Positions 1 to 64,000 of a DNA stretch of 64,000 nucleotides are shown piece after piece. The DNA comes from Bradyrhizobium diazoefficiens (GTDB lineage: Bacteria > Pseudomonadota > Alphaproteobacteria > Rhizobiales > Xanthobacteraceae): contig NZ_CP067041.1 of NCBI RefSeq assembly GCF_016599855.1, positions 5,270,001-5,334,000 of the forward strand, given 5' to 3'. Positions within the stretch are counted from its first letter, which is position 1. Each line of letters begins with the position of its first letter. A model generated the notes under the pieces. It had not been told where the DNA came from and searched no databases. It worked only from the letters and a program-made list of their open reading frames with translations. The position numbers and the translations under genes were made by a program.

Positions 1-92
1 CAGCCAGCGCACGCGCGCGGCTGCTTCGTGCCGCACTTCGGGCAGAAGGCAAAACCGTTCTGAACCTCAGAACCGCAACCCGAGCACGTCAT
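1..92 (-). CDS. Zinc-ribbon protein, N-terminal fragment (runs off left edge)
   Basis: The first 30 codons of a leftward gene are visible; the rest lies outside the window. They carry paired CxxC knuckles (Cys3/Cys6 and Cys17/Cys20, with another Cys at 28 starting what looks like a second ribbon). This is the usual pattern of an N-terminal double zinc ribbon. In Bradyrhizobium such ribbons often cap adenylate/guanylate-cyclase or AAA-ATPase proteins, but nothing in these 92 bases decides the downstream domain. The ATG is at 92 on the minus strand. The fragment is divergent from the MFS gene at 412. Confidence 0.6.
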   Translation of the reverse strand, partial: MTCSGCGSEVQNGFAFCPKCGTKQPRACAG

Positions 93-411
93 GGCCCCAA
101 ACCCTGCGGAAGCCGTGATCCGAGATCTGCTGGACCCACTTAATGGGCCCAGGATATGGAGCACAATGGGCTCGGCGCGCTGGAAGAGCAAGTGGCGGCC
201 GGTCTACGCCTGCCGTAGCGGGCCCGCACGGCGAGGCGATGTTGCGGATGCGCTGGCGAGCCGAAAGGCAGCTGCTGCGCGCCGACCCGTACGCGGTGGC
301 CACATGTCCGCATGCGGTAGCGTCAATTGACACAAGCACCATCACCGCTACCCTACCCAGAAGAACAAACAACAAGGGGCAGGGAATCGCCGTGACTGGA
401 GTCTTCGCGTT
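93..411. other. Divergent intergenic region, 319 bp
   Basis: This stretch lies between the leftward zinc-ribbon gene and the rightward MFS gene. I see no convincing coding sequence. The only structured element is a GTCAATTGAC palindrome overlapping a TTGACA hexamer, listed separately. Short overlapping open frames here have no ribosome site or recognisable product. Confidence 0.5.
322..354 (+). promoter_or_regulatory. Candidate promoter with operator-like palindrome for the MFS gene
   Basis: TTGACA (327-332) is followed after 16 bases by TACCCT (349-354). This is a perfect -35 with a weak -10, about 55 bases before the GTG start at 412. The -35 is embedded in the 10-bp perfect palindrome GTCAATTGAC (322-331), so a bound repressor would block RNA polymerase. 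Promoter and operator are inferred from sequence alone. Confidence 0.35.
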
Positions 412-1674
412 GTGAGCGCAACCGCGCGGCGTTCGGCGCTCGCACCATTCCGCATCCGCAACTATCGCTTCCAGTGGCCGTCCGACCTGCTCACCTCGTG
501 GGCGTTCGAGGTGGAGACGCTCGTGCTCGGCTGGTACATTATGGTCGAGACCGGCTCGGTGCTGCTGCTGACCGTCATGGCCTCGCTGCAATATGTCGGG
601 ACGCTGATTGCGCCCGTGCTCGGGATGGTCGGCGACCGCATGGGTCATCGCGACCTCCTGGTTGTGATGCGCCTCACCTACACGGTACTCGCCTCGACCA
701 TCATGGTGCTGGCACTGACCGACCATCTTGCGCCGCTCAACGTCATGATCATCGTCGCGATCATGGGCCTGATCCGCCCCTCCGATCTCGGCGTGCGCGG
801 GGCGCTGCTTGCCGACATCATGCCGCCCGAGCAGCTGGTCGGCGCCATCAGCCTTGCACGCACGACGCAGGATAGCGCACGCATTGCCGGCGCGTTGACC
901 GGCGCAGGCTTGTTCGCCCTCCTTGGCATCGGCCTCGTCTATGCTGCGATCGCCAGCTTCTACCTCGTCGCAGCGATTCTGATGTTCTGCCTGAGCCGGC
1001 CGGAAAAGTCGGTCACCACAACGGACCTCCCCGCGAACAGCCACGCCGTCTCGCGATTGCTGGGCGATCTGAAGGAAGGCATCGTCTATGCCTGGAACGG
1101 CCCGGGGATGCGCGCTGCGCTGTGCGTCGCCTTCCTGGCCAACCTCACGGCGTTTCCGATCACCAACGGATTGCTGCCCTTTGTTGCGCGCGACATCTTC
1201 CACACCGACCAGACCGGTCTCGGCTATCTGTCGGCGAGCTTTGCCGCGGGCTCGCTGACGGGCTCCATCACGCTGAGCCTCGTCAGCGGGGTCCGCATCG
1301 CCCGGCTTTTGATCGGCGCGACGCTGGCCTGGTACGCGATGTTGCTGGTATTCGTCGAAATCAGGACCATGCCGATCGCCATGGCCTGCCTCATGCTCGC
1401 CGGCATCGCCCAGAGCATGTCGATGATCTCTGCGGCCGTGATCCTGATGCGCACGGCCAGCGCGCATCTGCGCGGCCGCGTCATGGGCGTACGGATGATG
1501 GTGATCTATGGCCTGCCGATCGGATTGCTCGCGGCGGGCAGCCTGATCGACCTGATCGGCTATTCCGCCATGGGCTCGGTTTATGCGGTCGCGGGCATCA
1601 TTATGATGTTGGGGATCGCGGTACGCTGGCGCGACGATCTGTGGCCGGCGCACGCCCCGGCCAATACGGGATGA
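412..1674 (+). CDS. MFS transporter, MFS_3/EntS-like exporter family
   Basis: This 420-residue protein has about 12 hydrophobic segments and is a typical major facilitator of the MFS_3 (enterobactin-exporter-like) type. Residues 10-40 give the usual short basic N-terminus and first helix, and a GDRxGHRD-type cytoplasmic loop follows helix 2 (around residue 70). The family usually exports small molecules by proton antiport; the substrate cannot be read from the sequence. The start is the GTG at 412, preceded by GGAG at 398-401 with a rather long 10-base gap. It is convergent with the Crp/Fnr gene, 21 bp away, with no hairpin terminator visible between them. Confidence 0.8.
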   Translation: MSATARRSALAPFRIRNYRFQWPSDLLTSWAFEVETLVLGWYIMVETGSVLLLTVMASLQYVGTLIAPVLGMVGDRMGHRDLLVVMRLTYTVLASTIMVLALTDHLAPLNVMIIVAIMGLIRPSDLGVRGALLADIMPPEQLVGAISLARTTQDSARIAGALTGAGLFALLGIGLVYAAIASFYLVAAILMFCLSRPEKSVTTTDLPANSHAVSRLLGDLKEGIVYAWNGPGMRAALCVAFLANLTAFPITNGLLPFVARDIFHTDQTGLGYLSASFAAGSLTGSITLSLVSGVRIARLLIGATLAWYAMLLVFVEIRTMPIAMACLMLAGIAQSMSMISAAVILMRTASAHLRGRVMGVRMMVIYGLPIGLLAAGSLIDLIGYSAMGSVYAVAGIIMMLGIAVRWRDDLWPAHAPANTG

Positions 1675-1695
1675 CGGGACAGGCTCTCTCGCGCC

Positions 1696-2370
1696 TTAAT
1701 CGCCGTACCTGCGCAGCCGCTCGATATCGAGGATGGTGACGCCGCCATATTCGAGCCGCAGCAGCCCCTCCTTCTCCAGCCGGTTGAGCGCCCGGTTGGC
1801 GTTCTGGCGCGACATGCCGGAGAGTGCGCCAATCTCCTCCTGGGTAATCTCCAGATGGGCGGTCGATTCCGGATAGAGGATCGGGTTGAACAGCGAGGCG
1901 ATGCCGCGCGCGAGGCGCGCGGTGGCATCCAGCGTGCGATTAACCTCGATCATGCCGATGAACTGGCCGAGCCGCTCGTTGAGCTGGCGGACCAGGAAGC
2001 GGTTGAAGCCGACGCTGTTCTCGAACAGCCACATGAAGGCCGAGCGCTCCATCAGTGCGAGGCGGCTGTCGCGCAGCGCGACCACGTCGTAGCGGCGCAG
2101 CTCGTTCTTGAGCACACTGCCCTCGCCGAACCAGGCGCCCGCCGTGAGCCCGGCAAGGCTGGTCTCCTTGCCGTCGCGCGAAACGCCACCCATGCGGGCG
2201 AGGCCACTCACCATGCCGGCCCAATAATCGAACTTGTCGCCGCGCATGAACACGGTCTCGCCGGTGCCGTAGGACCGCTCCGTGATCCCGCCGCGGGCGA
2301 TCTCGATCTCCGCTGGCGTGAGCTCGCGCGACCAGGCGGCGACACGCTTCAGTTGATCCTCTGAAATCAT
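1696..2370 (-). CDS. Crp/Fnr-family transcriptional regulator
   Basis: The protein has 224 residues. The N-terminal half (about 15-130) is a cyclic-nucleotide-binding-type beta roll containing G-x-W-F-G-E-x-S near residues 80-90. A long dimerisation helix follows, and the C-terminal helix-turn-helix lies around 165-215 (QEEIGALSGMSRQNANRAL). No Fnr-type N-terminal cysteine cluster is visible, so direct oxygen sensing through an iron-sulfur centre is unlikely. It is divergent from the liv operon, with two palindromes in the shared intergenic region. Control of that operon is therefore plausible but unproven. Confidence 0.85.
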   Translation of the reverse strand: MISEDQLKRVAAWSRELTPAEIEIARGGITERSYGTGETVFMRGDKFDYWAGMVSGLARMGGVSRDGKETSLAGLTAGAWFGEGSVLKNELRRYDVVALRDSRLALMERSAFMWLFENSVGFNRFLVRQLNERLGQFIGMIEVNRTLDATARLARGIASLFNPILYPESTAHLEITQEEIGALSGMSRQNANRALNRLEKEGLLRLEYGGVTILDIERLRRYGD

Positions 2371-2705
2371 GATCGAGAGGCCAGCCGCACCGTTTCGTCA
2401 CTCCATCCTTTTGTTGCGCTGCAACACGATCGTTTCGATCGCCATCTGACAAAACATGGATGTCGCTGCCGCCCGGAAAACTTTGTCGCAGAATTGTCAG
2501 GCCGAAGACATTTCAAAATAGCGCTTTCCCCTATTGAGAGCCATCTCGGGCGATGCGGCTTTTGATCCCAAATGGGTCGTAAGCGGGCGGCTCCAGACGG
2601 GACCATCTGCTGCATGGCCTCGCCGGGACGGCCGTACTAGGATTGCCCGGGAGGAACGGACGAAGAGCGCCGCTGAACGCGCCATCACCGGGAGGGATTT
2701 GTTTG
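2371..2705. other. Divergent regulatory region between the Crp/Fnr gene and the liv operon, 335 bp
   Basis: No gene is apparent. It holds two adjacent inverted repeats (2412-2441, listed separately) and a possible TTGTCA hexamer at 2494-2499 with an AT-rich stretch about 17 bases downstream (2514-2521). A strong GGAGGG ribosome site sits at 2691-2696. That site, 9 bases before GTG 2706, sets the start of the first transporter gene. An in-frame start further upstream at 2643 lacks such a site. Confidence 0.5.
2412..2441. promoter_or_regulatory. Two adjacent inverted repeats, candidate operator
   Basis: TGTTGC-GCT-GCAACA (2412-2426) and CGATCG-TTT-CGATCG (2427-2441) are perfect inverted repeats lying head to tail. 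They are 42-71 bases upstream of the Crp/Fnr start codon and about 265 bases upstream of the transporter start. They could bind the adjacent regulator (autoregulation) or form a small structure. They do not match the textbook Crp (TGTGA-N6-TCACA) or Fnr/FixK (TTGAT-N4-ATCAA) sites. Confidence 0.35.
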
Positions 2706-3527
2706 GTGGCTACCAGTCTCGAAGTGCGCGGCGTGTCCTTGCGATTCGGCGGCGTCCGTGCGCTGACCGACGTCAGCTTCGCCATCAGGGAGGGCGAGCT
2801 GTTCTCGATCATAGGCCCCAACGGGGCCGGCAAGACCTCGATCGTGAATTGTATTTCCGGCCGCTACAAGCCAACCGAAGGCCAGCTGTTCTACGGGGGA
2901 CGCGACATCACGGGGCTGACGCCGAACGCGCGCCCCACGCTCGGCATCGGCCGCACCTTCCAGAACCTGGCGCTATTCCACCACATGAGCGTGCTCGACA
3001 ACATCATGGTCGGCCGCCATCATTTGCTGAAGAACAATTTCCTCACGGGATCGCTGTACTGGCTGACCGGCGCGCGCAAGGAAGAGCTCGAGCACCGCCG
3101 CAAGGTCGAGGAGATCATCGACTTCCTCGATCTGCAGTCGGTTCGCAAAGCCATCGCCGGCACCCTCTCCTACGGCCTGCGCAAGCGCGTCGAGCTCGCC
3201 CGCGCCATGGCGCTGGAGCCGCGCCTCATCCTCCTCGACGAGCCGATGGCCGGCATGAATTTCGAGGAGAAGGAGGACATGGCCCGCTACATCGTCGACC
3301 TCAACGAGGAGTTCGGCATGACGGTGGTGATGATCGAGCACGACATGGGCGTGGTCATGGACATCTCCCATCGCGTCATGGTGCTGGATTTCGGCCGGAA
3401 GATCGCCGAGGGCGATCCTGCGGCGGTGCTTGCCGATCCCCACGTCAGGCGCGCCTATCTCGGCGAGGAGGACGAGGTGCTGGTCGATCCCGACGATGCG
3501 CCGCCGGCGCAGGAGAGCGCGGCATGA
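2706..3527 (+). CDS. livG: Branched-chain-amino-acid-type ABC transporter ATP-binding protein (LivG-like)
   Basis: The product is a 273-residue cytoplasmic ATPase of a HAAT-type importer. Walker A is GPNGAGKTS near residue 37, and the signature region LSYGLRKRVELARA is followed by Walker B LILLDEPMAGMN, where MAGMN is typical of LivG rather than LivF. The C-terminus carries the usual LivG extension ending in an acidic, Ala/Pro-rich tail. The GTG at 2706 is chosen because of the GGAGGG at 2691-2696. The gene overlaps the next by ATGA and opens the six-gene operon. The operon is not a plain amino-acid importer because it includes an acyl-CoA synthetase. Confidence 0.88.
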   Translation: MATSLEVRGVSLRFGGVRALTDVSFAIREGELFSIIGPNGAGKTSIVNCISGRYKPTEGQLFYGGRDITGLTPNARPTLGIGRTFQNLALFHHMSVLDNIMVGRHHLLKNNFLTGSLYWLTGARKEELEHRRKVEEIIDFLDLQSVRKAIAGTLSYGLRKRVELARAMALEPRLILLDEPMAGMNFEEKEDMARYIVDLNEEFGMTVVMIEHDMGVVMDISHRVMVLDFGRKIAEGDPAAVLADPHVRRAYLGEEDEVLVDPDDAPPAQESAA

Positions 3528-5455
3528 TGGATTATGCAGGCCGCGTCGCGCAGGCCGACACCTATCCAAAGATGCTCCGGCTCAATGCGAGGGAGTACGG
3601 CAACGAGATCGCGTTGCGCGAAAAGGATCTCGGCCTCTGGCGTCCATTCACCTGGAGCGATTACCAGACCCGCGTGCGCGACTTCGCGCTCGGGCTGATC
3701 GAGCTGGGCCTCGGGCGCAGCGACGTCATCGGCATCATCGGCGACAACCGGCCGGACTGGGTTGCCGCGGAGGTGGCCACCCACGCGATCGGCGGACTGA
3801 GCCTCGGGCTCTATCGCGATGTCCTCGATGAGGAAGCCTCCTATCTCCTCAACTACGGCGAGGCCCAGCTCGTCTTCGCGGAGGACGAGGAGCAGGTCGA
3901 CAAGCTGCTGGCGCTGGCCGAGCGCGTGCCGAAGCTCAAGCACATCATCTATTCCGATCCGCGGGGCATGCGGAAATATGACGATCCCAGGTTGATGTCG
4001 GCGGAGAAATTCGCCGAGCTCGGCCGCGCGCGGGCTGCGCGCGAGCCGGAGCTTTACGATCGGCTCGTCGATGCCACCAACGGCGAGGACGTCGCGATCC
4101 TCTGCACGACGTCAGGCACTACCTCGCATCCGAAGCTCGCGATGCTGGCTGCCGGCCGCGTGCTCGGCCATTGCGCGACCTATCTCGCCTTCGATGCCAA
4201 GGGCCCCGACGACGAATACGTCTCCGTGCTGCCGCTGCCCTGGATCATGGAACAGGTTTACGTGCTCGGCAAAGGCCTGCTGTGCCGGATGAAGATCAAC
4301 TTCGTCGAAGAGCCCGACACCATGATGAACGATCTGCGCGAGATCGCGCCGACGTTCGTCCTCTTTGCGCCGCGTGTCTGGGAATCGATCGCTGCCGAGG
4401 TTCGCGCCAAGGTGATGGACGCGGCGCCGTTCAAGCAGCGCCTGTTCGACATCGGCATGAAGACCGGGCTCGCCGCGCTCGCGCAAGGCAACCGGTCGGG
4501 CTTTGCCGATGCCATCCTGTTCCGCGCGCTGCGCGATCGCCTCGGCTTCACCCGCCTGCGCTCGGCGGCCACCGGTGGCGCGGCGCTCGGCCCTGATACC
4601 TTCAAGTTCTTCCAGGCGATGGGCGTGCCGCTGCGCACGCTCTACGGCCAGACCGAATTGCTCGGTGCGTACACGCTGCACCCCGAAGGCAAGGTCGATC
4701 CTGACACCACCGGCGTGCCGATGGCCGACAGCGTCGAGATCCGTATCGACAATGCCGACGTTCACGGCGTCGGCGAAATCGTGGTGCGGCATCCCAACAT
4801 GTTCCTCGGCTACTACAAGAACCCTGAAGCGAGCGTCGCCGACGTCCGTGACGGCTGGATGCTGTCGGGCGACGCCGGCTATTTCAACGCGAACCGCCAG
4901 CTCGTCGTCATCGATCGCATCAAGGATCTTGCAGAGACCTCGCGCGGCGAGCGCTTCTCGCCGCAATTCATCGAGAACAAGCTGAAATTCTCGCCCTACA
5001 TCGCCGAAGCCGTCGTGCTAGGCGCCGGCCGCGATGCGCTCGCGGCGATGATCTGCATCCGCTACTCCATCATCTCGAAATGGGCGGAGAAGAACCGGCT
5101 CTCGTTCACGACCTACAGCGATCTTGCCTCGCGGCCCGAGGTCTATGCACTGCTTCGCAAGGAGGTCGAGACCGTCAACGCCACGCTGCCGCCGGCCCAG
5201 CGCATCTCGCGCTTCCTGCTGCTCTACAAGGAGCTCGATGCCGACGACGGCGAGCTCACCCGCACGCGCAAGGTGCGCCGCGGCGTCATCAACGAGAAAT
5301 ATGCTGGGATCATCGACGCCATCTACCGCGGCGCCGCCGACATCCCTGTCGATACCGTGATCCGCTTCCAGGACGGCACCACGCAAAGGGTGCGCACGAC
5401 GCTACGCGTGATGGATCTGGGCGGAGGCGCGCACATGGCGGAGGCTGCGGAGTGA
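3524..5455 (+). CDS. AMP-dependent acyl-CoA synthetase within the liv operon
   Basis: This 643-residue protein is a member of the adenylate-forming family (long-chain-fatty-acid-CoA-ligase-like). The ATP/AMP loop ILCTTSGTTSHPK lies near residues 190-200, the YGQTE motif near 380, and the GW-x-SGD and DRIKDL motifs in the C-terminal part. Such enzymes activate a carboxylic acid with ATP and couple it to CoA. It starts on the ATG at 3524, overlapping the preceding stop as ATGA, which indicates translational coupling with the transporter ATPase. The likely role is to trap an imported acid as its CoA thioester. The substrate is not readable from sequence, and a repeat-containing spacer follows. 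Confidence 0.85.
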   Translation: MMDYAGRVAQADTYPKMLRLNAREYGNEIALREKDLGLWRPFTWSDYQTRVRDFALGLIELGLGRSDVIGIIGDNRPDWVAAEVATHAIGGLSLGLYRDVLDEEASYLLNYGEAQLVFAEDEEQVDKLLALAERVPKLKHIIYSDPRGMRKYDDPRLMSAEKFAELGRARAAREPELYDRLVDATNGEDVAILCTTSGTTSHPKLAMLAAGRVLGHCATYLAFDAKGPDDEYVSVLPLPWIMEQVYVLGKGLLCRMKINFVEEPDTMMNDLREIAPTFVLFAPRVWESIAAEVRAKVMDAAPFKQRLFDIGMKTGLAALAQGNRSGFADAILFRALRDRLGFTRLRSAATGGAALGPDTFKFFQAMGVPLRTLYGQTELLGAYTLHPEGKVDPDTTGVPMADSVEIRIDNADVHGVGEIVVRHPNMFLGYYKNPEASVADVRDGWMLSGDAGYFNANRQLVVIDRIKDLAETSRGERFSPQFIENKLKFSPYIAEAVVLGAGRDALAAMICIRYSIISKWAEKNRLSFTTYSDLASRPEVYALLRKEVETVNATLPPAQRISRFLLLYKELDADDGELTRTRKVRRGVINEKYAGIIDAIYRGAADIPVDTVIRFQDGTTQRVRTTLRVMDLGGGAHMAEAAE

Positions 5456-5492
5456 GTTCACTTCCAACCCGGAACGCTTCGCCAGTCGATGC

Positions 5493-5640
5493 GCCCTCTC
5501 CCCTTGTGGGAGAGGGCATCTCCGCAGCCAGCCACACCTTCACTCGGGTGAGGAGTCTGCGCTCCACACCGTCAGTGCCGAGACAACCCCTCACGCGGCT
5601 TCGCTTCGCGAAGCCACCCTCTCCCACAGGGGGAGAGGGT
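5493..5640. repeat. Palindromic intergenic repeat pair (CCCTCTCCC / GGGAGAGGG)
   Basis: Two hairpins carry the same arms: CCCTCTCCC...GGGAGAGGG at 5494-5516 (5-base loop) and again at 5617-5639. Between them lies a third hairpin, GGCTTCGC-TTC-GCGAAGCC (5597-5615). This composite is typical of mosaic palindromic repeats scattered between genes in Bradyrhizobium and relatives. It sits in the middle of the liv operon, between the CoA ligase and livH, and could modulate mRNA stability or partial termination. Confidence 0.75.
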
Positions 5641-5678
5641 GCACCGTCATTGCTTCTGCATTTTGCGCGGACATCGGC

Positions 5679-6572
5679 ATGAACACCGCCTTCCTCATCC
5701 AGCTTCTGGTCAACGGCCTCGTGGTCGGCACGCTCTATGGCGTGGTCGCGATGTCATTTGTGCTGATCTACAAGGCCACCCAAGTCGTCAATTTCGCGCA
5801 AGGTGAATTGCTGCTGGTCGGCGCCTGGGTATGCTGGGCGCTACTCGCGAAATACCAGGTGCCCTTCTGGATCGGCATGCCGATGACGCTGGTGTTCATG
5901 TTCGTGTTCGGCATCGCGGTCCAGGTCCTGATCCTGCGGCCGATGATCGGCGAGCCCATCATCTCCGTGATCATGGTGACGATCGGTCTCTCCACCGTGC
6001 TCCAGGCGACGCTGAAATGGATGTTCGGCGTCAACCCGCAGCCGTTCCCGCGCGTGTTCGAGAGCGAGTCGGTGGACCTGTTCGGGCTCCAGATCCAGAC
6101 CGTCTATGTCATGAGCCTCGTGGTCTCGGTCGCGATGATGATCGGCATGGCCTGGTTTTTCCGCGCCTCGAAATACGGGCTTGCAATGCGCGCCACCGCG
6201 TTCAACCAGCAAGTCGCGCAGTCGCTCGGCATTTCTGTGAAGAGCGTATTCGCGATGGCCTGGGCGATCTCAGCGACGGTGTCGGCGGTCGCGGGTGTGG
6301 TCGTCGCCGTGGTGAACGGCGTGTCGTCGGGGCTAGCCGCCTACGGCATCAAGGTGTTTCCGGCGGCGATCCTCGGCGGGCTCGATTCCGTCGGCGGCGC
6401 GGTGCTCGGCGGCATCATCATCGGCCTGCTCGAGAACGTCGCGCAATATGTCGACAGCGAATACCTGCACTGGGGCAATCTCTACGAGATCGCGCCGTTC
6501 TACGTCCTCATCATCGTGCTGATGATCAAGCCCTACGGCCTGTTCGGCACCCACGACATCGAGCGGATCTGA
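5679..6572 (+). CDS. livH: Branched-chain-amino-acid-type ABC transporter permease (LivH-like)
   Basis: The 297-residue inner-membrane permease has about eight hydrophobic segments. It has the LivH hallmark stretch VNFAQGELLLVGAW near residues 37-50 and the conserved RATAFNQQVAQSLGI coupling-loop region near 170, which contacts the ATPases. The gene starts with ATG at 5679 after the repeat-bearing spacer and is followed 3 bp later by livM. Together with LivM it should form the membrane pore of the importer. Confidence 0.9.
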   Translation: MNTAFLIQLLVNGLVVGTLYGVVAMSFVLIYKATQVVNFAQGELLLVGAWVCWALLAKYQVPFWIGMPMTLVFMFVFGIAVQVLILRPMIGEPIISVIMVTIGLSTVLQATLKWMFGVNPQPFPRVFESESVDLFGLQIQTVYVMSLVVSVAMMIGMAWFFRASKYGLAMRATAFNQQVAQSLGISVKSVFAMAWAISATVSAVAGVVVAVVNGVSSGLAAYGIKVFPAAILGGLDSVGGAVLGGIIIGLLENVAQYVDSEYLHWGNLYEIAPFYVLIIVLMIKPYGLFGTHDIERI

Positions 6573-6575
6573 TCC

Positions 6576-7649
6576 ATGGCCGGCCCTGCACTCATCCCTG
6601 CTGGTGATTTCCGCACCTCCTATGCCGCCGACACCACCATCTTCCCGACGACAACCAGCCGCAACTGTGCGATTCTCGGCGTATTGTTGCTCTGCCTCGT
6701 GCCGCAATTCCTTGGCGGCTACTGGCTCAGCATCCTCATCCAGATCGGCATCTTCTCGATCGCCGCGCTGGGCCTGAACATACTGGTCGGCTTCACCGGG
6801 CAGATCTCGATCGGCCACGCCGCCTTCTTCCTGCTCGGCGCGTTCTCCTCGGCCTATATCTCCAATAACGCGCCGATCCCGGTGTTCTTCGCGATCCCGC
6901 TCGCAGGAATCGTCACCGCGCTGGTCGGGCTGATCTTCGGCATTCCGGCGGCGCGCCTGAAAGGACTCTATCTCGTCATCGCGACGCTGGCGGCGCAGTA
7001 CATTCTGCTCGACTTCTTTTCCCGCGCCGAATGGTTCTCCGGCGGCTCGGTGCCGGCGAGCGCCGAACCGTTCGCGATTCTGGGCTACACCCTGCGCGGC
7101 GATAAGCAGTATTTCTACGTCGTGCTGACCTATGTGCTGGCCAGCTACATCCTCGTCACCAATCTGATGCGCACGCGCGACGGCCGCGCGCTGGTGGCGA
7201 TCCGCGATCATTATCTCTCCGCCGAGATCATGGGCATCAACCTCACCAAATACCGCACGCTGTCGTTCGGCCTCGCCGCTTTCTTCGCCGGCATCGCCGG
7301 CGCGCTCTATGCGCATTACCAGCTCGTGGTGTCGCAGGAGGGTTTCGGCATCGAGCGCTCGATCCTGTTTCTCGCCATGATCATCATTGGCGGTACCGGC
7401 TCGATCATGGGCACGTTGATGGGCACCGCCTTCGTCGTGCTGCTGCCGGAGTCGATGGAACTCCTCAGCGCCCACTTAAAGGGAGGCGTGATCGACAAGG
7501 CGCTGTCGCTCAACAACAACATCACCTTCCTGCGTGAGATCGCGATCGGGGTGATCATCATCGTGTTCCTGATGTTCGAGCCTGATGGCCTCGCGCATCG
7601 TTGGCGTCAGATCAAGGCATACTGGAAACTCTACCCGTTCTCGCACTGA
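6576..7649 (+). CDS. livM: Branched-chain-amino-acid-type ABC transporter permease (LivM-like)
   Basis: This is a 357-residue polytopic permease. After a roughly 25-residue soluble N-terminus come about nine membrane segments, including the LivM hallmark NILVGFTGQISIGHAAF near residues 67-83 and the coupling loop TRDGRALVAIRDHYLSAEIMG near 200-215. The gene is 3 bp downstream of livH and 46 bp upstream of the binding-protein gene. It is the second permease subunit of the importer. The C-terminus ends in a short cytoplasmic tail with no extra domain. Confidence 0.9.
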   Translation: MAGPALIPAGDFRTSYAADTTIFPTTTSRNCAILGVLLLCLVPQFLGGYWLSILIQIGIFSIAALGLNILVGFTGQISIGHAAFFLLGAFSSAYISNNAPIPVFFAIPLAGIVTALVGLIFGIPAARLKGLYLVIATLAAQYILLDFFSRAEWFSGGSVPASAEPFAILGYTLRGDKQYFYVVLTYVLASYILVTNLMRTRDGRALVAIRDHYLSAEIMGINLTKYRTLSFGLAAFFAGIAGALYAHYQLVVSQEGFGIERSILFLAMIIIGGTGSIMGTLMGTAFVVLLPESMELLSAHLKGGVIDKALSLNNNITFLREIAIGVIIIVFLMFEPDGLAHRWRQIKAYWKLYPFSH

Positions 7650-7695
7650 GCACGACCAACACTCTAACCAACGAATAAACAGGAGGAGGCAACCC

Positions 7696-8979
7696 ATGAA
7701 GACAAAATCCCTTTTGAGCACCGCATCGCTCGCGCTTGTGATCGCGGCTTTCTCAGCAGGCGCACAGGCACAGATCGCGATCGGGCATCTCGCCGATTAT
7801 TCCGGCGGCACCTCCGATGTCGGCACGCCCTATGGCCAGGCCGTCGCCGATACCTTCGCCTGGGTCAACAAGAACGGCGGCGTCGGCGGCAAGCAGGTCA
7901 ATGTCGACACCAACGACTACGGCTACCAGGTGCCGAAGGCGATCGCGCTCTACAAGAAGTGGTCGGCACCGGACAGCAAGGTCGCCGCGATCATGGGCTG
8001 GGGCACGGCGGATACCGAAGCGCTGACCGGCTTCCTCGCCCAGGACAAGATCCCCGACATGTCCGGCTCCTACGCCGCCGCCCTCACCGACCCCGAAGGC
8101 GTCAGCGGCAAGGCAAAACCCGCTCCTTACAATTTCTTCTACGGTCCGAGCTATTCGGACTCGCTGCGCGCGATGCTGATGTGGGCGGCCGAAGACTGGA
8201 GGGCCAAGGGTAAGCCCGGCAAGCCGAAATTCGTGCACATGGGCGCCAACCACCCCTATCCGAACGCACCGAAGGCGGCCGGCGAAGCCATGGCGCATGA
8301 GCTCGGCTTCGATGTGCTGCCGCCGCTGGTGTTCGCGCTGGCGCCGGGCGATTACAGCGCACAGTGCCTGAGCCTGAAATCCTCAGGCGCCAATTACGCC
8401 TATCTCGGCAACACTGCGGCTTCCAACATCTCTGTGATGAAGGCCTGCAAGACCGCCGGCGTCGAGATCCAGTTCCTCGGCAACGTCTGGGGCATGGACG
8501 AGAACGCCGCCAAGACCGCAGGTGATGCCGCCAATGGCGTGATCTTCCCGCTGCGCACCGCCGTGAGCTGGGGCGGCGACGCGCCCGGCATGAAGACGTT
8601 GATGGAGATCTCGAAGATGTCGGACCCCACCGGCAAGGTTTATCGTCCGGTGCACTACATCGCCGCCGTCTGCTCGGCGCTCTACATGAAGGAAGCGCTC
8701 GACTGGGCTGCCAAGAACGGCGGCGCCACCGGCGACAACGTCGCGAAGGGTTTTTACCAGAAGAAAGACTGGGTGCCGGCTGGCATGGAAGGCGTCTGCA
8801 ATCCCTCGACCTGGACCGACAAGGACCATCGCGGCACGCTGAAGGTCGACCTCTATCGCACCAGGATCACAGGCGCGACCGACGGCGATCTCAACGATCT
8901 CATGACCAAGGGCACGATCAAGCTCGAGAAAGTCAAGACTGTCGAACTGCCGCGCAAGCCAGAGCTGCTGGGCTGGTGA
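7696..8979 (+). CDS. Periplasmic substrate-binding protein of the liv-type ABC transporter
   Basis: The 427-residue precursor begins with a clear Sec signal peptide: basic MKTK, a hydrophobic stretch and an AQA cleavage site near residue 25. The mature part has the Peripla_BP_6 type I fold, starting IAIGHLADYSGGTSDVG and containing a VNKNGGVGGKQV segment. The start is the ATG at 7696, preceded by a strong AGGAGGAGG at 7681-7689. This puts an earlier in-frame start at 7585 out of consideration. The ligand is probably a small organic acid or amino acid. Together with the operon's CoA ligase, I favour an acid. Confidence 0.9.
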   Translation: MKTKSLLSTASLALVIAAFSAGAQAQIAIGHLADYSGGTSDVGTPYGQAVADTFAWVNKNGGVGGKQVNVDTNDYGYQVPKAIALYKKWSAPDSKVAAIMGWGTADTEALTGFLAQDKIPDMSGSYAAALTDPEGVSGKAKPAPYNFFYGPSYSDSLRAMLMWAAEDWRAKGKPGKPKFVHMGANHPYPNAPKAAGEAMAHELGFDVLPPLVFALAPGDYSAQCLSLKSSGANYAYLGNTAASNISVMKACKTAGVEIQFLGNVWGMDENAAKTAGDAANGVIFPLRTAVSWGGDAPGMKTLMEISKMSDPTGKVYRPVHYIAAVCSALYMKEALDWAAKNGGATGDNVAKGFYQKKDWVPAGMEGVCNPSTWTDKDHRGTLKVDLYRTRITGATDGDLNDLMTKGTIKLEKVKTVELPRKPELLGW

Positions 8980-9005
8980 GCGCCGCTATTTCCACACACA
9001 CAACG

Positions 9006-9090
9006 GTCATCCCCCCGAAGGCGGGGGATCCAGAACGCCGTGAATCTCAGGCCTCTCTGGAATACTGGGTCGCCCGGTCAAGCCGGGCGA
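9006..9090. repeat. Palindromic intergenic repeat (GTCATCCCCCCGAAGG... type)
   Basis: A CCCCC...GGGGG hairpin (about 9011-9027) is followed by the TCGCCCGG-TCAAG-CCGGGCGA hairpin (9070-9090). Sequences of this form are very common intergenic repeats in Bradyrhizobium and Rhodopseudomonas. It lies between the binding-protein gene and livF and ends about 20 bases before the livF start. It may tune expression of the distal ATPase. Confidence 0.75.
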
Positions 9091-9112
9091 CGACAGCGGA
9101 GATTGATCAAAC

Positions 9113-9952
9113 ATGACCGAGACCGCAGAAGCAGTTCGTTCCACCCCCACCGCCGTCCCCGCGCCGCCGCTCCTCAGCGTGCGCAACATCGAGGTGGTCT
9201 ATGACGACGTCATCCTGGTGCTGCGCGGCCTCAGCCTGGATGTGCCCAAGGGGGCGATCGTGGCGCTGCTGGGCGCCAACGGCGCCGGCAAATCGACGAC
9301 GCTGAAGGCGATCTCGGGGCTGCTCAAGACCGAGGATGGCGAAGTCACGCGCGGCGAGATCCTGTTCGAGGGCGAGCGAATCAACGGCATCGATCCCGAC
9401 AAGATCGTTCGCCGCGGCATCTTCCAGGTGATGGAGGGCCGGCGCATCGTTGCCGACATGACGTCGCTGGAGAATCTCAAGCTCGGCGCCTTCACCCGCA
9501 GGGACCGCGAGGTCCATGCCGATCTCGACATGGTCTTCAACTATTTTCCGCGCCTGAAGGAGCGTACCGGCTTCGCCGGCTATCTCTCCGGCGGCGAGCA
9601 GCAGATGCTCGCGATCGGCCGCGCACTGATGGCGCGCCCGAAGATGATCCTGATGGACGAGCCGTCGATGGGCCTGTCGCCGCTGCTGGTGAAAGAGGTG
9701 TTCTCGATCATCCAGAAGATCAACCGCGATCTCGGCGTCACCATCCTGCTGGTCGAACAGAACGCGCGCGCCGCACTGTCGGTGGCAAGCCACGGCTACA
9801 TCATGGAGCAGGGCAAGGTCGTGCTCGACGGCACCGCCGACGAATTGCGCGACAACGAGGACGTCAAGGAATTCTACCTCGGCGGCGCCGGCGACCAGCG
9901 CAAGAGTTTCAAGAACCTCAAGAGCTTCAAGCGGCGCAAGCGGTGGCTCTAG
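9113..9952 (+). CDS. livF: Branched-chain-amino-acid-type ABC transporter ATP-binding protein (LivF-like)
   Basis: This 279-residue ATPase has Walker A GANGAGKSTT near residue 54. It has the LivF-specific segment IFQVMEGRRIVADMTSLENL, signature YLSGGEQQMLAIGRAL and Walker B MILMDEPSMGLSP. It pairs with LivG as the second ATPase of the importer. The C-terminus carries an extra basic tail (KSFKNLKSFKRRKRWL), unusual for LivF and perhaps read-through into former spacer. The stop codon shares the CTAG palindrome with the stop of the convergent epimerase gene. Confidence 0.9.
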   Translation: MTETAEAVRSTPTAVPAPPLLSVRNIEVVYDDVILVLRGLSLDVPKGAIVALLGANGAGKSTTLKAISGLLKTEDGEVTRGEILFEGERINGIDPDKIVRRGIFQVMEGRRIVADMTSLENLKLGAFTRRDREVHADLDMVFNYFPRLKERTGFAGYLSGGEQQMLAIGRALMARPKMILMDEPSMGLSPLLVKEVFSIIQKINRDLGVTILLVEQNARAALSVASHGYIMEQGKVVLDGTADELRDNEDVKEFYLGGAGDQRKSFKNLKSFKRRKRWL

Positions 9953-11106
9953 CCCTCCAGAACCTGCTCCGCTTCGGTGACTGCGCAGAGAACATGATAG
10001 AACGACGACGCAGGAATAGTGTCGATCAGCGATTTACCGTCGCTGTCGAACTGGTCGTACCAGCCGCCCCGCACGGGATGGCTGAGATAATGCCGTTCGA
10101 GCCGCACCAGCGCAGCGCGCGCTTCCTCGGCGGCCCCCGCCTCACCGGACTCCGCCTGCGCGATCCAGGCCTTCGCGATCTCGGTCTGCGGCCACAGCCG
10201 GCGCGTCGAACGGCGGACGTTGCCGGTGTCATCGCCCTCGTCGACAAGGCAGCCGGTCGCGGCGTCGCGATAGCGCAGCGCGGTCGCCAGCAACTCGGCA
10301 CGCCGCTGTCCGGTCGGACAGCCCGTGATGCGTTCAAACCCCTTCAGCAGCCAGACCCATTCCGCCTGGTGGCCGGCTTCGATACTGATCGGTTCGATCT
10401 TCGACCAGTCCTCCTCGAAGTACTCGCCGAGCGCACACGTCCGCTTGTCGTAGAGATTGGCGAGGAACAGCGCGAAGAACTCACCTGCGCGATTCTGGAA
10501 CGACAGATCATGGGTCGCGTCGAAACACGCGATCATCGCCTCGAACAGATGCATGTGCGGATTCTGCCGCCGCGGCAGCGACACCGGCAGGCTCTCATGC
10601 ACGCCGCCATGCGGCGACCGCAGATGGCCGTCGAGGAAAGCGAGCAGCGCGTCGATCTCGGTGCGGATTTGCGCGTCTTGGTCCAGCGCATACACGCTCG
10701 CCAGCGCAAACAGGATGAAGGCGTGGTCGTAGGCATCGCGCCGTGCGTCCAGCACCGCGCCCTCCGGCGTCAGCCGGTGCACATAGCCGGGCCGTCCGTC
10801 GGGAGCCTTCGCGCGTCCCAGCAAATGCTCGAGCCCCTTCAGCGCGATGGCGCGCCCTTCGGGATACCAGCCCATCTGCGCCGCCTTGGCGTAGCAATAG
10901 ATTTGCCGAGCCTGCACGAAGACGCGGCGCGGCGCAGCGGCATCCGCCGTTCCGTCGCGGTGCAGCCGGTCGATGAAGCCGCCCGCGGCGTGGTCCCAGC
11001 CGACGGTCGACCACAGCGGTATCGCGTCTTCGATCATGCGGCGCTTCAGGCGCGCGACGACGCCGGCCGCCTCCTCCGCCGGAATGATGATGCTCTCGTC
11101 CGCCAT
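9949..11106 (-). CDS. AGE-family sugar epimerase/isomerase
   Basis: The 385-residue protein belongs to the N-acylglucosamine 2-epimerase family, an (alpha/alpha)6 barrel. Family motifs seen are RVFVQARQIYCYA near residues 65-77, the HMHLFEAM helix with catalytic-type His near 175, EAGHQAEWVWLL near 247-258 and a terminal HPVRGGWYDQFD. It probably interconverts mannose-type and glucose- or fructose-type sugars, or is a sugar 2-epimerase; the substrate is not determinable. ATG 11106 is chosen because of GAGGA just upstream; a further 20 codons are open ahead of it. The tail overlaps livF by 4 bases, convergent. Confidence 0.78.
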   Translation of the reverse strand: MADESIIIPAEEAAGVVARLKRRMIEDAIPLWSTVGWDHAAGGFIDRLHRDGTADAAAPRRVFVQARQIYCYAKAAQMGWYPEGRAIALKGLEHLLGRAKAPDGRPGYVHRLTPEGAVLDARRDAYDHAFILFALASVYALDQDAQIRTEIDALLAFLDGHLRSPHGGVHESLPVSLPRRQNPHMHLFEAMIACFDATHDLSFQNRAGEFFALFLANLYDKRTCALGEYFEEDWSKIEPISIEAGHQAEWVWLLKGFERITGCPTGQRRAELLATALRYRDAATGCLVDEGDDTGNVRRSTRRLWPQTEIAKAWIAQAESGEAGAAEEARAALVRLERHYLSHPVRGGWYDQFDSDGKSLIDTIPASSFYHVLCAVTEAEQVLEG

Positions 11107-11192
11107 CGCGTCCTCGCTATGCCCCGCCAATGGCCGTCTGATACCCATGCGGGCGGCGGCGCGCAACGGATGCCAACCCGGAAAGATCTGCC

Positions 11193-12416
11193 ATGACCGC
11201 CTATTACGACTCCCTCGAGACGCGCGAGCACCCGGCGCGCGAGGCCGATCTGTTCGCCCGCCTGCCGGATGTGCTGCGTAGCGCCATGGCCGCGCCCGCC
11301 TATGCAGCGCGGCTCAAGGGCATCGATCCGGCCTCGGTGATCTCCAGAGCTGCACTGGCCGCTCTTCCGGTCCTGCACAAGTCGGAACTGCCCGCCCTGC
11401 ACAAGGCCTCGCAGCCTTTCGGTGGCTTCGTGGCAGCGGCCCCAGGATCGTTCGCCCGCCTCTTCACCTCCCCGGGCCCGATCTTCGAACCGGAGGGGCG
11501 GCAGGCCGATCCCTGGCGCGGGGCGCGGGCGCTGTTCGCAGCCGGGTTCCGCAAGGGCGACGTAGTGCTCAACACCTTCAGCTATCACCTCACGCCCGGC
11601 GGCTTCATCTTCGATGCGTCGGCCCGCGCGCTCGGCTGCGCGGTGATCCCCGCCGGTCCCGGCAACACCGAGCAGCAGTTCGAACTGATCGAAGCCTACC
11701 GGCCGATCGGCTACAGCGGCACGCCCGATTTCTTGAAGATCCTGCTCGATGCCGCAGCGGCTTCGGGGCGCGACATCTCCTCGATCAAGCGCGCGCTGGT
11801 CTCAGGGGCGGCGTTCCCGCCCGCGCTCCAGGCCGAGATCAAGGCGCGCGGCATCGACGCCTACCAGGCCTTCGGCACCGCCGATCTCGGCCTCATCGCC
11901 TTCGAGACCGAGGCGCGCGAGGGCATGGTCGTGAACGAGGATCTGATCATGGAGATCGTCAAGCCCGGCACCGGCGATCCCGTTGCGCCGGGCGATGTCG
12001 GCGAGATCGTGGTGACCTCGCTCGATCCGCACCATCCCTGGATTCGCCTGGCGCTCGGCGATCTCACCGCAGCGCTGCCGAGCCCAAGCCAATGCGGGCG
12101 CACCAACATGCGCATCAACGGCTGGATGGGCCGCGCCGACCAGACCACCAAGGTCAAGGGCATGTTCGTCCGTCCCGAGCAGATCGCCGAGATCGGCAAG
12201 CGCCACGGTGATTTGGGGCGGCTTCGGCTCGTCGTCACCCGGGAGGGCGAGGCTGATGCGATGACGCTGAAAGCGGAATGCGCCTCCCCGAGCGACGCGA
12301 TTCTGAACGATCTCGCGGCGACGCTGCGTGCGGTGACCAAGCTCGGCGGCAATGTCGCGCTGGTTGCGATGGGGTCGTTGCCCAACGATGGCAAGGTGAT
12401 TACCGACGAGCGTTAG
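11193..12416 (+). CDS. PaaK-like adenylate-forming ligase with degenerate nucleotide loop
   Basis: This 407-residue protein resembles phenylacetate-CoA ligases across its length. It has RAxFxxGFRKGDVVLNTFSYHLTPGG near 110-135, VIPAGPGNTEQQ near 150, YSGTPDFLKILL near 172, and a C-terminal region with DQTTKVKGMFVRPEQI containing the usual KxKG hinge. The canonical SSGTTGxP ATP loop is replaced by TSPGPIFEPEG near residue 90, so ordinary adenylation is questionable. The fingerprint FGTADLGLIAFE replaces YGxTE. It lies next to the liv operon and may act on the same acid. It overlaps the convergent methyltransferase stop. Confidence 0.72.
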   Translation: MTAYYDSLETREHPAREADLFARLPDVLRSAMAAPAYAARLKGIDPASVISRAALAALPVLHKSELPALHKASQPFGGFVAAAPGSFARLFTSPGPIFEPEGRQADPWRGARALFAAGFRKGDVVLNTFSYHLTPGGFIFDASARALGCAVIPAGPGNTEQQFELIEAYRPIGYSGTPDFLKILLDAAAASGRDISSIKRALVSGAAFPPALQAEIKARGIDAYQAFGTADLGLIAFETEAREGMVVNEDLIMEIVKPGTGDPVAPGDVGEIVVTSLDPHHPWIRLALGDLTAALPSPSQCGRTNMRINGWMGRADQTTKVKGMFVRPEQIAEIGKRHGDLGRLRLVVTREGEADAMTLKAECASPSDAILNDLAATLRAVTKLGGNVALVAMGSLPNDGKVITDER

Positions 12417-13354
12417 ACCGTGGTGTTCTTTCTTGCGACAACCTTCTGATTGGACGTTTCCGCGCCGAACAGCAGGGCGATCCGGTCGACGACTGCAAAC
12501 ATCCCCAAGAACAAGATGCTGGTTTCGGAGAAGATGCGCGACAAGCGGTCATAGCCGGCGCGCATCAGGCTGAACTTGAAGGACAATATCCAGCACGGCG
12601 GCGCCAGCAGTTGAATGACGTTGCAGTCCTCAAACCCGCTCTGCAGCGTGAGATCGACCAGGTGCCTGCTCGAGAAAAGATTGAGATGGCGCGGCCAGTA
12701 GAATCCGCCCCACCCCTGGCCGAAGATCTTCCGGTCCCACCCGTTCCGGTTCGGCGTTTCCATAGCCAGGATGCCGCGGGGGGCCAGCGCCACCGCACAA
12801 CGCTCCAGGGATTTGCGAACATCCCATACGTGTTCGATCAGCTGGTTCATCGTGATGACGTCGAACGACGCCGGCGCGATGTCCGCGGTCTCGATCGTTC
12901 CGACGATCATCTTGATGTCTGCACGCCGCATCTCGGCGGCCACGGCTGGCGAAAAATTCCAGTCGAGCCCGGCCAGACGCGCCTTCGGATAGCGGCGGCG
13001 CAGGGCAAGCAGAAATTGAGCATCGCCGCAGCCGATGTCCAGCAGGCTCATGTCTTCAGGAAGATCGCCCAATGCCTTGAAGCGAGCGACCAGGACGGAA
13101 TCCTTAAGATTGGCGAGCAGGTTTTGCGAACCGCGGAAAGCATCGGTAAACGTAAAATAATCGGAGGGATAGATCTTCGCGATTTCCTCGATTCTGGGGC
13201 GCGGATTCAAATAGAGATGCTCGCATCCGCTGCATTGGAAGAAAGTGTAGGCTTGCGGGTAGATCGGGTGCAGATAGTCGCGGCCGGTGGCGATGGTCCT
13301 GCCGTCCGACGCTCCGCAGACGACGCAGTTGGTGCTCTCAGTCTCGACCGTCAT
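12413..13354 (-). CDS. Class I SAM-dependent methyltransferase with N-terminal zinc-binding segment
   Basis: The protein has 313 residues. It opens with a four-cysteine knuckle (Cys-x-x-Cys near residues 10-13 and again near 44-47, the second followed by HLYLNPRP). It then has a Rossmann methyltransferase core with motif I LLDIGCGDAQFLL near residue 103 and an IEHVWD motif near 175. This Zn-knuckle plus Methyltransf layout is common in sugar C- or O-methyltransferases of polysaccharide clusters. The start ATG 13354 overlaps the desaturase stop (ATGA), which rules out the longer open frame. The target is unknown. Confidence 0.8.
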   Translation of the reverse strand: MTVETESTNCVVCGASDGRTIATGRDYLHPIYPQAYTFFQCSGCEHLYLNPRPRIEEIAKIYPSDYFTFTDAFRGSQNLLANLKDSVLVARFKALGDLPEDMSLLDIGCGDAQFLLALRRRYPKARLAGLDWNFSPAVAAEMRRADIKMIVGTIETADIAPASFDVITMNQLIEHVWDVRKSLERCAVALAPRGILAMETPNRNGWDRKIFGQGWGGFYWPRHLNLFSSRHLVDLTLQSGFEDCNVIQLLAPPCWILSFKFSLMRAGYDRLSRIFSETSILFLGMFAVVDRIALLFGAETSNQKVVARKNTTV

Positions 13355-14346
13355 CGCGCTGCTCGCCAGGGAAGCTCTCGCATCCACTTCGCCAGGAGGC
13401 CGAGATATCCGCCGTCGAAAAACTCTAGGCGCCCCTCGAATGGACGGTATTCGGGATGCGCCAGCGCATAGGCCTTGTGACGCTCATGAAGTTGCCGCAG
13501 GCTGGCATAGGGAATCGACGGAAACAGATGGTGCTCGCCATGATAGTTGAAATCGAACGCTCCGAGGACCCAGGTCTGCCATCTCGGCCCCGAAATCGTT
13601 CGGACAACCCACGGCCGGTCCGGCGAGCCGTGCTCGCACATCAGCCGCGTCGACGACAGCAGCTTTCCCACCGTCGCGATCGGCAATATCCAGAAAGCAA
13701 CATAGTAGAGTGGATTGCCGAAGACAAAAGTAAAGGCTGCGGCGATCACCGCCTGCACCGCCAGGAACGTGAGCGGCTCCGCATACGAACGCGGTGATTT
13801 GCCGGACGCCTGCTGCGAGAGGAATTGCAGGCCGGCAGGAATACCGGACGCGAACCAGACGAAGCGGAGAATGAGCTGCGGTTTCGATCCCGGGAATGTC
13901 GTATAGACATCGAGCTCCGGATCCTTGTCAGTGCCGAGAAACTGATGGTGCGCGAGATGAAAGCTCCGGTATGACATCGTAAGGCCGATCGGATAGGCCG
14001 TAAGCACCGATGCCAGCCAATCGGAGCGCCTGTTCAACAAATTGTGGTGGACAGCCTCGTGCATGCCGTTGCCGAGCGAATATTGCGTCCAGCCGATTGC
14101 TACGAAAGCCAACGCATAGATCGGCAAGGCCGCCGACAAGGAGAGCTCGCGCGTGCTCCAGACAGCCCCCAGCGAGAGGATCGCGACCGCATAGAGGCCC
14201 CCGATCACGCCGAACGAAGCAGACTCGCCCTGGTGCAGCGAGCGGAAGTCGGCCCGATCGGCGAACAGCAGTTTCACGGGATTGGACGGGCTGGCTGCCA
14301 TCGTCTCCGGCTCTTCGACGACCGGCGAGGTCGTTGGATAGGTCAT
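13351..14346 (-). CDS. Membrane fatty acid desaturase-like protein
   Basis: This 331-residue polytopic protein has the three histidine boxes of membrane di-iron desaturases and hydroxylases. These are HEAVHH near residue 103, HLAHH near 138 and HGEHH near 280, the last followed by LFPS. Four or so hydrophobic stretches separate them. Such enzymes introduce double bonds or hydroxyls into acyl chains or carotenoids. Finding one inside a methyltransferase/glycan operon suggests action on a lipid carrier or lipid A acyl chain, or simply a passenger. ATG 14346 is preferred because CCGGAG precedes it; an upstream open stretch lacks a ribosome site. Confidence 0.8.
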   Translation of the reverse strand: MTYPTTSPVVEEPETMAASPSNPVKLLFADRADFRSLHQGESASFGVIGGLYAVAILSLGAVWSTRELSLSAALPIYALAFVAIGWTQYSLGNGMHEAVHHNLLNRRSDWLASVLTAYPIGLTMSYRSFHLAHHQFLGTDKDPELDVYTTFPGSKPQLILRFVWFASGIPAGLQFLSQQASGKSPRSYAEPLTFLAVQAVIAAAFTFVFGNPLYYVAFWILPIATVGKLLSSTRLMCEHGSPDRPWVVRTISGPRWQTWVLGAFDFNYHGEHHLFPSIPYASLRQLHERHKAYALAHPEYRPFEGRLEFFDGGYLGLLAKWMRELPWRAAR

Positions 14347-14463
14347 TTCTGCACTCCGGTTCCGAATTTCCGGTCGCGGCAATATATCGAACGGCTGAGT
14401 GGTCAACAATCGGCCGTGCCTTCGAACGACGGGGCTCCGGCACAAGGCAGCCCTCGCCGCCAC

Positions 14464-15258
14464 CTATTTGCGCCCGATCGCCGCCCACGACATCTCGTTC
14501 ACCCACTCCAGGCGCACGTCGTGAAGGCCGGCCTCTTCCATCAGGCCCTGAACGCTCTCGCGGCGCCAGTAATGCGCAATGCGCGGCAGCATCTGGTCGA
14601 ACACGATCGAGCGGATGTGCCGGAACGAAAACGTCCGCAGCAGGTCGAAATAGGCCAGCCGTCCGACCCCGAGGCGGAGCAGCATCCAGAGCACCGCGGA
14701 CGGGTAGAGAGCGAGATGGTGCACGAGGCCGATCGGCAGGCGCGAGAACAGCGCCTTGCGCAGCGGGTCGGCGAAACGGACGATCCACTCGTTGTTCTCG
14801 TATCCGTAGACCCAGATCAGGACGCGCCCGCCGGGCTTTGCCGCCTTCACCATCTGCCGCAGCGCCAGCTCCGGATTCTCGAGGTGGTGAATGACGCCAA
14901 TCGAGAAGGCGATATCAAAACGATTCTCGAAATCGATCTCGAACGCGCTCTGCTTCAGCACGGTGGCATTTGGAAACGGCGCGAGATTGTGGCGGGCAAC
15001 CGCAAGCGAGCCGTCGTCGATGTCAATTGCGGTGGCTTCGCGCGCACCGTATTTCAGCGGCCAAAGCGAATTGCGCCCGGTGCCGCAGCCGACGTCGAGC
15101 ACGCTCATGCCGTTCCAGTCGCCCGGCCCGAGGAACGGCGTCCACTTGCGGAACTGCTTCTCGTAGTCGGCGCGGATCTCGTTGTAGTGGCTCCATTCAT
15201 AGCCGAAGCGCTCTGACGAGCCGGTCGCCTTGCTCATGCCGGTGCTGTTCTCGCGCAT
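14464..15258 (-). CDS. Class I SAM-dependent methyltransferase
   Basis: The protein has 264 residues with SAM motif I VLDVGCGTGRNSLWPLKYG near 54-72, the acidic loop AIDIDD near 78, and post-motif IGVIHHLENPE near 120. The C-terminal part is hydrophobic and aromatic-rich (around 190-230), as in methyltransferases acting on lipid-linked or bulky substrates. The start ATG 15258 shares one base with the preceding stop (TGATG), so it is co-translated with the next methyltransferase upstream. An internal Met at 15237 is an alternative start. The substrate is unknown. Confidence 0.8.
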   Translation of the reverse strand: MRENSTGMSKATGSSERFGYEWSHYNEIRADYEKQFRKWTPFLGPGDWNGMSVLDVGCGTGRNSLWPLKYGAREATAIDIDDGSLAVARHNLAPFPNATVLKQSAFEIDFENRFDIAFSIGVIHHLENPELALRQMVKAAKPGGRVLIWVYGYENNEWIVRFADPLRKALFSRLPIGLVHHLALYPSAVLWMLLRLGVGRLAYFDLLRTFSFRHIRSIVFDQMLPRIAHYWRRESVQGLMEEAGLHDVRLEWVNEMSWAAIGRK

Positions 15259-16004
15259 CAGAATCTTCCGGTCGGGGCGACGCGCGCCTTGATTCGCGCA
15301 AGACGGTCGCGAACCCCCAAGGGCAATGATTTTACGATACTGTTTCGCAATCTGAACCAGGGCGGCGCAAGGTCGGGGATGGCGCTGTTGTCCGGCACGC
15401 GGCAGACCCGAACCTTCTCGTCCAGCTGCGCCTGATAGTCCCGGTGCACGTATAGAATGCAGTTGTAGCGATACCAGAACGATATCCGATGATCGCTGGC
15501 GATGGCCGGGCGTACGAAGTCGTACGCGTCGAAACCGTGGCGCGCCAGGCGTTCGCGCCAGAAGTCATAGGGCTGCTCGTTGACGTGATGCTCGCCGCCT
15601 TGTCCGGGTATCGCGGCCGAGAACAACACGTATCTTTCGGCCGCTCGGACGATGTTCGTCACGAACTGATCGGCGAACTCCCTGTCGATGTGCTCGCCGA
15701 CTTCCAGCGACTGAACCATTTCGAACTTACGCCCAAGCTCGAGCGGACGGGAAAGGTCTGCGGCCGTGAACAGCTCCGGCGCGATCTCGAGGTCCTCGCG
15801 TTTGACGTAGTCCCCATCCACGCCCCGGATGTCAGTCACGCCCGCCTGATGCCAGACGCTGAGCCAGGTGCCTCCGGCACAGCCGATATCGGCGACGCTC
15901 CCGACCTGAAGCGCTTCCTGCACCAGCAGTATGATCTTCGACGCAGCATAGTGGGACGAGGTTGCCGCATAGCCCATGAACTTCTCGTCATACTGACGTG
16001 CCAT
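15258..16004 (-). CDS. Class I SAM-dependent methyltransferase
   Basis: This 248-residue protein has SAM motif I VADIGCAGGTWLSVW near 37-51, the acidic motif VDGDYV near 62, and SLEVGEHIDREFAD near 98-111, typical of FkbM- or Methyltransf_23-like sugar methyltransferases. A tryptophan/tyrosine-rich stretch (EQPYDFWRERL, WYRYNCILYVH) follows the core. It is 11 bp downstream of the next methyltransferase stop and overlaps the following one by a single base. The methylated group is not predictable from sequence. Confidence 0.78.
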   Translation of the reverse strand: MARQYDEKFMGYAATSSHYAASKIILLVQEALQVGSVADIGCAGGTWLSVWHQAGVTDIRGVDGDYVKREDLEIAPELFTAADLSRPLELGRKFEMVQSLEVGEHIDREFADQFVTNIVRAAERYVLFSAAIPGQGGEHHVNEQPYDFWRERLARHGFDAYDFVRPAIASDHRISFWYRYNCILYVHRDYQAQLDEKVRVCRVPDNSAIPDLAPPWFRLRNSIVKSLPLGVRDRLARIKARVAPTGRF

Positions 16005-16015
16005 GTCTGCTTCCG

Positions 16016-16630
16016 TCAGTTTGCTTCGACGCGGGGGACCACCCTGAGATAGGCGACGTCGTGCAGGGGGCCGGTCAGCACGCGATGGCGCTCGACGTGA
16101 GCGGCGCGCGAAGCCACCGAAACCAGCTTTTCGATCCGCCGCGCAAATCTGCCGCGGTCCATCTTGAAAAACATCTCCTTGGCGCGGTCACGCGGACTGA
16201 GCGGCAGGATCCCGTCGACGATGTGAAAAGCGCCTCCACGTCTCACGACGCGCAGCGCCTCGAGGATCATGGCCTGCAACTGGGAATCGTCGAGGTGATG
16301 AGTGGTCGCAACGGTGAACACCTCGTCGAAGGACGCATCGCCGAACGTCAGCCGGGTAGCATCCATGGCGACGAACTCGTCGTTCGGATGATTCTTTTTC
16401 GCGGCGGCAACATAGGCCGGATTGATATCGATTCCACAGTAACGACCGGGCACGAGGTAACGCGATGAGCCAGTACCGCAACCGAGATCGAGAACGGATG
16501 TCTCCGCTCCCATCGGAATCTCCTCCGAGATCAATGTCGTGAACCGGTTCACGGTCGGCTGAGCGACCAACCGGTTGAGGTTGTAGACGACCGGATGTTC
16601 GAGCATGCGGTCCAACACCTTCCTCAACAT
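16016..16630 (-). CDS. Class I SAM-dependent methyltransferase (Methyltransf_11 type)
   Basis: The 204-residue enzyme has motif I VLDLGCGTGSSRYLVPG near 48-64, YCGIDINP near 67, MDATRLTFGDASFDEVFTVATTHHLDD near 90-115 and an RVVRRGGAF motif near 130. The start at 16630 is supported by GGGAG seven bases upstream; the longer open frame has no such site. It is the fourth methyltransferase in a leftward run and lies directly downstream of the asparagine-synthase-like gene. It probably methylates a sugar or its precursor. Confidence 0.78.
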   Translation of the reverse strand: MLRKVLDRMLEHPVVYNLNRLVAQPTVNRFTTLISEEIPMGAETSVLDLGCGTGSSRYLVPGRYCGIDINPAYVAAAKKNHPNDEFVAMDATRLTFGDASFDEVFTVATTHHLDDSQLQAMILEALRVVRRGGAFHIVDGILPLSPRDRAKEMFFKMDRGRFARRIEKLVSVASRAAHVERHRVLTGPLHDVAYLRVVPRVEAN

Positions 16631-16724
16631 GGCAGATCTCCCGCGACAAGCGAATGAGGCCAAGTCTGCAGCCCAGGCCGCAGCCGGAGCGCCATGGCAC
16701 GGTTCACGCGCTCAATCAACGTTT

Positions 16725-18602
16725 TCAACATGCCGCGGCACCTGGTTCCGGCTTTGAACTGAAGGCCTGGAGGCCGAGCCAAACCCACAGGGCGATGGCA
16801 TGGTTCGAACGCCTGTTACGGTGTTGTTGCCACAAATCGGCGACCTCGGCGAGGTCAATGCCGGCGATTTTCTCCAGCGGAATGCGCTGCGGAATTTCCC
16901 GCAGCCAGGCCGCGAGCGGGATACCGAACCCCTTCTTGGGCCGGGACACCAGGTCGGCCGGCAACTTCCGCGCCAGCACTTTCTTCAACAGATATTTTCC
17001 GACGCCATTGCGGTATTTGAACGCGGTCGGCAGCCGCGCGCTGAAATCGACGAGGTCGTTGTCGAGAAAGATCGCGCGGGTCTCCAGCGAATTCATCATC
17101 GCGGCCCGGTCGACCTTGGTCAAAATGCCGTCCTGAAGATAGAACTGGGTGTAGAATTCAAGCGTCTTCTCGACGAGGCCAAGCCCGGGAGAGCCGTTCC
17201 ACAGCGCGAGCGCCTCTTCATAGAGTTCCTCGGTGTGGAGGGGCACGCCGAACAGCCGCTCGATCTCGGGCGGCGCGAGCGGACCGAGCCAGGTCGGGTT
17301 CCACAATTCCGGGCCGTAGGACAGTCCGGCCAGCGTGCGCTTGATCTTGAAGTCCAGGCTCATGTTCCGCGTCGACACCGGCAGCTTCCCGGCCATGCTG
17401 CGAATGATGCCGTGAAGCACGTTGGGAACGCTGTTGTTGTAGATGGATGCGGGGCGCAGCGCGTGGAACGGATCGTAACCCGCAAAGAGCTCGTCGGCGC
17501 CGTCGCCGGAGAGCGCCACGGTCACCTTCCGCCGCGCGAATGCACACAGAAGATAAGTCGGCAGCAACGAGGAGTCGCCCAGTGGCTCGCTGATCTTGTC
17601 CAGCAGAGCCGGGATGACGTCGCGCGCCTGCGCCAGATCGAGTTTTTGCTCGTTATGCAGGGACTCGAATATCCCCGCCACGCGGCTGGCATGCGCGGAC
17701 TCGTCGAATGAGCGCTCGTTGAAGCTGATCGTGAACGTCTCGAGCCGGCCCTTGCCGACGATGTCGGTCGCCGCGGCCAGGACCGCGCTGGAATCGATAC
17801 CGCCGCTCAAGAAGATGCCGAGCGGCACGTCGCTGATCAGGCGCCGGCGCACCGCTTGCGTGACAAGATGATCGAGCTCATCGACCAGATCATCCTCCTT
17901 GCGTGACGATATCGCTTCGTCCGGCGCGAGCGAAAACTGCCAGTATCGCGTCGTGGTGACGCTGCCCGAACGAAGATCGAAACACAGCGAGGAGCCGCCG
18001 GGCAATTTCGTGGCGTGGCGATAGGGTGTCCGCGGCGCCGGGAAGAAGCCGTAGGCGAACAGCTTCTGTAGGGAGCGGACGTCGAGCGAGGCGTCGAAGC
18101 CGCGATAAGTTGCGAGCGAACGGAGTTCGCTGGAAAACGCGAAGAAGCCCGGCCCCTTGGCGTAGAACAGCGGCTTCTCGCCGAATCGGTCGCGTGCCAG
18201 GAAGAGCTGGGATTTCTCAGAGTCCCAGATCGCGAAGGCGAACATGCCATTCAGCCGCCGCGGCAGGTCGTGGCCCCACTCCTCGTAGCCGTGCACGAGG
18301 ACTTCCGTGTCGGAATGATCGGAAGCGAAGCGGTGGCCGCAGCGTATCAGCTCGGCGCGAAGCTCGACATGATTGTAGATCTCGCCGTTGAAGATCACCG
18401 CGATCGTCGAGCTCTCGTTCCACATCGGCTGGGCGCCGCCGTCGATGTCGATGATGGCAAGGCGGAGATGTCCGAGGAAGACGCGATGGGTCTCGTCGGC
18501 GTGGTAGCCGACCCCGTCAGGCCCGCGGTGCGCGAGCGCATCCGTCATCGCACGAATGTCGCCGATATCTCCCGCACCGCAGAATCCGGCTATGCCGCAC
18601 AT
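16725..18602 (-). CDS. asnB: Asparagine synthase-like glutamine amidotransferase
   Basis: The 625-residue protein begins MCGIAGF, placing the class II glutaminase nucleophile at Cys2. The Ntn domain runs to about residue 200 with the RGPDG and FNGEIYN motifs. The synthetase domain has the pyrophosphate loop SGGIDSS near 265 and SGDGADELFAGY near 365. In glycan clusters AsnB homologues commonly amidate a uronic or carboxylic sugar rather than aspartate. The gene lies 4 bp downstream of a GT2 glycosyltransferase in one operon, which supports that use. All key catalytic elements seem intact. Confidence 0.88.
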   Translation of the reverse strand: MCGIAGFCGAGDIGDIRAMTDALAHRGPDGVGYHADETHRVFLGHLRLAIIDIDGGAQPMWNESSTIAVIFNGEIYNHVELRAELIRCGHRFASDHSDTEVLVHGYEEWGHDLPRRLNGMFAFAIWDSEKSQLFLARDRFGEKPLFYAKGPGFFAFSSELRSLATYRGFDASLDVRSLQKLFAYGFFPAPRTPYRHATKLPGGSSLCFDLRSGSVTTTRYWQFSLAPDEAISSRKEDDLVDELDHLVTQAVRRRLISDVPLGIFLSGGIDSSAVLAAATDIVGKGRLETFTISFNERSFDESAHASRVAGIFESLHNEQKLDLAQARDVIPALLDKISEPLGDSSLLPTYLLCAFARRKVTVALSGDGADELFAGYDPFHALRPASIYNNSVPNVLHGIIRSMAGKLPVSTRNMSLDFKIKRTLAGLSYGPELWNPTWLGPLAPPEIERLFGVPLHTEELYEEALALWNGSPGLGLVEKTLEFYTQFYLQDGILTKVDRAAMMNSLETRAIFLDNDLVDFSARLPTAFKYRNGVGKYLLKKVLARKLPADLVSRPKKGFGIPLAAWLREIPQRIPLEKIAGIDLAEVADLWQQHRNRRSNHAIALWVWLGLQAFSSKPEPGAAAC

Positions 18603-18606
18603 CTCG

Positions 18607-19605
18607 TCAAATATCCCGTTGACGGGCGCCTGTGGCCGTCCCGCCCTGAAAATTGATCAACTCGCCCACGAGATAGGCGCGGGCGCCTTGGGATTCGTAA
18701 TAGGTCCGCACCAGCATCTCCGCGACCAGGCCGAGCAGGATGCTGATCATCCCGACCAGGAACAGCAGCGCTGCCAGCAGCGGCAGCGGCGTCTGGATCA
18801 GCGAGATATGGGCTGCAAAGCGCAGCAAAATGGCGAGCGCTATGGTCCCGAAAGCCGCGATGATCGAGATCAGCCCGAAGCCGCCGAACAGGTAGATCGG
18901 CTTGGCGAAATAGCGCCGCAGGAACATCACCACGAGGAGATCGAGCACAACCTTGAAGATGCGCTCCAGGCCGTAATTCGACGCGCCGAACTGCCGCGCA
19001 TGATGGGCGACCGGAAGCTCGGTGATGCGCGCGCCCTGCCACTCCGCATAGATCGGGATGAAGCGGTGCATTTCGCCATAAAGACGAACGCCGCTCACCA
19101 TGCTGCGGCGGTACACCTTCAACGTGCAGCCGTAATCGTGCAACTTCACGCCCGAGACGCGCGAGATGAAACGGTTAGCAATCCGGCTGACCCAATTGCG
19201 CTTGAGCTCGGAATCCTTGCGCTCCTTGCGCCAGCCGGAGACGACGTCGTAGCCCTCATCGAGCTTGGCCAACAGCCGCGGGATGTCCGCGGGATCGTTC
19301 TGGAGGTCGGCGTCGATCATCACCACGATATCGTTCGAGGCATGGTCGATTCCCGCCATCAGTGCGGCGGTCTGGCCGTAATTCCTGCGGAAGTCGACGA
19401 CCTTGATCTCGGGATGCACCTGCGACAGCGAACGCAGCAGCGCAAGCGAGCCATCCTGGCTGCCGTCATTGACGAGCACGATTTCGAAACGGTTGGGCAG
19501 CCCGCGCAGAACGACCATCAGCTTCTCCACCAGGATGGAAAGCGATTGCTCTTCGTTGTAGACGGGCACGATGACGGAAAGGCCCGGGGGAGTTTGGTCA
19601 GTCAT
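18607..19605 (-). CDS. DPM/ArnC-type GT2 glycosyltransferase with two C-terminal membrane segments
   Basis: The 332-residue protein has a GT2 core at residues 8-225 (VIVPVYNEE, LVNDGSQDGS, the DADLQNDP metal site near 98-105 and RKERKDS). Two hydrophobic helices near 235-300 follow, the architecture of polyprenyl-phosphate glycosyltransferases (GtrB, ArnC, DPM1). These transfer a sugar from a nucleotide to undecaprenyl phosphate on the cytoplasmic face. It precedes the asparagine-synthase-like gene and follows a large polytopic membrane protein (19694-21214), which could be the periplasmic acceptor transferase. Confidence 0.85.
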   Translation of the reverse strand: MTDQTPPGLSVIVPVYNEEQSLSILVEKLMVVLRGLPNRFEIVLVNDGSQDGSLALLRSLSQVHPEIKVVDFRRNYGQTAALMAGIDHASNDIVVMIDADLQNDPADIPRLLAKLDEGYDVVSGWRKERKDSELKRNWVSRIANRFISRVSGVKLHDYGCTLKVYRRSMVSGVRLYGEMHRFIPIYAEWQGARITELPVAHHARQFGASNYGLERIFKVVLDLLVVMFLRRYFAKPIYLFGGFGLISIIAAFGTIALAILLRFAAHISLIQTPLPLLAALLFLVGMISILLGLVAEMLVRTYYESQGARAYLVGELINFQGGTATGARQRDI

Positions 19606-19693
19606 AACCTATCGCGCCCCTCGGATTTCTGACGCCAGGGCAAGGTGTATACGAGCCGCTCCGCGGCACGCACGAAGCCGGCAAGCGGCCGGC

Positions 19694-21214
19694 TCAATTC
19701 CTGGAGAAATACTCGTCAAAGCTTTTGCCTCCAAGATACGCATCCCTGAGCATCAGATAGTACCACGGAGTTTCCGTAACGGAGAACGAAGCCTCTTTCG
19801 GCACATAATGCTGCTGGCGCACCCGCTGGTCGTAGGCCTGGGCCTCGGCGACGAGGGCGGTCTCCGGAATCCACGGCCGCATCCACAAGATGACCGCAAG
19901 AACGAGCATGAGGCAGGACACCACCGCCATCGCCTCGCGGGTCGCGGTCGCGCGCCTTTTGAGCACCGAGGGCCACGCCGCGTAGATCAGACCCGCGAAC
20001 ACGGGCAGCTGGAATAAACCGATATAGCGCGGATAGAGTTCCGACCAGAGGTAGCCCACGCGATAGACCATGTCGTGCCGTGACGCGACGTAGCACAGGA
20101 TTACGACGGCAACCCATCCGACCAAGATCACGATCGTATCCGAAACCGTGAGCGGCCGCCTCCCGAACCAGCGCATCCGCAAGCGGTCGATCATCGACCA
20201 GGCCGACGTCACCGCCTGTCGAATCGCCGGGATGAAGAGGACCAGAACCGCGAGCCCAATCAGCGCGACGAGGACGATGGCGACCGTCGTCCATGAATAT
20301 CCCATGATCGAGAACATGCGTTCACGCATCGCCGTCAGCATGACGGTGACCGCGATCGGCACGATGCAAGCAGGACGAAGCAGTGCCTTCGGCTGATACG
20401 CGAGGTCGCACGCGATCATCACACCGAGCAGGATCGGCGCCTCGCTCTGGTGAACGAAGCTGACCGCAATTGGTACCCAATAGGCCAGCCCACCACGCCC
20501 CGACCACCGAAGCGCAAACGCGACGAAGGTCAGCATGGCGCAGAGACAGCGGGGAAAGATGGAGAACGGCGAGAACGCGCCAGTGGGATTGATCCACGTG
20601 TAGAGACCGAGTCCAAATGTCCGGTGCAGGCTGACGACGGGCGCGGGCGGCACGGGTGTCTGCTGATACAGCGACCAGGATATGCTCGGCGCCGGTACGA
20701 CCCAGTAGAACAGCGCGGCTATCGCAATCGCGCCGAATAGCGGCAGCAACATCGATTCGCTGGCTGTCGAGAAGACGATCACGAAGCACAGGAGGGCGAG
20801 AAGCGCGCCGGACAGCATGACGCCCCATCGCATCGCATGAAATAGGAATGCGGGGAAATCCTTTTCAGGATCGGTCAGGCCGAGGGACCTTTGCACCTTC
20901 CCCGCGGCGTACATCGACAGCGACGTGAACAGATAGTTGTTGCAATAGGCAGAGCGCATCTTCGCGCGATAGACATAGTGCTCGTGAGCGGACGCCGCGA
21001 CGAGATGGTCGATGAGTTTGTCCTGCTGATCGTGCGACGCCTGCCCGGCATACTCGACGCCGCAGAGATACACATAAAGTATATCCTTGTCGAACCGAAG
21101 GCCGGTATCGCTGACGCGTCCGAAAATGCCGGCCCAGACGACCAGGGACAACAACAATGCGATCAGGGAAGCGAGTGTGAATCGCCGTGTCGAAGCCACT
21201 GCATCTGCCGTCAT
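19694..21214 (-). CDS. Large polytopic membrane protein, GT-C-like, unknown
   Basis: The protein has 506 residues with about ten membrane segments and a soluble loop near residues 25-100. A second charged loop lies near 340-355, and a 60-residue soluble C-terminal tail follows. The layout resembles lipid-linked-sugar-dependent GT-C glycosyltransferases. I do not see a DxD motif in the first loop; a DKDILYVY segment lies near 36. The ATG at 21214 is chosen because a hydrophobic membrane anchor follows directly; a longer upstream open frame is Arg/Ser-rich and implausible. The neighbouring GT2 suggests a Gtr-style pair. Confidence 0.6.
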   Translation of the reverse strand: MTADAVASTRRFTLASLIALLLSLVVWAGIFGRVSDTGLRFDKDILYVYLCGVEYAGQASHDQQDKLIDHLVAASAHEHYVYRAKMRSAYCNNYLFTSLSMYAAGKVQRSLGLTDPEKDFPAFLFHAMRWGVMLSGALLALLCFVIVFSTASESMLLPLFGAIAIAALFYWVVPAPSISWSLYQQTPVPPAPVVSLHRTFGLGLYTWINPTGAFSPFSIFPRCLCAMLTFVAFALRWSGRGGLAYWVPIAVSFVHQSEAPILLGVMIACDLAYQPKALLRPACIVPIAVTVMLTAMRERMFSIMGYSWTTVAIVLVALIGLAVLVLFIPAIRQAVTSAWSMIDRLRMRWFGRRPLTVSDTIVILVGWVAVVILCYVASRHDMVYRVGYLWSELYPRYIGLFQLPVFAGLIYAAWPSVLKRRATATREAMAVVSCLMLVLAVILWMRPWIPETALVAEAQAYDQRVRQQHYVPKEASFSVTETPWYYLMLRDAYLGGKSFDEYFSRN

Positions 21215-21592
21215 AATCCGCGCCGATATCCCTCTCGCCCAAGTTGCGGGCCGGACAATATCGACGCTTTCCCGCACATACAACAGACATTCTTGGACAC
21301 AAACAGGGGCCGGAACCTGCTTGTGGGAGCGGGCCTGGGCCGCCCGTGGCTCATGGCCACGTGCCGATAGTTCTCCGGCATCGAGCAGTAGGAAGACACG
21401 CTGCCGCGAGACGGCCGGACCGAACAACCGACCTCGCCGGACTGCGTTCGAGATATCCCTGTCGCACGCGCGCGAAGCATGCCTGCAGGCGCTCGAACCG
21501 GAGCGCGCTACGGGTCGTCTTGGGGACGCGTGCGACCCTTGTACCCAGGAGATTGCGATGTTATTCCCGGCGCAACCCGATGGGCAGGCAGG
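21215..21592. other. Divergent intergenic region, 378 bp
   Basis: This lies between the leftward membrane protein and the rightward acyltransferase. I find no confident promoter. A strong AGGAG (21547-21551) precedes an ATG at 21558 that opens a 61-codon frame overlapping the acyltransferase start in another register. That frame encodes nothing recognisable and may be a leader or chance. Confidence 0.4.
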
Positions 21593-23599
21593 ATGGAACA
21601 CACTACAGGGATCGGCTACCGCGCCGAAATTGACGGTCTGCGCGCGGTCGCGGTTCTTTCCGTTCTCGCCTTTCACTACGGCGCGCCACTTCCCGGTGGA
21701 TTTACCGGGGTCGACGTATTCTTCGTCATCAGCGGATTCCTGATCACGCAGATTCTGGCGGGTGAGATTGCCGCGGGCACCTTCTCTGTCCTCGGCTTTT
21801 ACGACCGGCGCATGCGACGCATCCTGCCGGCGCTGCTGACCATGCTCGCGGTCGTGCTATGGGCCGGTCGCTTCCTGCTGATGCCGGGCGATTACGCATC
21901 ACTGGCAAAGAGCACCGCCGCAGCGGCATTCGGCATATCCAACTTCTACTTTCTCAACAACACCGGCTATTTCGATCGCGCTGCGGATTTCCAGGCGCTG
22001 CTGCACACGTGGTCGCTCGCAGTCGAGGAGCAATTTTACGTGGTCTGGCCGCTGCTGCTGCTCGGCCTCACAAGAATCAAGCCGCGATTTGCCCTTGCCG
22101 CGACGCTTGCCGCATTCGTCACGATCGGCTGCGCCGGCAGCATCGTCTATTTCGGTGTCGAGCCGAAGAGCGCCTTCTACATGGCGCTTCCGAGGGCGTG
22201 GGAACTCGGGCTTGGCGCTCTGCTGGCGTTCCTCCCCGCACTGCCGCGCCTGATCGGCGAGCTGGCCGTGGCAACCGGGCTCGCGCTGGTCGCCGCCGGA
22301 TTCTACCTGATCTCATCGGATCACTTTCCCGGGGCGCCTGCGCTCTTCCCCTGCATCGGAGCTGCGCTGGTGATCTGGCCGTGCGCGCGACCGACGCTCT
22401 CGGGACGGGTGCTCGGCCTACTCGCGCCGATCGGCCTGATCTCCTACAGCCTGTACCTCTGGCACTGGCCGATCTGGGTCCTGTTCCGAACCTACATCGG
22501 CAACCGCATGCCGAATCACACCGAGGCCATGGTCGTCGCGATCGCTTCGATCGTCATATCGGCGGCCTCCTATCTCTATGTCGAGCGCCCTTTCCGCACA
22601 CGGCGCTGGAGCTCACCCGAGACCGTCGCCGCTGGCCTTGCCGGGATCATGACCATCTTTTGTGCTGCGATGTATGTCGAGAGCTCCGACGGGTTGCCGC
22701 AGCGGATCCCGCCTGCAGGACTTGCCATGCGCAGCCTGGCTGTCATGTGGGACTGGCCCTGCAACGAAGTGACTATCGATACGGTTCCGGGCGGCTATTG
22801 CGTGTTCGGCGCGCCGTGGAAGAGCGCGAAGCACAAGACGCTGGTCTGGGGTGACAGCCACGCGCAGCACTTTGCGCCGATTCTCGATGCCATCAACGGC
22901 GACTCCGAGCGATCCTTTTTGGTCTATGCGAGCTGCCCCGCCGTACTCGGCGACGGCAACGATATCGTGCCTGTCGGCGCTCCACAGTATCCGGACTATT
23001 GCCGGCGCCAACATGCGAAGGCCATAAAGCTGCTCCGGGAAGATACTGCAATCGATCAGGTGATCTTCACCTCCAATTGGCTCGAAGTGCCGGCCCGGAT
23101 CAACGGCAAGGGCGATGCCGCCTATGGCGTCGAGGCCATGCGCAGCGCATTGACAAAAATCTTCAACGAGACGGCGACACCGGATCGACGTTTCATTCTG
23201 GTCGGCATGGTGCCCGAGCTTCCGTTCAACGTCGTCGAATGCGCCCATCAGCTCCATTCGACGCTGCTCCGCGCTCCCTGCTCCGCGACAATCCAAGGAG
23301 CCGAGGCGCGCATCGTCGGCGAGAAGACGGATTTCATCGACGCCATGTTCGTCGAACTCGCCAACACGGTCGCGAAGGTGTCGGTCGTGCTCCCGACCGA
23401 GCGCCTATGCAGCAACGATGCCTGCGATGTCTCGATGGACGGCGAGTTTCTGTGGCGCGACATCGGTCACATCCGTCGAAATCTGCGATTGCAGACGCGG
23501 CGGGATTTTGCCGAGAGAATCGGACTGACGGCAGCGCTGGCTGATGGCGGTCGCGACGCCACGGCCAAACCTCGCTCCTCGAGCATCCAGACCCGATGA
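21593..23599 (+). CDS. OafA/YrhL-type membrane acyltransferase with SGNH domain
   Basis: The 668-residue protein has an N-terminal acyltransferase-3 domain of about ten membrane helices (residues 10-370). It carries the hallmarks YRAEIDGLRAVAVLSV, FHYG, GVDVFFVISGF, RRMRRILPAL and TWSLAVEEQFYVVWP. A periplasmic SGNH-like domain follows, with WGDSHAQH near 420 and a late D-x-x-H-like pair (FLWRDIGHIR). Such proteins O-acetylate sugars of O-antigen or capsule. The start is placed at 21593 by family comparison; its ribosome site is weak. It is convergent with the unknown gene at 23620. Confidence 0.88.
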   Translation: MEHTTGIGYRAEIDGLRAVAVLSVLAFHYGAPLPGGFTGVDVFFVISGFLITQILAGEIAAGTFSVLGFYDRRMRRILPALLTMLAVVLWAGRFLLMPGDYASLAKSTAAAAFGISNFYFLNNTGYFDRAADFQALLHTWSLAVEEQFYVVWPLLLLGLTRIKPRFALAATLAAFVTIGCAGSIVYFGVEPKSAFYMALPRAWELGLGALLAFLPALPRLIGELAVATGLALVAAGFYLISSDHFPGAPALFPCIGAALVIWPCARPTLSGRVLGLLAPIGLISYSLYLWHWPIWVLFRTYIGNRMPNHTEAMVVAIASIVISAASYLYVERPFRTRRWSSPETVAAGLAGIMTIFCAAMYVESSDGLPQRIPPAGLAMRSLAVMWDWPCNEVTIDTVPGGYCVFGAPWKSAKHKTLVWGDSHAQHFAPILDAINGDSERSFLVYASCPAVLGDGNDIVPVGAPQYPDYCRRQHAKAIKLLREDTAIDQVIFTSNWLEVPARINGKGDAAYGVEAMRSALTKIFNETATPDRRFILVGMVPELPFNVVECAHQLHSTLLRAPCSATIQGAEARIVGEKTDFIDAMFVELANTVAKVSVVLPTERLCSNDACDVSMDGEFLWRDIGHIRRNLRLQTRRDFAERIGLTAALADGGRDATAKPRSSSIQTR

Positions 23600-23619
23600 T
23601 CTGGCTGGCGATGACCTGA

Positions 23620-24417
23620 TTATGAGTGCGCGGCGGTGACGAGCCCCGAGGCAAACCGTCTGAACGCGATGGGCTTGCGGTGGTTGACGACGCGGTCCCA
23701 TTCGCAGGCGAGCTCGAAAGGCCCCTCGCCCGCCGCGGCGAAATCGATGCGCGCGGCGCCGTGCGGATTGAGCTTGACGGCGTGCGCGAACGAGTTCGAC
23801 GGCCCCGTCAGCGACAGGTTCGCGCTGGCCGTGACCTGGCTCGAATTCATGATGAAATAGCTGATGCCGGTTAGATTCCGATCACCCTCCACCAGCGCCG
23901 AGCGGCGCACCAATTTGGATTTCAGCGGCGGAAACTGATCCATATACTTATGCGAATGCGTGATCTGCGGTGCGCCGCGCTCGCTGCGTGGCATGAAGAT
24001 CGTCATGAACTGCGGTGAGGTGGTACCGAGAAAATCGATTCCCGACGGCGAGCTGTAGTGGCACGTGATCGAGAACATGCCGTGCTCGTCGGGGTCGCGG
24101 CCCAGGAGCTCGGAAATCGGCTTCTGAAGCGTCTCGAAATGCTTGACGCGGTGTTTGCGAAACGCAACGAGGCCGCCGTTCCGATCGAACGCCCGGATGC
24201 CGTAGATGATGTCGATATTGGTATCGGGCGCGAGGAAGCTCAGGTGATGCGGAATGCTGATGACCGTGTCGAAATCGCGGTCGTGCCGATAGAGCTGCAC
24301 CATGTTCTGACGGATCGGAGACCCGAACACGGCCGGATTCGCTTTTTTTAGCTTCATACGGGCCGCATCGACCATGCGGCCGGCCCGGGCCAATGCCTTC
24401 GGAATCAAGCCGGTCAT
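23620..24417 (-). CDS. Unknown protein, beta-rich, paired with the next gene
   Basis: I do not recognise this 265-residue protein. There is no signal peptide or membrane segment. The second half is rich in alternating short hydrophobic runs, suggesting a beta-sandwich, and contains QF-x-x-x-F-x-x-R...GA-x-x-I-x-HS near 140-160 and a terminal NHRKPIAFRR. The neighbouring gene product has a similar QF...GA..I.HS stretch, hinting that the two are related. Its ATG (24417) overlaps the stop of that neighbour (ATGA), so they are co-translated. Both lie downstream of the O-carbamoyltransferase, so a role in surface-glycan decoration is possible but unproven. Confidence 0.5.
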   Translation of the reverse strand: MTGLIPKALARAGRMVDAARMKLKKANPAVFGSPIRQNMVQLYRHDRDFDTVISIPHHLSFLAPDTNIDIIYGIRAFDRNGGLVAFRKHRVKHFETLQKPISELLGRDPDEHGMFSITCHYSSPSGIDFLGTTSPQFMTIFMPRSERGAPQITHSHKYMDQFPPLKSKLVRRSALVEGDRNLTGISYFIMNSSQVTASANLSLTGPSNSFAHAVKLNPHGAARIDFAAAGEGPFELACEWDRVVNHRKPIAFRRFASGLVTAAHS

Positions 24418-25169
24418 AGCTTCAGATCTCCAAACGCGGCCTTCTGAAAGCGCGATCGCAGGGCGGGATTGAACGGCGCTTCGGTGAAATAGATCGGCGG
24501 CAGCGAGTGCTCGATGCCAAGCGCACCGCTGGAAAGATTGCGAAAGACCGTGAAAAGCGCGAACTGGCTCGCGCCGCCGCGGATACGCACCGACAGCCCT
24601 TGCTCCGGCGACACACCATTGCGGCGCGCCACATCGCCGATTGGAAGAAGGCAGGTCGCATTGAGGCCCGCTTCGATCTCAGTCACGGCAAGCACGTCGG
24701 CCGTGAGATTTCTGATCTCGACCTGAAGCTTGTTCGGCCGCGACGGCCTCTCGCCTTCGCCCGCGAGGTTGACGAGCACGACATAGGTTTCGCAGTTCGG
24801 CATCAGCACGTTGTAATGGGCCTGATGCAGGATCGGCGAGAACTTGAAATTGGAGTCGCGAAGCGGGACCAGCCCCGTCAGCACCGCGATCTGCTGATCG
24901 TCGTTGCGAAACGACACCTCGCCTTCGATATCGGCGATCTCTCCCACCAGCTCGACGGTGTTCATCTCATCGTCGGTGGCAGCGAGCTCCGGCGCCCACT
25001 GGGACCGCCAGATCCGGACGATCCGATCGGGCTTGAATTCCGCGGACGCAACCAGCGCTCCGCCCTGGAAGGTTCGAATCCTGATCAAGTCGGCCTTGGC
25101 GCTCATCGCAAATCCCGCCTCTTGTCCGAGGCTGGCGAGCGACGGGATCAGCAATCGTCGTTGCGTCAC
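24414..25169 (-). CDS. Unknown protein, beta-rich, related to its overlapping neighbour
   Basis: I do not recognise this 251-residue protein. It lacks an obvious signal peptide and membrane helices. It shows a series of short hydrophobic strands and two Asn-rich segments (YVVLVNLAG, VEIRNLTADVLAV). Near residues 200-225 a QFALFTVFRNLSSGALGIEHSLPP stretch, read in pieces, matches the QF...GA..I.HS pattern of the next gene. It has a 123-bp gap from the carbamoyltransferase stop and overlaps the downstream gene by 4 bases. Function is unknown; a carbohydrate-binding or scaffold role is a guess. Confidence 0.5.
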   Translation of the reverse strand: MTQRRLLIPSLASLGQEAGFAMSAKADLIRIRTFQGGALVASAEFKPDRIVRIWRSQWAPELAATDDEMNTVELVGEIADIEGEVSFRNDDQQIAVLTGLVPLRDSNFKFSPILHQAHYNVLMPNCETYVVLVNLAGEGERPSRPNKLQVEIRNLTADVLAVTEIEAGLNATCLLPIGDVARRNGVSPEQGLSVRIRGGASQFALFTVFRNLSSGALGIEHSLPPIYFTEAPFNPALRSRFQKAAFGDLKL

Positions 25170-25292
25170 GCTGAGGTCCTTAAGCTAATCAAAAGGCTGC
25201 CGAAAAGTACCCCGCAACCATTCCGCGCACAACCCCAAATTCGCTCGATGCACGCTGGCCGCAGGCGTATGGCGGATTGTGTCGCGCAAGAT

Positions 25293-26930
25293 TCAGCTCG
25301 ACTTCGATAGCCGGTAATTGCCGAGGTACAACACGTCCAGGCCCGAGCAGAAATACGTATGCAGCGCCTCCAGCGGCCCGTTGACCGTGGGCTGCTCATT
25401 GATGTTCAGGCTGGTGTTGATCAGAACCGGCAGCGAGGTCGCTTTCGCGAACTCTCCGATCAGGCGGCTATAGAGCGGATTGCTGTTCGCGTGCACGCTC
25501 TGGATCCGCGCGGTGTTGTCGACATGGACGACCGCCGGCATCGTATCGGCGACCTTCGCGTTGACCGGGAAGGTCACCACCATGAAGGGCGCGTCGAACG
25601 TGTCCTCGAAATACTCGCCCTGGCGTTCGTACAGCACCGAAGGGCAGAACGGGCGGAATTCCTCGCGATATTTGATCGTGAGGTTGATGCGGTCCTTCAT
25701 GCTGGCCTGGCGGGGGTCGGCCAAGATCGAGCGGTTGCCGAGCGCCCGCGGGCCATACTCCATGCGGCCCTGGAACCAGCCCACCGTCTTCTGCTCCGCC
25801 AGATCGGTGACGCAGCGCGACACCGGATCGTCGAGCAATTCGAAACGCGCACCGATCTTGTCCAGCGTCTCGCGGATCGTATCGTTGGAGTATTCAGGTC
25901 CCCAGTAAGCGTGCGTTAGGGGTGAGATCGTATGGCCGGCTTCCGCGCATTTCATCATCGCGGCGCCCAGCGCCACGCCGGCATCGTGCGGCACCGGCGG
26001 AACGTAGAGACGCTTCACGGACGGCTCGGCCGCGATTTCCATGTTCATCTTGCAGTTCAGTCCGACGCCGCCGGCGATGCAGACGTCGCCGCAACCAGTC
26101 TCGGCGATCGCGGACCGGATCACTTCCGTGGTGACGATCTCGAGCTGCTTCTGTCCGCTGGCCGCAATGTTGGTCATGCGCTGGTCGAGCGGCGCGCCGC
26201 GCAGGCGTCGCGGCCCAAGGATCTCCTCCATCTTGTGGGTGAAGATGCGCTCCTGCCGCGTCGAGAAATCGCTGGTGAAGATGTCCGCATCGCGCCGGCG
26301 CTTGTCGAGCTCGGGATCAAGCTCATAACTGATACCATTGGGGCGCAACAGCTTGGCGAACTTGTCAAGATATTCCGGGCTGCCATAGGAGGACAGGCCC
26401 ATGACCTTGTACTCGTCATTGGTCATCTGATAGCCGAGATACTGGGTCAGCATCCCGTAATAGAGCCCGAGGCTGTTGTGGCGGCCGAACCGCGTCAACA
26501 CGCGGAAATCGTTGCCGCGCGCGTGTGCGACGAGGCCGGCGCTGGAATCGCCCGAGAAGTCGAAACAGGCAACCGTCGCCTCCGAAAAGCCGGAGCCGTA
26601 GAACGAGCTCGCGGCGTGGCAGAGGTGATGGTCGTAGAGCTCGATCTTCGGGCTGTGCCCGAACTGGTACTTGAAATACTCGGTGAGGCGCTGCGCGTAG
26701 TTCGTGTAGGTCTTCAGCGGCGAGCAGATCCAGTCCACGTCGCGCATGGTGATGCCGGCCTGCTTGAGGCAGAATCCGATCGCGCCGCGGGGCAGCTCGC
26801 CACGCGCATGCTTGGCCAGCGTGAAGCGCTCCTCTTCGGCCGCCGCGATCAGCTCGCCATCGCGCAGCAACACTGCCGCGCCATCATGATGGCCGTGCTT
26901 GATCCCAGAGCTGATTCCGATCACGTACAT
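25293..26930 (-). CDS. NodU/CmcH-family O-carbamoyltransferase
   Basis: The protein has 545 residues. The N-terminal Kae1-like domain has GHHDGAAVLLRDG near 13-25 and AAEEERFTLAKH near 29-40, the conserved HHLCHAASSFYGSGF near 101, and CFDFSGDSSAG near 123. The C-terminal YrdC-like domain ends with RNRSILADPR, LINTSLNINEQP and the family's closing VLYLGNY. These enzymes transfer carbamoyl from carbamoyl phosphate through carbamoyl-AMP to a sugar hydroxyl, as in Nod-factor decoration. Here the context is a surface-glycan locus, so carbamoylation of an O-antigen or nonulosonate sugar is more likely than Nod factor. Confidence 0.9.
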   Translation of the reverse strand: MYVIGISSGIKHGHHDGAAVLLRDGELIAAAEEERFTLAKHARGELPRGAIGFCLKQAGITMRDVDWICSPLKTYTNYAQRLTEYFKYQFGHSPKIELYDHHLCHAASSFYGSGFSEATVACFDFSGDSSAGLVAHARGNDFRVLTRFGRHNSLGLYYGMLTQYLGYQMTNDEYKVMGLSSYGSPEYLDKFAKLLRPNGISYELDPELDKRRRDADIFTSDFSTRQERIFTHKMEEILGPRRLRGAPLDQRMTNIAASGQKQLEIVTTEVIRSAIAETGCGDVCIAGGVGLNCKMNMEIAAEPSVKRLYVPPVPHDAGVALGAAMMKCAEAGHTISPLTHAYWGPEYSNDTIRETLDKIGARFELLDDPVSRCVTDLAEQKTVGWFQGRMEYGPRALGNRSILADPRQASMKDRINLTIKYREEFRPFCPSVLYERQGEYFEDTFDAPFMVVTFPVNAKVADTMPAVVHVDNTARIQSVHANSNPLYSRLIGEFAKATSLPVLINTSLNINEQPTVNGPLEALHTYFCSGLDVLYLGNYRLSKSS

Positions 26931-26990
26931 GGATTGATACCTTTGGAACGCGTTCTATAGGAACCGCGCGAATTGTGAAATGGTCTGGGA

Positions 26991-29060
26991 CTAGTGCCGG
27001 CAGTCGATCCTCCGCACCTGCGTCGGCCTGGTGAGGACGAACACGGTGCGCAATCCCCATCTGGTCGCATGGGTGCAGAGCTCGTCGTCCGACGTCGGTT
27101 GGGACACGGAGTCGGCGCCATAGGCGGGAAAACCGTAGTTGGGCTCGTTGCGACACTCGGGCGCCGTGGGATTGAGCCCTCTGATCATCGGCGCGCCGAG
27201 TAGCGCGGGAACGATCAGCGAGCCGGTACGGCAATCCTGCAGGTTCGACCAGAACGGAACGTTCTCAGGCGGCACGAACACGGCGCTGCCGGGCGCATCG
27301 GCGACGCCTGCATCGATCAGGGTCTTGATCGATTGCGCGCGGGGCAGACGCGCCATGTCCTCGGCAAGCCCCCTGCGCCTGCCGCTTGCCGGAAGCAGAA
27401 GCGTAATGAGACGGCGTCGCGTCGAGTTGCCGATGTCGGTCGCATTGCCGAGATAGCCGCCCGTGCGCCGCGCGAGTTCTGCCCATTCCTCGCCGACGAC
27501 GATGGGACTCATCATCTTGTAAGGCGTATCGAGGGTCACAAGCACGATCGCAGCCACCAGGAGCTCCGGCCTGAACAAGCTCGGCACCCTCTGCTCGAGC
27601 CAGGGGCCGGCATAGGCGGCCACGAAGACGACTGCGGCAAAAGTCGCGACATGAATGAAGTAGTAGGCCGAGCCTCCCGGTATCACCAGCAGCAGGCTCG
27701 GAATGCTTGCCGCCAACACCATGATCGCGAACGCTTCCGCGCAGAGGCGATCGGCGCGGCGGCCGGCGATCCAGACCGCGACGGCCGCCCATAGCAGCAC
27801 GGCATTCGCAACGAGCGGCGGCCAGCCCAGTTCGGGATATTTGTCCAGGAAGCTCAGCGGATCGACCATCGCGAGCGACCCACCCATCGCCCTGAAGATG
27901 ACGAATGCTCCCATTGCGGTCGCCACGAGACCAACCGCCATCAGCACCAGCAACGTCCTCGCCTTTAACCCCAGCTGCCGCAGCAAGAGGTAGCCGGCCG
28001 CAGGCAGGAACACCACGCCGACCGAGACCTTCGACATCTCCATCAGGACCCCGACGACGGCAACAGAGGCGGCCTGAACGCAGAGGCGCCGGCGGCTCGT
28101 TGTTCTCGAAATTTCCGCGAGCAACGGCAGGCTCAGCAAGAAGACGATCGCCGCGAGGAAATAGGATTCCGAAATGAGATAGGAGGGGGTGATCCACATC
28201 TCCGTGCAAGACAGGATCAAAAGCGGCGCGAGCACGAGCAGCGCACCGGAGCGCAGCCTTTCATCATTCGGACGGAGCAGATGGACGGCAAGCAAGAAGC
28301 TGAAGAAAAGCAACGGAATCGCAGTGATTTGCGCTCCTATGAAATAGGCCTGGTAGGTGCCGCTGCCGATCCACCAGCCGAGACAGCCGAGCCAGATATG
28401 CGAAAGGAAGTGATAGGTGACCGGCACGAGCCCATCCATGCCCATGCTGACTGCACCGTATTTGATGATCATGTTGGCGATCGCGGCGTGAAACAGCGTG
28501 TCCAGGTTCTGGACGCCGACGATGGCCTGCTCGGGCGAGAGAACAGTGGCAAGGCCACGCGCATTGATTATCAGGAAATAGCCCAAGCTGGCGAGAATGC
28601 CCAGGCCGACAGCCGGCAAAGTCCTACGCGGAGACGTCGCACGCGCCGCGATGACGATGTCCCGGATGCCCACGACCACGAGCGCGAGCAGAATCGGATC
28701 GATGACGACATCGGCAGCCCATCCGAGCGGCACAACCAAGCATGGCAGAAACAGGACGGCCAATGCGGCTATCAGGACCCCGGCATAGGACCAGCCACCC
28801 TGCTCCACGACGGACAGCGTCAGCACCACCGTGGAAACGACCGCCGCGAGCAGGAGGAAGGCCTTGGCGAAGACGAGCCAGCCAGGTCCGCCCAGCGGTC
28901 CCCGAACGATCGCGCAAGTCACGACCGATGTCGCCGACATCGTCAAGACGAAGATCGCCGCGAACGCGACTGGAGCCCTCATCGCATCCCTGATCGGGCC
29001 AGGACGCGACGCTGCGAAGGCTGGAAACCAGGGATGGAGGAGGTCTTTTGCAGACTGCAC
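26991..29060 (-). CDS. Large polytopic membrane protein, unknown, GT-C-like
   Basis: The 689-residue protein has about 13 to 15 hydrophobic segments and a soluble C-terminal domain of roughly 160 residues that ends in a Cys/His-rich tail. It resembles membrane glycosyltransferases acting on lipid-linked sugars in general build; no family can be named. The GTG at 29060 is chosen because GGAGGGG lies just upstream. A TTG 13 codons earlier is a weaker alternative. It lies 60 bp upstream of the carbamoyltransferase in a probable operon. Confidence 0.55.
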   Translation of the reverse strand: MQSAKDLLHPWFPAFAASRPGPIRDAMRAPVAFAAIFVLTMSATSVVTCAIVRGPLGGPGWLVFAKAFLLLAAVVSTVVLTLSVVEQGGWSYAGVLIAALAVLFLPCLVVPLGWAADVVIDPILLALVVVGIRDIVIAARATSPRRTLPAVGLGILASLGYFLIINARGLATVLSPEQAIVGVQNLDTLFHAAIANMIIKYGAVSMGMDGLVPVTYHFLSHIWLGCLGWWIGSGTYQAYFIGAQITAIPLLFFSFLLAVHLLRPNDERLRSGALLVLAPLLILSCTEMWITPSYLISESYFLAAIVFLLSLPLLAEISRTTSRRRLCVQAASVAVVGVLMEMSKVSVGVVFLPAAGYLLLRQLGLKARTLLVLMAVGLVATAMGAFVIFRAMGGSLAMVDPLSFLDKYPELGWPPLVANAVLLWAAVAVWIAGRRADRLCAEAFAIMVLAASIPSLLLVIPGGSAYYFIHVATFAAVVFVAAYAGPWLEQRVPSLFRPELLVAAIVLVTLDTPYKMMSPIVVGEEWAELARRTGGYLGNATDIGNSTRRRLITLLLPASGRRRGLAEDMARLPRAQSIKTLIDAGVADAPGSAVFVPPENVPFWSNLQDCRTGSLIVPALLGAPMIRGLNPTAPECRNEPNYGFPAYGADSVSQPTSDDELCTHATRWGLRTVFVLTRPTQVRRIDCRH

Positions 29061-29409
29061 GCGCGCCCCTCCAATAGGTGAAGCAAAAAAGTGAAGCAAT
29101 CAAGGGTTCCGCAACCCGGCATTGAGGTGCGAGCTGGTCCCACATCGCTCCATGACGGTCCAGAGGCGGCCTGCCGCTAGCACACAAGACGCACCTCCGC
29201 CACTGTCGGAAACCTTGCGTCACACGTCCCTCTGCCGTATCTAGCGACTCTCGATTAAGGCTGATCGAGCGGTTCGTTGCGGGGATAAGGGTTGGAAATA
29301 CTTCCGGTTTTTCGTCCGCCAACGGGCAGACGCGGCATTGGCGGATGAGCCATTTGACCATTGCCGAGCTCGCGAACCCTGCTGTCCCCAGCGATCCCTC
29401 CTGGCATGG
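29061..29409. other. Divergent intergenic region, 349 bp
   Basis: This lies between the leftward membrane-protein operon and the rightward nonulosonate operon. There is no supported gene. A loose TTGCGT (29215-29220) with 17-base spacing to TATCTA (29238-29243) is the best promoter-like match, but it is weak. The region appears somewhat AT-richer than its flanks. Promoters for both operons must lie here or nearby. Confidence 0.4.
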
Positions 29410-30114
29410 ATGAACGTTGATTCGATGAGTGCGTCGCATGGCAAGCAGAGTATTGCGGCACTGGTTCCGTTACGCGGGGGCTCGAAATCCATCCCCGGCA
29501 AGAACATCAAGCCGTTCTGCGGTCAGCCGCTTTGCGCATGGACGCTGAGGACCTTGCTCGATTGTGAGCTGATCTCACGCGTGTTCGTGTCGACCGACAG
29601 CGAAGAGATCGCCGATGTCGTCAGGTCAATCGACTCCCGGGTCCTCGTCCACCCGCGCCCCGCCCACCTGGCGACGGACAGCGCGACCACCGAGGAAGCG
29701 ATTTACGACCTGCTCGCCTCCTGGGACATAACGGAAAAATATCTCGTCACAGCCCAGGTCACGAGCCCGCAAACGACCCGGCACGACCTTGCGGAAGCCG
29801 TCTCCAATCTCGTTGCCAACGGCGCAGATTCGCTCGTCACTTGCGTCAGGACGCGGCGTTTCTTCTGGAATGACGACGGCACGCCGATCAACTACGATCC
29901 GGCGAAGCGTCCGCTGCGCCAGCAATGGAACGGCACGCTGATGGAGAACGGCGCATTCTACATTTCGACGGTAGATCGGCTGCGCGGCGGCAGCGCTCGC
30001 CTACACGGCAAAATCGCCGTCTACGAAATGGATGAGAGCGCGAGCATCGAGCTTGACGAACTCTCCGATTGGGAAATGCTCGAAGCCGCGTTCCGCAGGA
30101 ACATCGCAAGATGA
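29410..30114 (+). CDS. CMP-sugar synthetase (acylneuraminate cytidylyltransferase family)
   Basis: The 234-residue protein has the family motif VPLRGGSKSIPGKNIKPFCG near residues 19-37. It also has the conserved VSTDSEEIADVV and TAQVTSPQT segments. These enzymes couple a nonulosonic acid to CTP to give CMP-activated sugar. This is one of two in the window; the other (34662) sits in the Pse block. It overlaps the four-domain NeuB fusion by ATGA, so it very likely activates that enzyme's product. The start is uncertain: ATG 29410 is taken by family alignment, and ATG 29425 is an alternative. The ribosome site is poor. Confidence 0.82.
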   Translation: MNVDSMSASHGKQSIAALVPLRGGSKSIPGKNIKPFCGQPLCAWTLRTLLDCELISRVFVSTDSEEIADVVRSIDSRVLVHPRPAHLATDSATTEEAIYDLLASWDITEKYLVTAQVTSPQTTRHDLAEAVSNLVANGADSLVTCVRTRRFFWNDDGTPINYDPAKRPLRQQWNGTLMENGAFYISTVDRLRGGSARLHGKIAVYEMDESASIELDELSDWEMLEAAFRRNIAR

Positions 30115-32363
30115 TCATCGACAGAGATCTTCACAGCTACCTGGTGCATGAAGATGCCTCCATCCAGGAGGCGGCGAGCAAGGTCGCGGCCAACCGGCGC
30201 GAGATCGTGTTCTGTGTCGACGGCAGCGGCCGGCTGCTCGGTAGCCTGTCGAACGGCGACATCATCCGCTGGATCGGCGCAGGCGCTGCATCCGGCGTGC
30301 AGGCCGCGGTCGGCGACCTCTGCAACCGACGCGTCCGCAGCGCCGTGGCCGGCGACCGCGAGACGGCCAATCGCCTGCTGCGAGAAGTGCTCTACGTTCC
30401 GCTACTAGACGCCGAGCGCCACGTCATCGGCGTCGCCCGCAACCGGCATCCCGGCGAAGGCATCAGGATTGGCGACCGCACCGTCGCTGAAGAAAACCCG
30501 AGTTTCCTGATCGCGGAGATCGGCAACAACCACAATGGCAGCCCGGAGGCCGCCTTCGCCCTGATCAAAGCTGCAGCGGAAGCAGGTGCCGATGCCGCCA
30601 AATTCCAGATGCGTGACATGTCCGGCCTCTATGGCAAGCGGACGAAGGGCCAGAGCGCGGATCTCGGCACCGAATACGTCCTTGACCTGCTCGATCGCTT
30701 CCAACTCAGCGACGAGGACCTCTATCGCTGCTTCGACTATTCGGCCTCGCTGGGCATGGAGCCGCTCTGCACCGCATTCGACGTCAACAGCGCGGACAAA
30801 TGCCGCGCCTATGGATTGAAGGCAATCAAGACCGCCTCTGCGGACCTGACCAATCACGAGTTGCTCCGGCACATCGTCGACCAGAGAATCCCGATCATCT
30901 GCTCGACCGGCATGTCGACCGAAGACGAGATCCGCGAGACGGTGAAGCTGCTCCAGACGTCGGGCGCGGAGTACGTCATGCTCCACTGCAACTCGACCTA
31001 TCCGGCCCCGTTCCGCGACATCAACCTGAAATACATGCTGCGCCTGCAGGAGCTGTGCGAGAGCGTGGTTGGATATTCCGGCCACGAGCGCGACGTCTTC
31101 GTGTCGGTCGCAGCGGTCGCGATGGGCGGGCGCCTGATCGAGAAGCACTTCACGCTATCGCGCGACCAGGAAGGCAACGACCACAAGGTCAGCCTGCTGC
31201 CGCATGAATTCAAGCGCATGGTCGAAGGCGTGCGCCAGGTCGAGGATTCCCTCGGCAACGCCCTGCCCCGCATCCTCAGCCAGGGCGAGAAGGCCAACCG
31301 CATCAGCCTCGGCAAATCGATCTTCGCCGTCGAGACCATCGAAGCCGGCGCCACGATCACGCGGGAGATGATCGAGATCCGCAGCCCGGGCCAGGGCCTG
31401 TCGCCGAACCGCATCGACGAAGTGATCGGACGGAAGGCGCCCCGCACCATCCCGGCCCAGACGCCGCTGTATCCATCGGACATCTCGGAACTCGGTGAGC
31501 TAACCGCCGGCGGACCAATCCATTTCAGACGCCCCTGGGGCGTCCCGGTGCGGCATCGCGACGCCGACAAGCTGATCACGGCGATCAATCCGGATTTCGT
31601 CGAGTTTCACCTCAGCTATCGCGACCTCGGCATCAGCGATTCCGACTTCCTTGCCGATAGTTATCCGTGCGGCCTGATCGTGCACGCGCCGGAGCTGTTC
31701 GAGGGCGACCACGTGCTCGATCTGACGATACCGGACGAGAATTATCGCACGCGCTCGATCGCGGAAATGAAGCGCGTCATCGCCAAGACCAAGGCGCTGG
31801 CGCAGCGTTTTCGCAACGACGGCCCTGTCGGCATCATCTGCAATGTCGGCGGCTTCTCGTCCACGCGCTTCCTGACCGCCGAGGAACGGGCGGTCCGCGA
31901 GGCCCATTTGCGCACCAGCCTGCGCGAACTCGCCGATCCCCGAATCGAGCTCTGGCCGCAGACCATGCCGCCCTATCCCTGGCATTTCGGCGGCCAGCGC
32001 TATCATAACCTTTTCGTCTCCAGCGACGACATCGCGCGGAGCTGCCGCGAGCTCGGGATGCGCATCTGCTTCGACACCTCGCATTCCCAGCTCGCTTGCA
32101 CCGAGAACAGCTGGTCGTTCGACGAGTTCATGGAAGCGATCGGCTCGTTCGTGGCCCATGTCCACATGGCCGACGCCCGCGGCGTCGATGGCGAGGGCCT
32201 CCAGATCGGCGAAGGCGAGATCGATTTCGGCAACGTGTTCCGGGTGCTCAACAGGCAGGCGCCGCAGGCCTCGTTCATCCCGGAAATCTGGCAGGGACAC
32301 GAGAATGACGGCGAAGGGTTTCGCATCGCGCTCCAGCGCCTGTCGAGCTTCGAGGACCGGTGA
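30111..32363 (+). CDS. Four-domain nonulosonate synthase fusion: CBS-NeuB-SAF-TIM barrel
   Basis: The product has 750 residues, about twice the usual NeuB length. Residues 1-125 resemble the paired CBS module linked to nucleotidyltransferases in legionaminate pathways. Residues 130-395 are a NeuB condensing domain (AEIGNNHNGS, STGMSTEDEI, YPAPFRDINL, GYSGHE, EKHFTL), which joins phosphoenolpyruvate to an N-acyl hexosamine. Residues 400-460 are a SAF/antifreeze-like domain (PGQGLSP). Residues 470-750 resemble an AP-endonuclease-2/sugar-isomerase TIM barrel, with FDTSHSQ and HVHMADARG metal-ligand-like motifs. It starts by ATGA overlap with the CMP-synthetase. The CBS and TIM domains are unusual additions; the barrel may epimerise or isomerise a precursor. 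Confidence 0.85.
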   Translation: MIIDRDLHSYLVHEDASIQEAASKVAANRREIVFCVDGSGRLLGSLSNGDIIRWIGAGAASGVQAAVGDLCNRRVRSAVAGDRETANRLLREVLYVPLLDAERHVIGVARNRHPGEGIRIGDRTVAEENPSFLIAEIGNNHNGSPEAAFALIKAAAEAGADAAKFQMRDMSGLYGKRTKGQSADLGTEYVLDLLDRFQLSDEDLYRCFDYSASLGMEPLCTAFDVNSADKCRAYGLKAIKTASADLTNHELLRHIVDQRIPIICSTGMSTEDEIRETVKLLQTSGAEYVMLHCNSTYPAPFRDINLKYMLRLQELCESVVGYSGHERDVFVSVAAVAMGGRLIEKHFTLSRDQEGNDHKVSLLPHEFKRMVEGVRQVEDSLGNALPRILSQGEKANRISLGKSIFAVETIEAGATITREMIEIRSPGQGLSPNRIDEVIGRKAPRTIPAQTPLYPSDISELGELTAGGPIHFRRPWGVPVRHRDADKLITAINPDFVEFHLSYRDLGISDSDFLADSYPCGLIVHAPELFEGDHVLDLTIPDENYRTRSIAEMKRVIAKTKALAQRFRNDGPVGIICNVGGFSSTRFLTAEERAVREAHLRTSLRELADPRIELWPQTMPPYPWHFGGQRYHNLFVSSDDIARSCRELGMRICFDTSHSQLACTENSWSFDEFMEAIGSFVAHVHMADARGVDGEGLQIGEGEIDFGNVFRVLNRQAPQASFIPEIWQGHENDGEGFRIALQRLSSFEDR

Positions 32364-32405
32364 AACCGATGCCGCGCCCGCTCCTTCCACTGGTTGTCAG
32401 CAGAC

Positions 32406-32436
32406 TTGACCATGGACTAGCCGGGGTGCCTATGGT
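32406..32436 (+). promoter_or_regulatory. Candidate promoter upstream of pseB
   Basis: TTGACC (32406-32411) with TATGGT (32431-32436) at 19-base spacing lies 50 bases before the pseB ATG, in a 122-bp gap. The -35 matches 5 of 6 and the -10 4 of 6 bases of the sigma-70 consensus, with slightly long spacing. This would let the Pse genes be transcribed apart from the fusion gene. The call is inferred. Confidence 0.35.
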
Positions 32437-32479
32437 AACAGCCGCCGTTCCCCCGACATCACACCACAAGCTGCCGTAA

Positions 32480-34661
<2,182 letters not shown>

Positions 34662-34665
<4 letters not shown>

Positions 34666-35360
34666 AGATCGCAGTTATCCCGGCGCGCGGCGGCAGCAAG
34701 CGCATCCCGCGCAAGAACATCCGTCCGTTCTGCGGCAAGCCCATCATCGCCTATTCGATTGAAGCCGCGCAGGCGAGCGGCCTGTTCGAGGAGATCATCG
34801 TCTCCACCGAGGACGAAGAGATCGCAGAAGTGGCCTGCCAGTTCGGCGCGACGGCGCCCTTCGTTCGTCCGAAGGAGATTGCCGACGACCACACCGGGAC
34901 GAACGCCGTGGTCAAGCACGCCATCGCCTGGTTCGCCGAACGCGGCGACGACGTCAGCCACGCCTGCTGCATCTACGCCACCGCGCCGTTGATCCAGTCG
35001 CGCTTCCTGCGCGAAGCTCATGATACCTTCATCGGCTCGGATGCGGCCTTCGCCTTTTCCGTGACGAGCTATGCGTTTCCGATCCAGCGCGCCCTTCGCC
35101 TTGACCCAGCCAGTCGCGTCGATCCCTTTCATCCCGAGCACCGCATGACGCGTTCGCAGGATCTCGAGCCGGCCTATCACGACGCAGGCCAATTCTACTG
35201 GGGCACCGCCGCGGCATTTCTGGGCGACGCGCCGCTGTTCTCGGCGCAATCGATTGGCATCGTGTTGCCACGCAAATATGTGCAGGACATCGACACGCTC
35301 GAGGACTGGGAGCAGGCTGAATATATGTTCCGCGCGATCAGCCGCGACCAGGTCGCGTAG
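34662..35360 (+). CDS. pseF: CMP-pseudaminic acid synthetase, PseF
   Basis: The 232-residue cytidylyltransferase begins KIAVIPARGGSKRIPRKNIRPFCG, the CMP-sugar synthetase signature, followed by VSTEDEEIAEVA and ATAPLIQS. It starts on GTG 34662 overlapping the pseC stop (GTGA); there is no ATG near the true start. PseF activates pseudaminic acid with CTP for transfer. Neighbours pseB and pseC, and PseI elsewhere in the locus, support the Pse assignment over neuraminate. It is the second cytidylyltransferase in the window. Confidence 0.9.
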
Positions 35361-35590
35361 TCGCAAACTCTGCCGTGTGACGCGCCGAATTGAATGCACA
35401 GCGGCTTAGCTCTTCGCGCGCAAGCCGAATTCCAAAACGGTTGCAGGTCAATAATCTGTCTTGCGAACCATTTCTTGACCGGAGTTGACGCCGCGTACCC
35501 CCGAACTCGTTCGCGTGCTGTTTCTCTCTCCAATACTTCTGCCAATGCGCGGAGTCCCGCGCTTGGCAAAGAAGGGAAACGGCGTCGCTC
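35361..35590. other. Convergent intergenic spacer, 230 bp
   Basis: The region separates pseF from the leftward nucleotidyltransferase-HAD gene. It is AT-richer than its neighbours, and short open frames here have no recognised product. It contains the hairpin listed at 35541-35567 and nothing else I can support. Confidence 0.45.
35541..35567. terminator. Imperfect hairpin between convergent operons, candidate bidirectional terminator
   Basis: The arms GCCAA-T-GCGCGG and CCGCGC-TTGGC pair over 11 bp with a single bulged T and a four-base loop AGTC. It lies 24 bases past the end of the leftward HAD gene. No strong T-tract follows on either strand, so an intrinsic-terminator call is uncertain. 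Nothing else in the convergent gap looks like one. Confidence 0.4.
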
Positions 35591-36814
35591 TCATGGCAGC
35601 GCGCCAAATGTGATGTTTGAGACCTGAGGACAATCGGTTGCTGCGGCCTTTAGCAGCGGACGAAGGAACGTCGCCAGATCACCCCCACCGTACAAGTGCC
35701 CCGGCAACCCGGCAGCAAGCGCCGCCTCGACATCCCGGCCACTGTCGCCGACGAGCAGGCTTCCTTCCATCCGGACGGGCCAGGCCTTCATGCAATCAAG
35801 GATCATTCCCGGCGCGGGCTTGCGCCGGTCGCTGGCGCGCCGATATGCCTCTACCGTGCCGTCCTCGTGATAGGGACAATATTGGTAGTCCTCGACATGC
35901 GCGCCGATTGCCGCGAGCTCGCCGGCCATCCAGTTATGCAGTCGGTGGACATCGTCAATACCGTAGTAGCCGCGCGCGACTCCCGACTGATTGGTGACGA
36001 CGAAGGTGTAGTAGCCGAGATCGTTACAGAGCTTGATGGCCTCGCGCGCACCCGGCATCCATTCGAAGTCGTCGATCTTGTAGACATAGGCCTTGTCGAC
36101 GTTGAGAACGCCGTCGCGGTCGAAAAACACCGCCGGGCGCCGCAGTTTGTCGGGCAATTCGGACCGGGCGCGCGCGAGATCAGCGGGATCGCGTATATCG
36201 ACGAAGAAGCCGTCGTACTTCCTGGTCGCGAGCCGGCCCGCTTCCAAGAGCTGCGGCAAGACCTGCCGCTCGAGCGAGCACCGGACCTCGCTGACGTCAC
36301 CGATGATCCTGCTGTGAACGCTATAGATGCCGCTATCGGCCGGCTCGCCCGGCCCCGTCGCCATCAGGATATCCATCGGGGACTGCTGAGCCTGTGCAGC
36401 GGCGGCGAAGTCGAGCAGATTGATATCGAAGAACGTGGAGCCGTTCAGAAGCAGGAAGCGAGCCTCCAATCGCGCCAAGACGTGCTTCAATGCGCCGGCG
36501 CTGCCACAACGCGGGGGTGCCTCCGCCACGGATAGATTTGCACCGCGCCAACGCCGCCCATGATAGTCATTGGCGATAGCCTCGGCACCGCGGCCAGCGA
36601 GCAGAAGGATGTTCTTGATGGTCGTATAGCGCGACAATTCGTCGAGCAAATAGTCGAGAAACGGCCGACCGCCGACGTCCAGCAACGGCGCCGGGATCGG
36701 GCGCGCCAGCTCGCCAGGCGCGGCCTCCCCGGCGCCGACCAGAATGACGGCCTGGCTCCATTCCATCCATTCTGGAGCATTGCGCGCCCGCCGCGCTACC
36801 TCGCAATCCGGCAT
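35591..36814 (-). CDS. Fusion of degenerate sugar nucleotidyltransferase and HAD phosphatase (GmhB/HisB type)
   Basis: The 407-residue protein has two domains. Residues 20-215 look like a sugar-1-phosphate nucleotidyltransferase. The usual GGxGTR signature reads VGAGEAAPG, and the conserved PKP lysine is Ala (PAP, residues 41-43), so the domain may be inactive. Residues 225-395 are a HAD phosphatase with nucleophile motif FFDRDGVLN, VTNQSG, RKPAPGM and VGDSGRD, plus a partial GmhB-like C-P-Y-H zinc site lacking the later CxC. It begins with ATG 36814; a TTG 9 codons upstream is an alternative. Likely roles are heptose- or nonulosonate-phosphate dephosphorylation. Confidence 0.75.
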   Translation of the reverse strand: MPDCEVARRARNAPEWMEWSQAVILVGAGEAAPGELARPIPAPLLDVGGRPFLDYLLDELSRYTTIKNILLLAGRGAEAIANDYHGRRWRGANLSVAEAPPRCGSAGALKHVLARLEARFLLLNGSTFFDINLLDFAAAAQAQQSPMDILMATGPGEPADSGIYSVHSRIIGDVSEVRCSLERQVLPQLLEAGRLATRKYDGFFVDIRDPADLARARSELPDKLRRPAVFFDRDGVLNVDKAYVYKIDDFEWMPGAREAIKLCNDLGYYTFVVTNQSGVARGYYGIDDVHRLHNWMAGELAAIGAHVEDYQYCPYHEDGTVEAYRRASDRRKPAPGMILDCMKAWPVRMEGSLLVGDSGRDVEAALAAGLPGHLYGGGDLATFLRPLLKAAATDCPQVSNITFGALP

Positions 36815-36860
36815 CGTCTCGCCCCCGCGCAAGCTCGGCAACCACAGATCCCCTTATCAC

Positions 36861-37706
36861 CTAGCGCGCGCGAGCCAGCTTCGGCTTGGCCATCATCGCG
36901 TAAAGCAGCAGCACGAGCAACGCGATCGCGCCGGCGAAAACCGCGTTGCGAACCGGCCGCGGCGAAATCTGCCGGATCGTCGCGTCGTCATTCAGCGTCG
37001 CAGGATAGGTCTTGGAAGGGCCGACCCGCGTGGCAAACGCACGCCGCTCGTTGGTCGCGGCCGCCAGTCTCTCCTCGTTTCGCGACAGCAGATCAAGCAG
37101 CCACACCCGCAGCAGCGCCATCGAGGCTGCATCGCTTGAAGCCGACGGCGTGACGGAGTCCGTCGATACCAGCGTCTCGCGCACTTTCGTCAGGCCGGCA
37201 ATATTGGCGTCGATGATTGCAATTTGGGTGTTGAGCTCGGCGAGAACGGGGCTGCGAAGTTTCTCCTGATCCGCGTTCAGGATCCGTATGATCGCCTGCA
37301 ACGCTTCGGTAACACGCTGCTCGCTGGGGCCGCTTACGGTCACCGACGCAAGTTCAGGCGTTTCCGGCCGCACACTCAAACTGTTGAAGGGTTGCTCTCC
37401 ATCCTTATCACCGCCTGCGGCCGAACCGAAGGCCTCCGCAAGGCGGCGCTTGAAGGGTTTCGAGTTCATATGAAGAGCGGTTGCCGCCATCGGCATGACG
37501 TCCGCACCATCGACTCGGCCGAGCCGCATCGTAGCTTCCGCCGAATAGACCGCGGGCCGTGTCCAGTCAACCAGGAACACGACCAGCATCGCGATGAGCG
37601 TGCCCAGGACGATCAGGAGCAGCCGGGCGCGGACCGATTGGCCCAGATAGGCGAGCATTCCGCCGACATAGGCGACGCTCGATATGGAAGCCGATGTATC
37701 ATTCAT
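36861..37706 (-). CDS. Wzz-like chain-length-determinant family protein
   Basis: The protein has 281 residues with two transmembrane helices, near residues 25-50 and 255-275, flanking a periplasmic, partly helical region. This is the Wzz/PCP architecture. The start is ATG 37706 with GAGAGGTG upstream; the longer open frame runs backwards into the polymerase gene and is rejected. It lies 7 bp downstream of the Wzy-like polymerase, as expected for proteins that set polymer length. No tyrosine-kinase domain is attached, so regulation by BY-kinase is not indicated. Confidence 0.72.
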   Translation of the reverse strand: MNDTSASISSVAYVGGMLAYLGQSVRARLLLIVLGTLIAMLVVFLVDWTRPAVYSAEATMRLGRVDGADVMPMAATALHMNSKPFKRRLAEAFGSAAGGDKDGEQPFNSLSVRPETPELASVTVSGPSEQRVTEALQAIIRILNADQEKLRSPVLAELNTQIAIIDANIAGLTKVRETLVSTDSVTPSASSDAASMALLRVWLLDLLSRNEERLAAATNERRAFATRVGPSKTYPATLNDDATIRQISPRPVRNAVFAGAIALLVLLLYAMMAKPKLARAR

Positions 37707-37713
37707 ATTGCCG

Positions 37714-39132
37714 TCACCTCTCGAGCGTGACCGCTGCATCCGCAGCATTGGGCGCCAGTACCTGCTGGCTGACCCGCCACCTGTCCTCCATGACGTAAAC
37801 AAGAACCGCTACCGCCAGCTTCACCATGAAGGTGAACTGGACGAAGGAATTCACCATTCCCGAGACGACATAGACAGCTGCCGCATACAATATCGGCGTC
37901 AGGAAAAAGCAAGTCGCATAGCGCTCCTCGATAATGCAGCGCGTTAACAGAAACATGAATTCGGAAAACAATATGGCTGAAGCGGCCACAAGGAAAAATC
38001 CTCCCGCTGGCCCGCCAATTTCGAACAGCACTTCGGGCCACCCTCCGGTATAGGTCTGCCCCTGCGTGAGCAGGGCATGCGCACGGTCGAGCGGAAGTGC
38101 CTGTTCCATCAGGTACTGCATGGTCGAATTCGACGATGGATTGAACGGCTCGACGAACAGCTTGAACATGGCAAGAGCGCCGTCCCAGTCGCCATGCACG
38201 AAGACGCGCTGATAGGTCGCCCACCACATCTCGCCCTGCTGGACCAGAATGCGCTGGATGAGCTTGAAGCGTACCAGATCAATCTCCGCACCGCGCACGA
38301 CGGTGTAGGAATGAATCAGGGCTACCGCAACGAGAACCCCGAGCCCAACCGCCGCCAGCGCCAGATAAAGCAAGATTCGCGTCAAGCTCCGACTCTCCGC
38401 CCCCTTCTGGCGCGGCTGGAGCAGCATGGCGCCGATCGGAACCATGAAGAACGACGAATAGGCAAAGAATGACGAGAAGCGATGCCCGACCACGAAGAGA
38501 TAGATCAGCAGCGCGCCGAACAGCGCAGCGAAGCGCAAGCCGAACCGACTACCGCGCATTGCCGGCAGGGTCATGAACAAGCCGAGCTGAAAGGCCAGCA
38601 TCGGCCCCCAGTCGATCAGGCGCAGGTGCAGCGGGCCGCCATATTGCCGGGTGTAGTCGAACCGCTCAATGCCGCTCAGGAGCGGGATGGGGCCGCGTAG
38701 CCGCAACTCGATCCAGAGACCGAGCACATATGCCAGCACGACCCAGAAGGCGAGGTTGGAGAGATCGAACCGCCCGGGAGGCACGATCGCGGCAAGACCG
38801 TCATGCGAACCAACGGCGAGCGAGCGCAGTCGTTGCGGACGAAACGAGACGAGGAGTGCGCCAATGACGAGGCATTGGCACGCAACGAGCGGCAGCACGG
38901 CGAGGCCAGGGCCGACATAGCCCTCCAATTCCTCGGAGAACACCGGCCCGAATGCGTCGATATAGAAAACCGAGATCAGCCGCCAGACGAAGGAGAACAA
39001 GACCAGGAAAGAGATCATCACGAGCCCCAGCCGGCCCGCTGCCATCCACATCATGGTGGCAAGCACGAATCCGATCGCGACCATGTCCAGCAGTACCGGG
39101 AGTAAGGTCTCGAAGGACCACCAGACGGGCAT
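37714..39132 (-). CDS. Wzy-like O-antigen polymerase, polytopic
   Basis: The protein has 472 residues with about ten to twelve membrane helices and a larger loop around 310-370. The build fits O-antigen or oligosaccharide-repeat polymerases, whose sequence is poorly conserved, so the name rests on topology and context. A strong GGGGAAGAG lies before the start. It is adjacent to a Wzz-like gene and, two genes away, a Wzx flippase, completing a Wzx/Wzy/Wzz set. Confidence 0.65.
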   Translation of the reverse strand: MPVWWSFETLLPVLLDMVAIGFVLATMMWMAAGRLGLVMISFLVLFSFVWRLISVFYIDAFGPVFSEELEGYVGPGLAVLPLVACQCLVIGALLVSFRPQRLRSLAVGSHDGLAAIVPPGRFDLSNLAFWVVLAYVLGLWIELRLRGPIPLLSGIERFDYTRQYGGPLHLRLIDWGPMLAFQLGLFMTLPAMRGSRFGLRFAALFGALLIYLFVVGHRFSSFFAYSSFFMVPIGAMLLQPRQKGAESRSLTRILLYLALAAVGLGVLVAVALIHSYTVVRGAEIDLVRFKLIQRILVQQGEMWWATYQRVFVHGDWDGALAMFKLFVEPFNPSSNSTMQYLMEQALPLDRAHALLTQGQTYTGGWPEVLFEIGGPAGGFFLVAASAILFSEFMFLLTRCIIEERYATCFFLTPILYAAAVYVVSGMVNSFVQFTFMVKLAVAVLVYVMEDRWRVSQQVLAPNAADAAVTLER

Positions 39133-39217
39133 CTCTTCCCCTTTGGACGAAAAAGAAACGGCTCAATCCCCCGAGCCGAGCCAGTCCTCAGAAGCGCGCG
39201 CCGGGACGCGCGTGCAA

Positions 39218-40102
39218 TCAGAGGCCCATGACGAGCTTTTGCAACTCGGTCGTGCTCGACGTCGCAAAGAAGGGACGCTTGCTCTGGGTCGGCACCATGC
39301 GCGGAAAGCAGAAGAAAGTTGCGGTGTAGAGCAGCCGGCCATGCCCCGGTCCCATCCGACTTCCCATGTGCAGGCACTTGGTGGTGTCGACCATGAATGC
39401 CGCCAGGCGCGGCGCCTTCATCACCTTGATGTCGCTGCGCGGCACCTTGCTGAACACCTGCTCGTCGGGGAAATGGCTGCTCAGCAGCGGATAGCCGAAC
39501 TTGTCGGTCGCCTGCTTCGGCAGGAAGGTAAAAGGACCGTCGCCATCCTCCTCGACATCGGTCAGATAGCTGAAGAACTTGATGACGCGGACGTCGTCGT
39601 GATCGCGATGCCAGAGCTGCGATGAGGCCAGTTCCTCGCCGGTATAACGCGAGTAGGACAGGAGAACGTAGTCGAGCCAGGGAACCTCGCCGAGCGCTGC
39701 CGAGATGACGTTGACGACCGGAGCTTGCAGCGCATATTGGACGAAGACGTTGTCGGCGCTGAGCTGGCCGTCCTGCATCTCTGCGTCCAGCAGCCGCACC
39801 CAGAACTTTTTCCAGTTCGAACTCTGTCCCGACTCCGCGGTCTCTATGTTCTGAAGCCGGACCTGGCCGGCGGCGGCGATCTGTTGCTGAATTTTGGAAT
39901 CGATCAAATCCGTGACGATCGCATAGCCGTTCCGATTGAGGTCATCGGCCTTGGCACGTTCGGCAGCGGTTACGGCGAGAAGCTCCGCCTGGCGGCGCCG
40001 CTCGCGCTTCTCGTTCAGGTGCCAGGTGTTGACGCTGGCCTTCACAGCCCACCGAAGCGGTGACCGATTCACGTGCCAAAGTGCTCTGGACATCAACCCC
40101 AT
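39218..40102 (-). CDS. Phytanoyl-CoA dioxygenase-like Fe(II)/2-oxoglutarate oxygenase
   Basis: The 294-residue protein has a double-stranded-beta-helix dioxygenase pattern. An iron-binding H-x-D occurs in LWHRDHDD near residue 165, with a second histidine in KCLHMGS near 250 and an Arg nearby likely to bind 2-oxoglutarate. Such enzymes hydroxylate small molecules or lipids. Its place between the polymerase and flippase genes suggests modification of a sugar or lipid-linked repeat unit. ATG 40102 is preferred; ATG 40093 is an alternative. Confidence 0.68.
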   Translation of the reverse strand: MGLMSRALWHVNRSPLRWAVKASVNTWHLNEKRERRRQAELLAVTAAERAKADDLNRNGYAIVTDLIDSKIQQQIAAAGQVRLQNIETAESGQSSNWKKFWVRLLDAEMQDGQLSADNVFVQYALQAPVVNVISAALGEVPWLDYVLLSYSRYTGEELASSQLWHRDHDDVRVIKFFSYLTDVEEDGDGPFTFLPKQATDKFGYPLLSSHFPDEQVFSKVPRSDIKVMKAPRLAAFMVDTTKCLHMGSRMGPGHGRLLYTATFFCFPRMVPTQSKRPFFATSSTTELQKLVMGL

Positions 40103-40254
40103 GTCGCCCCACCCAATCGTGCCGGAAATATGCTTCGTGTCCCTTGTTCCCAAGGGCTGTTCGGACGGTTGCCATTAGCAAATCCCTGCATAGCGAGCAA
40201 CCGCGGAGCGCCCGGCTGGAACCTGACCACCCCGCAGTGAATTGCGCCCCTCGC

Positions 40255-41763
40255 CTATCGATGCGTCATCGCGCGGGCGAATTTGCCGAACATGGCGCGA
40301 TCGCTGCGCGACAGAATCAGCATCAGACTGAGCGCCCACGCTGCGATGCAGCCCGACGCGCCGGCAACGATCAACCCAGGCAATGTCTGCGGCGTCACAT
40401 ATGTCTTATAGAGAAGCGCCAGGACTGCGAGGATCACCGCCACAAGCATCTGCCGCGCAAGGTGCTCCCAGAATAGCCGCCTCGGCAGGCCCATCAATAT
40501 CAGCATGCGATGCGCGAGCACCGGCGTCAACGTGGCATAGGATACTACCCAACCGAGAATGAAGGCACGATCCTGGAACCAATGCAGCGTGAGCGCAGTC
40601 ACCGCATATTGCACCAGCACCTGCGAATACAGATATCGGTTGGCAAAGCGAAGGAAATCGGCCCTGACTATCAGCGCCGTCTGTCCGGCGCCGATCATGA
40701 CGTGGGCGGCGGGGACGGTCAGCGCGAGCGCGAGCCACGGCCAATGCTCGGCGCTTTGGCCGCCGACCCACACACTCAATATCTCTTTCGAGTATAGCGC
40801 CATCACGACCACGATCGGAATCACCAGTGCCGCAGGCAGCACGAAACTGTTGCGTCCGAGCAGCTGCAGCCGCCGGACGTCGGTCTTCTCGTCGATATGC
40901 GCCGAAATCGGCAGGATCGCGGAAAACAATGGGCTCATCACCGCCTTCAGGAAGCGCGGCAGGCGCATCAGAAGGTCGTAAGCGCCGACCTGGGCGGGGC
41001 CGTACAGCCCGCCAATCAGGAGCGGGATAATGGTCTGCTGCAAGACGCCGCCGATGCGAGCGTTGAACATCAACCAGCCCCGGTAGACGAGGTCGTCGCG
41101 AGTCTCTCGGCTCCAGGAGCCGAATCGGAGCGAGGTGCGCCGCGCAGTGATCGCGACGATGAGCATTAGCACGAAATATTTGACGACCAATGTGGCGAGA
41201 TAGGCGTATGCGATCCACTCGAAGGAGAGCCCGGCCCAGACCGCGAAATAGATCGCGGCGACATAGAGAATGCTTCCTCCTACCTCGGTCATCCGCAGCC
41301 AGGCGTACTCCTCAAATCCCTTCAGCGCGCCTTCCACGATCAGGCCGACGAACGCCAGCGGCGTGATCAGCGCGGTGACCTTCAGGATCGAGACGAATGC
41401 CGCCGTCTCTTCCAGTGCCACCTTGAACATGATCGCGAGCGCGGGCGCCGCGAACCACAGCATGACGCTCGAGACCGCTCCCGTAATGGCAGCGACCGCG
41501 GTCAGGAACGAAACTCTCTCGCTTGCCGCCGCCCAATCTCCGAGCCGCCCGCGAGCCACCATCTGCGTGGTGGTCTCCGACACGCCGAAGTCAATGAGCG
41601 AAAGAAACCCGCTCGGCAGGAACGACCGTGCCAGTGCGATGAGGCCGAGGACGGCGAGACCGTAGAATTTTGCGATGAGGCCGACCGAGAACAGTCCCAA
41701 CACGCCCGCGAGGCCAAAGGCGACGGCGGAGATCGCGGTGTTATGCAGGAAGCGGCGCAGCAC
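40255..41763 (-). CDS. Wzx-type polysaccharide flippase (MOP/MATE-like)
   Basis: The 502-residue membrane protein has 12 to 14 hydrophobic segments. The N-terminal part (GLIAKFYGLAVLGLIALA, IDFGVSETTTQM) and the mid-protein bundle match the polysaccharide-export arm of the MOP superfamily. It should flip an undecaprenyl-linked repeat unit to the periplasm. It lies 3 bp downstream of the surface-carbohydrate gene, and its product would feed the Wzy-like polymerase. Confidence 0.85.
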   Translation of the reverse strand: MLRRFLHNTAISAVAFGLAGVLGLFSVGLIAKFYGLAVLGLIALARSFLPSGFLSLIDFGVSETTTQMVARGRLGDWAAASERVSFLTAVAAITGAVSSVMLWFAAPALAIMFKVALEETAAFVSILKVTALITPLAFVGLIVEGALKGFEEYAWLRMTEVGGSILYVAAIYFAVWAGLSFEWIAYAYLATLVVKYFVLMLIVAITARRTSLRFGSWSRETRDDLVYRGWLMFNARIGGVLQQTIIPLLIGGLYGPAQVGAYDLLMRLPRFLKAVMSPLFSAILPISAHIDEKTDVRRLQLLGRNSFVLPAALVIPIVVVMALYSKEILSVWVGGQSAEHWPWLALALTVPAAHVMIGAGQTALIVRADFLRFANRYLYSQVLVQYAVTALTLHWFQDRAFILGWVVSYATLTPVLAHRMLILMGLPRRLFWEHLARQMLVAVILAVLALLYKTYVTPQTLPGLIVAGASGCIAAWALSLMLILSRSDRAMFGKFARAMTHR

Positions 41764-41766
41764 GGA

Positions 41767-43164
41767 TCAATCCGCCTCCGCCAGCTGCAGGCTGGCACCG
41801 CTGATCATGCGATGCGCCAGCGCACCCGTTGCTGGCCGGACCGCGAAACGGCGCCCGTCGCCCGAGGCTGTGTCCAGGCGCTGCATGATCGCGTTCACGG
41901 CTTCGATCCCGAACGCCTTGCCTGTACGGCGACGCTCGTTCTCGGCTGAACCATAGCGCCGGCGCAACGCCGAGCTCACCCTGTAGCCGAGGGTGCGGCG
42001 AACCACATCGACCGCGACGCCGCGAAGCGACGGCGCAGGCACCGCGTCGGCTTTCGAGCCGCTACGTTCGGGAGCCGCGAGGGTCGCGAATATGGCGTCG
42101 CAGACCCGCGCGGAGCTCGCGCCGTCGATGGCGGTATAGAGATCGCTCATGATCTCGCCGCGAAACGCCGCGGTCTCCGGCGGCGGCGGCGGCAGCCGTG
42201 CCTCGAGCCCCAGGCCGACCAGCTCGATCATCTTGTCCGCATTCATCGCGGCACGGCTGACGCGTGTGGCCGCATCGAGCCGAAGCGCGGGCGTGTTGAA
42301 CCACTCCATGCTGAGCGGCTCCACGTTGAGCATCGCGGCCTCGATGGCGGTGGAGCAGTTCTGGTGCACGAGCATGCGCGCACCACTCAGCCATTCCAGC
42401 GAGGTGCCGCTCTGGATCACCCGCGCATTCGGCAGCGCGGCCAGCGCGTCATAGGAGGAGATATTCTCGAACGGGTGCGGCCGCAGCACGAACTGCACGC
42501 CGGAAAAATGCTTCGCGAGCGTGATCGCCGTCTCCAGCGTGTTGCGATAGGCGTAGCGGCCGTCGGCGATGAACTGCCGCGCAAACTCACGGGAAAAGCC
42601 CGCCCGCACCATCGTCGTCTCTTCGTCGGCCGAGCTGTTCGAGAAGCGCGGATTGACCGTCGGAAAATTGGTGTTGATCAAGACATAGCCTGCCCCGACG
42701 GATGGATTTGGCAATGCGGCGCGCCAGGGTGGCGCGCAGAAATCGTAACGCGGGCAGCCCGTGGCGTGAACGATATCCGCCGGGACGGTACCATGCCGAA
42801 GGAAAGCCGCATGCTGGGACTGTCCCCAGACGCAATAGAGATCGATCAGCGCGCCGCAACCAGCGCTCTTGACCATGTCCGCGAACTGATCGGCATTCTT
42901 GCCGGCGATGCCTTCGGTGTCGAGAACGGCAACCAGAATCCCCGCACGCTTATAGGCCTTGATCAGGTCGACGTTGTTGGGCCGGGTGTAATTCACCAGC
43001 ACCATGTCCGGCCGCAGTGCGAGCACGTCGAAGCCCTGCTCGTACATCGGCACCAGCGTGGCCCTCGCGCCACGCGTCGCCAACTCGCGCGCGAGCAGGG
43101 TCAGCCCCTCGAGGTCGCGAAGCGGATTATCGACGATCAGGCAGACATGCGGCTGGTCAGCCAC
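41767..43164 (-). CDS. Surface carbohydrate biosynthesis protein (glycosyltransferase-like)
   Basis: The 465-residue protein starts VCLIVDNPLRDLEGLTLLARELA, a Rossmann-like opening. It has a mid region reminiscent of GT-B enzymes: VLRPHPFENISSYDAL near 225-240 and LVHQNCSTAIEAAMLNVEP near 265-285, where the donor site usually lies. Similar genes recur in nonulosonate loci and are annotated as surface carbohydrate biosynthesis. It overlaps PseI by 8 bases and is followed by the Wzx flippase, consistent with transferring a nonulosonate to a lipid-linked acceptor. Confidence 0.7.
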   Translation of the reverse strand: MADQPHVCLIVDNPLRDLEGLTLLARELATRGARATLVPMYEQGFDVLALRPDMVLVNYTRPNNVDLIKAYKRAGILVAVLDTEGIAGKNADQFADMVKSAGCGALIDLYCVWGQSQHAAFLRHGTVPADIVHATGCPRYDFCAPPWRAALPNPSVGAGYVLINTNFPTVNPRFSNSSADEETTMVRAGFSREFARQFIADGRYAYRNTLETAITLAKHFSGVQFVLRPHPFENISSYDALAALPNARVIQSGTSLEWLSGARMLVHQNCSTAIEAAMLNVEPLSMEWFNTPALRLDAATRVSRAAMNADKMIELVGLGLEARLPPPPPETAAFRGEIMSDLYTAIDGASSARVCDAIFATLAAPERSGSKADAVPAPSLRGVAVDVVRRTLGYRVSSALRRRYGSAENERRRTGKAFGIEAVNAIMQRLDTASGDGRRFAVRPATGALAHRMISGASLQLAEAD

Positions 43165-44269
43165 GTGCGCTCCTCGCCGTCGTGGCCGGCTGCGCGGGCG
43201 CCGCTTCTCCGGCGGGCGACAGCAGGTCCCAGCTCATCGGCGTGCCGCGGCGAACCGCCCGGCCGACGCGCTTGCCCATCAAGGTCTCGAGATATTTCGG
43301 CGGCAGGCCGAGGCCGGGGCGAATTGTGCGCAGATTCTGCTCGGTCAGCACGTCACCTGCCGCGAGATCCTCGGTCACATAGAGCGAGCGGCGGAAGATC
43401 AGGGAGTCGCGCTCCTTCTCCATCAAACCATAGCGGACCTCGCCAAGCGCCATCCAGGCCCGCTCGGTCTCGACCACCAGGGCCGCCATCTCGGCCGGCT
43501 CCATCGAGAACGTCGAATCGACGCCGCCGTCGGCACGCGCGAGCGTAAAGTGCTTCTCGATCACGCTTGCGCCGAGCGCCACGCTCGCCACCGAAGCACC
43601 GATCCCGAACGTGTGGTCGGACAGGCCGACCTCGCAATCGAACAGCGCGCGCAGGTGCGGAATCGTCATGAGGTTGGTATCCGAAGGCGTCGCCGGATAG
43701 GTGCTCGTGCACTTCAGCAGCACGAGCTGCTGGCAGCCCGCCGCGCGCGCCGCACGGACCGTCTCGTCGAGATCGGCAACACTTGCCATGCCGGTGGAAA
43801 TGATCATCGGCTTGCCGGTCGCAGCAACCTTGCGAATGAGCGGCAGATCGGTGTTCTCGAAGGACGCGATCTTGTAGCAGGGAACGTCCAGGCCTTCGAG
43901 GAAATCGACGGCAGTTGCGTCGAACGGCGTCGAAAACGGGATCATGCCAAGCGACCGGGCGCGCTCGAAGATCGGCGCGTGCCATTCCCACGGTGTGTAG
44001 GCCTCCTGATAGAGCTTGTGCAGCGACCGCCCCTTCCAGAGGCTGTTGGGATCGCCGATGAAGAACTCGTCACTGGCAAGGTCGAGCGTCATCGTGTCGG
44101 CGGTATAGGTCTGGAGCTTGAGCGCATGTGCACCCGTCTTCGCTGCGGCGTCGACAATCGCGAGGGCGCGTTCCAGCGACTGGTTATGGTTGCCGGACAT
44201 CTCGGCGATCACGAACGGCCGATGCGAACGGCCGATCGGGCGTCCGCCAATTGAGATGGTTGTGCTCAT
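43157..44269 (-). CDS. pseI: Pseudaminic acid synthase, PseI
   Basis: The 370-residue NeuB-family enzyme carries the PseI-type EMSGNHNQSLERAL near residues 23-36, where canonical NeuB has EIGINHNG. It has STGMASVADLDE near 158, STYPATPSDTNLMTI near 190 and EKHFTLARADGGVDS near 240, then a SAF domain (RPGLGLPPK). It condenses the 6-deoxy-2,4-diamino-altropyranose product of PseG with phosphoenolpyruvate. GAGGAG lies before its ATG. It is distinct from the four-domain synthase at 30111. Confidence 0.92.
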   Translation of the reverse strand: MSTTISIGGRPIGRSHRPFVIAEMSGNHNQSLERALAIVDAAAKTGAHALKLQTYTADTMTLDLASDEFFIGDPNSLWKGRSLHKLYQEAYTPWEWHAPIFERARSLGMIPFSTPFDATAVDFLEGLDVPCYKIASFENTDLPLIRKVAATGKPMIISTGMASVADLDETVRAARAAGCQQLVLLKCTSTYPATPSDTNLMTIPHLRALFDCEVGLSDHTFGIGASVASVALGASVIEKHFTLARADGGVDSTFSMEPAEMAALVVETERAWMALGEVRYGLMEKERDSLIFRRSLYVTEDLAAGDVLTEQNLRTIRPGLGLPPKYLETLMGKRVGRAVRRGTPMSWDLLSPAGEAAPAQPATTARSARG

Positions 44270-44362
44270 CGGTCACTCCTCAGTCTGTCGCGGCTTCCCG
44301 GAACCGCCGGCCGCAGATCGCGCAGATTGTCGAATCCGGGACATTGCTGCGGAATCGTGTCT

Positions 44363-45034
44363 CTAGCGAACAAGGCTTCTCAGCGTCATAAAACCTTCTG
44401 CGGCAACGAAGCCAACGCTGGCACCGCGCAAGGTAGCAAGAGCGCGCAACGCAGCATAGGACCTGGAATGGGGGAAGTCCCGCATTTCCTGATCGTAGGC
44501 CTTCAGCGCTTCGATCTTTCGCTCAATCGTGTTTTCGATGGATACGAAACGGTCCGGCCGGAAGGCCTCGCCGATCGCGGAGCTTGCCCATTCGGTCGAC
44601 GAGGCGACCTCGAAGGCATAAATCGCCTTGTAGGTGCTCGCCGGCATTGGCCGCAATGCCGTCAAGACCGCCTGATGGACGATGCGATGATCCAGATTGA
44701 GATCGCCACCGTGATGCGTATAGATGATCGTCGGCTGGATTCTTGCAATCAGTGCCTCGAGCATCTGCACCACCGGCAGAAAGCCGGCGGTGTCCAGCCT
44801 TTGGTCGGGGAAGTCGAAAAACGTCGGCGTGCTTGCTCCGAGTATGTTGCAGGCCTTTTCAGCCGACGCATGGCGGACAGCAAGCGCCGAGTTGTCGCCG
44901 CGCCCGGACACCCCATCGGCAAGGAACACCACGTCGACGGAGTCGCCACTGTCGGCGTGCCTGGCCATCGTTCCGCCGCAGCCGAGCGCCTCGTCATCGG
45001 CGTGCGCAGCGACAATCAACACCCTTTCGGTCAC
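44363..45034 (-). CDS. PIG-L family deacetylase
   Basis: The 223-residue zinc enzyme has AAHADDEALGCGG near residues 8-21, a variant of the usual AHPDDE, and THHGGDLNLDHR near 107-118, which supplies the remaining zinc ligands. The family removes acetyl from N-acetylglucosamine-type sugars. It lies between PseI and two formyltransferase-fold genes with a 4-base overlap to the first of them. A deacetylate-then-reacylate route for the amino sugar is possible. Confidence 0.85.
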   Translation of the reverse strand: MTERVLIVAAHADDEALGCGGTMARHADSGDSVDVVFLADGVSGRGDNSALAVRHASAEKACNILGASTPTFFDFPDQRLDTAGFLPVVQMLEALIARIQPTIIYTHHGGDLNLDHRIVHQAVLTALRPMPASTYKAIYAFEVASSTEWASSAIGEAFRPDRFVSIENTIERKIEALKAYDQEMRDFPHSRSYAALRALATLRGASVGFVAAEGFMTLRSLVR

Positions 45035-45723
45035 GGCTCGATCTTCCTGAATGTCGCGGTTGCACGCAGCGCGCCATCCTCGAATTCGGCATCGCTGAAT
45101 TCGATCCGCGTATTTTCGATCTCGATGAATGATTTGGGATATTCCGGTGCATCGAGCATCCGGATATGATCATAGAGCCTGGCGAGCGTCCTGCTGCCGT
45201 CCAGCCTGGATTGCTCCGGCTTCCGCCGCTTGAAAGTCACGACTTCGCCGACCTGGGGAACCGGTGTCGGCCATTGTCCGATCATGTCCCCGATCATGGA
45301 CGCAGTCAGTTCGGCCATGCGGATGAAGATGTCGTGCGCCGACCCCGCGAGCGACAGATCGCGCTGGAGATAGATATCGCCATCGTCGAAACCGGCGTTC
45401 ATCCGGAACGCCGTAAGCTTGGTCCGTTCGAAACCCTGCTCGATCATGTTCTGGACCGGGCTGCCGCCCTTTCCGTATGGAAGCGGCGCCGCATGAAACG
45501 CCACGCACTCAAATGCGGACACGATTTGGTCGGGGACCTTCCAGTTCCAGTGCGGGAAGAAGATGGCTTTGGGCCCGATCGCCTGCAGCTTCTCGAGCGT
45601 GAGATCCGACTGTTCTGAAATGAGGTGCCAATGTCCGGGAAGATGCCGGATCGTCGTCTCGAACTGCAGGACGTTCCAGGGCCTGACCGTGGCAACGCAA
45701 TAGGCCGGAGAAGCCTCACTCAT
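45031..45723 (-). CDS. Formyltransferase-fold protein, Asn-less (first of two)
   Basis: The 230-residue protein has the GART/FMT fold, with catalytic-type His77 (AFHAAPLPYGKGGSP) and Asp113 (FDDGDIY). The Asn of the classic N-x-H motif is Ala75, so activity may differ. Folate-dependent N-formylation of an amino sugar is the usual role. The start is ATG 45723, overlapping the preceding stop by 8 bases; an upstream open frame is spurious. It overlaps the PIG-L gene by 4 bases. Confidence 0.72.
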   Translation of the reverse strand: MSEASPAYCVATVRPWNVLQFETTIRHLPGHWHLISEQSDLTLEKLQAIGPKAIFFPHWNWKVPDQIVSAFECVAFHAAPLPYGKGGSPVQNMIEQGFERTKLTAFRMNAGFDDGDIYLQRDLSLAGSAHDIFIRMAELTASMIGDMIGQWPTPVPQVGEVVTFKRRKPEQSRLDGSRTLARLYDHIRMLDAPEYPKSFIEIENTRIEFSDAEFEDGALRATATFRKIEP

Positions 45724-46369
45724 CGGATACCTCGGAAGCCTTCGAAATCCGTACATGATACCGGTGACCGCGGAAATCGAAGAAGGCGGGAAAACGATCA
45801 GGGTCAGCCACGCGCAGGAGATCGAACTGCGCGGAAATGGATTGAGCGGGATCGAGCCGGGAATCCTCGGAGGTCCGGCGCCGGTAATAGCTGGGTTGAC
45901 GATCGTCCTGCGGCTGCGGCTCCACGCGTCCGAAATTCGCGACCGCATGATCCATCAGCTCGACCCAGACCGAAAAAAGCCTGTGATTGATCTCGTCGCA
46001 GAGCTCGTGCCCTTCGAGTACGACAGGCCGCTTCGCCCAGATCGCTCCCGAATCGACCTTATCGTCGGCCTCCAGCAACGACACGACGAGCTTGTTTCTG
46101 CCTTCGAGTATCTGCCAGTTCTGCGGCGACCAGCCGCGTCCCTCGGGCAGGTCACTGGAGTGAATGACGAGCGTGGCGCCATAACGCGCGCGATCCTGCC
46201 GCGAAATGATCTCGTGGCAGGAGATCAGGAACAAGATGTCGCCGCCGCTCAGTTCCGCTTTGGTCTGCACCAGTTCCACGCTGTGCGCTGCCGAAGCCGC
46301 ATTGACCCAGCTCTCCAGATATGGGTAGACCGGGTGCGAGGCGCTGGAACAGAGGACGGAAATCTTCAT
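45716..46369 (-). CDS. Formyltransferase-fold protein, Asn-less (second of two)
   Basis: The 217-residue protein resembles its neighbour: VIHSSDLPEGRGWSP with His70, and VDSGAIW with Asp106, but Val68 in the place of the classic Asn. It may be a paralogue or partner of the neighbouring product; neither has a recognisable acetyltransferase fold. ATG 46369 is chosen; GACGGA lies upstream. It is followed by the other formyltransferase-fold gene and preceded, after 131 bp, by pseG. Confidence 0.7.
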   Translation of the reverse strand: MKISVLCSSASHPVYPYLESWVNAASAAHSVELVQTKAELSGGDILFLISCHEIISRQDRARYGATLVIHSSDLPEGRGWSPQNWQILEGRNKLVVSLLEADDKVDSGAIWAKRPVVLEGHELCDEINHRLFSVWVELMDHAVANFGRVEPQPQDDRQPSYYRRRTSEDSRLDPAQSISAQFDLLRVADPDRFPAFFDFRGHRYHVRISKASEVSDE

Positions 46370-46500
46370 ATTTGTCCGTCGCTTACGACAGTGAACCGGT
46401 CGGCGGGCAGGTGCAACTTCAGGGCAGGCCTTAGCACAAAAAATGCCGCGCAACAGCAAATAACACCCGAACTTCGCAGCCTTTGCACCCCGTGCAGCCG

Positions 46501-47607
46501 CTATGAGGAGGGCAGCGAGTGCATCCTGGCGACGACCTGATCGGTGCCAGCCCCGTCAACCAGCGCGATCGCGACCTCGGCCATTGCGCGGACCTGCGCA
46601 GGACTTGCAATCAGGGCTGCGAGCGCGGCTGCGATCTGCTCCACCGTGACGCTTGCGCTGTCGCCGAGATGATCGAGCGCACCGACAGCAGCAAGTGCCG
46701 TCAACGCTCCCACCTGATTCACCGCGATATGCACGGCGATCGTCGGTAGTCCGAGACAGCAACGCTCCCAGCTCATCACGCCGCCCGCGCCGATCGAAAG
46801 GTCGGCACGCCTCATCAACTCGGCAATATTGTTCGCACCACGGTACAGCTCGGTGTTCGCCATCCTCGCGCAGAGGAGTTCGACCGAAGCTGCGTTCGGA
46901 TTGGTGAGGCCGACGACGACGTCCACGGCGGGCTGCGGCACCGAAAGGCTTCCGATCGCTTTCAGCGCCTTTGCGGTTTCATTGGTCGGATCGGACCCGC
47001 CGAAGCAGATCAGGATACGGTCGATCCGGCCATCGCGTTGTGCGAGCAAGCGGCGCTGAGCGGCGAACTCCGGCCGCAGCAGCGCGTAGCTCGGCCCGAG
47101 CAACTGCACGCAGGCAGCAGAAACGCGATCGCGATAGCGCGTCTCCATCCCAAGAACGAGATTCTGGTCGAGCAGCATCTCGCAATCGTGGTCACGGTCG
47201 GCGAGGTCATCGATGGCGAGGATGCGCAAGCCCTCGCGCCGGCAGGCACGCTCCCATCGGGCATCGAGCGCGTAGTGGTCGACGATGAGCCATTCGGCCG
47301 AACCGATACTAACCAGGGCGCTGCAAGTCTGTTCGGCGTCCTGTTGCCGTGTCGTCGGCAGCCAATGCGCGTGCTGGAGGGCGTCGTTGCCGGTCTCGGA
47401 GGCCGGCCGGACCGGGTCAGGCAAAAGCCGCACCGCATGCCCCGCCTTTTCCACCATTTGCACAAGGCCCGCCGCATGGCTGCGCATGAGGAAGCACGAT
47501 CTCATCCCGCCGCCCGCGAGCGCGTTCGCAAGCGTGAGGCACCGCGTCAGGTGACCCAGTCCCATCTCGACCGATGCGTCGACGCGAAAGACGGCCGTTT
47601 TATCCAT
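46501..47607 (-). CDS. pseG: UDP-2,4-diacetamido-2,4,6-trideoxy-beta-L-altropyranose hydrolase, PseG
   Basis: The 368-residue GT-B-like hydrolase has the catalytic GLGHLTRC near residues 16-23, VDHYALDARWE near 110 and the UDP-site-like segment GAGGVMSWERCCLGLP near 270-285. It removes UDP from the diacetamido sugar of the Pse pathway. Pathway order (PseB, PseC, a PseH acyltransferase, PseG, PseI, PseF) would need an N-acyltransferase before it; none is recognisable here. It is divergent from the capsule-transferase gene at 47792. Confidence 0.88.
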   Translation of the reverse strand: MDKTAVFRVDASVEMGLGHLTRCLTLANALAGGGMRSCFLMRSHAAGLVQMVEKAGHAVRLLPDPVRPASETGNDALQHAHWLPTTRQQDAEQTCSALVSIGSAEWLIVDHYALDARWERACRREGLRILAIDDLADRDHDCEMLLDQNLVLGMETRYRDRVSAACVQLLGPSYALLRPEFAAQRRLLAQRDGRIDRILICFGGSDPTNETAKALKAIGSLSVPQPAVDVVVGLTNPNAASVELLCARMANTELYRGANNIAELMRRADLSIGAGGVMSWERCCLGLPTIAVHIAVNQVGALTALAAVGALDHLGDSASVTVEQIAAALAALIASPAQVRAMAEVAIALVDGAGTDQVVARMHSLPSS

Positions 47608-47791
47608 CGATTCGAGCCAGTATTCCTCTGTGCTGTCCAGGTCTCCGGCAGCTCGGTTGACAGCGTAGCCACGCGGCGGTCAGCGTCCTCTACTACTACA
47701 GTTCAACGGTGGAACCGGTCTCAATCCGCCCTTGAGCTATCGTGCAGGCTTCTATATGCGGAAGCCGCAACCAGACAACCCCGCCCCACAC

Positions 47792-49192
47792 ATGTCATCC
47801 GATAAAAACCTTCTGATCACGACGCTCGCCGAATACCAGACCCGGTTCTGGATTCCGGTGGCGCAACGGCTGCGCGCGGCGGGGCACGAGGTCGAGCTGC
47901 TCGCCTTCGACGATCGCAGCGCCGAGATGTCGGCCGCCGCGGGGGTGCCTGTCACCAACATGTACCGGGAGGGGCAATCGACCGGCGCCTCGCCGGGCGA
48001 CGCGCAGGCTTTCAACGCGCGCATCGCAAGTTACGGCCTCGACGGCAGCAATTTCCTGTTCAGTCACGAGCGGTTCACCTTCGGCATCCGCGATACTGCT
48101 GCGCTGCGCCGGCGGTTCATGATCTACACCAACGCCATGGAGGCGGTGCTCGACCGGCTGGAGCAACAAGGCCAACGTGTCGAGCTGGTGCAGGAGCTCG
48201 GCGGCTTCCTGTCGGTGATTTCGAGCTTCTACGCCGCGCAGCGGCGCGGCATCCGCAACTGGTTCATCGAACCGTCGTTCTTTCGCGGACGGATGTATTT
48301 CACGCCTGACAGCTTTGGCGCACCCGAGATGATGGCCAGGCCCGCCGAGGCCGTGTCTTCCGACGTGACATCCTATCTCAATGCGACGCTGAATCAGCGC
48401 GCGATCGTGATCCCGAAGAAGGACCAGCATCATTATTCGGCTGCCTTCAAGAAGGTGGTGAACCTGCGCAACTCGCGCCGCCTCGCCGAAAAGCTGTGGG
48501 ACCAGTTCGCGCTCGGCAAACACCAGGAGTTCGGGCACAATCTGCGGCACGCAAGGGTCCACGCGACGATGGCCGTCAACGCGGCTCGATTGCGCAAGCT
48601 CTACCGCCCGATCCCGGAGACGCCATTCGTCTACTATCCCTTCCACGTGCCCGCCGACATGGCGCTGACGCTGCGCGCGCCGGATTATCTCGATCAGGCT
48701 GCAACCGTCGACTTCCTGCTCCGAACGATTCCGGATTCGCATATGCTCGTCGTCAAGGAGCATCCCGCGCAGATCGGCGCGATCTCGGCGGAGCGCCTGT
48801 TCGAGCTCGCGCGTCGTTTCGACAATTTCGTGCTGCTGTCACCGCAAACCAACAATTACGCCGTCCTGAACCGGGCTGATGCGGTGGTCTCCGTCAACAG
48901 CAAGTCCGGCGCCGAAGCGCTGCTGCTCGGCAAGCCGGTCGTGGTGATGGGCGACGCCTTCTATCGCACCTGCCCGCTGGTCTATTCAACCGAGCGCATC
49001 GCCGACGTGCCGAAACGCCTGCGCGAGGCGCTACGAGCCGGCCCGTTCGACCCTGCGAAAGGGGCGCCCTATTTCGAGGCCGCGTGGCGGCGCTCGTTCC
49101 CCGGCGAGCTCTACATCACTGACCCCACGCTGCTCGACACGTTCGCGGCCTCTTTGCAGGCCGCGCTTGCCGAGCCTGCGGTTGCTCGCTGA
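47792..49192 (+). CDS. Capsule polysaccharide biosynthesis-type transferase (KpsC/KpsS-like domain)
   Basis: The 466-residue protein matches the capsule polysaccharide biosynthesis family, which includes Kdo-type and related transferases. It has a VKEHPAQIG motif near 325, LLSPQTNNYAVLNRADAVVSVNSKSGAEALLLGKPVVVMG in pieces near 355-395, and a C-terminal YSTERI. A CMP-nonulosonate or Kdo donor is plausible given the nearby genes. The start is uncertain: ATG 47792 lacks a good ribosome site, and open codons extend to 47732. It is divergent from pseG. Confidence 0.65.
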   Translation: MSSDKNLLITTLAEYQTRFWIPVAQRLRAAGHEVELLAFDDRSAEMSAAAGVPVTNMYREGQSTGASPGDAQAFNARIASYGLDGSNFLFSHERFTFGIRDTAALRRRFMIYTNAMEAVLDRLEQQGQRVELVQELGGFLSVISSFYAAQRRGIRNWFIEPSFFRGRMYFTPDSFGAPEMMARPAEAVSSDVTSYLNATLNQRAIVIPKKDQHHYSAAFKKVVNLRNSRRLAEKLWDQFALGKHQEFGHNLRHARVHATMAVNAARLRKLYRPIPETPFVYYPFHVPADMALTLRAPDYLDQAATVDFLLRTIPDSHMLVVKEHPAQIGAISAERLFELARRFDNFVLLSPQTNNYAVLNRADAVVSVNSKSGAEALLLGKPVVVMGDAFYRTCPLVYSTERIADVPKRLREALRAGPFDPAKGAPYFEAAWRRSFPGELYITDPTLLDTFAASLQAALAEPAVAR

Positions 49193-49204
49193 ACGGATCA
49201 CGCG

Positions 49205-49954
49205 ATGCCCCTCGTCTCCATCATCATGCCGTCCTGGAATGTCGAACGCTTCATCGAGGAGACCATCCATTCGGTACAGGCTCAGACTTTCGGTGACTGG
49301 GAACTCCTGATTGCCGATGACTGCTCGACGGATCGTACGCCCGCAATCATCGCTGAGATCGGCGCGCGCGATCCCAGGGTCAAGCTGATCCGGCAGCCGA
49401 AGAATGGCGGCCCGGCGCTGGCGCGCCAGGCATCAATCGATCAGGCTCAGGGCCGCTATCTCGCCTTCCTCGACAGCGACGATCTTTGGCTGCCTGCGAA
49501 GCTCGAACGCCAGCTCGCCTTTGCTCGCGAGAAGCGCGCCGCATTGAGCTACACCGCGTTCCGCCGCATCGATGAGGCCAACACCCTGTCCGGCCGGCTG
49601 ATCGAGGTCCCGACGTCCCTGAGTTACGATCAGCTCTTGAAGAACACCTCGATCGCGACGCTGACGGCGCTGGTCGACCGCGAGATTTCGGGGGCGGTTG
49701 CGATGACGAACGAGGGCTATGATGATTTCTGCCTGTGGCTCTCCATCCTCAGGCGCGGCCACGTCGGCTACGGCCTCAATGAGGATTTGGCGCGCTACCG
49801 CGTCAGGGGCGCCTCCGTCTCCAGCCGCCCGGTGCGCTCCGCCAAATGGGTTTGGAACATCTACCGCAACGTCGAAAAGCTGCCCCTCGTCAAATCAGCC
49901 TGGTGCTTCGGACATTGGAGCGCGCGCGCCTGGCTGAAGCGGCGGCAGTTCTAG
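49205..49954 (+). CDS. GT2-family glycosyltransferase
   Basis: The 249-residue protein has the GT2 opening VSIIMPSWNVERFIEETI near 4-20 and the acidic LIADDCSTDRTP near 35. Its nucleotide/metal site is AFLDSDDLWLP near 89-99. It is a soluble cytoplasmic transferase of the WcaA type; no membrane segment is seen. It follows the capsule-type transferase by 12 bp. The sugar is unknown. Confidence 0.82.
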   Translation: MPLVSIIMPSWNVERFIEETIHSVQAQTFGDWELLIADDCSTDRTPAIIAEIGARDPRVKLIRQPKNGGPALARQASIDQAQGRYLAFLDSDDLWLPAKLERQLAFAREKRAALSYTAFRRIDEANTLSGRLIEVPTSLSYDQLLKNTSIATLTALVDREISGAVAMTNEGYDDFCLWLSILRRGHVGYGLNEDLARYRVRGASVSSRPVRSAKWVWNIYRNVEKLPLVKSAWCFGHWSARAWLKRRQF

Positions 49955-50078
49955 CGGGCCGCGCCGCTCGCGGCTGTGGCGCATGAAGGCGCCGCGCAGC
50001 CACCTGCCAGCGCCGGAAATCAGCGTTGCGAGCCGGGGCGGTTGTCTTTAGTCTGGTCCGGATCGAAGGGGGCTTTGC

Positions 50079-51545
50079 GTGTCCAATCAAGCTGTTATGG
50101 CGCCGGCAGCGCACCCCCTCGCCGGCCGTGGGGCCCGGATGGGCTGGGCGCTGGCAAGCCTGTTTCCCGCAATCTTCCTGCTCTGCCTGTTTGCGCTGGT
50201 AACGTTCGCCGCGCCCGAGCACGATGATTTCTGCTTCGCGGATCTGTACGCGCGTCACGGCTTCATCGAGACTATTTCGATCTTTTACCATTCGCAGTCG
50301 GGCCGGATTCTGGCGCTGTGGCTGACCCAGGTCCCGCCGGCCATTACCGATGCTACCGGCATCAACTTGCTGTCGGCCTATTCGCTGACGCTCGCCGTGA
50401 GTGCCGGCCTGTTCCTGTTCGGATCGGCTATCGCGATGCTCCGCGCATGGCCTTGTGCCGGCGCGCTGCAACTGACCTTCCTCACTCTGGCGTTCGCCAG
50501 CACCGTGGTCGGCACGGCGCCGAGCCTGCGCGAACTGCTTTACTGGCTCGCGGGTCTGACCTGCTACGTTCCGGCTGCGCTCCTCACCATTCTGATCCTC
50601 GGCGAGTGCACGCGAGCGCTCGATACCGAATCTGGATTGTCTTGGCCGCTCACCATCTGCATGGCCCTGGGTGGACTCGCCGCCGCGCTGTGCAATGAGT
50701 TCACGGGCGTCTGGCTGCTGTTGATTCTCACCGCATCCGTGGTTGCGCGGCACCTGTTCGGTCAGCCACGACAGATCCTGCATCACGGCCTGATCGCGCT
50801 CGCCATCGCCGTCGGCTCTATCCTCGTGGTGTCGGCCAGCGGCAACAGCACGCGCATGGAGCAGCTTCCGGGTGCCGGGCACGTCCTGCCGTCGCTGTTC
50901 AATGGTTTGCGCGATTCGCTCATCGGGCTCGGCCAGTTTTTCCGCGAGCCAGCAATCGTTGTCACGCTCATCGCTGTAGGCGTCATTACACTGATCGAGC
51001 CGGAGCCCGCGCCGACATCCCGCAACAGCAGGATCCTGGCGCTCGGCGTCATCGCCACGTGTCTCGCCTGCTGCTATTTTGAATATTTCGCGCATCAATA
51101 CGCGACCGGATTCCGGCTCGTCCAGCGAGCACAGAACGAGGCACTGATCCTGCTGCTGTTCGGACTGATGCTCAGTGTCAGGCTATTGGTCCGGGCCTAC
51201 CGCGCCCAATTGCGCGAACGGCTTTCGACAAGCCGCCTGCTTGGTCCGGTCACGCTGCCGACCGGCCTTGCGCTTCTCATGATCGCCTCGATCGGCCTCA
51301 GCTCAACGGCGTCGCTGCTCCGCAAGCAGTGGCAAGACCTCGCTCCGTACTGGCAGGAAAGCGTCGGACGGCACAGGCTCCTGACGACGAGCCCTGAACC
51401 GGTGGTCGCCGTCCCCAGGCACAAATGGTCGCCATCCCTGCTGATGACTTCCGACGTGACGGCCGACGCCGACAGGTTGCCGAACGACTGCATCGCCAGA
51501 TATTATCACAAATCGGCTATCTACGCCGCGGACACGCTGCGATGA
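50079..51545 (+). CDS. Polytopic membrane protein, GtrII/DUF6056-like
   Basis: The 488-residue protein has about ten membrane helices, an acidic motif PEHDDFCFADLY near residues 45-57 in the first external loop, and a soluble C-terminal tail. The early acidic loop motif and topology resemble GT-C enzymes and Gtr-type serotype-conversion transferases. A GT2 (51574) with C-terminal membrane helices follows 28 bp later, matching a Gtr pair. The start is GTG 50079 preceded by AAGGGGG. Confidence 0.65.
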   Translation: MSNQAVMAPAAHPLAGRGARMGWALASLFPAIFLLCLFALVTFAAPEHDDFCFADLYARHGFIETISIFYHSQSGRILALWLTQVPPAITDATGINLLSAYSLTLAVSAGLFLFGSAIAMLRAWPCAGALQLTFLTLAFASTVVGTAPSLRELLYWLAGLTCYVPAALLTILILGECTRALDTESGLSWPLTICMALGGLAAALCNEFTGVWLLLILTASVVARHLFGQPRQILHHGLIALAIAVGSILVVSASGNSTRMEQLPGAGHVLPSLFNGLRDSLIGLGQFFREPAIVVTLIAVGVITLIEPEPAPTSRNSRILALGVIATCLACCYFEYFAHQYATGFRLVQRAQNEALILLLFGLMLSVRLLVRAYRAQLRERLSTSRLLGPVTLPTGLALLMIASIGLSSTASLLRKQWQDLAPYWQESVGRHRLLTTSPEPVVAVPRHKWSPSLLMTSDVTADADRLPNDCIARYYHKSAIYAADTLR

Positions 51546-51573
51546 CCATTTGCCCTTCTCCAGAGACATCATC

Positions 51574-52533
51574 GTGAAAACAATCAGCGTGATCACGCCC
51601 TGCTACAACGAAGAGCTGAACGTGCGGGATTGCCATGACGCGATCCGCCAGATCTTCGACAGCGAGCTCAAGGGCTACCGGCGCGAGCACATCTTCTGCG
51701 ACAACGCCTCCGACGACCGCACAGTGGAGATCCTGCGCGAGATCGCCGCGCAGGATCCTTCGGTCAAGATCATCGTCAACGCGCGCAATTTCGGGCCGCT
51801 GCGCAATACCTATAACGGGGTGATGGCGAGCACCGGCGACGCCGTTCTCCTGTTCATGCCGGCTGACCTTCAGGATCCGCCTGAATTGCTACCCCAATTC
51901 GTCAAGCTGTGGGAAGCCGGCAACGAAATCGTCTACGGCATCCGTGCCGTGCGGGAAGAAGGCCGCCTGATGCGCGGGCTCCGCGACGCCTATTACCGCG
52001 TGCTGACCCGATTCTCCGAGCTCAAGGTGCCTCCGGGCGTCGGTGACTTCCAGCTCGTCGACAGGCGCATCGTCGAAGCCATGCGGCACGTTCGCGACGC
52101 CTATCCCTTCATGCGCATGATGACGTTCGAGTGCGGCGGCCGCATGGTCGGCGTGCCCTACACCTGGCGCGAGCGCAAAAAGGGGTTTTCGAAAAACCGC
52201 GCCGGCGCGCTGATCGATCAGGGCCTCAACGGGCTGGTGTCCTTTACGACGGCGCCGGTACGCTTCGGCCTGTTCGCGGGCTTTCTGATCGCGGCCGTGA
52301 GCATCACATACGCCATCGTCAACTTCATCATCGGCCTGGTGCTTTATCGGAAGCTCGCCGAACCGGGCATTCTCACCCTGATCGTCGCCATGTTCTTCTT
52401 CGGCGGCGTGCAATTGTTCTTCATGGGCATGATCGGCGAATACGTGCTCGCGATCTACGGGCAGGTGCGCGAGAAGCCTGTGGTGTTCGAGCGCGAGCGC
52501 GTCAATTTCGACCCACCACAGGCCGAACCATAA
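51574..52533 (+). CDS. DPM/ArnC-type GT2 glycosyltransferase with C-terminal membrane helices
   Basis: The 319-residue protein has a GT2 core (ITPCYNEELNV near 6-16, DNASDDRTVEIL near 42-53, PADLQDPPELL near 96-106) and two hydrophobic segments near 220-295. It probably charges undecaprenyl phosphate with a sugar. The GTG at 51574 is chosen; a TTG 8 codons upstream (51550) is a second option with no ribosome site. It pairs with the membrane protein just upstream. Confidence 0.85.
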   Translation: MKTISVITPCYNEELNVRDCHDAIRQIFDSELKGYRREHIFCDNASDDRTVEILREIAAQDPSVKIIVNARNFGPLRNTYNGVMASTGDAVLLFMPADLQDPPELLPQFVKLWEAGNEIVYGIRAVREEGRLMRGLRDAYYRVLTRFSELKVPPGVGDFQLVDRRIVEAMRHVRDAYPFMRMMTFECGGRMVGVPYTWRERKKGFSKNRAGALIDQGLNGLVSFTTAPVRFGLFAGFLIAAVSITYAIVNFIIGLVLYRKLAEPGILTLIVAMFFFGGVQLFFMGMIGEYVLAIYGQVREKPVVFERERVNFDPPQAEP

Positions 52534-52542
52534 CGCGCAGCG

Positions 52543-53466
52543 TCAGCGTTTCGCCAGCGACTGCTCGATCCGCGCGACGATGGTCTCGACCGACAGTCCG
52601 GCGGCATCGAGCAATGCCTCGCGCGAGCCTGCACTGGACGTCTTGCCGCCCTGCTCGGGAATGCCGAGGCCCATGACCGGAGGCCGTTTCGCATCGGCGG
52701 CAAACACGCCTGCCACCAGGCTGAACAGGCCGCCGCGCAGAATGTGCTCTTCGAGCGTCACGACGAGCGATGCGCTCCGCACGGCGTCGCGGATCGCAGC
52801 CTCATCGAGCGGCTTCAAGCAGGAGACGCTGACCACGCCAATGTGGCAGCCGCGCCCGGCAAGCTTGCCGGCCGCGTCCAATGCGCGCGAGGCAATCGGC
52901 CCGGACGCTAGGATGACAATGTCCCGCCCCTCGCGCAGGATCCGCGGCTTGCGCAAATCGGTCACGACGGCGCCGAGATTCGGCTCGCCCTGCCGGCTGA
53001 GCCGCAGGTAGGACGGCTTGCCGCTTGCTGCGATCAGGCGCGTCGCGGCGCGCACCTCCGCGGGATCGCAGGGCACGAACACCTCGATACCCGGCAGCAT
53101 CGACATGATGCCGGCGTCTTCCAGCGCGTGATGGGTGTAGCCTTGGCTGCCATAGGCATAGCCGGCGCCCACGGCGACGATCTTGACGTCGGCACCGTGA
53201 TAGCAGACGTCGTTACGGAGCTGCTCGAGGCAGCGCAGCGTCGGGAAGTTGCCGATTGAGTAGATGAACACCGTCTTGCCCGAGAGAGCGATACCGGCGG
53301 CGATGCCCGCCATGTTCTGCTCGGCGACGCCGACATTGAGATAGCGCTCGGGGAATTTCGCCGCAAACGGCTCCAGCACGGAATAGCCGAGATCGCCGCA
53401 GAGCAGCCAGATGTCGGGATTCTCGCTCGCTGCCTGCGACAGGCTCTCGATAAACGCGGTTCTCAT
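52543..53466 (-). CDS. Transketolase C-terminal half (pyrimidine + C domains)
   Basis: The 307-residue subunit has the pyrimidine-binding pattern GVAEQNMAGIAAGIAL near residues 47-62 and VGAGYAYGSQGYTHHALEDAGIM near 95-115, and a C-terminal lobe with LEEHILRGGL. With the N-terminal half (53463-54299) it makes a split thiamine-diphosphate transketolase, as in sugar-biosynthesis clusters. It overlaps the N-terminal half by 4 bases. Two-carbon transfer onto a keto sugar is the expected type of chemistry. Confidence 0.85.
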   Translation of the reverse strand: MRTAFIESLSQAASENPDIWLLCGDLGYSVLEPFAAKFPERYLNVGVAEQNMAGIAAGIALSGKTVFIYSIGNFPTLRCLEQLRNDVCYHGADVKIVAVGAGYAYGSQGYTHHALEDAGIMSMLPGIEVFVPCDPAEVRAATRLIAASGKPSYLRLSRQGEPNLGAVVTDLRKPRILREGRDIVILASGPIASRALDAAGKLAGRGCHIGVVSVSCLKPLDEAAIRDAVRSASLVVTLEEHILRGGLFSLVAGVFAADAKRPPVMGLGIPEQGGKTSSAGSREALLDAAGLSVETIVARIEQSLAKR

Positions 53467-54299
53467 GCGCCGACCTCGGCCAGTGCCTGCGCCAGCAGCT
53501 CATCCGAGGGCGAACGGTAGTGCCATTCGAGCTTGTTCTCCATGAAGCTCACGCCCTTGCCCTTCACGGTGTGAGCGATCACCACGGTCGGCTTGCCCGA
53601 TGCGGCCGGCACCGCGCTCAGCACCTTTTCAAGCGCCGCAACGTCATGGCCGTCGATCTCCTCGACATGCCAGCCGAAGGATTTCCACTTCTCGGCAAAC
53701 GGATCGAGGTTCAGCACCTCGGCGACCGAGCCAAAGCTCTGGATCTTGTTGAAGTCGACGATGACGCAGAGATTGGAAAGCTTGTGATGGGGCGCAAACA
53801 GGATGCCTTCCCAATTGGAGCCCTCGTCGCATTCCCCGTCGCTGAGCAGGCAGAACACGCGGGCACCGCGGCCTGCCGAACGCGCCGCGAGCGCCATGCC
53901 GATCGCGATCGGAAGGCCATGGCCGAGCGAACCGGTCGAGACCTCGACGCCGGGAACGGCGTGGCTGACGTGGCCCGTGAAGATCGATCCGTCGCGGCAA
54001 TAGGTGTCGAGCTCGGCCAGCGAAAAGAAACCACATTCGGCGAGCGTGGCGTACATGATCGCAGTCGCGTGGCCCTTGCTGAGCACGAAGCGGTCGCGGC
54101 TTGGGCTTTGCGGCTCGGCGGGGTCGAGGCGCAGGATCCGCGTGTACAGCACAGCCAGGATCTCCGCCATCGAGAGGCAGCCGCCGATATGCGAGGCCTT
54201 GGCGGCATGCACCATCCGCAGAGCGTGCGCGCGAATGCGCCGTGCGAACTCGATCGGTTCAGGAAGATTTCGCAGTTCAGGAAGATTTGGTCGCATCAT
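53463..54299 (-). CDS. Transketolase N-terminal half (PP domain)
   Basis: The 278-residue subunit has the ThDP site GDGEC-like LLSDGECDEGSNWEG near 150-165, the KGHATAIMYATLAECGF region near 75-92, and GHVSHAVPGVEVSTGSLGHGLPIAIG in pieces near 108-133. The start is one of two adjacent ATGs at 54299/54296; the longer open frame upstream lies in the epimerase gene and is rejected. It overlaps the epimerase gene by about 23 bases. It pairs with the C-terminal half. Confidence 0.85.
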   Translation of the reverse strand: MMRPNLPELRNLPEPIEFARRIRAHALRMVHAAKASHIGGCLSMAEILAVLYTRILRLDPAEPQSPSRDRFVLSKGHATAIMYATLAECGFFSLAELDTYCRDGSIFTGHVSHAVPGVEVSTGSLGHGLPIAIGMALAARSAGRGARVFCLLSDGECDEGSNWEGILFAPHHKLSNLCVIVDFNKIQSFGSVAEVLNLDPFAEKWKSFGWHVEEIDGHDVAALEKVLSAVPAASGKPTVVIAHTVKGKGVSFMENKLEWHYRSPSDELLAQALAEVGA

Positions 54300-55194
54300 G
54301 CCAGCTAACCGTCTCGCGCAATCCCTCATCCAACGGCACTTCGGGTTTCCAGCCCAATGCGAGCATGCGCGAAACGTCCGCCGCCAGAACCATAACCTGA
54401 TCGGGCCGATAGGCCAACTCGCCGAAGCCGAGGCTTGCACGGGGATCGACGAGATCGCGCAGCCGCGTCACCGTCTCGCGCAGCGGCGGCGCCTCCGCGC
54501 TGCCGACATTGAAGATGCCGCGCGCAGCCGCGTGGGTGACCGCGAGCCGGAACGCGGCAGCGGCATCGCGTACGTGCAAAAATCCCCAGTGCTGCTCGCA
54601 GGCCGTCAGCGCCGTGTGCTGTCCGGAACGCAGGTTCCGGATCATGCTCGGGATCAGCCAATGATCGGCATCCTTCGGCCCATAGGTGGAGAAGATCCGG
54701 AGCCACGCCGCGCGCAGCCCCCGCTCCTCGGCGAGACGCATCGCCATCGATCCGGCCGCGAGCTTGGCCATGCCGTAGAGCGTGGTCGGTCGTGTCGCGT
54801 CGTCCTCGCGGATCGCGCGATCATAGGGGCCGTATTCGGCCTGCGATCCCGCTCCGACGAAGATTTCGGCCCCTGCTTCGGCAGCGAGTTCAACGAGCCC
54901 GACCGTATCGGCCACATTGGCCGCTTGGACTGGACTGTTGCGGTCGCTGCCTCCGACGCCGCGCCAGGCCATATGCACGACCGCCTCCGGCGCAAAGGTC
55001 CTGAGAGGCTCGCGCAGGTCGCCCAGATGCTCCAGGGCACCCGGAATGACGTGCACGCGGCCATAAGCCTCCGCGAGTCGCCAGGAAGCGCTCTCCGGCC
55101 GGAATAGGACCGCCACCTCGTGCCCACGTTCTAGGAGGTCCGCAACGAGATAGGAGCCGAGAAAACCGCTCGCGCCTGTCACGAAAATACGCAT
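54277..55194 (-). CDS. NAD-dependent epimerase/dehydratase (4-keto sugar reductase-like)
   Basis: The 305-residue SDR has TGASGFLGSYL near residues 6-16, GAGSQAEYGPYDRAI near 110 and YGMAK near 136 with the Tyr-x3-Lys active site. It resembles reductases and epimerases such as RfbJ in CDP-sugar pathways. Together with rfbF/rfbG in this window, reduction of a CDP-4-keto-6-deoxy sugar is a reasonable guess. The substrate is not determined. Confidence 0.75.
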   Translation of the reverse strand: MRIFVTGASGFLGSYLVADLLERGHEVAVLFRPESASWRLAEAYGRVHVIPGALEHLGDLREPLRTFAPEAVVHMAWRGVGGSDRNSPVQAANVADTVGLVELAAEAGAEIFVGAGSQAEYGPYDRAIREDDATRPTTLYGMAKLAAGSMAMRLAEERGLRAAWLRIFSTYGPKDADHWLIPSMIRNLRSGQHTALTACEQHWGFLHVRDAAAAFRLAVTHAAARGIFNVGSAEAPPLRETVTRLRDLVDPRASLGFGELAYRPDQVMVLAADVSRMLALGWKPEVPLDEGLRETVSWHDATKSS

Positions 55195-55363
55195 GGCGAC
55201 CCGGGTAGATCAGCCGCTGGGGTCCGTCAATGTCCCGGGGAATCGCCTTGGGGCAGGAGTGGGACCGGGAGACTGCCCCGGAGGCACCATCTGAGCTTGA
55301 TTATCCGGCCCATGCAGCTAAACGGGGGCCAGGATCGACCTTCGGCGATGCAGGGATAGACGC

Positions 55364-56317
55364 ATGAGTGACTTCAAGCTGGCCATGGTTTCCGCGGGCT
55401 TCGAGCACGGCGGCAACGTCACCCATCGTCATTTCGACGGCCATCCCGACCTGCTCGTCTACCCCTTCGAATCGCAGCTCGGCAACCGCAACTTCAACGA
55501 CTTCCTCGCCTCCGTCGAGCGCGTCCAGTACCGCTACCCCGAATTCCCGGAAGGGCTGACGGCGATCGAGCTCTATGAGCAGATGATCGACGAAGAGCTG
55601 AAGACGTTCCTGCGCAAGCGCAACGGCTCCAAATTCCGCGATGCCGACTGCGTGCTGGACGAGAAGAAGCGCGTCGCCGAGTTCGTCCGACTATGCGGCG
55701 AGGCGCCGATCCCGCGCCGTAAGGTCATCGAGGCCTTCTTCCGCTCGACATTTGCGGCGTGGGAGAACTACTACACCAGGCCGCGTCCGGGCATGGTGCA
55801 TGTCGGCTACTCGCCGGCGATCGGCATCGACGCCGACCGCATGGTGCGTGACTTCCCGAATGTCCGCATCCTGCATATCGTGCGCAATCCGTTCTCGGCC
55901 TATCGCGACACCAAGCGCCGCCCCTTCCCGCAGCCGCTCAGCAAGTACCTGATCACCTGGAACATCTATCATTCGACCGTCGAGATGTTCGCCAAGATGT
56001 ATCCGCAGAACGTCCGGATCTTCCGTTACGAGGACCTCGTCGAGGACAAGCGCAAGTTCATGACCGAAGCTGCCGACTTCATCGGCGTGCCGTTTGCCGA
56101 CAGCATGCTCTATCCGAGCTGGAACGGCGTCGAGATCAAGGATTCCATCGCGCCTTGGGGAACCGTGCTCAAGAGCACTAAGGATTACAACCAGGCCGTC
56201 ATCCAGGAGCTCTCGGACGACGAGCGCAAGCAGATTTCCCAGGGCACCGCCGCGCTCGCCCGTCATTTCGGCTACGACCAGATCGACTATCTGGGCCCGC
56301 TCTATCGTGCTGGGTAA
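55364..56317 (+). CDS. Sulfotransferase-like protein
   Basis: The 317-residue protein has an RNPFSAYRDTKRRPF segment near residues 170-185 resembling the PAPS 3'-phosphate-binding motif. An RYEDLVEDKRKFM near 215 is typical of sulfotransferases. The canonical 5'-phosphosulfate loop near the N-terminus is only weakly recognisable. It would sulfate a sugar using PAPS; no PAPS-synthesis gene is seen here. AGGGATAGACGC precedes the ATG. The kinase gene starts inside its last 11 bases. Confidence 0.72.
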   Translation: MSDFKLAMVSAGFEHGGNVTHRHFDGHPDLLVYPFESQLGNRNFNDFLASVERVQYRYPEFPEGLTAIELYEQMIDEELKTFLRKRNGSKFRDADCVLDEKKRVAEFVRLCGEAPIPRRKVIEAFFRSTFAAWENYYTRPRPGMVHVGYSPAIGIDADRMVRDFPNVRILHIVRNPFSAYRDTKRRPFPQPLSKYLITWNIYHSTVEMFAKMYPQNVRIFRYEDLVEDKRKFMTEAADFIGVPFADSMLYPSWNGVEIKDSIAPWGTVLKSTKDYNQAVIQELSDDERKQISQGTAALARHFGYDQIDYLGPLYRAG

Positions 56318-57197
56318 GATCGCGGTCTTCGAAACCGACGACCACCCCGACGTCGCCGCCCACCGCGCGCGCCTCCTGCCCGCGCTGCAGCGGCATCTGC
56401 AATCATCCGGCCGCGATGCCAGCGTGACGCCGGTCCACGGTGGCACGCTGGGCATCTGCTTCGAGGCGGAAATTGCGGACGAGAAGCGGTTTCTGAAGAC
56501 GCATCTTCCCGATGCAGCCGCCCGCGCCAGCCTGACCAGGGAAGCCGATATCCTCGCCCGGCTCTATGGCGACACAATCGTGCTTGATCGCTTCGAGGTC
56601 TTGCTTGCGGATAGAACCACGCGGCTCTGCCTCCTGATGCCCGCACTCATCCCGCTCGCTGGCCCGATGCAGCCCGCAGAGGCGGCCGCGATGGCCGATG
56701 CGTGCAGCGAAAGGCTCGGCGATTGGCGACCGGCCAATCTCCCCTCGTTGCTGCAATATCTGGCCCCTGCCGCTCGCGCGCTGGAGATGCTTTCGGATCG
56801 CGCCTTGCTCGCACCGGCGACCGCAGCCGAGACGCGCCGCCTCGTCGCACTGCTCGGGGATCGACTCGGCGGCCTGCCCGAAGCGCTTTGTCACGGCGAT
56901 TTCGGACCGAAGAACATCATGCTTGAGGGCACCGAGCCGCGCGTCATCGATTGGGAAGACGCCTTCCTTGGCGTCGCCGGCTATGACTATCTCTACTGGT
57001 TGACCTTCATGGAAAACCGCACGTTCCTGCACACGGCGGCGTTCGGCCGCACCGGCCTTTCGCCTGACATCGAGCGCGCGATCCTTGCGCTTGTCGTCCT
57101 GCTCAAATCCTACCTCGCGGTCTGCTCGGGCGCATACCTGAAGCACGTGGTGCCAGCCGAGGCCCGCATCACCGAGATCTTGCAACTGCCGCTCTAA
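56307..57197 (+). CDS. APH-family phosphotransferase (aminoglycoside-kinase-like)
   Basis: The 296-residue protein has the kinase catalytic HGDFGPKNIML near residues 198-208 and VIDWEDAFLG near 215-224, the HGDxxxxN and D-x-D-type metal sites of the APH fold. The start is GTG 56307, overlapping the sulfotransferase stop. A role in phosphorylating a sugar or other small molecule is likely; drug resistance is not indicated. Confidence 0.72.
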   Translation: MLGKIAVFETDDHPDVAAHRARLLPALQRHLQSSGRDASVTPVHGGTLGICFEAEIADEKRFLKTHLPDAAARASLTREADILARLYGDTIVLDRFEVLLADRTTRLCLLMPALIPLAGPMQPAEAAAMADACSERLGDWRPANLPSLLQYLAPAARALEMLSDRALLAPATAAETRRLVALLGDRLGGLPEALCHGDFGPKNIMLEGTEPRVIDWEDAFLGVAGYDYLYWLTFMENRTFLHTAAFGRTGLSPDIERAILALVVLLKSYLAVCSGAYLKHVVPAEARITEILQLPL

Positions 57198-57285
57198 GAG
57201 GCCCCGATTTCCGCAGCGCTCCTTCCTGCCGGCAATGACCCGTTGATTTATATCGCTCTACGATATATTTCCGGCGCCGACCGAT

Positions 57286-59166
57286 ATGTTCGGCACCGCT
57301 CCCTCATCCTCACAATTGCGTTATCCCGATCGGACCAAGATGCCACGCACCATCCCCGCCAATTCGCTGCCACGCCTTGGCGACTTCACGACAGACCGGC
57401 GCGTCCTGATACTGATCGCCATGGCGATCTTGGTCGGCGCGGGCGGCGCCGGCACGGCATGGCTGCTGCTGCGCGCCATCGCGTTCGTCACCAATGCGGT
57501 ATGGCTGCATACGCTGAGCACGCAGACGCTCTCGACGGCAAATCTGAAGCCCGGCGTCTGGATGGTTGCAGCCCCGGCCCTCGGCGGCCTCGTCATCGGC
57601 CTGATGGCGCGCTTCGGTTCTGAGAAAATTCGCGGTCACGGCATTCCCGAGGCGATCGAGGCGATCCTGATCGGCGGCAGCCGCCTGCAGCCGAAGGTCG
57701 CCGTCCTCAAACCACTGTCCTCGGCCATCTCGATCGGCACGGGCGGACCGTTCGGCGCCGAGGGCCCGATCATCATGACGGGCGGCGCGGTCGGCTCTCT
57801 CTTCGCGCAATGCTTCCATATGAGCGCCGCCGAGCGCAAGACGTTGCTGGTGGCAGGTGCCGCGGCCGGCATGACGGCCATCTTTGGAACGCCGATCGCC
57901 GCCGTCATGCTCGCCGTCGAGCTGCTCCTGTTCGAGCTGAAGCCGCGCAGCCTGATTCCCGTGATCGCCGCCTGCGTGGTCTCGTCGTCGCTGCGGCCGT
58001 GGCTGATCGGCAGCGGCGCGCTGTTTCCGTTCGCCGGCCAGCTGGATTTGCCCTGGTGGGGACCGCTTGCCTGCGTCGGCGTCGGCGTCGTCGCCGGATT
58101 GCAATCGGGATTGCTGACCACACTGCTCTACAAGGCCGAAGATTTTTTCAGCCACCTTCCGATCCACTGGATGTGGTGGCCGGCCATCGGCGGACTGCTC
58201 GTCGGTGCCGGCGGCCTGATCGAACCGCGCGCGCTCGGCGTCGGCTACGACATCATCGGCGACCTGCTCAACGACAACATGGTGGTTTCGGCCGCGGTGC
58301 TGATCCTGCTGGTGAAGTCCGCGATCTGGATCGTCGCCCTTGCGTCGGGCACGTCCGGCGGCGTGCTCGCACCGCTTCTCATTTTCGGCGGCTGCGCCGC
58401 CTGGCTCGAAGCGCAATTTTTGCCGGGGCCCCATGGAGCCTGGGCGTTGATCGGCATGGCCGCGATGATGGGCGGCACCATGCGCTCACCATTGACCGGA
58501 ATCCTGTTCGCGGTCGAACTGACCGGTGACTTTCCGCTGCTCGGGCCGCTTCTGATTGCCACGAGCGCTGCCTATGCGCTCACCGTGCTGCTGCTCAAGC
58601 GTTCGATCCTTACCGAGAAGATCGCGCGACGCGGCCAGCATGTCGTACGCGAATACGGCATCGACCCCTTCGAGTTGCTTCGCGTCAACGAGGTGATGGT
58701 GAAGGACGTCGATACGCTGCAGGCGACGATGACGGTCGGCGAAGCCGTGTCGTTCTTCTCCGGGAACGAACGGCGTCACAAATCCTATCCGCTGATCGAT
58801 GCGGCAGGCCGGGTCGCGGGGCTTGTCGGTCGCGCCGACGTCTTGCGGTGGCGTGCGGAGAGCGCCGACGGTCGCGGCACCCTGTTCGACTGCGCCTCGG
58901 ATGGCTCGCTCACGCTCGGCTATCCCGACGAACCCGTGTCGCATCTTGCGGATCGGATGGTTCTGGCCGATGTCGGGCGCGTGCCGATCGTCGAGCGAGC
59001 GACCGGGCATCTCGTCGGCCTGGTGGCTCGCAAGGATCTCCTGCGCATTCGCATCGCCGCGAGATCGGTCGAGACGCAGCGTTCGGCCTTCTTCGGCCCC
59101 GGTCGCCGCAGCCCGGCACGAGAGGCCACTGTCCTCGACGACGCGCCGCTTGGTTCGGCGCATTGA
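57286..59166 (+). CDS. ClC chloride channel/antiporter with C-terminal CBS pair
   Basis: The 626-residue protein has a ClC membrane domain with GHGIPEA (117-123, His instead of the usual Ser), the gating-glutamate loop GAEGP (Glu159) and GTSGGVLAP (about 353-361). Two CBS domains follow in the last 160 residues. The family exchanges chloride for protons, or conducts chloride, across the membrane. The His in place of Ser at the first motif may change anion selectivity. The start is uncertain: ATG 57286 and ATG 57340 are both possible, and neither has a good ribosome site. Confidence 0.85.
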   Translation: MFGTAPSSSQLRYPDRTKMPRTIPANSLPRLGDFTTDRRVLILIAMAILVGAGGAGTAWLLLRAIAFVTNAVWLHTLSTQTLSTANLKPGVWMVAAPALGGLVIGLMARFGSEKIRGHGIPEAIEAILIGGSRLQPKVAVLKPLSSAISIGTGGPFGAEGPIIMTGGAVGSLFAQCFHMSAAERKTLLVAGAAAGMTAIFGTPIAAVMLAVELLLFELKPRSLIPVIAACVVSSSLRPWLIGSGALFPFAGQLDLPWWGPLACVGVGVVAGLQSGLLTTLLYKAEDFFSHLPIHWMWWPAIGGLLVGAGGLIEPRALGVGYDIIGDLLNDNMVVSAAVLILLVKSAIWIVALASGTSGGVLAPLLIFGGCAAWLEAQFLPGPHGAWALIGMAAMMGGTMRSPLTGILFAVELTGDFPLLGPLLIATSAAYALTVLLLKRSILTEKIARRGQHVVREYGIDPFELLRVNEVMVKDVDTLQATMTVGEAVSFFSGNERRHKSYPLIDAAGRVAGLVGRADVLRWRAESADGRGTLFDCASDGSLTLGYPDEPVSHLADRMVLADVGRVPIVERATGHLVGLVARKDLLRIRIAARSVETQRSAFFGPGRRSPAREATVLDDAPLGSAH

Positions 59167-59181
59167 TCCGGGAGCGCCGCC

Positions 59182-60240
59182 TTATGCGCCGCCGACGATC
59201 TGGTCGAGCTGATCGAGCGAGACTTTGCGCAGGTCGCGACCCTCGCGCAGCGCCTTGTACCAGTCGACGGTGAGCCGCAGGCCCTGCGCCAGATCGAGCC
59301 GCGGCGTCCAGCCGAGTTCGCTTCGTGCCTTCGCGCAGTCGAGCCTGAGATAGGCGGCTTCGTGCGGATGCGGGCCGGCATCCGCCGTCCAGCGCGCGCC
59401 ATCGCCCCACAGCGCGATCAGACGTTCGACGACGGTCCCGACCGGCACCTCGCTTGCGGCATCGGGCCCGAAATTCCAGCCGCCGACGAAGTGTTCGTCA
59501 CCCGCCAGCCGCTCGACCAGCGTGAGATAGCCGAGCACCGGATCGACCGCGTGCTGCCAGGGCCGCACCGAATTGGGGTTGCGGATGCGCAGCGCCCGGC
59601 CGTCGAGCAAGGCCTGCATCGCATCGGGCACCAGCCGATCGCGCGCCCAGTCGCCGCCGCCGAAGACATTGCCGGCCCGCGCAGTCGCGACGCGGGCCGC
59701 ACCTTGCCCGTTGAAGAAGCTGTGACGGTAGGAATGCGTCACGAGCTCCGCACAGGCCTTGCTGTTGCTGTAGGGATCGTCGCCGCCGAGGCGATCGTCC
59801 TCGCGAAAGGCCGTGCCTGCACCGTCGTTCTCGTAGCATTTGTCGCTGGTGACATTCAGGATCACCTGGACCGAGCGCAGCTGCCGCGCGGCCTCCAGCA
59901 CATGCACCGTGCCCATCACGTTGGTCGCAAACGTCTCGACCGGCTCCTCATAGGACGGGCGCACCAGCGCTTGCGCCGCCATGTGGATGACGATGTCGGG
60001 CTCGGCCTCCGCCATCGCGGCACGCAAGACGGCGAGATCGCGGATGTCGGCTTCGCGATGGCTGATGTCCTCGGCGATTCGCGCCGTCACGAACAGCGCG
60101 GATCGATGCGTCGGCGGCAGCGCATAGCCGTAGACGCTGGCACCGAGGCGGCGCAGCAGCAGCGAGGCCCACGCGCCCTTGAAGCCGGTGTGGCCGGTCA
60201 GAAAAACCTTCTTGCCGCGCCAGAATGCCGGATCCGTCAC
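59182..60240 (-). CDS. rfbG: CDP-glucose 4,6-dehydratase
   Basis: The 352-residue SDR has TGHTGFKGAWASLLL near residues 14-28, NVTSDKCYEN near 130, and YSNSKACAE near 155 with the Tyr-x3-Lys site. It gives CDP-4-keto-6-deoxyglucose. GTG 60240 overlaps the rfbF stop (GTGA) and is preceded by GGAGG, so it beats an upstream GTG. It is the standard partner of rfbF. Confidence 0.93.
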   Translation of the reverse strand: MTDPAFWRGKKVFLTGHTGFKGAWASLLLRRLGASVYGYALPPTHRSALFVTARIAEDISHREADIRDLAVLRAAMAEAEPDIVIHMAAQALVRPSYEEPVETFATNVMGTVHVLEAARQLRSVQVILNVTSDKCYENDGAGTAFREDDRLGGDDPYSNSKACAELVTHSYRHSFFNGQGAARVATARAGNVFGGGDWARDRLVPDAMQALLDGRALRIRNPNSVRPWQHAVDPVLGYLTLVERLAGDEHFVGGWNFGPDAASEVPVGTVVERLIALWGDGARWTADAGPHPHEAAYLRLDCAKARSELGWTPRLDLAQGLRLTVDWYKALREGRDLRKVSLDQLDQIVGGA

Positions 60241-61007
60241 CAGATCCTCCACTTCGCGCGATTGCCCGCCCACTCGCCCTCGAGGAAGTTGCGATCGCGC
60301 AGCGAGTCCATCGGGTGCCAGAAGCCGGGATGCACAAAGGCGCGCAGATCGTCGCTGCGGGCAAGCTGCTCCATCGGCTCGCGCTCCCAGGTGGTCTTGT
60401 CGCCCGTAATCAACTCGCCGACCGACGGCGACAGCAGGAAGAAGCCGCCGTTGATCCAGCCACCGTCATCGTTTGGCTTCTCCTCGAAATTGACGACGCG
60501 GTCGCCCTCGATCGCGACCGCGCCAAAACGTTTGGCCGGCCGAACCACCGAGACCGTCGCCCGGCGCCCATGCGCCTTGTGGAACGCGATCTCAGCGGCA
60601 AGATCGATATCGGCGACACCGTCGCCATAGGTCAGCGCGAAGAAGGGCTCATTTGCCACGTAGGGCAGCACCCGCTTCAGCCGGCCGCCGGTCTGGGTCT
60701 GCTCGCCGGTGTCGACCAGCGTGACCCGCCAGGGCTCGGCGGTCTCGCGATGCACCTCCATCCGGTTCTCCGCGAGATGAAAGGTCACGTCGGACATGTG
60801 CAGGAAGTAGTTCGCGAAGTACTCCTTGATCATGTAGCCCTTGTAACCAAGGCAGATCACGAAATCATTGAAGCCATAGTGGCTGTAGATCTTCATGATG
60901 TGCCAGAGGATGGGCCGACCGCCGATCTCGACCATCGGCTTCGGCCGCGTGCTGGTCTCTTCGGCGATTCGCGTGCCGAGACCTCCGGCAAGAATTACGA
61001 CCTTCAT
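60237..61007 (-). CDS. rfbF: Glucose-1-phosphate cytidylyltransferase
   Basis: The 256-residue protein opens VVILAGGLGTRIAEETSTRPKPMVEIGG, an intact nucleotidyltransferase signature, and has the family motif HPGFWHPMDSLRD near 228. It makes CDP-glucose. With rfbG, transcribed leftward, it forms the CDP-6-deoxy-sugar branch. It is divergent from the UDP-glucuronate decarboxylase gene across 227 bp. Confidence 0.93.
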   Translation of the reverse strand: MKVVILAGGLGTRIAEETSTRPKPMVEIGGRPILWHIMKIYSHYGFNDFVICLGYKGYMIKEYFANYFLHMSDVTFHLAENRMEVHRETAEPWRVTLVDTGEQTQTGGRLKRVLPYVANEPFFALTYGDGVADIDLAAEIAFHKAHGRRATVSVVRPAKRFGAVAIEGDRVVNFEEKPNDDGGWINGGFFLLSPSVGELITGDKTTWEREPMEQLARSDDLRAFVHPGFWHPMDSLRDRNFLEGEWAGNRAKWRIW

Positions 61008-61120
61008 TCACTTAGCTCCACGGGAACGTGCGTCCCTTTGGCATACCCGACGGCTTCTATACGAACAGAAAACAGCTGGAAAAATCGTCCGGACGCGTCC
61101 CCTGTGGGGGAATCTTTGGC

Positions 61121-61134
61121 GGTAATATGTTACC
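61121..61134. promoter_or_regulatory. GGTAA-TATG-TTACC inverted repeat in the rfbF/UXS divergent spacer
   Basis: A perfect 5-bp inverted repeat with a 4-base centre lies within the 227-bp space between the divergent rfbF and UDP-glucuronate-decarboxylase genes. It is the clearest operator-like element there. Whether it binds a regulator is unknown. Confidence 0.3.
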
Positions 61135-61234
61135 AGGACGTAAGCCTATTGGCGTTTTCGCCCATAGCCGATACCACTCTGCGGCCGCGGGCAGCCACCG
61201 GCCGAACCGTCCGAGATCCACCTGGAACCGATAA

Positions 61235-62197
61235 ATGCCGTTTGAAAGCTACAAGACGAGCCGCATCCTCGTGACCGGAGGCGCCGGCTTCATCGGATCG
61301 CACCTCTGCGAGCGGCTGCTCGCGACCGGCGCCGAAGTGGTGTCGGCGGACAATTACTTCACCGGCAGCCGGCGCAACATCGCCCATCTGATCGCAAACC
61401 CGCTGTTCGAGGCAGTCAGGCACGACGTCACCTTCCCGCTCTACATCGAGGTCGACGCGATCTTTAACCTCGCCTGCCCGGCCTCGCCCATCCACTACCA
61501 GCGCGACCCCGTGCAGACCACCAAGACCTCCGTGCACGGCGCCATCAACATGCTCGGGCTTGCCAAACGGCTCAAGGCGCGGATCTTCCAGGCCTCGACC
61601 AGCGAGGTCTATGGCGATCCCCTGATCCATCCCCAGACCGAGGATTATTGGGGCAACGTCAACCCGATCGGCATCCGCTCCTGCTACGACGAGGGCAAGC
61701 GCTGCGCCGAAACGCTGTTCTTCGACTACTGGCGCCAGCACGGCCTGCCGATCAAGGTCGCGCGCATCTTCAACACCTACGGCCCGCGGATGCAGCCCAA
61801 CGACGGGCGCGTGGTGTCGTCCTTCATCGTCCAGGCGCTCAAGGGCGAACCGATCACCGTATTCGGCGACGGCGGCCAGACCCGCTCGTTCTGCTATGTC
61901 GACGATCTCGTCGAGGCCATCATGCGGCTCATGGCGACGAACGAGGACGTCACCGGCCCGATCAACCTCGGCAACAATTCAGAGTTCACGATCCGCGAGC
62001 TCGCCGAAAAAGTCATCAAGCTCACCGGCTCGCGCTCCAAGCTGGAGTTCAAGCGGCTGCCGCAGGACGACCCGCGGCAGCGCCAGCCCGACCTCGCCAA
62101 AGCAAAGGCGGTCCTGGATTGGGAGCCCAAAGTCGCGCTCGAGGACGGCCTGAAGGAGACGATCGCCTATTTCAAGCACACGCTTGAGCTGGCCTGA
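61235..62197 (+). CDS. UDP-glucuronate decarboxylase (UXS family)
   Basis: The 320-residue SDR has [19 protein letters not shown] near residues 14-32, STSEVYGDP near 122, and the UXS-typical [14 protein letters not shown] near 142-155. It converts UDP-glucuronate to UDP-xylose. The motif set distinguishes it from the dTDP-glucose dehydratases. It starts the rightward operon of the polymerase-like and glycosyltransferase genes. Confidence 0.88.
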
Positions 62198-62223
62198 TCC
62201 GGCTCGCCGCTGCCATCGCCCGC

Positions 62224-63528
62224 ATGAGCACGCCCTCCGGCATCATCGAGCATCTGCGAGTCCGGCTGGGTTCAAAGCGCGCGCTGGCGATCCTGGTGCT
62301 GCTGCACAGCGCCGTCACCTGCCTCTCGCTGATCAAGGTCGCGACCTTCCAGTCCTATATTCACTTCAGCAGCGAGCACGTCTGGCTCGCCTTCTCCATC
62401 GCACTCGCCTTCTCCGCGGTTTCGCTGCTGTTCGCCATATCCCGCTTCAGCTTCGGCTATTTCGCCGGATTCTATTTCTACACGATGATCCTGGGCTTCC
62501 TGTGGATCGACGTGTTCTCGGAATACAGCTATCCGCGATTGCTTGCGGGCCTCTCGGCGGCGCTGTCGCTTGTGCTTTTCCTGCTACCCGCGTTGTTCGT
62601 CAGGGCGCCGCTTCGACGGCTCGTCGTGCTGTCCAATGCCCGTTTCGAGCATCTGCTCACACTGATCCTGGCGATCTCCATCCTCACCATCGCGGTCGCC
62701 GCGACCTACAATTTCCGGCTGGTCTCGATCGCGCACATCTACGACTATCGCGACGCACTCGAATTTCCAGGCGTGGTGCGGTATCTCGCGGCTTGGGTGT
62801 CCAGCACATTGCTGCCGTTTGCGTTCGCCTGTTATTGGCTGCTCGGCCATCGCTGGCGGGCCGTCATGGTCCTGATCTTGCTCCTGTTCTTCTATCCGAT
62901 CACGCTGACGAAGTTCGCGTTCTTCACCCCGGCCTGGTTGATCGCACTGGTCGTCCTGTCGCGCTTTCTGGAGACGAGAACCTCGGTCATCGCATCGATT
63001 TTCGTCCCGATGCTCCTCGGCCTCATCGTGATCGTCCTGACAGGCGCCAGCCTGACCAGCCCCCTCGGCAAATATTTCGACCTGGTCAACATCCGGATGA
63101 TGGCGACGCCGTCGAGCGCGCTCGACATCTACAATCATTTCTTCGCGGGCCATCCGCTCACCTGGTTCTGCCAGATCTCCGTCTTCAAGCCGCTGACGTA
63201 TTGTCCCTATCAGGAGCCGTTGGCCGTCGTAATGCAGAACACCTACGGCTTCGGCAATTTGAATGCGTCGCTGTTTGCGACCGAAGGGGTCGCCTCCGTC
63301 GGCCTCTCACTCGCTCCCCTGATCGCGCTCGCATCGGGCTTCGTGCTGGCGCTCGGCAACCGCGCTTCGGCCGGGCTTCCGCCCCGCTTCGTGCTGATCT
63401 CATCAGGCGTGCTACCGCACGTCCTGCTCAACGTGCCGCTCTCGGTCGCCTTGCTCACCCATGGCACCGCCATCCTGTTCCTGCTCTGGTACCTGATGCC
63501 GCGCAGCCTGTTCGAACCAAAGCCGTGA
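62224..63528 (+). CDS. Polytopic membrane protein, polymerase-like
   Basis: The 434-residue protein has about eleven membrane segments and a loop near residues 285-335. It resembles O-antigen polymerase and ligase families in topology, without a distinctive motif. It lies 26 bp after the UXS gene and 4 bp before a glycosyltransferase start. A second Wzy-type polymerase in the window (compare 37714) would imply two polymers or two steps. Confidence 0.55.
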   Translation: MSTPSGIIEHLRVRLGSKRALAILVLLHSAVTCLSLIKVATFQSYIHFSSEHVWLAFSIALAFSAVSLLFAISRFSFGYFAGFYFYTMILGFLWIDVFSEYSYPRLLAGLSAALSLVLFLLPALFVRAPLRRLVVLSNARFEHLLTLILAISILTIAVAATYNFRLVSIAHIYDYRDALEFPGVVRYLAAWVSSTLLPFAFACYWLLGHRWRAVMVLILLLFFYPITLTKFAFFTPAWLIALVVLSRFLETRTSVIASIFVPMLLGLIVIVLTGASLTSPLGKYFDLVNIRMMATPSSALDIYNHFFAGHPLTWFCQISVFKPLTYCPYQEPLAVVMQNTYGFGNLNASLFATEGVASVGLSLAPLIALASGFVLALGNRASAGLPPRFVLISSGVLPHVLLNVPLSVALLTHGTAILFLLWYLMPRSLFEPKP

Positions 63529-63532
63529 CGAC

Positions 63533-64000
63533 GTGCGCATCCTGATCCTCAACGCCGACTATCCGCGCTTCCTCGCTTGGCTCTACCGGCGCCATCCCGG
63601 ACTCGAGAACGAGCCTTATGCTACGCAGATGGCGGCGCGGAACGCCAGCCTGTTCGGCGTCGCCGATTTCTACTCGCGCAATTTCGCGAGCCTCGGACAT
63701 GTTGCCGTCGACATCCACGTCAACAATTCCTGGATGCGGGCGGCCTGGGCACACGAGCATGGCCTTGCCGTCGACGAGCCACCACAGCCCGGCGCGCCCG
63801 CGGCGCGCGATGCCGTTCCCGGCTGGCTGCAACGCGCGGTCGCGCCATTCAAGCCGGTGCTAAGACCGCTCGCGCGCAAAGTCGGCCTGAGCCCGCGTCT
63901 CGATGCCGAAGCTGAAAAGATCCTGCTGGCGCAGATCGAGGACTTCAAACCCGATCTCGTCCTCAACCAGGATCTGTTTCACGTCGACACGCGCCTGGGA
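63533..64000 (+). CDS. Glycosyltransferase-like protein, N-terminal part (runs off right edge)
   Basis: At least 156 codons are open from GTG 63533 to the window end, with no stop. The N-terminus VRILILNADYPRFLAWLYRRHP and an ASLGHVAVDIHVNNSWMRAAWA segment suggest a GT-B-type transferase opening. The catalytic part is outside the window. The gene starts 4 bases after the preceding stop. Confidence 0.6.
   Translation, partial: MRILILNADYPRFLAWLYRRHPGLENEPYATQMAARNASLFGVADFYSRNFASLGHVAVDIHVNNSWMRAAWAHEHGLAVDEPPQPGAPAARDAVPGWLQRAVAPFKPVLRPLARKVGLSPRLDAEAEKILLAQIEDFKPDLVLNQDLFHVDTRLG

Follow-up and report, generated by a model that had tools for sequence, protein, structure and literature searches.

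The 64,000-nucleotide window analysed here, a stretch of the Bradyrhizobium diazoefficiens genome (contig NZ_CP067041.1), encodes a protein in which a NeuB-type nonulosonate synthase is joined to a CBS module at its front and to a sugar isomerase-like TIM barrel at its end. It is interpreted as a nonulosonate synthase of Kdn type whose barrel supplies the sugar and whose CBS module is a sensor, a reading for which, taken whole, we consider the chances about evenly balanced. A Kdn-type product of the NeuB part is fairly well supported, while we infer what the barrel does and on which substrate, any channelling and the role of the CBS module. In the proposed scheme the barrel would act as a metal-dependent aldose-ketose isomerase yielding a free aldose (D-mannose made from D-fructose is the likeliest case), which the NeuB/SAF part would combine with phosphoenolpyruvate (PEP) to form KDN or a closely related nonulosonate that is likewise non-N-acylated. 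The product of the overlapping neighbour gene would activate this nonulosonate as a CMP sugar for a surface glycan, and the CBS module may sense a nucleotide or the CMP sugar. The genes and domains concerned are:

29410..30114, + strand: CMP-sugar (acylneuraminate-type) cytidylyltransferase gene (PF02348, 95.6 bits; PseF model, 104.2 against a cut-off of 205.7)
30111..32363, + strand: four-domain nonulosonate synthase, 750 aa (reading frame, Pfam, AlphaFold2, family alignment)
30111..30440, + strand: CBS module, residues about 1-110 (Pfam CBS, weak structure matches, 50/59 members)
30501..31259, + strand: NeuB catalytic domain, residues about 131-383 (PF03102, E 1.9e-73; matches to NeuB 1xuu and PseI 8h2c)
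31317..31484, + strand: SAF domain, residues 403-458, with Ser425 at 31383-31385 (Pfam, alignment to a NeuB structure)
31524..32345, + strand: xylose-isomerase-like TIM barrel, residues about 472-745 (PF01261, invariance in 59/59 members, structural model, fold matches)

The fusion gene is a single open frame from ATG to stop encoding an intact protein, in which Pfam distinguishes CBS, NeuB, SAF and AP_endonuc_2 domains, in the order put forward in the first-pass annotation. Both domains of the NeuB-type nonulosonate synthases are significantly matched (PF03102, residues 151-383, E 1.9e-73, 247.3 bits against a cut-off of 22.1; SAF, residues 403-458, E 1.3e-9, 38.9 bits against 21), as is the barrel (PF01261, residues 495-743, E 2.8e-22, 80 bits against 31.1), and the CBS match at residues 12-55 is borderline (E 5.4e-5, 23.9 bits against 24). 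The barrel comprises about 280 residues, as that annotation had it, but the front is about 115 rather than 130 residues long, and the norm of about 350 residues it quoted for NeuB enzymes already includes the SAF domain. The whole chain was modelled by AlphaFold2 with a mean pLDDT of 89.4 and a pTM of 0.72. The ATG at 30111 shares bases with the stop codon of the upstream CMP-sugar synthetase gene (ATGA overlap), which suggests that the two genes are translationally coupled. The start of the synthetase gene was picked by eye as an in-frame ATG, with a TTG at 29338 also open, and a promoter and terminator scan yielded signals no commoner than in shuffled sequences.

In a protein search 6963 homologues were scored, a count that takes in stand-alone NeuB proteins; the best is 98 % identical over its full length, and the NeuB and AP_endonuc_2 domains occur together in the 120 best of these. 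In a genome scan using patterns derived from the window protein, the fusion was located at 52 loci from several phyla, with titles including Bradyrhizobium (the closest named relatives, 92-95 % identity), Rhizobium, Oricola, Erythrobacter, Sphingopyxis, Hydrocarboniphaga, Comamonas, Synechococcus, Cyanobium, Prochlorococcus, Nocardioides, Tessaracoccus, Flavobacteriales, Nitrospirales, Kiritimatiellia and Peregrinibacteria. Fifty-nine members, chosen from the matches of both searches plus two three-domain proteins and including the window protein, were aligned; NeuB and AP_endonuc_2 were detected in all 59, SAF in 57 and CBS in 50 (E<=0.001), and at least 95 residues precede NeuB in 56/59. An artefact of adjacent genes, one of the two outcomes named beforehand as refuting the proposal, is thus ruled out, with the synthase and barrel joined in every aligned member. 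Five of 369 gammaproteobacterial genomes gave matches at E<=1e-60; judged by length, four of these, counting the centre, are fusions, and the fifth is a stand-alone NeuB. Among 102 plasmid records, the 1.9-Mb Ensifer canadensis plasmid pT173e is the sole one whose match covers at least 80 % of the query, and it carries a full-length fusion. Two Tessaracoccus massiliensis loci (L042 and L044) are oppositely oriented on one contig and are flanked by frames of matching lengths, representing either an inverted duplication or an assembly effect.

The NeuB-SAF parts of 33 fusions (30 of the 59 aligned members and three divergent ones) were placed in a midpoint-rooted tree with 39 stand-alone NeuB and PseI proteins. 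All fusions fall on one side of a branch with 100/99 support, apart from the stand-alone proteins sampled. Outside the four-domain clade (support 97/98) are a three-domain form from Bradyrhizobium (L062) and the divergent three-domain forms L083 and L084, the latter on a long branch. With the three-domain forms outside, the barrel was probably gained first and the CBS front later, given the midpoint root. The divergent synthase of L084 (450-3351, from the gammaproteobacterial sample) has an alanine in the column of Arg314 of meningococcal NeuB and adjoins a GDP-mannose-dehydratase-family gene and a DHDPS-family gene.

Ten catalytic and ligand residues of meningococcal NeuB are identical in all twelve fusions compared, while the place of its Arg314 is occupied by Ser425 in the window protein. 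In this smaller set the column holds serine in ten fusions, threonine in one and alanine in one, against arginine in 9/9 stand-alone enzymes; in the larger sets, serine (56) and glycine (3) account for all 59 fusions, against arginine in 30/30 stand-alone controls. The column is secure, since the aligned structures of the wild type and of the R314A and R314K variants depart from one another there. According to the part of the meningococcal NeuB study drawn on here (PMC6795526), Arg314 positions the N-acetyl group of ManNAc, the R314A variant is inactive and mannose is not accepted, while the human enzyme converts mannose-6-phosphate to phosphorylated KDN. The loss of this arginine from an otherwise retained site suggests that the fusion clade may use a substrate without an N-acetyl group. 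Meningococcal NeuB (1xuu) thus shares the catalytic and metal residues and the NeuB-SAF layout with the fusion, but differs in having Arg314 and in having neither CBS module nor barrel. A switch of E134 to aspartate was rejected as a mark of the clade, being found in 11/12 fusions but also in 5/30 controls.

The fusion is already partly in print, in Leptospira (2012) and in Serratia (2022). In the KL1 and KL2 types of Serratia marcescens, the variable part of the capsule locus begins with neuA and neuB, and NeuB carries an added COG1082 sugar phosphate isomerase/epimerase domain. Deletion of neuB lowered sialic acid about 4-fold and abolished the capsule, with both restored by complementation, and the wild-type polysaccharide contained KDN and Neu5Ac at about 20:1, both of which were gone in a mutant without the variable region (these statements from the portion of PMC9000132 consulted). 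The NeuB of strain UMH9 (KL1; Anderson et al. 2022, PMC9000132), paired with neuA like the window pair, is likened to the fusion by its published domain annotation rather than by sequence, and comes from another host and capsule; by our own arithmetic, the cloned insert described there (2241 bp with 9 bp upstream) leaves about 743 codons, the four-domain length. The KL1 NeuB sequence itself was not found among the 369 gammaproteobacterial genomes. As to the earlier proposal that the fusion might define a distinct nonulosonate, a non-N-acylated sugar is indicated, the simplest candidate being KDN, which is already known and was reported in S. marcescens with a neuB of this description (PMC9000132). 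Streptomyces SCO4881 belongs to a cluster (SCO4873-4882) named, in the excerpts used, for teichulosonic acid, a KDN polymer (PMC13011467, PMC11481543, PMC4991794, PMC2267785); no Streptomyces appeared among the matches listed (best 120) for a Nocardioides fusion query. Among open-licence papers, PMC9000132 and PMC3438082 were the only relevant ones recognised for the fusion, and no published account was found of its clade, of the missing arginine, of the nearly two-gene setting or of the swap of the CBS module onto a sugar kinase.

The barrel has the isomerase-type fold anticipated from the sequence, and the second refuting outcome named beforehand, a C-terminal segment matching no such fold, did not occur either. 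Modelled alone it reaches a mean pLDDT of 92.4 and a pTM of 0.91, and ketose 3-epimerases are its nearest solved structures. Gln617 (31959), Asp655 (32073), His685 (32163) and Glu725 (32283) form a candidate metal site, being invariant in 59/59 members and located at strand ends in the model, in keeping with the H/D metal-ligand motifs noted earlier. In ketose 3-epimerases, strands 5 and 8 each carry a glutamate that acts in catalysis and binds metal. The fusion barrel shares the fold of those in the AP_endonuc_2 superfamily (3wqo, 5h1w, UlaE), but it is joined to a synthase, has its own conserved PPxPWxxGGQ loop and retains only the strand-8 glutamate (Glu725), with glutamine (Gln617) on strand 5 in all 59 members, which makes two-glutamate 3-epimerase chemistry appear less likely. 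The C3 of a nonulosonate, adjoining the keto group, is CH2, and of the two targets previously suggested for the barrel, the product is therefore less likely to be epimerised, while isomerisation of the precursor would be plausible. A search for stand-alone relatives of the barrel gave 689 matches, the best 120 of which mostly look like fusion pieces on short contigs and are uninformative.

The fold alone does not give the substrate, and the barrel may instead provide a different aldose to a non-N-acylated synthase, leading to a non-KDN nonulosonate or an octulosonate, modify the product, or be structural or regulatory. Such a role is unlikely, yet deserves serious weight, as the strand-5 glutamine of the main clade is a glutamate in the divergent L083 and the neighbouring genes show that the family spans many host glycans. 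It is countered by the strand-end residues, which are invariant, unlike those of a drifting structural part, and by the production of KDN in Serratia with a protein of the same description, as far as the consulted part of that report goes (PMC9000132).

It is also rather unlikely that the pathway is phosphorylated, with PEP and mannose-6-phosphate giving KDN-9-phosphate and the barrel acting as the phosphatase that frees KDN. Phosphoesterases of the endonuclease IV type possess a ligand set for three zinc ions. This endonuclease-like site looks incomplete in the fusion barrel when ligand positions are mapped by eye, and ketose epimerases rank first in the fold comparison. In Leptospira interrogans, a nonulosonic acid (NulO) synthase distantly related to other synthases (YP_002104 / NP_711794) has an endonuclease-like C-terminal domain, which its authors read as a phosphatase for Neu5Ac; its likeness to the window fusion is one of description only, taken from part of the account (PMC3438082).

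For the Kdn-type synthase with its own sugar supply, the gene neighbourhood provides a further line of evidence. At the 31 of 52 loci with at least 5 kb on both sides (21 with short flanks were dropped), the only near-constant neighbour is a CMP-synthetase, encoded no more than 5 kb from the fusion in 29, and the two exceptions share one Tessaracoccus contig. NeuC, the ManNAc-forming enzyme, was found at one of these loci (Sphingopyxis), DegT at four and a PseB-like dehydratase at three (all Bradyrhizobium), while neither AGE nor a GHMP kinase occurs within 5 kb at any of the 31. Within 1.5 kb, NeuC is encoded beside 0/40 fusions (12/52 loci dropped for short flanks) against 18/30 stand-alone controls (p 3.7e-9), these controls being the loci of the best matches to Arg-type NeuB, which lean to true NeuB and of which a few have short flanks. 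The corresponding contrast for CMP-synthetase (23/40 against 4/30) was left unused because the queries fit the fusion clade better. PF02350, to which NeuC and WecB belong, finds nothing in the window genome (one contig, 100 % complete), while 11/14 control genomes match it; however, 30 of the 41 other fusion genomes match it as well (28 over the cut-off), and the neighbourhood is thus a stronger argument than genome absence. In Synechococcus and Cyanobium loci (L012, L016, L021, L026, L052 and others), up to three tandem paralogues lie upstream of the fusion, those of L016 being DUF6716 putative glycosyltransferases, and sulfotransferase-type genes lie downstream.

An ordinary Neu5Ac synthase, its ManNAc supplied by an epimerase (AGE-type or other) encoded elsewhere in the genome, is highly improbable. 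Automatic database names do read N-acetylneuraminate synthase, low Neu5Ac was reported in Serratia (PMC9000132, in part), and an AGE-family gene at 9949-11166 of the window, far under the AGE equivalog cut-offs, could supply mannose or ManNAc. Against this, the fusion scores 289.1 on the NnaB model (TIGR03569), under its equivalog cut-off of 399.65, and the arginine that places the N-acetyl group is missing in 59/59 members. Furthermore, among 14 fusion genomes tested (that of the window and 13 without PF02350 over the cut-off), AGE occurs in seven and NanE over the cut-off in two, and PF02350 over the cut-off, AGE and NanE are all missing in six, many of the genomes being drafts.

Several further glycan genes are encoded in the window:

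32486-35360, + strand: PseB, PseC and PseF genes, downstream of the fusion (profile matches)
43157-47607, - strand: pseudaminate genes including PseI (499.7 bits against 340.25) and PseG (277.7 against 153.55)
44363-45034, - strand: PIG-L deacetylase beside PseI
45031-45948, - strand: formyltransferase-like gene beside PseI

Although PseB, PseC and PseF come next to it, membership of the fusion in this pseudaminic acid pathway is barely credible and was rejected, as the window has its own PseI and PseG, the fusion scores only 222.5 on the PseI model (TIGR03586, equivalog cut-off 340.25) and 28 of the 31 full-flank loci have no PseB-like gene within 5 kb. The PIG-L and formyltransferase-like genes hint at an unusual N-acyl, perhaps N-formyl, pseudaminate. 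A gene at 35591-36841 (- strand) fuses a nucleotidyltransferase-like part to a HAD phosphatase of the histidinol-phosphatase type, resembling HddC and GmhB of heptose pathways but under most equivalog cut-offs, and the same glycan region contains a carbamoyltransferase of NodU/CmcH type at 25293-26930 (- strand).

The CBS front also weakly resembles CBS proteins with solved structures, including an arabinose 5-phosphate isomerase (4o9k, E 0.021). In nine of 59 other genomes compared, the three-domain form occurs and is accompanied by a separate CBS-bearing frame 1.1-2.0 kb away, which in L055, of the same genus as the window, combines CBS with a GHMP kinase. Two further loci of this genus (L091, 7920-15159; L092, 6145-11789) encode a CBS-GHMP kinase, a NeuB-SAF-barrel protein, a CMP-synthetase, an SDR and a second AP_endonuc_2 protein, and amount to a more elaborate cassette in the same position. 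The kinase part of the L091 frame resembles HddA, and in this locus a second SDR and then PseB, PseC and PseF follow, the cluster lying directly ahead of these three as in the window. In Kdo supply, the ketose-aldose isomerase KdsD bears a CBS module and provides for the PEP-condensing synthase KdsA, with CMP activation thereafter. By analogy, a CBS-bearing isomerase, a PEP synthase and CMP activation would recur in the fusion pathway, where a CBS sensor would be the counterpart of the CBS module on KdsD; the Kdo route differs in its separate proteins, unrelated SIS-fold isomerase and phosphorylated sugars. A search for literature on CMP-Kdo binding to a CBS domain found none.

A more specific form of the Kdn-type reading is proposed tentatively, as possible though doubtful: a single-polypeptide pathway in which the metal-dependent isomerase barrel converts a common ketose to free mannose and passes it to the fused synthase, so that KDN would be made without NeuC, kinase or phosphatase, gated by the CBS module and carried with the CMP-synthetase as a two-gene cassette in many phyla. 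If so, KDN would be commonplace among bacteria, marine picocyanobacteria included, and no rarity. Should the Kdn-type reading be correct, the database name N-acetylneuraminate synthase is misleading across a large family and conceals a KDN pathway that is widespread. Serine or glycine in place of Arg314, the fused barrel and a CMP-synthetase as lone partner would then be a sequence mark for predicting KDN producers, and the barrel a candidate for an enzyme giving mannose directly to a sialic acid-type synthase. Pseudaminate and a Kdn-type sugar both appear to be within the reach of this genome, which would place two nonulosonates side by side in a genus known for legume symbiosis.
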